Positions 1 through 32,744 of a stretch of 32,744 bases of DNA are shown here, in pieces; the stretch's first letter is position 1; the number at the start of each line of letters is the position of its first letter. Made by a program: the position numbers and the translations under genes. The notes beneath the pieces are model-generated. The model ran no database searches. It was not told the DNA's origin and worked only from the letters and a program-made list of their open reading frames with translations. The stretch is from a gamma proteobacterium symbiont of Ctena orbiculata. GTDB taxonomy: Bacteria; Pseudomonadota; Gammaproteobacteria; Chromatiales; Chromatiaceae. Where the stretch lies: NCBI GenBank assembly GCA_003094555.1, contig NATW01000083.1:1-32744 (forward strand), in the 5' to 3' direction.

Positions 1-1
1 G

Positions 2-1855
2 GAGAACAAGGGCCTGAATATATTCAACTCCAAGTATGTACTGGCCCGCACCGATACCGCGACCGACAACGACTATCAGGGTATCGAGGGGGTGATTGCC
101 CATGAGTATTTCCATAACTGGACCGGGAATCGAATCACCTGTCGCGATTGGTTTCAGCTTAGCCTGAAGGAGGGGCTGACGGTTTTTCGCGATCAGGAGT
201 TTTCCGCCGATATGGGATCCCGTGGGGTCAAGCGAATCGATGACGTGCGTCTGCTGCGCAGCCATCAGTTTGCCGAGGATGCAGGCCCGATGGCTCATCC
301 TGTGCGCCCGGACAGCTATATAGAGATCAATAATTTCTACACCGTGACGGTGTATGAGAAGGGGGCTGAAGTGGTGCGCATGCAGGCCAATCTTCTTGGT
401 CCTGAACTCTATCGAAAGGCAACGGATCTCTACTTCCACCGCCATGATGGTGAGGCCGTCACCACTGATGATTTTGTTCGGTGCATGGAGGATGCCAGTG
501 GCCGGGATCTGACCCAGTTTCGTCTCTGGTACAGCCAGTCGGGTACACCGGTGGTTGAGGTGGAGGCTGAGTATAATGCCCAACAGGGCAGCTATCGACT
601 CAGCTTTCGTCAGCACTGCCCGGATACACCGGGACAACAGGATAAAGGGCCCTTCCATATACCCGTTGCGATAGCCCTGTTGGATCGGGAGGGAAACGAG
701 CTCCCGCTGCAGTTGCAGGGTGAGGCGGAACCACAAGCTACCCGGCGGGTGCTGGAGCTGTCTGCAGCGGATCAGCAATTCACCTTTGTCGGCTTCGAGG
801 AGCAGCCGATACCCTCGCTGCTGAGGGGATTCTCAGCACCGGTCAAGCTGCGCTATCCCGCGACTGACGAAGAGCTGATGTTTCTGATGGCCAGGGACAC
901 GGATGACTTCAATCGATGGGATGCTTCCCAGGCCCTGGCACAGAGGACCTTGTTGAAACTGGTGGCTGACTATCGGGCTGGAAAAAACCTCTCGTTGGAC
1001 GCAGGTCTGGCTGGAGCCTTTGAGACCGCCCTGAAAAACAGTGCCGCTGACAAGGCGCTGCTGAGTGAAGTATTGCGGCTCCCCGGCGAGTCCACTTTGG
1101 GTGACCAGATGGACGTTGTGGACGTGGAGGCGATCCATCATGTCAGGGAGTGGCTCAAGCATGCATTGGCCAGTCGACTACGCCATCATCTAATAGATGT
1201 CTACCAGCAAAATTGCGCTGGTTATGCCTACGATATTGAGTCCACATCCATTGCCAGGCGCAGGTTGAGAAACCTGGCGTTGGATTATCTTATGCATTTG
1301 CATGATCCCGAGATAAACAAGCTCTGTTATAATCAGTTTCAAACAGCGAACAATATGACTGATGTGATGGCGGCACTCAGTTGCCTGTCCAACACCGATT
1401 GTCCGGAGCGGGATCAGGCCCTCGCCGCCTTTGAGAAACAGTGGATTGACGAACCGCTGGTAATGGACAAGTGGTTTGCAGTACAGGCGAGTTCCCGTCT
1501 GCCCGGGACACTGCAAAAGGTCAAGGCATTGATGGAGCATAAGGCTTTCTCACTGCGTAATCCGAACAAGGTCCGCAGTCTGATTGGTGTCTTCTGCAGT
1601 ATCAACATCAATGCCTTTCACATGCCTGACGGCTCCGGATATGCATTCCTCACCGATCAGGTCATAGCCCTTGACCGGTTGAACCCGCAAATTGCGGCAA
1701 GGATGATCCGGATCATGAGTCGCTGGCGTCGTTATGATGAATTGCGCCAGGGGTTGATGCGTGCCCAGTTCGAACGGGTTCTGTCTCACGCCGATATCTC
1801 GAAGGATGTCTATGAGATAGCCAGCAAATGCCTGGCTGAAGCTGGTGATGACTAG
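2..1855 (+). CDS. pepN: Aminopeptidase N, M1 family zinc metallopeptidase (5' end outside window)
   Basis: Removes N-terminal residues from peptides in the cytoplasm. The gene is open from base 2 with no start in the window, so the N-terminal domain is missing. The first visible residues, ENKGLNIFNSKYVLA, are the tail of the GAMEN exopeptidase motif. They are followed by HEYFHNWTGNR, the HEXXH zinc site, and by the third zinc ligand in LKEGLTVFRDQEF, about 18 residues on. The remaining roughly 500 residues fit the helical C-terminal region of bacterial PepN, and the natural stop is at 1853-1855. The gap to the next gene is 122 bases, purine-rich, with no clear terminator. The family assignment is firm. 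The only unusual point is truncation by the window edge. Confidence 0.96.
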   Translation, partial: ENKGLNIFNSKYVLARTDTATDNDYQGIEGVIAHEYFHNWTGNRITCRDWFQLSLKEGLTVFRDQEFSADMGSRGVKRIDDVRLLRSHQFAEDAGPMAHPVRPDSYIEINNFYTVTVYEKGAEVVRMQANLLGPELYRKATDLYFHRHDGEAVTTDDFVRCMEDASGRDLTQFRLWYSQSGTPVVEVEAEYNAQQGSYRLSFRQHCPDTPGQQDKGPFHIPVAIALLDREGNELPLQLQGEAEPQATRRVLELSAADQQFTFVGFEEQPIPSLLRGFSAPVKLRYPATDEELMFLMARDTDDFNRWDASQALAQRTLLKLVADYRAGKNLSLDAGLAGAFETALKNSAADKALLSEVLRLPGESTLGDQMDVVDVEAIHHVREWLKHALASRLRHHLIDVYQQNCAGYAYDIESTSIARRRLRNLALDYLMHLHDPEINKLCYNQFQTANNMTDVMAALSCLSNTDCPERDQALAAFEKQWIDEPLVMDKWFAVQASSRLPGTLQKVKALMEHKAFSLRNPNKVRSLIGVFCSININAFHMPDGSGYAFLTDQVIALDRLNPQIAARMIRIMSRWRRYDELRQGLMRAQFERVLSHADISKDVYEIASKCLAEAGDD

Positions 1856-1977
1856 TAGATGAGGAGGTTGATTTTAGCGGAAGAGAGGAGGTAAGGAGGG
1901 AATGGTTCTGATCCTGGTATTTGTCACATCGAGCCGGGTCAGTTAATCTCTTGGCTAGTTGAATTTGAGGTTGCCCA

Positions 1978-3522
1978 ATGGCACAACACCCACTTACCTA
2001 TCTATTGCCTGAAGAGCTCGATTTCGAAGGATTCAAGCGAATACTTTCTGAATCCTATCCATTGTTGGAAGATACCCCGGTTAAGGTAAAGCAGACCTAT
2101 TACGACAGTTTCGACTGGCGCGTCTGGCAGGCGGGGGGAGAGTTGCGCTACGAGCAGGGCGAGCAAAATAAACTGTGTTGGGTGGATAAAAAAAAATCTC
2201 ACTGCCAAGCCATCGAATCAGCCCCGGGGTTCAGCCAGGATATCCCCGCTGGCCCGGTCCGGGAGCGCCTGGTGCCGGTGTTGGAGATGCGTGTCTTGCT
2301 ACCCATGGTGCATATCAATCAGCAGCGACATACCTTGCGTATTCTCGATGCCGATGAGAAGACGGTTGTCAGAGTCATCCTGCAGAAGAATCAATTCAGC
2401 GCGGTCAAGGGCAGGTTAAAGGGTGACCTGGATGGCCGGATTGTGCTGCAGCCGTTAAAGGGCTATGAGAGTGATTTCCTGAAGCTTAAACAACAGTTCG
2501 CATCACTCAAACTCAGACCGTCGGAGCAGAGTCTGTACCATGACGCATTGCTGGGTGTGAAGCGCAAACCGGGCGATTACAGCTCCAAGCTCAATTTCAG
2601 GCTCGATCCGGATGCCCCTGCGCATGAAACGGCCCGCCAGATCATGCTGAATCTGCTGGATACCCTGGAAGCCAACGTGGATGGCACCAGGGCGAATCTG
2701 GACAGCGAGTTTCTCCACGATTTGCGGGTTGCCACCCGGCGTACCCGTTCGGCTATGAGCCAGATAAAAGGGGTGTTCGATGTGCAACAGCTGGCGCCAT
2801 TCAAACAGGCTTTTGGCTGGATTGGACAAATAACCGGGGAGACAAGGGATCTGGATGTCTATCTGTTGCAATATCCCGATTATCAGGCCTCCCTGCCAAA
2901 GATGGTTCAAGATGATCTCGATCCCTTTCACACCTTTCTGCAGCAACACCATAAGCAGGCCCAAGCCGAGCTGGTGAAGAAAATCAACTCACCCCATTTC
3001 AGAAAGTCCCTGAAGGCCTGGCGTAGCTGGTTGCAGGATTCAGGGGTGGAGAGTACGCAGGCCCCAAACGCCATGTCTTCGACAGCAGAGTTGGCCGATA
3101 AGCGCATCGGGAAACTCTACAAGAGGGTACTCAAGGATGGTATCGGCATCGGCCATGATTCACCCGCTGAGCAACTGCACGAACTCCGCAAGGATTGTAA
3201 AAAACTACGCTATTTAATGGAGTTCTTTCAGAGTCTCTACCCCAAGCCGGCAATCCGCGAACTGATCAAATCACTGAAGGTGATACTGGATAATCTTGGA
3301 GAGTTTCAGGACCTGGAAGTACAGGCACATTCGTTGGAGAAGTTTGGTGCGCAGATGTTGCAAGAGGGGGCGCCAGCCAGTGCACTGATGGCCATGGGTA
3401 TACTCGTCGGCCGGCTTTTGGAGAGACAGCAGCAGGCCAGGGATGCCTTTGTTGATCTGTTTGCCGATTTCAGCAGCGAGTCGAAACAAAACGCCTTTCA
3501 TCAGCTGTTTGGAGTGAGATGA
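1978..3522 (+). CDS. CYTH-like/CHAD domain protein (probable polyphosphate-binding)
   Basis: A 514-residue protein. The N-terminal ~190 residues look like a CYTH (triphosphate tunnel) fold: YYDSFDWRVWQAGGELRYE resembles the conserved strand with the Y-x-D motif. However, the ExExK motif expected at the N-terminus is not present, because the protein begins MAQHPLTYLLPEEL. Residues ~200-510 form a CHAD domain, a helical domain with conserved histidines. Its two signatures are HDLRVATRRTR at about residue 247 and HELRKDCKKLRY at about residue 401. CHAD domains are known to bind inorganic polyphosphate and some localise to polyphosphate granules. The stop codon overlaps the start of the downstream ParA gene (ATGA), so translation is probably coupled. 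An enzymatic CYTH activity seems unlikely without ExExK. Polyphosphate binding is inferred from the family. Confidence 0.88.
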   Translation: MAQHPLTYLLPEELDFEGFKRILSESYPLLEDTPVKVKQTYYDSFDWRVWQAGGELRYEQGEQNKLCWVDKKKSHCQAIESAPGFSQDIPAGPVRERLVPVLEMRVLLPMVHINQQRHTLRILDADEKTVVRVILQKNQFSAVKGRLKGDLDGRIVLQPLKGYESDFLKLKQQFASLKLRPSEQSLYHDALLGVKRKPGDYSSKLNFRLDPDAPAHETARQIMLNLLDTLEANVDGTRANLDSEFLHDLRVATRRTRSAMSQIKGVFDVQQLAPFKQAFGWIGQITGETRDLDVYLLQYPDYQASLPKMVQDDLDPFHTFLQQHHKQAQAELVKKINSPHFRKSLKAWRSWLQDSGVESTQAPNAMSSTAELADKRIGKLYKRVLKDGIGIGHDSPAEQLHELRKDCKKLRYLMEFFQSLYPKPAIRELIKSLKVILDNLGEFQDLEVQAHSLEKFGAQMLQEGAPASALMAMGILVGRLLERQQQARDAFVDLFADFSSESKQNAFHQLFGVR

Positions 3523-4262
3523 TGCATATCATCGGCGTCTACAACATCAAGGGCGGGGTTGGTAAGACTGCAACCGCAGTCAATCTCGCCTATCTCGCTG
3601 CAAAACAGGGATATCGCACCTTGATTTGGGACTTGGATCCCCAGGCAGCCGCGACCTTCTATTTTCGTATTCAAGCGAAGGTAAAGGGCAGTAAAAAGCT
3701 TATCAAGGGTAAGTTCGACCTGGATGACGTGGTCAAGGCCACGGATTTCGAGAATCTCGATATGCTGCCTGCCGACTTCTCCTATCGCAATATGGATCTG
3801 CGACTGGAGGATGCGAAGAAACCCACCAAGCAGCTGCTGAAGCTGATGCGCCCCCTTTCAAAGAACTATGACTATGTGTTCCTTGATTGCCCGCCGAGTA
3901 TTTCACTGGTTTCGGAGAATATCTTCCGTGCCGCCGAGGGGCTGCTGTTGCCCTTGATACCCACCACACTTTCGTTGCGCACCTACCAACAGCTTCTCGA
4001 TTTTCTGCAAGGCCACCGCATCACCGGATTGAAGTTAATGCCTTTCTTTTCCATGGCGGATCGACGTAAGCGTATGCATCTGGATATAATGAGGAATTTC
4101 CCGGACGCTCATGGTGAACTGTTGCAGGCACAGATCCCCTATGCCAGCGATGTCGAGAAGATGGGAATCCATCGTATGCCGGTGCAGGCGTTTTCGCCCA
4201 ACTGTTTTGCCGCCAGCGCCTACCAGGCACTATGGATGGATGTACAGAACCGCCTAGGCTAA
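3519..4262 (+). CDS. Orphan ParA/MinD-family positioning ATPase
   Basis: A 247-residue P-loop ATPase of the ParA/MinD type. It starts with IIGVYNIKGGVGKTATAVN, the deviant Walker A box KGGVGKT with its signature lysine. DLDPQAAA (Walker A') and DYVFLDCPPSIS (Walker B region) follow. The start ATG at 3519 overlaps the CHAD gene's stop codon, with GGAG just upstream. No parB gene or parS-like repeat is visible nearby, so a role in chromosome segregation is less likely than positioning of a protein or granule cargo, as in orphan ParAs such as McdA or PpfA. The cargo adaptor could be the CHAD protein (inference). The yadGH exporter genes begin 8 bases downstream and are probably co-transcribed. 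Confidence 0.9.
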   Translation: MMHIIGVYNIKGGVGKTATAVNLAYLAAKQGYRTLIWDLDPQAAATFYFRIQAKVKGSKKLIKGKFDLDDVVKATDFENLDMLPADFSYRNMDLRLEDAKKPTKQLLKLMRPLSKNYDYVFLDCPPSISLVSENIFRAAEGLLLPLIPTTLSLRTYQQLLDFLQGHRITGLKLMPFFSMADRRKRMHLDIMRNFPDAHGELLQAQIPYASDVEKMGIHRMPVQAFSPNCFAASAYQALWMDVQNRLG

Positions 4263-4270
4263 CCTCTGAT

Positions 4271-5209
4271 GTGACTGCCCTCGTAATCAATAATCTCCAC
4301 AAGACCTACCGCAACGGCTTTGAGGCCCTTAAAGGCATCGATCTCAAGGTTGAAGAGGGGGACTTTTTCGCCCTCTTGGGACCGAATGGTGCCGGCAAGT
4401 CCACCGCTATCAGCATCATCGCCTCGCTGATCAATAAGAGCGCTGGTGAGGTCGTGATCTATGGCCACGATCTGGATCTTGAGAAGGATCAGGCGAAGTC
4501 TCTGCTCGGCCTGGTACCCCAGGAGTTCAATTTCAACATGTGGGAACCGGTGGTGGAGATCCTGGTCAATCAGGCAGGTTATTATGGGATCCCGCGAAAG
4601 CTGGCATTCCAACGGGCCGAGGCGGCTTTGCAAAGATTGGGGTTATGGGAAAAACGCAACACCCAGGCTAGATGGCTCTCAGGGGGGATGAAGCGTCGCT
4701 TGATGATTGCCAGGGCCCTGGTGCATCAGCCCAGACTGTTGATTCTTGATGAGCCGACCGCTGGTGTCGATATCGAAATTCGTCGCTCGATGTGGAGTTT
4801 CATGCGCGAGATCAATCAGCAGGGGACGACCATTATTCTGACCACCCACTATCTGGAAGAGGCGGAGAGCCTGTGTCGCAATATTGCCATCATTGATCAT
4901 GGGCGAATCGTCGAACAGACCAGTATGTCGAGATTGTTGAGTCAACTGCATACCGAGGTATTCCTGCTCAACCTGGCATCACCGGTCAGCAGGCTGCCCG
5001 ATCTGCAGGAGTATCGTGCCACATTGATGGATAATGAAATCATTGAAGTGGAAGTTGTGCGTGACCAGAGTATGAATCAGTTGTTCCAGCAACTCTCGCA
5101 ACAGGGCATCGAAGTCGTCAGCATGCGCAACAAACAAAATCGTTTGGAACAGATGTTTGTCGACCTGGTCGACCGATCCAAGCAGCAGCGGGTAGGAAGC
5201 GATGAATAG
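4271..5209 (+). CDS. yadG: ABC transporter ATP-binding protein, YadG type
   Basis: The nucleotide-binding subunit of an ABC-2 type exporter, working at the inner face of the cytoplasmic membrane with the next gene product. Visible motifs are Walker A GPNGAGKST (residues ~37-45), the LSGGMKRRLMIARAL signature, Walker B LLILDEPTAGVD, and the switch histidine in ILTTHYLEEAE. Much of the protein matches my memory of E. coli YadG (312 residues here against about 308). An upstream in-frame ATG at 4232 lies inside parA. I chose GTG at 4271 because it follows the parA stop by 8 bases and gives the family's usual N-terminus. The reading frame overlaps yadH by 8 bases. The substrate is unknown for this subfamily. 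Confidence 0.92.
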   Translation: MTALVINNLHKTYRNGFEALKGIDLKVEEGDFFALLGPNGAGKSTAISIIASLINKSAGEVVIYGHDLDLEKDQAKSLLGLVPQEFNFNMWEPVVEILVNQAGYYGIPRKLAFQRAEAALQRLGLWEKRNTQARWLSGGMKRRLMIARALVHQPRLLILDEPTAGVDIEIRRSMWSFMREINQQGTTIILTTHYLEEAESLCRNIAIIDHGRIVEQTSMSRLLSQLHTEVFLLNLASPVSRLPDLQEYRATLMDNEIIEVEVVRDQSMNQLFQQLSQQGIEVVSMRNKQNRLEQMFVDLVDRSKQQRVGSDE

Positions 5210-5978
5210 CTGGCGGATCTACCGTATCGCATTTCAGACCATCATTACCAAGGAAGTGTTGCGCTTCATGCGCATCTGGGTGCAAACACTGCTGCCGCCG
5301 GCAATAACCACCACCCTCTATTTTGTCATCTTCGGCAAATTGATCGGTGATCGAATCGGTGAGATGGATGGTTATCGCTATATCGATTTTATCGTTCCGG
5401 GTCTTATCCTGATGGCGGTGATCCAGAACTCCTATGCGAATGTGGTGTCATCCTTTTTTGGCACCAAATTGCAGCACTATATTGAGGAGCTGCTGATTGC
5501 CCCTGTCCCCCATTGGGTGGTACTGAGTGGCTATGTGGTCGGTGGTGTCGCCCGTGGTACCATGGTCGGCGTGTTGGTCACTATAATCTCCCTGTTCTTC
5601 ACCGATCTCAGCATCAACAGTTATGCTTTGACCTTGCTGGTGTTTGTACTTACATCCATCCTGTTTGCCTTGGCGGGTTTCATCAATGCGGTGTATGCCA
5701 AAAGCTTCGATGATATATCCATAGTGCCGACCTTTGTGTTGACGCCACTGACCTATCTTGGCGGGGTGTTTTACTCCATACAACTGCTTCCGGAGATATG
5801 GCAAAAGTTGTCCCTGGCGAATCCGGTGCTCTACATGGTCAACACGTTCCGTTTCGGCATCCTGGGTGTCTCCGATATCGATGTGACCCTGGCATTGATG
5901 ATTATTCTGGGATTTATCGTCTTGTTGACAGGATTCAGCCTGGTACTACTCTCCCGTGGTGTCGGTATTAAAGACTGA
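5202..5978 (+). CDS. yadH: ABC-2 type transporter permease, YadH type
   Basis: The membrane subunit partnering YadG, 258 residues, close to the usual length of this family. The N-terminal part (RIAFQTIITKEVLRFMRIW) is cytoplasmic. About six hydrophobic helices follow, with the ABC-2 family stretch LTPLTYLGGVFYSIQLLP near residues 183-200. The start overlaps the end of yadG by 8 bases, typical of a coupled ATPase/permease pair. It is the last gene of the CHAD-parA-yadG-yadH run. Only 30 bases separate its stop from the stop of the convergent rhodanese gene, and I see no clear intrinsic terminator there. Export is expected from the family; the cargo is not deducible. Confidence 0.92.
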   Translation: MNSWRIYRIAFQTIITKEVLRFMRIWVQTLLPPAITTTLYFVIFGKLIGDRIGEMDGYRYIDFIVPGLILMAVIQNSYANVVSSFFGTKLQHYIEELLIAPVPHWVVLSGYVVGGVARGTMVGVLVTIISLFFTDLSINSYALTLLVFVLTSILFALAGFINAVYAKSFDDISIVPTFVLTPLTYLGGVFYSIQLLPEIWQKLSLANPVLYMVNTFRFGILGVSDIDVTLALMIILGFIVLLTGFSLVLLSRGVGIKD

Positions 5979-6008
5979 TGGGTAGACACAGGGTGGGGGG
6001 TGTAATAT

Positions 6009-6437
6009 TCAGCACTGTTCCCAGGGTAGACCATGGTAACGCCAACCCCCCGTAGTGCTGCGGTGATGGTCGTCATCGAGATCACCTTCAAACCCCTCAT
6101 CGATGTGAAACACGCGAATAAAGCCTCCATCCAGGAGTACCTTGCCGGCTTCGAGGGATCGTTTGCCACTGCGGCAGATGAGGACAACGGGGGCACAGCC
6201 TTCATCGATGGTGCAGATACTCCCGCCCAGAAGGAGTTTTCTTATGTCGGTGACAAAATGAGGATTAACCGTCCAATCCGGTTCATCAATCCAAGGTACA
6301 TGCACAGCCCCCTTAGGATGGCCGACAAAGAGAAATTCCATGCTGGACCTGATATCGACCAGCACAGTACGTGGATCGTCCTGCATTAATTGCCAAGCCT
6401 GTTGTGGTGTAAGGTTATGCAGCTGAGGGTCGCTCAT
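6009..6437 (-). CDS. Rhodanese-like domain protein
   Basis: A single-domain rhodanese of 142 residues. The N-terminus carries the usual LTPQQAWQLMQDDPRTVLVDIRS element. The active-site loop is CRSGKRS with the catalytic cysteine in VLICRSGKRS at about residue 107, followed by GFIRVFHIDEGFEGD, the typical C-terminal rhodanese strand and helix. Rhodaneses transfer sulfane sulfur to thiophilic acceptors. No signal peptide is seen, so it is probably cytoplasmic. AGGA lies 8 bases before the ATG. It is transcribed toward yadH and away from the acyltransferase. Its physiological partner is not evident; a link to sulfur oxidation is possible but not shown by position. Confidence 0.9.
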   Translation of the reverse strand: MSDPQLHNLTPQQAWQLMQDDPRTVLVDIRSSMEFLFVGHPKGAVHVPWIDEPDWTVNPHFVTDIRKLLLGGSICTIDEGCAPVVLICRSGKRSLEAGKVLLDGGFIRVFHIDEGFEGDLDDDHHRSTTGGWRYHGLPWEQC

Positions 6438-6589
6438 GGGAAATATCCTATCGGTTTTTTATTCATGGATCATAACACTACATGTTAGATGTTTTGGCTA
6501 TGAAAGCAATCTTCAAGCCCACATGATGTCGGGATGATTTGATATGAATTTCTACGCCTATGATATTCAGGTTGGTTAATGAATTTGTG

Positions 6590-6595
6590 TACAAT
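6590..6595 (+). promoter_or_regulatory. Candidate -10 box (TACAAT) close to the acyltransferase start
   Basis: TACAAT ends 9 bases before the ATG at 6605, and no Shine-Dalgarno-like sequence is visible before that ATG. A promoter here would give a very short or leaderless transcript. No good -35 element is seen, so this is weak. Confidence 0.22.
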
Positions 6596-6604
6596 CTTGT
6601 GATC

Positions 6605-7492
6605 ATGTCAAAGCACCCTATTTTTCCTTTATGGCGACTTTCCGGTTATTTGCCGCTGAAGTGGCTGCATCTGATCGGTCATCTGTTAGGCCGTGTTTTT
6701 ATCTGGTTACCGAATCGGGAACGACGCATAACGGAGAAAAACCTTGCGCTCTGTTTTCCTGAAAAGTCGGATACGGAATTGAGGCGGTTGCGCGACAGGT
6801 CGATTCGACAGATGGGTGCCACGTTGATGGAAATGGCTGCTGTGTGGTTCACTCCCATTGAACGTGTATTGGGAATGATTCAACAGGTAAGTGGTTCAGA
6901 GCTGCTTGAGAGAGAGCGAGGGCAGGGCCTGATAATCCTTGCCCCGCATCTGGGTTGTTGGGAAATACTAGGCTTGGAACTGCCGACCCATGAACAGGTG
7001 ACTTCCCTCTATCGTCCTCCGAGAAACCGTGCCTACGAGACTATTGTGAAGCAGGCCAGAGAACGTAGCGGGGCGGAGCTGGTACCGACGGACACCTCGG
7101 GAGTCAAGCGAATATACCAGGCACTGAAAAGAGGTGGCGTCACCTGCATACTGCCTGATCAACAGCCAAGATCCGCGACAGGTGCTGTTTTCGCCCCTCT
7201 GTTTGGGGTGCCGGCTTTGACCATGTTACTCACCAATCGATTGGCCAGGAAGACGGGTGCGAAGGTGATTTTTGCCTATGTCGAGCGGCTATCTGCCGGT
7301 CGTGGTTACCACATTCACTATCTGCCGGCAGATGAGAGGATTGGGGCCGAGGATCCGATGCTGGCGGCAAGTGTGCTGAATCAGGGTGTGGAGTCGATTG
7401 TCCGCCAGTTACCTTCCCAATATCAGTGGTCCTATAAACGCTTTCATATACAACCGGATGGGGTCGAGTCACCCTACCGCAAAACGCCCTGA
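6605..7492 (+). CDS. Lysophospholipid/lipid A acyltransferase, LpxL/HtrB family
   Basis: A 295-residue protein of the LPLAT superfamily, LpxL/LpxM-like. These enzymes add secondary acyl chains to lipid A precursors at the inner membrane. The N-terminal hydrophobic stretch (LPLKWLHLIGHLLGRVFIWLP) fits the family's membrane anchor. The catalytic H-x4-E motif is HLGCWE at about residues 115-120, followed by SLYRPPRN and by DQQPRSATGAVFAPLFG, both familiar family segments. An ATG at 6560 is in frame, but ATG 6605 gives the typical start (MSKHPIFPLWRLSGYLP). No other lipid A gene is adjacent. Acyl-chain specificity (LpxL versus LpxM or an aminoacid-lipid variant) cannot be told from the sequence, so no symbol is given. 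Confidence 0.88.
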   Translation: MSKHPIFPLWRLSGYLPLKWLHLIGHLLGRVFIWLPNRERRITEKNLALCFPEKSDTELRRLRDRSIRQMGATLMEMAAVWFTPIERVLGMIQQVSGSELLERERGQGLIILAPHLGCWEILGLELPTHEQVTSLYRPPRNRAYETIVKQARERSGAELVPTDTSGVKRIYQALKRGGVTCILPDQQPRSATGAVFAPLFGVPALTMLLTNRLARKTGAKVIFAYVERLSAGRGYHIHYLPADERIGAEDPMLAASVLNQGVESIVRQLPSQYQWSYKRFHIQPDGVESPYRKTP

Positions 7493-7551
7493 GATTGTCC
7501 GGTCGCCGTGTCGGTGAAGATCCCCGATGGGAATTAAAGAGCTACCCGGTC

Positions 7552-7582
7552 CAGCCGATAGACATATAAGGGTATTCGGCTG
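7552..7582. repeat. Inverted repeat in the leader of the VWA gene
   Basis: CAGCCGA (7552-7558) and TCGGCTG (7576-7582) are perfect complements separated by 17 bases, about 47 bases before the next gene's ATG. No T-run follows, so it does not look like a terminator. It could be an operator or leader hairpin, or chance. Confidence 0.35.
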
Positions 7583-7628
7583 TAAGTCATAATATTGACT
7601 CTGGATTTAGAACTGGGATGACATCGAA

Positions 7629-9506
7629 ATGATGAAAGGAAAGGCCTGGGTTGTTATAGCGCTGCTGTGGCTGCCGCTCTGGTGCGGCCAACTGCAGGGT
7701 GCTGAAGATAAGGCGGATGTGCGGATTCTTATCGACGTCTCCGGCAGTATGAAACAGAATGACCCGCAGAACCTGAGGCGGCCTGCACTGCGTCTTCTGG
7801 TTGGTCTTTTATCCTCCGAAACCCGCGCCGGTGTCTGGACCTTCGGTCAATATGTCAATATGCAAATCCCTTTGGGCCAGGTCGACAAGGCGTGGAAAAA
7901 ACGGGCGCGTAAAAGTTCGGAGTCGATCGGCTCACCAGGCCAGTTCACCAATATCGAGGATGTACTGAAGCGCTCAACCGAAGACTGGAGCGATGCGCCT
8001 GGGCCCTTCCGCCGAAGTGTCATCCTGCTCACTGACGGGATGGTGGATATTTCCAGGGACAGGACTAAGAATGCCGCTTCCAAAAAACGTATCCTGACGC
8101 GAATACTGCCCCGCTTAGCGGAGCTTAAAGCGACCGTCCACACCATTGCCCTGTCAAAGAACGCGGACCATGAATTGATGCGGAAGCTGGCCGGCGAGAC
8201 TGGGGGCTGGTATGAGCAGGTTGAAAATGCCGAGCAGTTGCAAAAGGTCTTCCTGAGAATATTCGAGAAGGTGGGGAAACCGGACGCCGTCCCCCTGCAG
8301 GATAATAAGTTTAAGGTGGATGAGACGATTACCGAAGCGACCCTATTGGTGTTTCACAAGCCAGGCGCACAAGAGACTGAAGTGGTACCACCAGATGGCA
8401 AGGTGTTCAAGGCAGATAATGCACCTTCCTCAGTCAGTTGGCATCGGGATCAGGGATACGACATGCTGACCATCTCTGATCCTCAGGCGGGTGAGTGGAA
8501 GATCCGTGCTGAGGTCGATCCCGATAACCGGGTCATGATTGTCACTGATCTGAAGATGCAGACAACCGATCTGCCCAACAGATTGATACAAGGCAGGTCA
8601 CTGCCGGTGATAGTGAAATTCAGTGATCACGGTAAACTGATTCGAAAACGGGAATTTCTTGATGTGGTCAACGTCTCTGCTGTGCAGCAGGATGATGGCG
8701 CCAGTTCTGAAGCCAGGCCCATGTTGGATGATGGTCAGGATCCTGATGAAAATGCTGGTGATGGAATGTTCACCCTCTCGTTTGGCGGTGAGTCTGTCGG
8801 CAGTGGTGTGGGGGAATTGGTCCTTTCTGCTAGCGGTCCAACCTTTGTTCGAGAAAAAAGGATGACCTATGAAATTGTACCACCGGTCAATATCCTGGCC
8901 TCACCTCGTACTGATGGTCACATGCTGGATGTAAAAATTACCCCCGATGCAGAATTGATCGATCCTAAATCCCTGCAAATAGAGGCCTGGTTGGAAAGTG
9001 CCGATGGTGAGCAGTTCCGCCTGCCATTGAATAGCCCGCCAGGTGGTTCGGGTGGTAGTGGTGAAATTGACCTCATGAGCTTCACAGGTCCGCGCCAGAT
9101 AGCGGTAAAGGCCCATGCAACTGCCCTGTCTGGAGAGTCGATCGCCTATTTCGACACACCCATTGAAATCGAAGGGATGAAGGCCCCAGAACCGGTCGCG
9201 GTAAAAAAACCTGAACCTCCTCCGCCACCTGTACAGCCCGAACCAGTGCCAGAACCAGAACCAGAACCAGAACCTGAGCCCGAACCGGAAGCTGAAAAAG
9301 AGGGTGGATGGGGTATTGCATTGATCTGGTTTGGCATCATCAATCTGCTGTTGATAGCCGGCGGTGGTGGGGCTTTCTGGTGGATACGCAGACGTAATCA
9401 ACGCAACATGGTCAGCCTGATCGATGATGGGGATGCGACAACGGCCGGCAATGATGATAAGGATAAATCGAAGGCCAAGGTAGACGCGGGGGATGAGCAT
9501 GATTGA
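7629..9506 (+). CDS. Membrane-anchored VWA-domain protein, periplasmic
   Basis: A 625-residue protein with a Sec signal peptide (MMKGKAWVVIALLWLPLWC..., likely cut near LQGA|E). A von Willebrand factor A domain follows, with an intact metal site: DVSGS at residues 36-40 and a later ILLTDGMVD. Residues ~230-500 are beta-rich, resembling periplasmic immunoglobulin-like modules. A proline/glutamate repeat (PEPEPEPE, ~535-560) works as a spacer. One transmembrane helix (~565-586) ends in a basic stop signal (RRRNQR), leaving a short charged cytoplasmic tail. It resembles uncharacterised marine gammaproteobacterial VWA proteins (the TIGR03503 set, from memory). It overlaps the next gene by 14 bases. 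Function is unknown; adhesion or envelope assembly are possibilities. Confidence 0.85.
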   Translation: MMKGKAWVVIALLWLPLWCGQLQGAEDKADVRILIDVSGSMKQNDPQNLRRPALRLLVGLLSSETRAGVWTFGQYVNMQIPLGQVDKAWKKRARKSSESIGSPGQFTNIEDVLKRSTEDWSDAPGPFRRSVILLTDGMVDISRDRTKNAASKKRILTRILPRLAELKATVHTIALSKNADHELMRKLAGETGGWYEQVENAEQLQKVFLRIFEKVGKPDAVPLQDNKFKVDETITEATLLVFHKPGAQETEVVPPDGKVFKADNAPSSVSWHRDQGYDMLTISDPQAGEWKIRAEVDPDNRVMIVTDLKMQTTDLPNRLIQGRSLPVIVKFSDHGKLIRKREFLDVVNVSAVQQDDGASSEARPMLDDGQDPDENAGDGMFTLSFGGESVGSGVGELVLSASGPTFVREKRMTYEIVPPVNILASPRTDGHMLDVKITPDAELIDPKSLQIEAWLESADGEQFRLPLNSPPGGSGGSGEIDLMSFTGPRQIAVKAHATALSGESIAYFDTPIEIEGMKAPEPVAVKKPEPPPPPVQPEPVPEPEPEPEPEPEPEAEKEGGWGIALIWFGIINLLLIAGGGGAFWWIRRRNQRNMVSLIDDGDATTAGNDDKDKSKAKVDAGDEHD

Positions 9507-10545
9507 AGTCAGCTCCCTGGTAGCGATGATCGTTATTGAGGTGATGATCGGTCTATTGGTTTTGAGTGGCCTGTTAATGGTTTTTACCCTATTACGAAAA
9601 GGCCGGATAAGAAAAGCCGCAGCCCATTTGGCTGAGCGGGTTAAAACCGACAAGGCGAAACGTGAACAGCGCTTGAAAGCACTTTTACAGGATCGTTACC
9701 AGTATAAAGACTCTGAATTGAATCAGACCCTGCATAACATGATGCAGTCAGAGATGTTGCTCTATCAAAATGTCATCAATGGTTTTATGAAGGATGATCA
9801 ATTGCATCTACAGCAGATTGATGTGGATGTGGAAAATCTTGTTCTCGGTTATCAGGGGCTCGATGTGCCTGGGTCGGTAGATAGTTCTCCTCAAGAATCA
9901 GATGATAATGAGGAGATCACCAGTCTAAAAGCCGAAAACGAGCGGTTGTCCGAAGAGCTGCGTGTGACCATGGATACCATGGGTAGAATGTTGAATGAGT
10001 ACTCGACCATGTTTGCTGGTGGTGCCGACGCGAGTCAAGTAGCCGCGTCCCCCACCCCCGAAGGGTCGGGAGAAAGTGGCGAGGTTGATGAGAGTGCAGC
10101 CGAATCCTCTTCCGTAACCGAATCCCCGATGGATGATGTGCCAGTGGATGAAATGGTCTCAGACCTGGTAGGCGATACAGACATACCAGATTTGAGTGTT
10201 GAGGAGAGTGCAGAAGCGGAGGATCAGGTGCCGCAAGCGGCAGATGTTGAGGAAAATGCCAGTTTGGATGAAGATGCGGCTGAGGCGGATGAGGAAGTTT
10301 CAGAGATCATCGACGAGGTAATGGAGATTGCCGACGAGATGATAGAGGAGTCAGAACAGACGGCAAAAGCGGATATACAGAGCGAAACCGGTGAGTCCCT
10401 GGTGGATGATCTGGAGACGATCGACATTGAAATCCCCGACGCGGATGAACCCTTAATGGATGCAGGTGAGGCTGAAGCGGGATCATTGGAGGATGAGTGG
10501 GCAAAGTTGTTGGAAGAGGATGCCGCAAACAAGAAACCGGAATAG
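9493..10545 (+). CDS. Uncharacterised membrane-anchored acidic coiled-coil protein
   Basis: A 350-residue protein I do not recognise. It has one N-terminal transmembrane helix (about residues 8-34) followed by a basic juxtamembrane stretch (RKGRIRKAA). A helical segment and a probable coiled coil follow (EITSLKAENERLSEELRVT, about 138-172). From about residue 185 to the end it is extremely rich in Glu and Asp and likely disordered. It closes with a tryptophan-containing motif, LEDEWAKLLEED. The acidic part would be cytoplasmic if the helix is oriented N-out. It is translationally coupled to the VWA gene by a 14-base overlap, so the two probably act together. A terminator follows 46 bases after the stop. 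Confidence 0.78.
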   Translation: MSMIEVSSLVAMIVIEVMIGLLVLSGLLMVFTLLRKGRIRKAAAHLAERVKTDKAKREQRLKALLQDRYQYKDSELNQTLHNMMQSEMLLYQNVINGFMKDDQLHLQQIDVDVENLVLGYQGLDVPGSVDSSPQESDDNEEITSLKAENERLSEELRVTMDTMGRMLNEYSTMFAGGADASQVAASPTPEGSGESGEVDESAAESSSVTESPMDDVPVDEMVSDLVGDTDIPDLSVEESAEAEDQVPQAADVEENASLDEDAAEADEEVSEIIDEVMEIADEMIEESEQTAKADIQSETGESLVDDLETIDIEIPDADEPLMDAGEAEAGSLEDEWAKLLEEDAANKKPE

Positions 10546-10590
10546 CGTTCCTTGCTATGTGGCAGCAACATAGGTGGTTAAATAAAAAAA

Positions 10591-10614
10591 GGACGCCCAG
10601 GGGCGTCCTTTTTT
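10591..10614. terminator. Bidirectional intrinsic terminator
   Basis: GGACGCC (10591-10597) pairs with GGCGTCC (10602-10608) around a CAGG loop. The hairpin is followed by six Ts on the plus strand and preceded by seven As, which gives a T-run on the minus strand. It sits between the converging acidic-protein gene and soxZ and can end both. Confidence 0.9.
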
Positions 10615-10637
10615 ACGCATATCTAAACAAGTGATGT

Positions 10638-10952
10638 TTATTTGATGGCGCTTGTCATGCTGTCGCTGCCACCTTTGTTGTCGCTCCAGGAGAGTTCAAG
10701 TTCATCACCCTTGGCGCCGCCGGTAAATTTAAATGAAATATAGGGGTTCTTGGATACGCCACCGCTCCATTCCGCAGTCATCACCGTATTGCCCTTATGT
10801 TTACATACCACCTCTTGTATGAAGTGGGCAGGTATCTTTTTACCAGTCTTTTTGTCCTTGCGACCACCGGTCTCCATGGGATGGGTCATAAGGGCCTTGA
10901 CCGTGGTTACGCCGCCTTTCTCTTTGGCGCGGATCTTAATCGATTTAGCCAT
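10638..10952 (-). CDS. soxZ: Thiosulfate oxidation carrier protein SoxZ
   Basis: A 104-residue protein with the SoxZ features IKIRAKEKGGVTTVKALMTH near the N-terminus and PAHFIQEVVCKHKG in the middle. SoxZ pairs with SoxY to form the periplasmic heterodimer on which sulfur intermediates are carried during thiosulfate oxidation. SoxZ lacks its own signal peptide and is normally exported together with SoxY. AGGAAT precedes the ATG. It lies 46 bases downstream of soxY in the same direction, and a strong terminator follows. No soxA, soxX, soxB or soxCD is in the window. Confidence 0.96.
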   Translation of the reverse strand: MAKSIKIRAKEKGGVTTVKALMTHPMETGGRKDKKTGKKIPAHFIQEVVCKHKGNTVMTAEWSGGVSKNPYISFKFTGGAKGDELELSWSDNKGGSDSMTSAIK

Positions 10953-10998
10953 GTTCTATTCCTCGTATACTTTGTAGCCGGGGTTGGTCCGAGTGGGA

Positions 10999-11475
10999 TC
11001 AACCGCCACAACCACCGATGGTGACTTTAACTTCTTTCTTGGCGCTGTGGAGCTTACCGCCAGCCTTTACAATGCCGATTACATCGCCAGTCTTGCCCAT
11101 CTTGATACGGGTGGATACAAAACCTGTCGCGCCAGCACCCATTACGAAGTTCGCTACCAATGGTACCGGGTTATTCGAGGCGATGATGGAAATCGATTCA
11201 ACACCGTCCATGCTGGTATCGACGGTGACCGGAACCACGGCGCCGTTCTCTGCAATGTCGGGTGCCTTTACGTTGATATCGGCTGACTCAGCCATATCAG
11301 AGCTACCTAGCAGCGCATTCAGTGCGGCTGGCAGTTCTTTAGCTTCAAAGGCTTCTTTGTTCCAAGCTGCAAGCAGCCGTTGAGGTGCCAGGAGACCGGC
11401 GGCAGCAGCCACGCCTACCGTGCCTGCTGCAAGCGATCTTTTGAGGAAGATCCTGCGTTTGATTTCAGTGCTCAT
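10999..11475 (-). CDS. soxY: Sulfur carrier protein SoxY
   Basis: A 158-residue protein. The N-terminus has a twin-arginine export signal (KRRIFLKRSLAAG) followed by an Ala/Gly-rich hydrophobic stretch. The C-terminus ends in GGCGG, the flexible arm whose cysteine covalently binds the sulfur intermediate. SoxY is the periplasmic substrate carrier of the Sox pathway. GGAGAG lies about 7 bases before the ATG. The gene heads a two-gene soxYZ operon. In many sulfur-oxidising gammaproteobacteria soxYZ sits apart from the other sox genes, as here. Identification is secure from the Tat signal, the GGCGG arm and the soxZ neighbour. Confidence 0.97.
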   Translation of the reverse strand: MSTEIKRRIFLKRSLAAGTVGVAAAAGLLAPQRLLAAWNKEAFEAKELPAALNALLGSSDMAESADINVKAPDIAENGAVVPVTVDTSMDGVESISIIASNNPVPLVANFVMGAGATGFVSTRIKMGKTGDVIGIVKAGGKLHSAKKEVKVTIGGCGG

Positions 11476-12038
11476 TCATTCTCTCCAGACTGAGAAAGTT
11501 TAGTGATTAACAGTTTATTTTTTGAAACTGATTTGGTTGGTCAATTTCATTTCCCGGTTATTCTAATCATCGATATGCCATCCACCCATCAACAAATGAG
11601 CCTTTACACCATGACCACCGGGTTGAGTGCACAATATCAATTGTCGTCATCATTGTTTGCAGGCGTGTGTCAGACAAAAACCACCAAGGTTTCGCTGTCG
11701 GTTCTGTACAAGGTCTTGCTGCATTGGGCAATCAAGACGTGCCAATTCCGGCATTTCATATGACATCAGACGCTTTAGAACAATATAAATAAAAAAAAGT
11801 TGCGACAACCTGCACTCACTCATCCTTGTTGCAATTCACTGTATGGCTAAACCACTTCAATAGTTTTTGTGTAGATGGTGGCTTGCCGATACACATCATA
11901 CCTTAAACAGGTAGGTCGTAAGAATACCTAAACAATCGACGATATCAAGTGAAAAATGTTGAATTATTAGTGATTTGTGGTTTTCAGGGCGTGTCATCTG
12001 CATACCGGAGTTGGGTTTTATGTGTGGTGGATTGGGGT
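11476..12038. other. 563-base gap between soxY start and bepA end
   Basis: AT-rich spacer upstream of soxY. I see no convincing gene. A plus-strand open frame at 11503-11763 has no family resemblance or ribosome site. GTTGCGACAAC (11799-11809) is a short palindrome. On the minus strand a weak promoter-like pair (TTGTCG, then TATTGT 17 bases later) lies near 11779-11808, about 310 bases before soxY. The length suggests a regulatory region or long leader for soxYZ. Confidence 0.4.
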
Positions 12039-13547
12039 TTACCGGAATAGATGCTGATGGATCTGCAGTCTTTTGCTTTTTGGATCAGATTTCTGTCGCG
12101 CTTTTTCGATATCACGCAGTTTACTCAGCCGGGATTCTATGCGTGATGTGAGGAAGAAGTCCGATTTATTCACACCATTCAAGGCTATCTCTAATTGCTG
12201 TATAGCGGCTGCTAGCTCCCCATCGGCAGCGAACGCCTCAGCCAGCATACGGTGAGATTCCACTTGATTGTTGTCCAGCTCCTCGATTTTGCTGAGCAGG
12301 CGATAGAGTCTGGGCTCGTTGTTACGCAAAGTGATTGATTGTTGGCTGATTTCACGGGCTTTCTCCAATCTGCCTGCGGTGGTCAGTGCCTCGATATAGG
12401 CAATGGCCAGGGGGTAGTTCTCCGGCATCAGGCTGTAGTAGGTATCAAGTATCTTGAGTACTTGTTCATGTTTGCCATTTTTCCTCGCAAGATCCGCGCT
12501 GGCCAGGATGTACTCGATCTGGCCCGGATTATTCCGCAACAGCTCGTCGATAATCTTTTCTGCTTTGCCAAATTGACGATCAGCCACGAGGGCCAGTGCC
12601 GAGCCATACTTATGGGCCTCCTGATTGAGGTGACGTCCTTCTTTGAGTCCGCTGGCAAAATGGGTGACAGCCTTGCTTGGATCCTTGAACTGTCTGGCCC
12701 GCAAGGCTTCACGTGTCAGGTAATAACTCAGGTTGCCCGGAAACTGGCGATAGGTGTATTTTTCCGCCCGTCCCAGCGCATCGGCTACGCGGTTGGTTGT
12801 GACTGGATGGGTACGCAGTATTTCCGGTATACCCGATTCATAGAGTCGGCTGGCATGGGTCAGGCGCTCAAAGAAAAGTGGCATCGCACGGGGGTCGAAA
12901 TTGGATTTCGCAAGGATTTGGATACCCACGGTATCCGCCTCCTCTTCGTTGCTGCGGGTGAAGTTGATCTGTTCTTGTATGGCGCCGGCCTGGACACCTG
13001 TCGCCATGGCAAGGCCGGCATCCGGTGAACCGGAAATCCCCACCAGGATAGAGGCCAGTAGCAGGGCTGCGGTCTTACCGCTCATGCGGTTGGCGGCATC
13101 GAAGGCGCGTAGCAGATGCTTCTGCGTGACATGGGCGATTTCATGGGCAATGACTGATGCCAGTTCACTCTCGCTTTGGGTTGCCAATATCAGGCCGCTA
13201 TAGATGCCGATGTAGCCACCAGGGCCGGCGAAGGCGTTGATTTCTGGCTGATCGATGACGAAGAAGGTGAATTTCTGCCCAACCGCTTCGCTCTGTTTCA
13301 GCAGTTTGTCACCCAATTGCTGGATGTACTCTGTAATCTGGGGATCATCCAGCACCTTACCGGTTTTACGCACACTGAGCATGAACTCCTTGCCAAGCCG
13401 GGCTTCATCACCGGGTGTCAGATACTGATCTGATGGAGAGCCAAGTTCCGGCAACTGGATCGATTCACCCTCCTCGGAATTGGCACTGGATATAGCCACC
13501 AGGCTAATCAGGAGGACGATGATGGAGGCTTTTTTCATCACATGCAT
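12039..13547 (-). CDS. bepA: M48 metalloprotease/chaperone BepA (YfgC-like) with TPR domain
   Basis: A periplasmic zinc protease and chaperone for outer-membrane beta-barrel and LptD assembly. I chose ATG 13547 because AAAGG lies about 7 bases upstream and it is followed by a clean signal peptide (MKKASIIVLLISLVAISSA); in-frame codons extend to 13694. The zinc site HEIAH falls at residues 135-139, almost the same number as in E. coli BepA, and NEEEADTVG supplies the third ligand. The C-terminal half is a run of TPR-like helices. Length is 502 residues against about 487 in E. coli. It lies 155 bases downstream of the metallopeptidase/VWA gene on the same strand. Confidence 0.92.
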   Translation of the reverse strand: MHVMKKASIIVLLISLVAISSANSEEGESIQLPELGSPSDQYLTPGDEARLGKEFMLSVRKTGKVLDDPQITEYIQQLGDKLLKQSEAVGQKFTFFVIDQPEINAFAGPGGYIGIYSGLILATQSESELASVIAHEIAHVTQKHLLRAFDAANRMSGKTAALLLASILVGISGSPDAGLAMATGVQAGAIQEQINFTRSNEEEADTVGIQILAKSNFDPRAMPLFFERLTHASRLYESGIPEILRTHPVTTNRVADALGRAEKYTYRQFPGNLSYYLTREALRARQFKDPSKAVTHFASGLKEGRHLNQEAHKYGSALALVADRQFGKAEKIIDELLRNNPGQIEYILASADLARKNGKHEQVLKILDTYYSLMPENYPLAIAYIEALTTAGRLEKAREISQQSITLRNNEPRLYRLLSKIEELDNNQVESHRMLAEAFAADGELAAAIQQLEIALNGVNKSDFFLTSRIESRLSKLRDIEKARQKSDPKSKRLQIHQHLFR

Positions 13548-13702
13548 GGTCATGCCTTTAACTGATCCCCGGCGATGATGGTTAGTTCCTGATTTTACAG
13601 AATTGAATGTTCTATGCAGTCCATGCTGGTTAGTTAACACAAACATCCGGTTGTCGCCAAGGAGATTTATCCTTTCAGGGGCTCTATTGAGCATCCCCCA
13701 GT

Positions 13703-14935
13703 TCAGTTGAGCTGAATCCGTTCTCCCCAGGGAGTGGCTTTTTTTCCTTTAACCAGCCAGATTACCGGATAGTGTGGTGCATGGTCCGGGAAGGCACCCT
13801 CCGCATCGGTGAAATAGACCAGCAGGTCGGGTCTCATGCCCTGGGCCGAGATCCACTCGAAGACCGGTTCGAAACTGGTGCCGCCACCCCCGGTGATCTT
13901 GGCTGGCAGCTGGAAATCCTCCCAGGCCTCATATACCCAGGGTGCGCCCTCGGCAATCGCCGAGTCACAGGCGAGGAGGGTGATACGGGCCCGTATCTGC
14001 CCCTTCAGGGCATTGATTTCAGATAGAAAATCACCCATCTCGTGATCCTGTATTGAGCCACTGCTATCCAGTGCGACCACCAGTTCGACCTGATTGCTGC
14101 GCAGGCTGGGAAGAATATGTTCACCCTCCCTCCGGGCGGGGCGCATATAACTGAAATCGTCCCGGGCGATAGCTGTCATATAACGGGCAAGCAGCAGCCG
14201 CCAGGGGAGTTGTGGTTGCAACAGGTGATCCACCATGCGGGCCATCGCCCCATCCAGCTTGCCCACCTGCATCGCCGATTGGGCTGCGCCGGCGAGGCGT
14301 TGCTGCCATTGGATATTCAGGGTTTCCGCCTCATCGGGAGTGAGTGGCGGTGGTTGGCTGGCGGCTGATCCGTCTCCGCTTTGCTGATTCTCGCTCTCAT
14401 CCCCTTCGTTTTCGGTCTCGCTCTGATCCTGCTTATTGGATATATCCTTCTCAGTTTTGCCGGCCCCCGAACCCTTGGTGTTGTCCTGATCGTAGATATG
14501 ATTGTCCAGGGGTGTCTCATCATCCTTCTCATCCAGCAGGGGATAGATCTCCTCGGCGGTCATACCCTCGAACTCGGGTAGGAACAGCGAGCCTGGGGGC
14601 GGCTTGAGATCATCCTCTATCAATAAGGGATTGATGGCGTAATCACAGGCCATATCCCAGTGGAGTTTGTGACGATGCTGGCGGCGGGCAAAATGGGAGA
14701 GGGCGCAATGCAGGGCCTCGTGGGCGAGCATGAATTGGGTCTCGTCCAGACTCAGCTGATCGATAAATTCAGGATTGTAATAGAACTTTTTCGCATCCGT
14801 GGCAGTGGCAGGACACCAGTCAGGGTTCGCTTCCTCCATCGGTAGCCGCATCACTAGCGCACCGAGGAAGGGCTTGTCGAGGATTAATTTGGTGCGGGCC
14901 GCTGCCAGCTTGGTTTCGATCTGTTCCTGGTTCAT
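13703..14935 (-). CDS. Metallopeptidase-like/VWA-like protein (DUF2201 type)
   Basis: About 410 residues in three parts. The N-terminal domain contains HEALH (about residues 72-76), a zinc-peptidase HEXXH motif, followed by WDMACDYAIN, which matches the putative metallopeptidase domain of DUF2201 proteins. The middle (about 140-200) is low-complexity and acidic. The C-terminal VWA-like domain has ALDSSGSIQDHE (about residue 288) and LLVYFTDAEG, an intact metal-site pattern. A TTG at 14950 overlaps the upstream MoxR stop codon (TTGA) and could be the true start; I list the ATG five codons later. Such proteins pair with MoxR ATPases, as here. Its substrate is unknown. Confidence 0.87.
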   Translation of the reverse strand: MNQEQIETKLAAARTKLILDKPFLGALVMRLPMEEANPDWCPATATDAKKFYYNPEFIDQLSLDETQFMLAHEALHCALSHFARRQHRHKLHWDMACDYAINPLLIEDDLKPPPGSLFLPEFEGMTAEEIYPLLDEKDDETPLDNHIYDQDNTKGSGAGKTEKDISNKQDQSETENEGDESENQQSGDGSAASQPPPLTPDEAETLNIQWQQRLAGAAQSAMQVGKLDGAMARMVDHLLQPQLPWRLLLARYMTAIARDDFSYMRPARREGEHILPSLRSNQVELVVALDSSGSIQDHEMGDFLSEINALKGQIRARITLLACDSAIAEGAPWVYEAWEDFQLPAKITGGGGTSFEPVFEWISAQGMRPDLLVYFTDAEGAFPDHAPHYPVIWLVKGKKATPWGERIQLN

Positions 14936-14946
14936 TTGCGGACTAA

Positions 14947-15993
14947 TCAAGATTCATACAACATCACATCCGACACCGCCTGGGCCCAATCGCTGAATTG
15001 GGGAACGGTGAAAATCGCTTCACCGATGGCGCGGTGCATATCAGAAACCAGCATCACCCCCATCTCCCGCTGCGGAAACTGGCGTGCATAGTCGAGGATC
15101 CGGCCATGGGTGAGGCTTCCATCACCGGCGTCATGGGCACGTATGGCACGCCCCACCAGGGCTGCGGCTATGGCGTACTGCAGGTCTATCTCATTGGGTA
15201 CAGGCAGATCCTCACCGGCGATAATGGCATCCAGATCGGGCATCTTATCGAGACTGTTTATAAAGGCGTTCAACTCAATGCCTGCAGCGGGTCCAACGCA
15301 AGCCTGTAGGGCACCCTGCAAGAGTTGCGGGTGATTATCAAACTTTTGCAGGGCACGGTGGGCGAATTCCCAGGAGCGGGGTGAAGGGAAGGCAATGGGA
15401 TTGTGTGCGGGATCGAAGTCGAACAGCAGTTCGGGCCGAAAACGCAGGAAGGCGATAATCCGCTCATCGATTGAGTTGCGATAGGCCCAGGCAACCCAGT
15501 CATCCAGATTGGTCTCCACCTCGAAATGAGAGAAGCGGTTGGCCAATGGCGCTGGCATGCTATAGGTCACACCACGGTCGCCCTGGCGATTGCCTGCCGC
15601 AAAGATGGCCCACCCCTGGGGGACCTGATACTCACCTAAGCGGCGATCAAGGATCAGTTGGTAGGCGGCAGCGGAGACAGTGGGGGGTGCCGAGGTGATT
15701 TCATCCAGGAAGAGGATTCCCTCCGGGCCATGCCTTTCCCTATTCGGTAGGATTGAGGGGATTGCCCATTCCACGCGGCCATTGACTCTGAAAGGAATGC
15801 CCCTCAGGTCGCTGGGTTCCATTTGCGAGAGCCGAATATCGATCACCGGCGCCCGGTGGTTTTCAGCGACTTCGCGCACCATATCCGATTTACCGACACC
15901 AGGGGGCCCCCAGAGCATGACCGGTGTATGGTGACCGGCCCGGGTGCTGATGAACTCCTGTTCAAGAATGGTTATTAACTGAGTGGGACGCAT
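14947..15993 (-). CDS. MoxR-type AAA+ ATPase
   Basis: A 348-residue AAA+ protein. Walker A is GPPGVGKS (residues 29-36), Walker B is GILFLDEITSAPP, and the sensor 1 region is AIFAAGNRQGDRG. The overall pattern fits the MoxR branch, cytoplasmic ATPases that work with VWA-domain partners to remodel or insert metals into other proteins. GGAGAT is 5-6 bases before the ATG. The stop overlaps a possible TTG start of the VWA/metallopeptidase gene, and the 185-residue gene ends 9 bases upstream, so the three are very likely one operon. The client protein is unknown. Confidence 0.92.
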   Translation of the reverse strand: MRPTQLITILEQEFISTRAGHHTPVMLWGPPGVGKSDMVREVAENHRAPVIDIRLSQMEPSDLRGIPFRVNGRVEWAIPSILPNRERHGPEGILFLDEITSAPPTVSAAAYQLILDRRLGEYQVPQGWAIFAAGNRQGDRGVTYSMPAPLANRFSHFEVETNLDDWVAWAYRNSIDERIIAFLRFRPELLFDFDPAHNPIAFPSPRSWEFAHRALQKFDNHPQLLQGALQACVGPAAGIELNAFINSLDKMPDLDAIIAGEDLPVPNEIDLQYAIAAALVGRAIRAHDAGDGSLTHGRILDYARQFPQREMGVMLVSDMHRAIGEAIFTVPQFSDWAQAVSDVMLYES

Positions 15994-16002
15994 AGGAATC
16001 TC

Positions 16003-16560
16003 CTAGTCAAAGAGATTTCTGACAGCGCGTGCCAGCTGTTTGTAGACTTCAGGGGCATCCACGTCCATCACCTGATCGATGACCCAGCGGTTGTCATGCG
16101 CTTTGTCTCCCATGACCTGTTGAATCTCATAACCGAGATGTCGCAGAAACGGATAGCTGGGACCTTGCTGATCGAAATTGAATTCGGCGTACTCGCCTGA
16201 ACGCTGGTTATAGCGTTCAATGAAACTGTTGCCATGGTCACCGGGACCGAACAGATCGCTGGCGTTGTCCTGAAAGTGCTCAGCCAGTTTCATCACCAGT
16301 GCGGTGATGATTGCCACCCGGGACTCATTATCGACCATCTTGTGGATCAGGCGATCGCTGATTTGTGCCTCAAAGCACAAGTATTCGGCAATCACGGCCA
16401 GCCGTTGTTGGTCGTTTTCATACACGAAGTGTTTGCCGTGCAGGGTGATGGCTTTATCCAAAGCGAGACGCCAGGCGATAAAGGCGATGGCCCCTCCCAG
16501 CTCTTCCGCTGAACGGGAGCTATCCTCATCATGCCACTGACTTTTGATTCTGATTGCCAA
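16003..16560 (-). CDS. Uncharacterised 185-aa protein, first gene of the MoxR/VWA operon
   Basis: I do not recognise this protein. It is soluble, mostly helical by eye, and has no signal peptide or membrane helix. Notable segments are GGAIAFIAWRLALDKAITLH near the N-terminus and a stretch rich in Phe, Tyr and Gln (EYAEFNFDQQGPSYPFLRHL). The start is TTG: no ATG is nearby, and a strong AGGAG lies 7 bases upstream. It is followed after 9 bases by the MoxR ATPase gene. A hairpin-forming leader lies just before the ribosome site. Its position suggests an adaptor or client in the MoxR/VWA machine (inference). Confidence 0.8.
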   Translation of the reverse strand: MAIRIKSQWHDEDSSRSAEELGGAIAFIAWRLALDKAITLHGKHFVYENDQQRLAVIAEYLCFEAQISDRLIHKMVDNESRVAIITALVMKLAEHFQDNASDLFGPGDHGNSFIERYNQRSGEYAEFNFDQQGPSYPFLRHLGYEIQQVMGDKAHDNRWVIDQVMDVDAPEVYKQLARAVRNLFD

Positions 16561-16577
16561 TGCAAATCTCCTCTCAT

Positions 16578-16608
16578 TGCCTGCATCGTTCGATGCGGTC
16601 TACAGGCA
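16578..16608 (-). promoter_or_regulatory. Leader hairpin before the 185-aa gene
   Basis: The minus-strand transcript contains TGCCTG...CAGGCA as an outer stem and GCATC-GAAC-GATGC as an inner stem, ending about 8 bases before the AGGAG ribosome site. Outer and inner stems share one base, so they may be alternatives. A role in translation control is possible. Confidence 0.4.
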
Positions 16609-16717
16609 GTCAAGTCATAAGGGGGTATGCCATCGGAAGTGATGATGCTTGTACTGCAGGTTCAATAACCAAGTATTTTACTGGGTTTAGATTGAAATTC
16701 AATAACCCATACGAAAT

Positions 16718-17263
16718 TTATCCCTTTGCCTTTTTCGGATTGCGCAGTAATAGATAGGCCGCGCCGGTGCCTCCGTCCCGACGGGGGGCTGAGGTGAAGG
16801 CCAGTACATCATCCCGTTGCCTCAGCCAGAGATTGAGCTTCTGCTTGAGAATCGGTTGTTTTCCCTCTGACCGATAGCCCTTGCCATGGATGATGCGCAC
16901 GCAACGGATATCCCGTTCCTGACAGATCTTGAGGAACCGGTTCAGCTCATCCCTGGCGTGGCGTACGGTCAGGCCATGCAGATCCAATTCGGCGCCAATC
17001 TCCAGGTAGCCGCGACGTAAATCGTGCATGACACGGTGTTGTACACCGGGCCTTGCATAGTCGAGTACCTCGCCTGTCTCGATCTCCTGATCGGAATAGA
17101 GATCCTGTTCGGTATCATCCTCATCGCCGACGGGGAGATTCAGCGGCCTTGGCGGCAACTTGCGGCGATAGGGCTCAGTCCGTCGCTGCTGTATCGGCTC
17201 TACATCATCAAGTGCCTTGTATAACAATGTCTTGTCATCGGGTTTTTTCTCTTCGTCACTCAT
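16718..17263 (-). CDS. Smr-domain protein (SmrA/YdaL-like)
   Basis: A 181-residue protein with a disordered, charged N-terminal half and a C-terminal Smr (small MutS-related) domain. The domain shows [16 protein letters not shown], then [13 protein letters not shown] (the HGxG motif), and [18 protein letters not shown]. Smr proteins are nucleases, acting on DNA nicks or on mRNA at collided ribosomes depending on subfamily. I use ATG 17263, with GAGG about 9 bases upstream; a TTG at 17278 is in frame. It is divergent from surE. The SmrA versus SmrB assignment is uncertain, so no symbol is given. Confidence 0.9.
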
Positions 17264-17380
17264 TTCCCAGTCCCTCAACGGGTGTTTATATGCATGGTAT
17301 GGGCTGCTGAAGGGAATCTCAATCGGAGAGTGGAATGGAGGGATGAGAAGGTTGAGACTTTCCAGTATATTGTGCCCGGT

Positions 17381-18124
17381 ATGAAAATCCTCCTTAGTAA
17401 CGATGATGGTTATCAGGCCCCGGGTCTGCGGATACTGGCCGAACAGCTGTCAGCGGTTGGTGATATCGTGGTTGTGGCACCGGATCAGGATCGCAGCGGT
17501 GCCAGCAACTCTCTAACCCTGGTCAATCCACTGCGTGCCCGCACCATGGAAAACGGCTTCATTCGTGTGGATGGCACACCAACGGATTGTGTCCATCTGG
17601 CAATAACCGGACTCCTGTCTGATGAACCGGATCTGGTTGTCTCGGGTATCAATGCGGGTCCGAATATGGGCGACGATGTCCTCTACTCCGGTACTGTTGC
17701 AGCGGCTACTGAGGGACGCTTTTTGGGTTTTCCTGCGATTGCCATCTCCATGAATTCCCATGATCCGCAACATTTCGAAACGGCGGCCCGGGTTGCCCAG
17801 GAGCTGGTGAGTCGACTGCTGCGTTATCCTTTATCGTCAAACGTTATTCTGAATGTCAATGTGCCAGATATTCCTTATGACCAACTGCTGGGGATTCGCT
17901 CCACCCGTCTCGGTCACAGACACAAGGCCGAGCCAGTGATCAAGGCCAGCGATCCGCGGGGAAAGACTATCTACTGGGTCGGACCCGCGGGGGCTGAGCA
18001 GGATGCTGGGCAGGGTACCGATTTTTATACGGTCAGGCAGGGCTATGTCTCTGTCACACCCCTGCAGGTGGATCTTACTCGTCACAGTGCACTGCAGACA
18101 GTCAGCGAGTGGCTTGAACAGTGA
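17381..18124 (+). CDS. surE: 5'/3'-nucleotidase SurE
   Basis: A metal-dependent nucleoside monophosphate phosphatase associated with stationary-phase survival. The N-terminus [15 protein letters not shown] carries the metal-binding Asp pair D8-D9. [13 protein letters not shown] and [18 protein letters not shown] are the other two signature segments. At 247 residues it matches the usual length (253 in E. coli). In-frame upstream codons exist from 17282, but ATG 17381 gives the canonical start. The stop TGA overlaps an in-frame ATG (TGATG) of pcm. It begins the surE-pcm-yqaA-nlpD-rpoS block, conserved in many gammaproteobacteria. Confidence 0.97.
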
Positions 18125-18153
18125 TGATACGCCCTGAGCATCAAGGGATCGGC

Positions 18154-18786
18154 ATGACCTCCCAACGCACCAGGCAGCGTTTGATCGAGCGCCTGCGAAA
18201 AAAAGGGATTCGTCACCAGGCTGTGCTTGAAGCAATGCGTAATACGCCCCGGCATATCTTTGTCGATGAGGCGCTGGCCAGTCGGGCCTATGAAGAGACG
18301 GCCCTTCCCATAGGTCATGGTCAAACCATTTCTCAACCCTATACCGTGGCACGTATGACAGAAGCGTTGTTAGAGGCCGGGGTGCCGGAAATGGTACTCG
18401 AGATCGGTACCGGTTCCGGTTATCAATGCGCAATTCTGGCCCAGCTGGTGCGTCGGGTATACAGTGTCGAGAGAATTTCGGCGCTGCTCGATCAGGCCCG
18501 GCTCAGGTTTCGGGAACTTGGTCTACGCAATATTCGTCTCAAGCATAGTGATGGTGGCATAGGGATACCAGAGTACGCACCCTTCGATGGCATATTGGTT
18601 ACAGCCGCACCGCTGGGCTTGCCACAAACACTACTTGATCAATTGGCGGTGGGAGGTCGCTTGGTGATACCGATCCAGAGCGAAAAAGGACAGGTTATGG
18701 TCAGGGTTACACGCACTAGCGATGGCTTTCAGCAGGAACATCTTGAATCAGCGAATTTTGTGCCGTTGATGGGTGGTATGATCTGA
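18154..18786 (+). CDS. pcm: Protein-L-isoaspartate O-methyltransferase
   Basis: Repairs isoaspartyl residues in aged proteins by S-adenosylmethionine-dependent methylation. The family segments are [20 protein letters not shown] (about residues 51-70) and motif [12 protein letters not shown] (about 81-91). Two starts are possible. ATG 18124 overlaps the surE stop and would be translationally coupled. ATG 18154 has AAGGGA 6 bases upstream and gives 210 residues, close to E. coli Pcm (208); I list the latter. The stop TGA overlaps the next gene's ATG (TGATG). Confidence 0.95.
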
Positions 18787-19361
18787 TGCGCCTCTTCTCC
18801 TCGCTCTACGCTCGCACCATGCAGTGGTCCCGCCACCCCCATGCGCCTGCCTATCTTGCGGGCCTAAGCTTTGCCGAGTCCTCCTTCTTCCCCATCCCCC
18901 CGGATGTGATGTTGGCACCCATGAGCATGGCCCGGCCAAACCAGGCATGGTTTCTTGCCGGCTTGACCACCCTTGCCTCTGTCATAGGCGGTATGCTCGG
19001 TTACCTGATAGGCGTGTACGCATTCGATTTGATCCAACCCTGGCTGCACAACTGGGGTTATTGGGAAGGCTATCTGGAGACCAAGGGGTGGTTCGGCGAA
19101 TGGGGATTCTGGGCCATATTCCTGGCAGGCTTTTCCCCCATCCCTTACAAGATATTCACTATTACCGCAGGGGTGATCGGAATGGCGTTTATACCCTTTG
19201 TGATCGCATCCGTGATTGGACGGGGAGCACGCTTCTTCCTGGTGGCGGCACTCATGGCCTGGGGCGGGGCACGCATGGAGAGGGTACTGCATCGGTATGT
19301 GGATCGTCTTGGCTGGCTGTTGGTGATCGTCTTTTTGATATTAATAATTTATCTGAGATAG
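18786..19361 (+). CDS. yqaA: YqaA-family membrane protein (DedA/VTT-related)
   Basis: A 191-residue inner-membrane protein. AESSFFPIPPDVMLAPM is the conserved DedA/VTT-like re-entrant segment, and the second half repeats a similar pattern (GFSPIPYKIFTITAGV). Four or five hydrophobic helices are visible, including the C-terminal one (LGWLLVIVFLILIIYLR). DedA/VTT relatives are implicated in lipid translocation; the YqaA branch is not well characterised. Its ATG overlaps the pcm stop codon, so it belongs to the same transcript. The position between pcm and nlpD is common in Chromatiales-type genomes (from memory). Confidence 0.88.
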   Translation: MRLFSSLYARTMQWSRHPHAPAYLAGLSFAESSFFPIPPDVMLAPMSMARPNQAWFLAGLTTLASVIGGMLGYLIGVYAFDLIQPWLHNWGYWEGYLETKGWFGEWGFWAIFLAGFSPIPYKIFTITAGVIGMAFIPFVIASVIGRGARFFLVAALMAWGGARMERVLHRYVDRLGWLLVIVFLILIIYLR

Positions 19362-19411
19362 TCAGGGGGTTAGGTATCGCAACTCTGCTTGTCAGACACC
19401 GACGCCAAAGA

Positions 19412-20299
19412 GTGCAGCTGGGGCCTGTTGGTCTCATGCTGCTGCTGAGTCTGCTGATTGGCATAACCGCCTGTACGTCTAGAGGCAGTGCTCCTGTCTA
19501 CAACCGCACACCCTCACCCTCGCAGGGAGTGGAATCAGGTCAACAACAGCATCAGTCGCCGTCGGCTCGGCATAAAACCTCTCGCACCTACTACCTGGTG
19601 CAAGCCGGGGACACCCTCTACTCTATTGCCTGGCGGCACTATCTCTCCTTCCGCTCATTAGCTACCTGGAATGGGATAAAAGGGCCGAACTACTCCATCT
19701 ACCCTGGTCAGCGTTTGCGCCTGAAGCCACCCGAGACAAGGTCAAGACGGGTTAATCGTCCGGCACAGGCTGATCGGCTCCCTGCGAAGAAAAAGAGCTC
19801 TCCCGTTATCAAGCCGTTGCCGGATAAGCGATCCGGGGTGGCGACTGCCAAGGCCAAAGCGACCCCGATGAAGCAGGAGGGGTCTGTCAGGCAGACAAAG
19901 TCTCAACAGGTGAAGAAACCTATTAAGTTAAGCTGGAGATGGCCGACCAAAGGTAGAGTGGTACAGACCTTTTCGAAATCGGATCAGAACCGAAAAGGGA
20001 TCAGAATCCAGGGTGATACCGGACAACCTATAAAGGCAGCCGAAGCCGGTAGGGTGGTGTATGCTGGCGGGGGATTGGTCGGATATGGGAATCTCGTTAT
20101 CATCAAACACGGCCAGGAGTTTTTGAGTGCCTATGGGTACAATCGGAAACTACTGGTAAAAGAGGGTGATAAAATAGCCAAAGGCGATATAGTGGCTCAA
20201 ATGGGATCACCGAACAGAGGTGGTCAACCAATGCTGCACTTTGAGGTCAGGAAGCAGGGGAAGCCGATCAATCCGCTCCCACTGCTCCCGCGTAGATAA
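19412..20299 (+). CDS. nlpD: NlpD-like lipoprotein: LysM plus degenerate LytM (M23) domain
   Basis: An outer-membrane lipoprotein that activates the cell-division amidase AmiC in E. coli. A hydrophobic signal ends in the lipobox-like GITAC. A LysM peptidoglycan-binding domain follows (TYYLVQAGDTLYSIAWRHY), then a Lys/Pro-rich linker, then an M23 LytM domain. The LytM metal ligands are missing (KGIRIQG in place of H-x3-D, YGYN in place of the second His motif), as in E. coli NlpD, so it is probably an activator rather than an enzyme. The start is uncertain: GTG 19412 is listed, ATG 19436 is possible, and an AUC at 19376 has the best ribosome site (see findings). rpoS follows. Confidence 0.9.
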   Translation: MQLGPVGLMLLLSLLIGITACTSRGSAPVYNRTPSPSQGVESGQQQHQSPSARHKTSRTYYLVQAGDTLYSIAWRHYLSFRSLATWNGIKGPNYSIYPGQRLRLKPPETRSRRVNRPAQADRLPAKKKSSPVIKPLPDKRSGVATAKAKATPMKQEGSVRQTKSQQVKKPIKLSWRWPTKGRVVQTFSKSDQNRKGIRIQGDTGQPIKAAEAGRVVYAGGGLVGYGNLVIIKHGQEFLSAYGYNRKLLVKEGDKIAKGDIVAQMGSPNRGGQPMLHFEVRKQGKPINPLPLLPRR

Positions 20300-20310
20300 A
20301 AAATAATATG

Positions 20311-20339
20311 GCCTCACCACTGAGAAGGGTGATTGAGGC
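20311..20339 (+). repeat. Hairpin in the nlpD-rpoS gap
   Basis: GCCTCA (20311-20316) and TGAGGC (20334-20339) pair around a 17-base loop, shortly after the nlpD stop and 84 bases before rpoS. No T-run follows, so full termination is unlikely. It could be part of the rpoS leader. Confidence 0.35.
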
Positions 20340-20423
20340 ATGCTTGGGGCTGGATAGGCGGTTGTGCGAGCAATCCCTAACGAGCTTCGTATGCAGGCAT
20401 GTCCAGGTTGATGGAGATGTGAG

Positions 20424-21431
20424 ATGAGTAAAAGTCCGGTAGAGCCTGATGATTCGGATGAAAGTCCGATCATTGACGATCTTGCGGCAGATGAAGTCAT
20501 CCTGTCGGATGATTCCGCTGACAGCGAAGAGGTCGTAGAGGAAAAAACAGAAGATATCAGCGATGTCCTTAAGCTCAAATCACCTGAACCGGGTGATGCA
20601 CAGATGGATGCCACCCGGCTCTATCTGAATGAGATAGGGATATCCAAATTGCTGACCGCCGAAGAGGAGGTCTACTTCGCCAGGCTCGCGCAAAAAGGCG
20701 ATCAGTCAGCCAGACAACGCATGATCGAAAGCAATCTCCGCCTGGTGGTGAAGATTGCGCGTCGCTACATGAATCGTGGTCTGGCACTGTTGGATCTCAT
20801 CGAGGAGGGAAACCTTGGATTGATTCGAGCAGTGGAGAAGTTCGATCCTGAACGGGGATTTCGCTTTTCAACCTATGCCACATGGTGGATCCGCCAGACC
20901 ATTGAGCGGGCAATCATGAATCAGACCCGCACAATCCGTCTTCCCATTCATGTGGTCAAAGAGATCAATGTCTATCTGCGTGCCGCCAGAAAGCTGGCTC
21001 AAACCCTGGATCATGAACCAAGTTCAGAGGAGATCGCCGATCTGCTCGACAGGCCGATAGATGAAGTCAAGCGCATGCTGGGACTGAATGAACGTGTCAC
21101 ATCGGTGGATACGCCTTTTGGCAAGGATGCTGACAAACCCCTGCTCGACACCATTGCCGATGAGAAGAGCATGGATCCAACGGTGGATATTCAGAATGAT
21201 GGACTCAACGCCAATCTCGACAGATGGCTGAGTAAGCTGAATGACAAGCAGCGCGAGGTGGTGGAACGCCGCTTTGGTCTGCATGGCTATGAGAATTCCA
21301 CCCTGGAGCAGGTGGCCAATGAACTGGGTGTCACCCGTGAGCGTGTCAGACAGATTCAGATGGATGCCCTCAGGCGTCTGCGTGATATCCTGGAGAGAGA
21401 CGGTTTTTCGGTAGAGTCGATATTTAAGTGA
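20424..21431 (+). CDS. rpoS: RNA polymerase sigma factor RpoS (sigma-38)
   Basis: The stationary-phase and general stress sigma factor. It has 335 residues with an acidic N-terminal extension (about residues 1-55). Region 1.2 follows ([20 protein letters not shown]), then region 2 ([20 protein letters not shown], then [20 protein letters not shown]) and region 4.2 ([20 protein letters not shown]). GGAGATG is just before the ATG. The upstream order surE-pcm-nlpD-rpoS identifies RpoS rather than RpoD or RpoH. The 124-base gap after nlpD may contain its own leader or promoter. An FNR-type regulator gene follows after 51 bases, which differs from the enteric arrangement. Confidence 0.97.
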
Positions 21432-21482
21432 GGGTGGAACTGTTTAACTGAGCCCCTCCCTAACTGCGGTATTAATTGTACA

Positions 21483-22226
21483 GTGTTAAAGTCTTGCTGC
21501 CTTTCAGATGGACATGATGGCGAGCACTTGCTCGAGGTCGCTTGCAGGGAGTGCGGTCTCGATCCCATGTGCCAGGTTCTGGATTATGCGGCGCCGGACA
21601 GTGGAGTGCCGTCAGGGATCTTGCTGCGCCGCCAACCGGTCAGCAAGGGGGAGAGGCTGTTTGGCGTCGATCAGCCGTTTGATGCCGTCTACGCCGTCAA
21701 ATCGGGATCCTTCAAGGCCATGCTCCCCGATCTGAACCGGCGGGAGCGGGTTATCGGCTTCTACCTGCCAGGGGATTTGATCGGCGCCGAAGGCATGGCC
21801 AATCGTTACTACTCCTACTCAGTCCGGGCCCTTGAGGCCAGTAGCGTTTGCGTACTGGATATTGGCCGATTGGAGCAGAGTGGACGTTCCCCCGAGGCGG
21901 TTCAGCGCGCACTTATTGAAATGCTGGGACAGGAGGTTGCATTGAATCACTCCGTGACCGCATCGCTGATACGGCAGAATGCGGATCAGCGCCTGGCCGC
22001 CTTCATCCTTTCCCTCGCCATACGCTCCTCGCTACGAGGGTTGGGTAGCAATCGACTCTATCTGGCCATGTCAAGAAGTGACATGGCGAGCTATCTTGGT
22101 CTTGCGCGAGAGACAGTCAGCCGGGTGCTGACAAGGTTCCAAAAAGACGGATTAATTCGACTCCGCAAGCAAAGTCTGATGCTGCTGAGTCGGGAAAAAT
22201 TAGAGCAAGTCGCCACCTCCCGTTGA
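21483..22226 (+). CDS. fnr: FNR/ANR-type oxygen-sensing transcription regulator
   Basis: A Crp/Fnr-family regulator of 247 residues. The N-terminal cysteine set C21-x2-C24-x5-C30 plus C123 matches the four ligands of the oxygen-labile [4Fe-4S] cluster of FNR and ANR. A cyclic-nucleotide-binding-like beta-roll (GVDQPFDAVYAVKSGSFKAM) follows. The helix-turn-helix contains YLGLARETVSRVL, whose E-x2-SR residues read TTGAT-N4-ATCAA sites in FNR. The start is GTG; no ATG precedes the cysteine cluster and no strong ribosome site is visible. It stands directly upstream of the cbb3 oxidase genes, a classic FNR/ANR target. The symbol is by family; it could be called anr. Confidence 0.93.
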   Translation: MLKSCCLSDGHDGEHLLEVACRECGLDPMCQVLDYAAPDSGVPSGILLRRQPVSKGERLFGVDQPFDAVYAVKSGSFKAMLPDLNRRERVIGFYLPGDLIGAEGMANRYYSYSVRALEASSVCVLDIGRLEQSGRSPEAVQRALIEMLGQEVALNHSVTASLIRQNADQRLAAFILSLAIRSSLRGLGSNRLYLAMSRSDMASYLGLARETVSRVLTRFQKDGLIRLRKQSLMLLSREKLEQVATSR

Positions 22227-22380
22227 GTACCCTTTCGATTTAGTCAACTACTTACCACATCCCATGACTGCTGGATGCGGTGGATAAAACTTGCCAAGTA
22301 CACTCTGTTTGTGCCAATTAGCCCAATTCTAATGCCAAGCACCATCTGGAATAGGGAAAAATATGTTTTTTTAACTTTCG

Positions 22381-22394
22381 TTGATCTATGTCAA
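22381..22394. promoter_or_regulatory. FNR/ANR box upstream of ccoN
   Basis: TTGATCTATGTCAA matches the FNR consensus TTGAT-N4-ATCAA with one mismatch. It lies 218 bases before ccoN in the 385-base gap after fnr. AT-rich -10 candidates follow: TATTTT at 22417-22422 (placing the box near -41.5, a class II position) or TAAAAT at 22412-22417. The rest of the gap (22227-22611) holds the palindrome listed next and no gene. Confidence 0.75.
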
Positions 22395-22520
22395 TTAAGG
22401 TAATGTACCTATAAAATATTTTTTATATCAATATCTTAGATTCATTGTCTGGCATTAGGTTTTTCTAATGATTATATTGACATCTGAGCCATTTAAGAGT
22501 GATATATGTCACGCTGCAAT

Positions 22521-22536
22521 TGTGTCATTTCACACA
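22521..22536. promoter_or_regulatory. CRP-like palindrome upstream of ccoN
   Basis: TGTGT-CATTTC-ACACA is a perfect 5+5 inverted repeat with a 6-base spacer, 75 bases before the ccoN start. It has the geometry of a CRP site (TGTGA-N6-TCACA) but differs at the fifth base of each half. It lies downstream of the promoter suggested by the FNR box, so it could be a repressor site or a site for a second promoter. Confidence 0.45.
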
Positions 22537-22611
22537 GTTGTGGGTAGTGGGGCTTTTCTGAAAAGTCAAATTTTAAAGTCTTGTTCAATCTTAGTTTTAT
22601 GAGGGGGGTTC

Positions 22612-24045
22612 ATGGACGCCGCAGCCGAGCAGAAATACAACTTTGCAGTTGTGCGCTGGTTTACCGTCATGGCCGTTGTCTACCTTGTTGTAGGCGCACT
22701 GGTGGGGGTTTACATCGCCGCCGAACTGGCATGGCCGTTTCTTAATTTCGATATTCCATATATCACTTTCGGGCGTCTACGTCCGCTTCACACCAATGCA
22801 GTAATCTTCGCCTTTGGCGGTTGTGCATTGATGGCAACATCTTTCTACAGCGTGCAACGCACATGCGGTGTTCGGTTATGGAGTGACAAACTGGCTTGGT
22901 TCACCTTTATCGGCTGGAACCTGATTATCGTTTCCGCGGTAATCACCCTTCCTCTCGGCATCACCACCGCTAAGGAATATGCTGAGCTGGAGTGGCCGAT
23001 TGATCTGGCGATCGCTGTGGTCTGGCTGGTCTATTCATTCAACTTCATCATGACCCTGGCGACCCGTAAGACCTCCCATATCTATGTCTCGAACTGGTTT
23101 TTCCTCGGTATGATGGTGATGATCACCTACCTGCATGTGGTTAACAGCCTGGCGGTTCCGGTTGACCTGTTCAAGTCCTATTCAGCCTTTTCCGGCGTCC
23201 AGGACGCGATGATTCAATGGTGGTACGGACATAATGCAGTGGGCTTCTACCTGACTGCCGGTTTCCTCGGCATCATGTACTACTTCGTGCCAAAGCAGGC
23301 CGGTCGCCCTGTCTACTCATACCGTCTCTCAGTGGTCCATTTCTGGGCACTGATGTTCGGTTATGTATGGCTGGGTTCCCACCATCTGCAATACACCGCA
23401 CTGCCAGACTGGGCCGGTTCACTCGGTGCCGCTGTCTCCCTGGCGATGATCATTCCGTCATGGGGTGGTGCAGTTAACGGCATGATGACCCTCTCCGGTG
23501 CTTGGGACAAACTGCGTACCGACTACATTCTGCGTTTCATGATCATGTCCCTGGCCTTCTACGCCATGTCCACCTTCGAAGGACCGGTCATGTCCCTGAA
23601 GACCGTGAACGCACTCTCACACTACACTGACTGGACTGTGGGTCATGTTCACTCCGGTGCTCTGGGCTGGGTGGCCATGGTCGCTATTGGCGCCATCTAC
23701 CACTTGATGATGCGTACCTTCCACACCGAAATGTGGTCCATGAAGCTGATTAACGCTCACTTCTGGACTGCCACCATCGGTGCGGTCATCTACGTCGTTG
23801 CGATGTGGGTGTCCGGTATCATGCAGGGTCTGATGTGGCGTGCCTATGACGAGTACGGCACCCTGGCCTATACCTTTGCCGAGTCTGTTGAAGCGATGCA
23901 TCCATACTACGCCATGCGTACCGTGGGCGGAGCGATCTTCCTGCTTGGTGCATTGATGATGTTGATCAACGTTCTTATGACCGTTGCCAAGGCATCCAGT
24001 GAAGGTAGTCTGCAGCAAGCCCGCACCGCTGCGGCATCTGCTTAA
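22612..24045 (+). CDS. ccoN: cbb3-type cytochrome c oxidase subunit I
   Basis: The catalytic membrane subunit of the high-affinity oxidase, reducing oxygen to water and pumping protons. All cofactor ligands are present: H60 and H347 for low-spin heme b; H207, H257 and H258 for CuB; H345 for heme b3; and Y251 as the cross-linked tyrosine. These positions match the Pseudomonas stutzeri numbering as I recall it. At 477 residues it has the family's twelve-helix length. A strong GAGGGGGG precedes the ATG. It heads ccoNOQP, and expression under low oxygen is expected from the FNR-like box upstream. Confidence 0.98.
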
Positions 24046-24064
24046 TTAAAGGGGGTTTCGCAAA

Positions 24065-24778
24065 ATGGCGAATGAAAACCAATCAACAACCTTCCAGGAG
24101 AAGATGGAGAAGAACGTTTGGTTGCTTCTGCTAATCCTGGCTTTGTCTCTTACCGTGGGTGGTATTGTCGAGATCGTACCGCTGTTTACCATGAATTCCA
24201 CCATGGAACACAACAAAGCACCTGAGCTGATCTGGCAACGTCAGGCCGGTCAGACGCTGCAGGACCATAAATCTGGTGATGGTGTGCGTCCCTACACAGC
24301 CCTTGAGCTGGCGGGTCGCGACATCTATCAGCGTGAAGGCTGCTATACCTGCCACTCTCAGATGGTTCGACCTTTCCGTGATGAGAAAGAGCGTTATGGC
24401 CACTACTCTCTGGCATCAGAGTCCATGTACGACCATCCCTTTCAGTGGGGATCCAAGCGTACCGGCCCTGACATCGCCAGACTCGGTGGTAAATACTCTG
24501 ATGACTGGCAACGCAAGCATCTACGGGATCCGCGTTCGGTTGTGCCTGAGTCTGTCATGCCCAACTATCCCTGGCTGAAAGATAGCATGGTCGAGGGTAA
24601 GGATATGGCTACTCGTTTCACAGTCATGAGACTGCTGGGTGTCCCTTACACTGATGAAGACATTGCCAGTGCCAATGGTGAACTGGCCGGCAAGACCGAA
24701 GAGGATGCTGTAGTGGCATACCTGCAGGTCTTGGGGACCATGGCAAAGCTAGACGAGAACAAGGTCTATCGTGAGTAG
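24065..24778 (+). CDS. ccoO: cbb3-type cytochrome c oxidase subunit II (mono-heme)
   Basis: A membrane-anchored c-type cytochrome of 237 residues carrying electrons to CcoN. One N-terminal helix (about 18-42) is followed by the heme site C93-Y-T-C96-H97 and [10 protein letters not shown], a strongly conserved CcoO segment. [12 protein letters not shown] supplies the probable axial methionine. The heme domain faces the periplasm. It starts 19 bases after ccoN and overlaps ccoQ by 8 bases. Length and order are standard for the operon. Confidence 0.98.
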
Positions 24779-24983
24779 TTTCAGTGACTATTTTCATACT
24801 GACTGGGAGGCTATGACCACCAGTGATTGGGTGGGCCTGATCATGACGGTGGTCACCTTCTTACTCATGATAGGCGTATATTTCTACGCCTTACGTCCGA
24901 AGAATCGGGAGAAGCTGGAGAAGAACCGTTTCATCCCGATGGACGATGATGCAATTGATAGCGGAGAGAAAAATGGCGGATAA
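24771..24983 (+). CDS. ccoQ: cbb3-type oxidase small subunit CcoQ
   Basis: A 70-residue single-helix protein that stabilises the cbb3 complex. The helix is [22 protein letters not shown] (shorter core visible at about residues 20-41), followed by [19 protein letters not shown], the usual charged CcoQ tail. It starts with GTG, overlapping the end of ccoO by 8 bases, and its end overlaps the ccoP start by 11 bases. The family is weakly conserved in sequence, but position and architecture are clear. Confidence 0.92.
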
Positions 24984-25824
24984 CAATTCTTTTCCGGGTG
25001 AAAACAATACCGGACACGTGTGGGACGACAACCTCCGGGAGTTGACCAACCCACCACCGCGTTGGTGGATGCTGGCCTTCTGGGCCTCGGTGATCTGGTG
25101 GGTAGTCTACGGTGTTCTCTACCCCACGTGGCCAGTTGGACATGAGTCGAACAAAGGTGTCATGGGCTGGACTCAGATGGATGAGTACATTCAGGGCGTC
25201 GATGAGGTCGAAGCCGTGCGTGCCGAGTTTGAGACTCAGATAAAAGGCATGTCAGCTAAGGATATATTGGCTGCACCTGGACTCTCCCAGTATGCAGAGG
25301 CCTCAGCCAGGGTACTGTATGGTGACAACTGTGCGGCCTGTCATGGCGGCGGTGGTCAGGGTGGCCCAGGTTATCCTGTACTTGCTGACGATGACTGGCT
25401 CTATGGCGGAAACATTGAGAACATTCAGCAGACCATCACCATGGGCCGTAAAGGTATCATGACGGCACATGGCAAGATCCTGTCTGATGCCGAAATCGAT
25501 AGCCTGGCGAAGGCGATTCAAGCGGGTGATCCGACTTCTGATCCCAACTTTGCCCAGAAGGGCTGTATCGCCTGTCACGGGATGGACGGTAAGGGTATGG
25601 CTGTCCTCGGTTCTGCAAACCTGACTGATGGTATCTATCGCTTCACACCCGCTGAGGGCGAGTCCGTATTGGATAGCATAAAATACACCATCAGGTATGG
25701 TGTGAATGATGCGACCGAGCAGAAGACTCGTGATGCGGTGATGCCGGTTTTTGGTGATAGACTGTCACAGGATGACATCAAAAAGCTGGCTGTTTTAGTT
25801 CACAAGTTCGGTGGTGGCCAGTAA
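24973..25824 (+). CDS. ccoP: cbb3-type cytochrome c oxidase subunit III (di-heme)
   Basis: A di-heme c-type cytochrome of 283 residues, the electron entry point of the oxidase. The N-terminal segment (HVWDDNLRELTNPPPRWW) and one helix (about 32-50) are typical of CcoP. Heme sites are C120-A-A-C123-H124 and C198-I-A-C201-H202. I chose ATG 24973, preceded by GGAGAG; codons upstream in frame belong to ccoQ. A strong hairpin follows the stop, then a small membrane-protein gene. Confidence 0.98.
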   Translation: MADNNSFPGENNTGHVWDDNLRELTNPPPRWWMLAFWASVIWWVVYGVLYPTWPVGHESNKGVMGWTQMDEYIQGVDEVEAVRAEFETQIKGMSAKDILAAPGLSQYAEASARVLYGDNCAACHGGGGQGGPGYPVLADDDWLYGGNIENIQQTITMGRKGIMTAHGKILSDAEIDSLAKAIQAGDPTSDPNFAQKGCIACHGMDGKGMAVLGSANLTDGIYRFTPAEGESVLDSIKYTIRYGVNDATEQKTRDAVMPVFGDRLSQDDIKKLAVLVHKFGGGQ

Positions 25825-25869
25825 ACAAGGTTGAATAATTTATTCACTGAGTAGACTTTTTCCACCATT

Positions 25870-25898
25870 ACCTCGTGGAGCAGTAGGCTTCACGGGGT
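25870..25898 (+). repeat. Strong hairpin after ccoP without a T-run
   Basis: Bases 25870-25881 and 25887-25898 form a 12-pair stem with a few G-U pairs around an AGTAG loop. What follows is TTAG and then an A-run, so it does not resemble an intrinsic terminator. It may be an RNA-processing or mRNA-stability element between ccoP and the 41-residue gene. Confidence 0.6.
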
Positions 25899-25922
25899 CT
25901 TAGAAAAAATCAGGGGTTTGCT

Positions 25923-26048
25923 ATGAACGGAGACGCGGTATTTTGGGGTTCGATAATCACTGTCGCAATTTGTGTAGTGATTGTTGTTTTCCTCGCCTTC
26001 AAGGTTAAAAATCTCATTAAGAGTGACGCTGAAAAGCATCAAAACTAA
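25923..26048 (+). CDS. Small 41-aa membrane protein at the end of the ccoNOQP operon
   Basis: A 41-residue open frame, MNGDAVFWGSIITVAICVV... and ending SDAEKHQN, with one clear hydrophobic helix (about residues 8-26) and a charged C-terminus (KVKNLIKSD). AGGGG lies 6 bases before the ATG, a strong ribosome site. It sits 98 bases after ccoP and before an intrinsic terminator, so it is probably transcribed with ccoNOQP. I do not recognise its family. The architecture (single helix, cytoplasmic charged tail) resembles CcoQ and other small oxidase-associated peptides, which makes a role in oxidase assembly or stability plausible. Confidence 0.72.
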   Translation: MNGDAVFWGSIITVAICVVIVVFLAFKVKNLIKSDAEKHQN

Positions 26049-26072
26049 ACTAGGCAAGGACTAAAAAATAGT

Positions 26073-26101
26073 AAAGGGGGGGTGAATGCCTCCCCTTTTT
26101 T
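26073..26101 (+). terminator. Intrinsic terminator of the ccoNOQP operon
   Basis: AAAGGGGGGG pairs with CCTCCCCTTT around a six-base loop (TGAATG), and the T-run continues to 26101. It is 24 bases after the stop of the 41-aa gene and would separate it from ccoG. Confidence 0.88.
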
Positions 26102-26271
26102 GTTGCTATAGAAAATGTATCTGTGATTCCCTTAGTAACCCGAGTTGGAAAATCTGGCAGAATGGTTGTTTAATTGTTACTAATGTATTGATAAATCGCA
26201 TTGGTGTTCATTAGAGTCGGCATATATGATTTTCTCTAAACGACATTACTGATTTCACAGGAGTTGATCCC

Positions 26272-27708
26272 TTGAGCGGAAACGAAAACACAGCAGCCAG
26301 GCAGTCTGTGGTGGATGACCTTTATGCTGAATCGGTGCATTGGCATCTGAATACGGGCGAGGAGACTATCCACGCCAAACGTATGGGGGGGTATTGGCGC
26401 AATGTCAAGTGGCTGAGTGCCGCGGTCTGGATCATCTTCTTCATTGGACCCTATTTTCAGTGGGGGGACCGGCAGGCTGTTCTGTTCGATATCCCCAACC
26501 GTCAATTTCATATCCTTGGGATTACAGTGCTGCCCCAGGATTTCTGGATGCTCTCTCTGACGCTGCTCTTTTTTGCTCTTTTGCTGGCAGTCGCCACCGC
26601 ATTGGCGGGTCGTATCTATTGCGGATTTTTCTGTTTCCAGACTGTCTGGACCGATGTGTTTACCTGGTTTGAAGATAAGCTTGAGGGTACACCTCAGAAG
26701 CGGCGCAAACTTGAAGAGGCGCCAATGAGCCTCAAAAAGGTTAGAATCAAGACAACCAAACACTTGATCTGGCTGCTGATCTCGGTGCTGACAGGTATCA
26801 GTTTCGTCGCCTGGTTCTACGACGTCTTCGATCTATGGCGCGATCTGTTCACCTTACAGGCCAGTGCGGTCGCCTATGGCACCATCGCCCTGTTTACCGC
26901 CGGCACCTATGTGCTTGCGGGATATATGCGTGAGCAGGCCTGTTTCTGGCTCTGTCCCTATGCCCGTATCCAGGGCGTGATGATCGATAAGACCACGGTG
27001 GTACCCACCTACGATTTCCATCGCGGGGAGCCCCGGGGCAGGATCAAGAAGGGAGAACCCGAAGAGGAGCGAACCACAGGGGATTGTGTCGATTGTAAGA
27101 TGTGTATCGCTGTCTGCCCCACCGGTGTGGATATCCGCCACGGTCAGCAAGAGGGCTGCATCATGTGCGCGCTCTGCATCGATGCCTGCGATGAGGTCAT
27201 GGAGAAGATCGGCCGGCCGATAGGGCTGATTCGCTACGAATCCTACGAGGCCATGGAGGCGAATAAGAAACCTCAGCCCCTCTACAAACGGCCCAGGGTA
27301 TGGATCTACGCCACAATCATGTCGGCGGCCCTGCTGGGTATAGCCTATGGACTGACCTCTCTGGCGCCCCTGGAGTTGAAGGTCATCCATGATCGTCAAC
27401 CGTTGTTCGTGCTGCAGAGTGACGGTAGTATTCAAAATAAGTATACCTTGAAGATTCTAAACAAGATGACCAGTGATATCCCTGTCACCATCAGTGCGGA
27501 GGGGATTGAGGGCCTGATCCTGGTGGATAAGGACCAGGTAACCACCGCTCGTCGTGGCAAGGTAACCGCGCGTACGGTATTCATTCGCGTACCGCAAGAG
27601 TTATTGAGCAAAGAGACCACACCGGTGACATTCACTGTACAGGGCGAATATGATGACCAGTTGTTAAAAGGCAACCGGAAGAGTGTCTTTATCGGCCCCA
27701 AGCGTTAG
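26272..27708 (+). CDS. ccoG: cbb3 oxidase assembly polyferredoxin CcoG (FixG/RdxA)
   Basis: A membrane-bound iron-sulfur protein, known as a cupric reductase supplying Cu(I) during cbb3 assembly. It has 478 residues with several helices in the first 200. A cysteine pair lies in RIYCGFFCFQTVWTD. Two ferredoxin-like motifs follow: CVDCKMCIAVCP and CIMCALCIDACD. The C-terminal domain is immunoglobulin-like and periplasmic. The start is TTG at 26272 with AGGAG about 8 bases upstream; no better start is visible. A strong terminator follows 22 bases after the stop. Confidence 0.96.
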   Translation: MSGNENTAARQSVVDDLYAESVHWHLNTGEETIHAKRMGGYWRNVKWLSAAVWIIFFIGPYFQWGDRQAVLFDIPNRQFHILGITVLPQDFWMLSLTLLFFALLLAVATALAGRIYCGFFCFQTVWTDVFTWFEDKLEGTPQKRRKLEEAPMSLKKVRIKTTKHLIWLLISVLTGISFVAWFYDVFDLWRDLFTLQASAVAYGTIALFTAGTYVLAGYMREQACFWLCPYARIQGVMIDKTTVVPTYDFHRGEPRGRIKKGEPEEERTTGDCVDCKMCIAVCPTGVDIRHGQQEGCIMCALCIDACDEVMEKIGRPIGLIRYESYEAMEANKKPQPLYKRPRVWIYATIMSAALLGIAYGLTSLAPLELKVIHDRQPLFVLQSDGSIQNKYTLKILNKMTSDIPVTISAEGIEGLILVDKDQVTTARRGKVTARTVFIRVPQELLSKETTPVTFTVQGEYDDQLLKGNRKSVFIGPKR

Positions 27709-27729
27709 AATTAACAAATCTGAACCTAA

Positions 27730-27757
27730 GGGCGGGCACAAATGCCCGTCCTTTTTT
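27730..27757 (+). terminator. Intrinsic terminator between ccoG and ccoH
   Basis: Nine-pair stem (27730-27738 with 27743-27751, one G-U pair) around a CAAA loop, followed by six Ts. It would end ccoG transcription before ccoH, so ccoHIS needs its own promoter or read-through. Confidence 0.9.
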
Positions 27758-27777
27758 AATTGTTCCTCTAAAAAAGT

Positions 27778-27783
27778 TATAAT
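27778..27783 (+). promoter_or_regulatory. Candidate -10 box (TATAAT) for ccoHIS
   Basis: A perfect TATAAT ends 8 bases before the ccoH ATG. The -35 region overlaps the terminator T-run and is poor. If used, transcription would begin at or next to the ATG, giving a leaderless message; no ribosome site is seen before that ATG. Confidence 0.45.
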
Positions 27784-27791
27784 CCGCTGTT

Positions 27792-28295
27792 ATGACAGAG
27801 AAAAAATCAGCCTGGCAGAGTCCATGGGTCATCGCTTGGGTAGTCATGGTGGTAGTTTTCTTCACCATGAACATGATCATGATCTATCTCGCCATCGACA
27901 ATAATCCGGGTCTGGTGGTGGAAGATTTCTACGATCGGGGCGAGGATTATGAAGAAAACATGCTCAAGCGTCAGGCAAGAAATCCTGGCTGGATCATGAA
28001 TATAGGTCTGCCCCGGAAAATCGAAGTAGACCAGCCGGTTGTCTGTCATTTCTCGGTTAAGGATAAACAAGGAAATCCGATTTCCCGGGATGGTGTGACC
28101 TTCTATGCCTATCGACCGTCTGATGCGAATCAGGACTTTTCCGTACCCATGGTGCAGGTTGCGCCTGGTGAATATGAAGCGGAAGTCAGCTTTCCTCTGA
28201 AGGGGGCCTGGGATACCCTGGTGAGCATTAAAAACGGGGAAGATGAGTTCAACACACCCAAGCGAATTGGCGTTGGCATTGATTGGATCCCTTGA
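27792..28295 (+). CDS. ccoH: FixH/CcoH family cbb3 assembly protein
   Basis: A 167-residue protein with one N-terminal helix (about residues 11-33: WVIAWVVMVVVFFTMNMIM) and a periplasmic beta domain. The segment NPGLVVEDFYDRGEDYEEN just after the helix is typical of FixH/CcoH. CcoH interacts with cbb3 subunits during assembly and is needed for stable oxidase. Its stop overlaps the TTG start proposed for ccoI, so the two are coupled. It follows a terminator and appears to have its own promoter. Confidence 0.93.
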   Translation: MTEKKSAWQSPWVIAWVVMVVVFFTMNMIMIYLAIDNNPGLVVEDFYDRGEDYEENMLKRQARNPGWIMNIGLPRKIEVDQPVVCHFSVKDKQGNPISRDGVTFYAYRPSDANQDFSVPMVQVAPGEYEAEVSFPLKGAWDTLVSIKNGEDEFNTPKRIGVGIDWIP

Positions 28296-30823
28296 GCAGC
28301 TCTCCTTTATTACAAGCAAATCCAGCAGAGGCAGAGAGTCAAGCGCTCTGCTTTCACTGTAATCTGCCTGTTCAACCCGAAAAGGATGTGGTCGCAGAGA
28401 TTGAGGGCGAACCTCAGCACTTCTGCTGTATAGGGTGCAAAGCAGTCTGCGAGGCGATCTATGCGGCGGGATTGGATGGATTCTATCGGCGCACCCCGGA
28501 AGATGGCTGTCTGGCCCCACCCCCCGATATACCCAAGGAACTCGCGCTCTACGATCTGGATGAGGTGCAGGAGGAGTTTATCGATGAGCTGGGTGAGGAG
28601 AGAGAGATACACCTGCTTATCGAAGGTATTCACTGTGCAGCCTGCGTCTGGCTCATAGAGCATACCTTGAATGCCGAATCCGGCGTGACCTCGGCTCAGG
28701 TCAACCTGTCCGGGAAACGCCTGCATGTGAAGTGGCACAACAGTGCTATCAGTCTTTCCCATATCATCAAACGTCTTGGCCAGATTGGCTATGCGGCTGT
28801 GCCCTATGATCCGGAGGTGGCAGAGGGCTCCCTGAATAAACAGAACCGCAATCTGCTGTATCGCATGGCCTTTGCCGCGTTCGGCATGATGAATCTGCTC
28901 TGGGTGTCCATCGCACTCTATTCAGGGGCCAATGAAGGTGAGTTCCGCTCTCTGTTTCACTGGATCGGCTTTGCCCTGGCAACCCCGGTGCTGCTCTACT
29001 CAGGCTATCCATTCTATCGTGGCGCCTGGTCCGGCTTGCGCAATCTTCATCTGGGTATGGATCTGCCCATTGCCATCGGCGCCTCGATCACCTATCTCTA
29101 TTCGGTCTATGTGACTGTTACCGTGAGTCAGATCGGTGAGGTCTACTACGACACGGTGGTCAATTTTCTATTCGTTATTCTGGTCGGACGCTACCTGGAG
29201 GCGATATCCAAACGCCAGGCGGTGGCCGCAACCCAACGCCTGCTTGACCTGCAACCCAGGGTTGCAACCTGCCTGGTGGATGGAGATGAGAAGATTGTGC
29301 CGATTCGGGCTGTCACGAACGACGACACCATTTTGGTTAAGCCGGGTGAAAGGATACCCGTGGATGGTGTTGTCACCCATGGGCAGAGTAACGTCGACGA
29401 GGCCATGCTCACGGGAGAGTCTCAAGCCGTCAATAAAACAGAAGGTGACAAGGTCTCCGCGGGCACCATCAACGCTCACGGTGTACTCCAGGTCAAGGTA
29501 ACCGGTTCACTCAAAAATACTGCCCTTGGGCGTATTATCCGTCTGGTAGAGGAGGCCCAGGGTTCCAAGGCACCCATTCAATGCCTTGCGGATCAGATTG
29601 TACCCTGGTTCGTGGCGGTAACGCTCCTGCTGGGCACGTCTACCTTTCTGTATTGGGTCGGTAGCTCCTTCGAAGTGGCGCTGCTGGCAGCCACTTCGGT
29701 ACTCATCATCACATGCCCCTGCGCCTTCGGCTTGGCAACACCCATGTCCATTGCGGTGGCATCCGGGCTGGGGGCGAAATATGGCATTCTGGTAAAGAAC
29801 GGCGAGGTGCTTGAAACCCTCTCATCGATCAATCATGTCATTTTCGACAAGACGGGGACCTTGACCGAGGGTGGCATGTCAGTGGTTGGTATCTATATGG
29901 AAGAGGCCAAATGGGAGATAGGCCAAACCACATCTCCAGCTGAACCCCTGATTGAGCTTATGCAAAATGCACTCGCCATAGAGCGGTTTTCGGAACACCC
30001 TACAGCCCAGGCTATTGCAAGATGGTACGAAGAATTCACTGAAGGGGGGGGGCGCTTACAGGGAAGCGACTTCACCTATAGGCCCGGCTTGGGGGTTTCC
30101 GGGATAGTGTTGGGTAAAAAGCTGCTTGCAGGTAACTCGGGTCTGATGAAAAGAGAAGGTATAGTGCGATCGGAGCAACTTGAGCAGTTGACCCGGCAGC
30201 TGGGAGGGCAGGGTGTGGGCTCTTTCTATATTGCCATCGATGGCCGCCAGGTAGGATTGATTGCGGTAGAGGATAGAATACGTCCGGATGCCAAGGAACT
30301 TATTGCTGAGCTGAAGGCTGCAGGCCTGCACCTGACCCTGTTGAGTGGCGACCATCGCCAGGCAGCGGAAGCGATTGCCCAGCGCTTGGGGGGGCTGGAT
30401 GTCATTGCCGAGGTGTTGCCGGAAGAGAAGGATCAGGTGGTGCGGCGACTCCAGGAGCAGGGGCAACGGGTGGCCATGGTTGGAGACGGGGTCAACGATG
30501 CGCCTGCATTGGTTCGGGCCGATGTGGGCATTGCCATGGGCTCGGGAACCGATGTGTCTATCGCCAGTGCGGATATCGTGTTGATGAGCAGCGAACTGGA
30601 TAAGGTGAGGCTTGCCATTGGCCTCTCCAGGCGGACGCTGCTGACCATCAGGCAAAATATAGGTATATCAATCGTCTACAATATCATTATGGTTCCTTTG
30701 GCGATGGCGGCGATTGTCACGCCACTGGTTGCAGCAATTTCGATGCCACTGAGTTCATTGGCTGTAATTGGCAATTCGGCACGCATACGAACTCTGTTCA
30801 AAGGTGTAAAAGCCCAACAATAA
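28292..30823 (+). CDS. ccoI: Copper-exporting P1B-type ATPase CcoI (FixI)
   Basis: A cation ATPase of 843 residues that supplies copper for cbb3 maturation. The N-terminus has a cysteine-rich metal-binding segment (CFHCNLP and FCCIGCKAVCE), characteristic of FixI/CcoI. An HMA domain follows with C115-A-A-C118. The intramembrane CPC motif is at about 475-477 (TCPCAFGLATP), the phosphorylation site is D519 (DKTGTLTEG), TGES is in the actuator domain, and GDGVNDAP lies near the end. The start is TTG 28292, whose last two bases overlap the ccoH stop; a TTG three codons earlier is an alternative. ccoS follows after 103 bases. Confidence 0.96.
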   Translation: MSSSPLLQANPAEAESQALCFHCNLPVQPEKDVVAEIEGEPQHFCCIGCKAVCEAIYAAGLDGFYRRTPEDGCLAPPPDIPKELALYDLDEVQEEFIDELGEEREIHLLIEGIHCAACVWLIEHTLNAESGVTSAQVNLSGKRLHVKWHNSAISLSHIIKRLGQIGYAAVPYDPEVAEGSLNKQNRNLLYRMAFAAFGMMNLLWVSIALYSGANEGEFRSLFHWIGFALATPVLLYSGYPFYRGAWSGLRNLHLGMDLPIAIGASITYLYSVYVTVTVSQIGEVYYDTVVNFLFVILVGRYLEAISKRQAVAATQRLLDLQPRVATCLVDGDEKIVPIRAVTNDDTILVKPGERIPVDGVVTHGQSNVDEAMLTGESQAVNKTEGDKVSAGTINAHGVLQVKVTGSLKNTALGRIIRLVEEAQGSKAPIQCLADQIVPWFVAVTLLLGTSTFLYWVGSSFEVALLAATSVLIITCPCAFGLATPMSIAVASGLGAKYGILVKNGEVLETLSSINHVIFDKTGTLTEGGMSVVGIYMEEAKWEIGQTTSPAEPLIELMQNALAIERFSEHPTAQAIARWYEEFTEGGGRLQGSDFTYRPGLGVSGIVLGKKLLAGNSGLMKREGIVRSEQLEQLTRQLGGQGVGSFYIAIDGRQVGLIAVEDRIRPDAKELIAELKAAGLHLTLLSGDHRQAAEAIAQRLGGLDVIAEVLPEEKDQVVRRLQEQGQRVAMVGDGVNDAPALVRADVGIAMGSGTDVSIASADIVLMSSELDKVRLAIGLSRRTLLTIRQNIGISIVYNIIMVPLAMAAIVTPLVAAISMPLSSLAVIGNSARIRTLFKGVKAQQ

Positions 30824-30926
30824 TGCCTACTGGCCAGAAATGTATTGAATCGTAACCCGAATCGGGCAGGCCTGGAGGATACGCCCTCCCAGAGTTTGCG
30901 TTAGATAAACCTATTGGAGCAGTTAG

Positions 30927-31133
30927 ATGGATGTCATTTATGGTTTGATACCAGGCATGATTCTTTTGGGCCTCGCCGCAGTCGGTGTGCTGTTTTGGGC
31001 AGCCCGCAGCGGTCAGTTTGATGATCTGGATGGGGAGGCCCACCGAATTCTGATGGACGACGATATCAAATCGGTCAAGCAGAAGAGGAAGATGCCCAAA
31101 CAGGTGATGCCGGATGCAGAGGATCAGGAGTGA
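30927..31133 (+). CDS. ccoS: cbb3 oxidase maturation protein CcoS
   Basis: A 68-residue protein with one N-terminal helix (MDVIYGLIPGMILLGLAAVG, to about residue 25) followed by FWAARSGQFDDLDGEAHRIL, the CcoS signature. CcoS is required for cofactor insertion into CcoN. GGAG is 8 bases before the ATG. The 103-base gap after ccoI contains GC-rich inverted repeats (near 30858-30895) but no T-run. It completes the ccoGHIS assembly set. The next gene converges from the right with only 9 bases between stops. Confidence 0.93.
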   Translation: MDVIYGLIPGMILLGLAAVGVLFWAARSGQFDDLDGEAHRILMDDDIKSVKQKRKMPKQVMPDAEDQE

Positions 31134-31142
31134 CTTTTTAGA

Positions 31143-31823
31143 TCATCTAGCCGTTTCGTCTTGGTTGTGAGAGATATGTGCCACAAAGGACGGGATCCTC
31201 TCCAGCGGCATGTATTGAATCAGCTCTTTTCCTTCGGGATTGACGCCGATACTCAGCCCTTTATTGGGATAGATCCAGTGTGTCATCCCACTCTCACCTT
31301 CACTGATTCTCTCGGAGGGTTCACCAAAACGGTTGAGAATCAGGGATTCATCCAGGTTGGCCGCTGGTATGTAGTTGATCAGTTCGATAGGTAGATTGGC
31401 TGCTACAAGCTGGTCTTCACCAGACAATGCCACCTTATGAACGGATTCAGATGTCCTGCTGATGCGGGATCCCCGGTTGAACAGTCCCTGTAGCTGCCCT
31501 GTTTCAGCCTTGAGAACCAAAATAATGTCAGCCCGCAAGCCGCTCAGGAAGACCCGCTCAAAATAGGCCTCCAGGGAGGGGGCTCCGGATTCGGCAATAA
31601 ACATATTGATCTCCCCCTGCTCCTGAAAGACATCACGGGCATCAGCGAGACGACTGTGATTCAGGGTAAGATCGAAAACCTCAACCTCATTGCTGGCATT
31701 GATAGTAATGTCCCAGGGCAATCTGGGATTGGGGTCGACAGTGCGTCCGCCAGGCAGAAGTATTGCGAGTGCAACTGCTACCAGCGACAGTGAGACAACC
31801 CAAAAAATAATCTTTTTTTCCAT
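31143..31823 (-). CDS. Uncharacterised membrane-anchored protein, 226 aa
   Basis: I do not recognise this protein. An N-terminal helix (MEKKIIFWVVSLSLVAVALA, to about residue 23) acts as signal anchor, placing the rest in the periplasm. Around residues 35-55 (PWDITINASNEVEVFDLTLN) begins a beta-rich domain that continues with ARDVFQEQGEINMFIAESG. The C-terminus has WIYPNKGLSIGVNPEGKELI, which resembles a lipoprotein-type small beta domain. It is convergent with ccoS (9 bases) and divergent from the last gene. No catalytic motif or cysteine pattern is visible. Confidence 0.78.
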   Translation of the reverse strand: MEKKIIFWVVSLSLVAVALAILLPGGRTVDPNPRLPWDITINASNEVEVFDLTLNHSRLADARDVFQEQGEINMFIAESGAPSLEAYFERVFLSGLRADIILVLKAETGQLQGLFNRGSRISRTSESVHKVALSGEDQLVAANLPIELINYIPAANLDESLILNRFGEPSERISEGESGMTHWIYPNKGLSIGVNPEGKELIQYMPLERIPSFVAHISHNQDETAR

Positions 31824-32182
31824 ATTTCAAACCGATAACAGAAACATCTTTTATATCGACTCAGATGAGAAATGTGCGAGCTTGTATGTTCCAGCTTGCA
31901 TTCGCCCCAGTCGAATCTATTTCAGTGGGGATTCTACAATGGGAAACAGCGTTTGGGTTATAACAATTCTCAAAGAGCATCCATGGATTGGTATCCTGAT
32001 AGGTATCATACTGTTTTTCCAGCTTATTTGTTAAAGGAATGGCTGATAAAAAACTTATACCAGCCATCGAGGGGTAAAGAAATCGACTATCTTTCATCTG
32101 GTTACGGTTTCTCATTGATGCATTCAGCCAGATCCAATGGTAGTCTCATATTTCACTTAGATGATGGTTTAGGCTCAGAATA
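31824..32182. other. 359-base divergent interval with possible small peptides
   Basis: AT-rich interval between the divergent 226-aa and 185-aa genes; promoters for both are expected here. A possible 31-residue hydrophobic peptide starts at ATG 31939 and stops at 32034, with GGGG about 9 bases upstream and one helix (WIGILIGIILFFQL). A 103-codon frame (31872-32183) ends in a TAATG overlap with the next gene but its composition is unconvincing. Neither is listed as a gene. Confidence 0.35.
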
Positions 32183-32740
32183 ATGAAATTCGAGATTTCC
32201 GATGAATTGGTGCATAAAGCCAAGATTCCCCACGATATCTTTCTTAGCAATTTGATCGGTAACCATATCCTGTGGTTTGTGGCGGCGCTGGGGCTCGTTC
32301 GGTCATACTGGCAACCCCTGGCGCTGGTGCCAATCTTCTCTTTCGCGGCACTTTTTTACACCCTATGGCGGGCCAAACGCTCCAAGGATCCCTGGTATGT
32401 CTGGGTGCATTGGCAGATTGCGGCAGAGCGTAGCCGTCTCTTTATCTACATGCTGCTGGCCGTTCTTACCGTTTGGTTTTTGGGCTGGGTTGGATTCACC
32501 TATTTCGAAATGAAAAAAGTTGCCGTGCTGGCGCTGATAGGCGGGGTTGGTATTTTACCTATCATGGTCACGGTATTGATCCTGATCCTGATGGAATCTG
32601 ACGCATTGCACCAGGCTTCATCGCGTCGATTGAGTAGAAGGGTGGCGGATAAGTATCCCTATCCCGAGGATGTTGTGGTGCTGGAGTACGATACTGAGGA
32701 AGCAGTGCCTGTGGAAGTGGAGGAAGAGGCTAAATCATAA
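32183..32740 (+). CDS. Uncharacterised integral membrane protein, 185 aa
   Basis: I do not recognise this protein. It has about four hydrophobic helices: roughly residues 23-41, 45-62, 87-110 and 114-138. A charged loop with WRAKRSKDPWYVWVHWQIAAERSR, in parts, lies between the second and third, and a cytoplasmic acidic tail (EEAVPVEVEEEAKS) closes it. The start ATG overlaps a TAA (TAATG). It is complete and ends 4 bases before the window edge. Its position beside the cco assembly genes hints at an association, but no motif supports a specific role. Confidence 0.75.
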   Translation: MKFEISDELVHKAKIPHDIFLSNLIGNHILWFVAALGLVRSYWQPLALVPIFSFAALFYTLWRAKRSKDPWYVWVHWQIAAERSRLFIYMLLAVLTVWFLGWVGFTYFEMKKVAVLALIGGVGILPIMVTVLILILMESDALHQASSRRLSRRVADKYPYPEDVVVLEYDTEEAVPVEVEEEAKS

Positions 32741-32744
32741 AAAG

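Follow-up and report, generated by a model that had tools for sequence, protein, structure and literature searches.

The window analyzed here, a 32,744-nucleotide stretch of a contig from a gammaproteobacterial symbiont of Ctena orbiculata, carries a gene for a long CHAD protein overlapping the gene of an orphan ParA-type ATPase. Our analysis leans toward the view that the two products probably constitute a two-protein cargo-positioning system with the polyphosphate granule as cargo, in which contact between the proteins, stimulation of the ATPase, nucleoid binding and positioning are the parts that we infer. The proposal builds on a conserved gene pair, intact ATPase motifs, retained polyphosphate-binding residues and a ParA with no ParB gene beside it. 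Because a predicted polyphosphate-binding protein is joined here to an ATPase of the cargo-spacing ParA type, the pair may be a granule-positioning machine.

Organization of the locus

The features of the locus are listed in Table 1. The ATG of parA at 3519 overlaps the CHAD stop codon (TGA, 3520-3522) in an ATGA junction, and the frame of the ABC ATPase opens with a GTG at 4271, 8 bases past the parA stop. Both junctions, together with the intact KGGVGKT motif of the ParA, agree with the initial annotation, which had named the ABC ATPase yadG. The permease exceeds the cut-off of NCBIfam PRK15066 (404.8 versus 225 bits), the ABC ATPase is below all NCBIfam cut-offs shown, and pepN lies upstream of the pair. 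A Pfam scan of nine frames between 92 and 10542 named no carboxysomal protein and gave no match of any kind for the frame at 9493-10542. A defence system was considered and rejected: PADLOC returned nothing for the CHAD protein and the permease and one weak match, of 22.9 bits, for the ParA, while its matches for the ABC ATPase were generic ATPases.

Table 1. Features of the CHAD-ParA locus, in positions of the window
Feature	Position	Strand	Basis and remarks
CHAD protein of the long type (514 aa); adaptor proposed for the granule side	1978..3522	+	PF05235, E 5.3e-59, residues 222-453; AlphaFold2 mean pLDDT 95.0
Predicted tunnel-fold (CYTH/TTM-like) N-terminal domain, about residues 1-195, without ExExK	1978..2562	+	ygiF and TTM enzymes matched in Foldseek
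CHAD domain, polyphosphate-coordinating residues kept	2641..3336	+	Place of PF05235; CtCHAD match, E 1e-53; residue alignment
ParA ATPase of 247 aa, an orphan; motor proposed for positioning	3519..4262	+	AAA_31, E 7.8e-37; invariant Walker residues; Foldseek top matches Soj/ParA/McdA
YadG-like ABC ATPase; neighbor, judged outside the system	4271..5209	+	Downstream-gene counts in close loci
YadH-like ABC permease; neighbor, judged outside the system	5202..5978	+	NCBIfam PRK15066, 404.8 bits

The CHAD protein

The CHAD half matches CtCHAD of Chlorobium tepidum, whose structure was solved by crystallography with polyphosphate. The seven tested binding residues (H247, R250, R254, R290, R411, Y412 and K434) are kept in 47 to 48 of the 48 aligned long members, namely the window protein and 47 of 49 CHAD references. 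The sequence trait of phosins (CHAD proteins bound to polyphosphate granules), a CHAD domain with polyphosphate-coordinating residues, is present by profile, by the CtCHAD match and by residue alignment. According to the sections available of Lorenzo-Orts 2019 (PMC6537752), CtCHAD forms oligomers on long polyphosphate, the behavior expected of a granule coat, and CHAD domains bind polyphosphate and not nucleic acids. On sequence grounds, the protein is well supported as a putative polyphosphate-binding adaptor. The initial annotation had proposed this protein as the adaptor and the granule as its cargo; the polyphosphate-binding part gains support from the CtCHAD match and the kept residues, while granule positioning by the ParA keeps the standing of a proposal.

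That annotation overlooked a tunnel-fold domain, about 195 residues long, that precedes the CHAD domain. The AlphaFold2 model matched full-length ygiF (both domains) with a Foldseek E of 1.4e-11 and TTM enzymes with 6.6e-5; judged from the predicted structure, the N-terminal half is a decayed triphosphate-tunnel fold. An ExExK motif occurs within the first 40 residues of a single one of the 48 members, which is not the window protein, and none of the 48 matches Pfam CYTH. An active CYTH enzyme (TTM triphosphatase or class IV adenylate cyclase) was rejected on these two counts, though the tunnel fold is present.

The ParA ATPase

Residues K11, G12, G13, G15, K16, T17, D38, D40 and D123 are invariant across 49 aligned sequences, drawn from 87 ParA references (a further alignment held 41 ParAs). 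We take them to be the deviant Walker A with its signature lysine, the Walker A' and the Walker B. The AlphaFold2 model (mean pLDDT 89.1) has Soj, ParA and McdA as its top Foldseek matches, with query TM values of 0.81-0.88; FlhG, FleN and BcsQ also appear among the matches. The only ParB_N match found in the genome, at C107:13296, lies behind a different ParA at C107:12386, so the ParA beside the CHAD gene is an orphan, as first proposed; a parB partner elsewhere had been named as grounds for abandoning that reading, and the ParB found, sitting beside another ParA, gives no such grounds. As a side observation, the basic loop past the Walker A' has a mean net charge of 5.2 in 122 CHAD-linked ParAs versus 3.5 in 39 unlinked ones, three loci (L130, L136 and L145) having been assigned by hand to the linked group.

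Distribution of the gene pair

In 113 genomes, comprising the source genome and its relatives, CHAD lies directly upstream of 47 of the 48 ParA orthologs of at least 50% identity among the matches listed, versus 0 of the 100 more distant ParA-family genes among them (the second piece of a split ParA in genome G055 was left out of these counts). On these listed matches the linkage of CHAD and ParA exceeds chance. Across wider sets, a same-strand CHAD gene is directly upstream at 56 of the 80 named loci and, in the class-level set, at 37 of 55, and the two frames overlap in 43 of these 56 and 26 of these 37, with the start taken as the nearest methionine; L218, one of the 56, is a weak match of 75 aa. 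At another three loci of the class (L130, L136 and L145) a short CHAD gene precedes ParA, and the CHAD domain, not the tunnel domain, is therefore the common partner. The pair occurs in bacteria of several phyla, including the cultured carriers Sedimenticola selenatireducens, Thalassobaculum litoreum and Rhodothalassium salexigens. Adjacency confined to the source genome had been named beforehand as a result that would count against the reading, and it is far from being so confined; the suggested tie to sulfur oxidisers proved not to be specific.

The linkage is not uniform. No upstream CHAD is found at 24 of the 80 named loci, 3 of which are cut by a contig end, and in 5 of these 24 genomes no CHAD was seen anywhere. 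Nine genomes of Methylococcales and one of Acidobacteria, in which no linked CHAD was seen, encode the long type elsewhere, and at an Acidobacteriota locus (L224) it lies about 5 kb further along. With an E-value cut-off of 1e-55, this ParA was present in 59 of the 398 genomes of an even phylum sample. Only 7 of the 59 carriers have a CHAD match beside it; the other 52 loci have no Pfam CHAD within 8 kb of ParA, and 20 of these, inspected around ParA, had no polyphosphate gene. The initial annotation did not foresee that, further out in this ParA lineage, most members have no adjacent CHAD. Among long CHAD frames in relatives, 12 of 57 are without this ParA alongside.

The two halves of paralogous pairs do not always correspond: the ParAs of L063 and L064 are 76% identical and their CHAD proteins 31%. 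A mirror-tree test on 106 pairs gave a Spearman coefficient of 0.63 versus a permutation maximum of 0.19; since nearest neighbors agree in only 35 of the 106, shared descent accounts for the result as well as co-evolution does.

Polyphosphate enzymes of the carriers

All 43 ParA carriers among the 113 genomes have PPK2. A PPK1 match is missing in 13 of the 43, among them eight genomes with a completeness of 96% or more. PPK1 is present in 30/43 carriers and 47/70 non-carriers and so is no more frequent in the former, which rules it out as an obligate partner. PPK1, PPK2 or PPX lies within 6.5 kb of ParA at 22 of 166 loci, and SixA genes are also found near the pair; these four genes are nearby in a minority of loci. 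At one locus PPK1 is followed by ParA 8 bases on.

Proposed mechanism and alternative explanations

In the proposed mechanism, the long CHAD protein would bind polyphosphate through its CHAD domain and coat the granule, while the orphan ParA would bind ATP, dimerise and sit on the nucleoid. Granule-borne CHAD would contact ParA and trigger ATP hydrolysis; the contact might lie on the decayed tunnel domain or on some other exposed face. Because of this contact and the hydrolysis it would set off, granules would follow the ParA gradient, become spaced and pass to both daughters. A candidate adaptor encoded with its ParA, a feature of ParA positioning, is found at 47 of the 48 listed close orthologs and 56 of the 80 named loci, yet at 7 of 59 in the phylum sample. 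PPK2 in all 43 carriers and the long CHAD genes encoded apart from ParA favor the proposal; the low share in the phylum sample, the carriers without a PPK1 match and the loci with ParA or long CHAD on its own weigh against it.

ATPases of the ParA fold also act as regulators. The ParA might accordingly be an ATP-dependent switch, similar to BcsQ, FleN or FlhG, that acts through CHAD on polyphosphate synthesis, granule nucleation or enzyme recruitment with no movement along DNA. We regard this as unlikely: FlhG, FleN and BcsQ are among its Foldseek matches, and polyphosphate genes do stand near some of the pairs, but in sequence and fold this ParA is nearer to Soj, ParA and McdA than to BcsQ or FlhG, and PPK1, without a match in 13 of the 43 carriers, is not the fixed target. 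A decidedly less probable reading takes the chromosome as cargo, with polyphosphate-bound CHAD and ParA coupling the polyphosphate level to segregation or nucleoid compaction at starvation. The fold and motifs of the ParA are indeed those of chromosome partition proteins; against this, the source genome has a separate canonical parA-parB pair, and CHAD domains bind polyphosphate rather than nucleic acids (PMC6537752, sections available).

Still more remote is a polyphosphate-regulated class IV adenylate cyclase or tripolyphosphatase with an incidental ParA, a reading near the published one for Acidithiobacillus. There, the available text of PMC6416229 reports conserved active-site residues in ACAci, with folD, ppk and parA adjoining, and the window protein has a predicted tunnel fold. 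Against the reading, 47 of the 48 members, a set that excludes the Acidithiobacillus protein, have no ExExK within their first 40 residues, and all 48 are without a Pfam CYTH match; the reading also leaves the coupling to ParA unexplained. A single export system made of CHAD, ParA and the ABC exporter deserves hardly any credence. The order CHAD-ParA-ATPase-permease does recur in the window and its close kin, but the YadG-like ATPase is directly downstream of the pair in 15 of the 30 close loci: 14 of the 20 in the genus, one elsewhere in the family (L024, from a different genus) and 0 of 9 in L025-L033. Since it is a neighbor only in close kin, the exporter was ruled out as a component, and the coupling that had seemed puzzling is explained by this close-kin arrangement.

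Relation to known systems and significance

The proposed granule positioning by CHAD and ParA has a close parallel in McdAB, the ParA-type system that positions carboxysomes (PMC13052382, in the part available). By analogy, it is most likely that CHAD coats the granules and that their spacing over the nucleoid is the work of ParA. Both systems have a ParA-type ATPase of Soj/McdA fold encoded with a proposed cargo-side protein and no adjacent ParB, but here a CHAD protein carrying a tunnel domain takes the place of the partner and polyphosphate is the proposed cargo; the comparison covered ATPase fold and gene arrangement. ParABS systems share the ParA component but differ in that the ParB_N search of this genome placed ParB with another ParA and none beside the CHAD-linked one. 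CtCHAD and other CHAD phosins have a related CHAD domain with the same seven residues, although PMC6537752 and PMC9239181, in their available sections, draw no link from CHAD to ParA or positioning.

A folD-ppk-parA-CHAD cluster has already been published for Acidithiobacillus, with no positioning role in the available parts of PMC6416229 and PMC10892726. It shares with our locus the neighboring parA and CHAD genes, there with ppk1, and pepN, named in a figure legend there and upstream in the window; it differs in interpretation, as these papers interpret CHAD as a cAMP cyclase or copper factor and the ParA merely as a partition protein. AlgP of Pseudomonas aeruginosa also acts on the spacing of polyphosphate granules over the nucleoid but is a DNA-binding, histone-like protein. 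It is the sole granule positioner listed in the accessible portion of a 2025 review (PMC13052382), which gives the ATP dependence of polyphosphate positioning as unknown and describes the proteins at work in Caulobacter as unidentified.

With this module of two genes, one for a polyphosphate-binding partner whose structure is known and one for an ATPase of a familiar type, how granules are spaced and shared becomes directly testable in cultured carriers. The chances appear close to even that the pair represents an old, widespread, ATP-driven granule-positioning system in several phyla, in which CHAD proteins would be the adaptors of a dedicated ParA lineage and polyphosphate, like the carboxysome, would have a ParA of its own.

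Conservation of the CHAD-ParA gene pair

The window locus encodes a long CHAD protein and a ParA ATPase, the frames of which share ATGA, confirming the overlap reported in the initial annotation. That annotation had also called the ParA an orphan, and it is one: the single ParB_N match in the genome (C107:13296; 4,068,818 bases in 193 contigs, the window being contig C83) lies directly behind a different ParA (C107:12386). Nine ParA-family matches are found in this genome among the matches listed.

Positions of features at the window locus and at two related loci
Feature	Position	Strand	Remarks
pepN, 3' part of gene	92-1855		5' of CHAD gene
CHAD gene	1978-3522	+	PF05235 CHAD at residues 222-453, E 5.3e-59 (Pfam)
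ParA gene	3519-4262	+	AAA_31, E 7.8e-37 (Pfam)
Loop in ParA	3666-3716		Basic, low-confidence, after Walker A' motif; recurs across this ParA lineage
YadG-like ABC ATPase	starts GTG 4271	+	3' of ParA
YadH-like ABC permease	5202-5978	+	3' of YadG-like ATPase
DDE transposase gene, L034 (G000:C10)	2972-4405	-	Interrupts CHAD gene
SixA-like histidine phosphatase gene, L130	7771-8271		Near the pair; also near it in 24 other loci

The adjacency of CHAD and parA, proposed earlier as a count to be made across genomes, proved recurrent. Among the matches listed in 113 related genomes, this one included, a CHAD gene lies directly upstream on the same strand in 47 of 48 ParA rows of at least 50% identity, in none of 100 ParA-family rows below 40%, and not in the single row at 43%; the second fragment of one ParA that is split (G055) was left out. 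The sole unlinked close row (G022:C82) is a second ParA copy, the other one in that genome being linked, and two of the 47 linked CHAD genes are broken or cut by a contig end (G000:C10, G006:C18). Among the matches listed in the same genomes, 45 of 57 CHAD frames of at least 480 aa adjoin this ParA, as do 2 of 42 shorter frames, both being the broken or cut ones. The linkage is real.

At a cutoff of E 1e-45, an even class-level sample contains this ParA in 56 of 369 genomes. CHAD is directly upstream by our own profile in 37 of the 55 loci read (the window locus and G010 left out), and Pfam places a short CHAD gene upstream in three more (L130, L136, L145). A named scan of the best 80 of 405 confirmed ParA loci has CHAD upstream in 56, including a weak 75-aa match (L218); the rest of these 80 comprise three loci cut by contig ends, two with PPK1 near, one with CHAD near and 18 with none. 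Record titles assign the 56 to Gamma- and Alphaproteobacteria, Desulfobulbus, other Deltaproteobacteria, Actinobacteria, Chlorobi, Planctomycetota, Gemmatimonadetes, KSB1 and Opitutae; many are MAGs, and individual phylum labels may be wrong. Cultured carriers among them include Sedimenticola selenatireducens BK-1, Thalassobaculum litoreum, Rhodothalassium salexigens, Solirubrobacter pratensis and Prauserella muralis. With the ParA start taken as the nearest methionine, the frames overlap in 43 of the 56 loci from these best 80 of 405 (36 by 4 bases) and, at class level, in 26 of the 37, with 4 bases shared in 21 of these.

The genome bin also holds a second CHAD-ParA-ABC copy (L034, contig C10). 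This contig may be contamination, because 2,790 of its bases match contig C18, which comes from a different species in the genus, at 99.9% identity.

Limits of the linkage

Of the 24 genomes behind the named loci without upstream CHAD (best 80 of 405, counting those cut by contig ends), 19 yielded a CHAD match, within the locus itself at L224 and L226; none was found in the other five, whose completeness is not given. Nine Methylococcales genomes encode the long CHAD type, aligned over nearly the whole profile; in one of them, L173, a contig end truncates ParA. This long type also occurs in Acidobacteria bacterium Mor1 and in the L224 genome, where ParA, CYTH, PPK1, PPX and CHAD form an island. 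Four Methylococcales ParA loci lacking linked CHAD (L174, L176, L187, L191) share a downstream neighbor family, c1, about 480 aa long in two of them, which we take to resemble a magnesium transporter.

With the cutoff at E 1e-55, an even phylum-level sample contains this ParA in 59 of 398 genomes. The window CHAD, used as a query at E 1e-20, matched in 15 of the 398, some matches being short CHADs, and its match lies beside ParA in 7 of the 59 carriers. Of the other 52, counting carriers alone, 45 encode a CHAD by Pfam, usually a short one, and none has one within 8 kb of ParA; 20 of these 52 loci were read, some on short contigs, without a CHAD, PPK1, PPK2, PPX, CYTH or SixA gene. Therefore, tight pairing is a property of the ParA lineage closest to the window, and more distant members may have an unlinked CHAD or a different cargo. 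Distant relatives at L137, L138 and L146 adjoin, in place of CHAD, what is presumably an AMP-binding acyl-CoA synthetase-like gene.

Neighboring genes

Within 6.5 kb of ParA, the 166 loci read, which include some species twice and vary in flank length, contain PPK1 in 15, PPK2 in 11, PPX in 5, CYTH in 6 and SixA in 25. PPK1, PPK2 or PPX is present in 22, and any of the five genes in 39; by our own estimate, not drawn from control loci, the chance of one ppk1 that near in a 3.5 Mb genome is about 0.4%. At L139, ParA follows PPK1 by 8 bases, and the symbiont's own ppk1 lies on a different contig from the window. Across the 113 genomes, where kinship confounds the comparison, carriers versus non-carriers of this ParA have PPK1 in 30/43 versus 47/70, PPK2 in 43/43 versus 45/70, and any CHAD in 43/43 versus 26/70. 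PPK1 is not found in 13 carriers, eight of which have a completeness of 96% or more. A reading frame near ParA in L061, L115, L127, L128, L131, L152, L153 and L209 is presumably QueG-like.

An ABC ATPase gene directly follows ParA in 14 of 20 genus loci (two of the 20 end shortly 3' of ParA), in L024, and in none of the nine loci L025-L033, among the 30 loci listed.

Predicted properties of the two proteins

The window CHAD matches the Chlorobium tepidum structures 3E0S (E 8e-54) and 6QV7/6QVA (E 1e-53), 6QVA being a polyphosphate complex. According to excerpts of PMC6537752, the C. tepidum construct (CtCHAD) spans residues 207-522 of a longer protein; its binding is lowered by mutating His253, Arg256, Arg260, Arg296 or Arg418/Tyr419, with a smaller drop for Arg438/Lys441 and back-side patch mutations. 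By our reading of the alignments, seven mutated places correspond to H247, R250, R254, R290, R411, Y412 and K434, kept in 48, 47, 48, 48, 47, 48 and 47, respectively, of 48 members selected for near full-length similarity. The remaining places are less strictly kept: the R438 place is K431 here (K or R in 32/48), those of K386, K389 and K390 hold a K or R in 37, 34 and 43 members, respectively, and G378 stands where CtCHAD has R385. Chlorobium-type loci (L213, L217, L222, L229, L231) also have CHAD adjoining ParA. Polyphosphate binding by the CHAD protein is very likely.

Pfam assigns no family to the first 200 residues. In the AlphaFold2 model (mean pLDDT 95.0), approximately residues 1-195 form a beta-rich domain that Foldseek groups with ygiF and triphosphate tunnel enzymes. 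None of 48 members matches Pfam CYTH and one of 48 has ExExK within its first 40 residues; the domain is thus a decayed tunnel domain. It is present in most, not all, ParA-linked CHAD proteins, with short CHADs at L128, L130, L131, L136 and L145; we would guess that it faces ParA.

Residues K11, G12, G13, G15, K16, T17, D38, D40 and D123 are invariant across 49 aligned ParA orthologs. The closest Foldseek matches of the ParA model (mean pLDDT 89.1) are Soj and ParA, then McdA. The basic loop could conceivably bind DNA or polyphosphate.

Functional interpretation

Portions of PMC6416229 and PMC10892726 describe clustered folD, ppk, parA and CHAD in Acidithiobacillus, read as cAMP signaling in the former and copper resistance in the latter. 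The gene pepN, which precedes CHAD in the window, was found in 17 of the 166 loci read and also appears in the figure legend on the Acidithiobacillus cluster. Among the papers listed from the literature searched, with preprints and most subscription papers outside its scope, none was seen to propose ParA-driven polyphosphate-granule positioning, and a word check of PMC11326607 and PMC12510024 returned neither ParA nor CHAD as a whole word.

The main rival explanation, in which ParA serves as an ATPase switch, appears rather unlikely. Together, the CHAD and ParA genes form a genuine functional unit that is widely spread, and positioning of polyphosphate granules is its likeliest role, one to which we give somewhat better than even chances.
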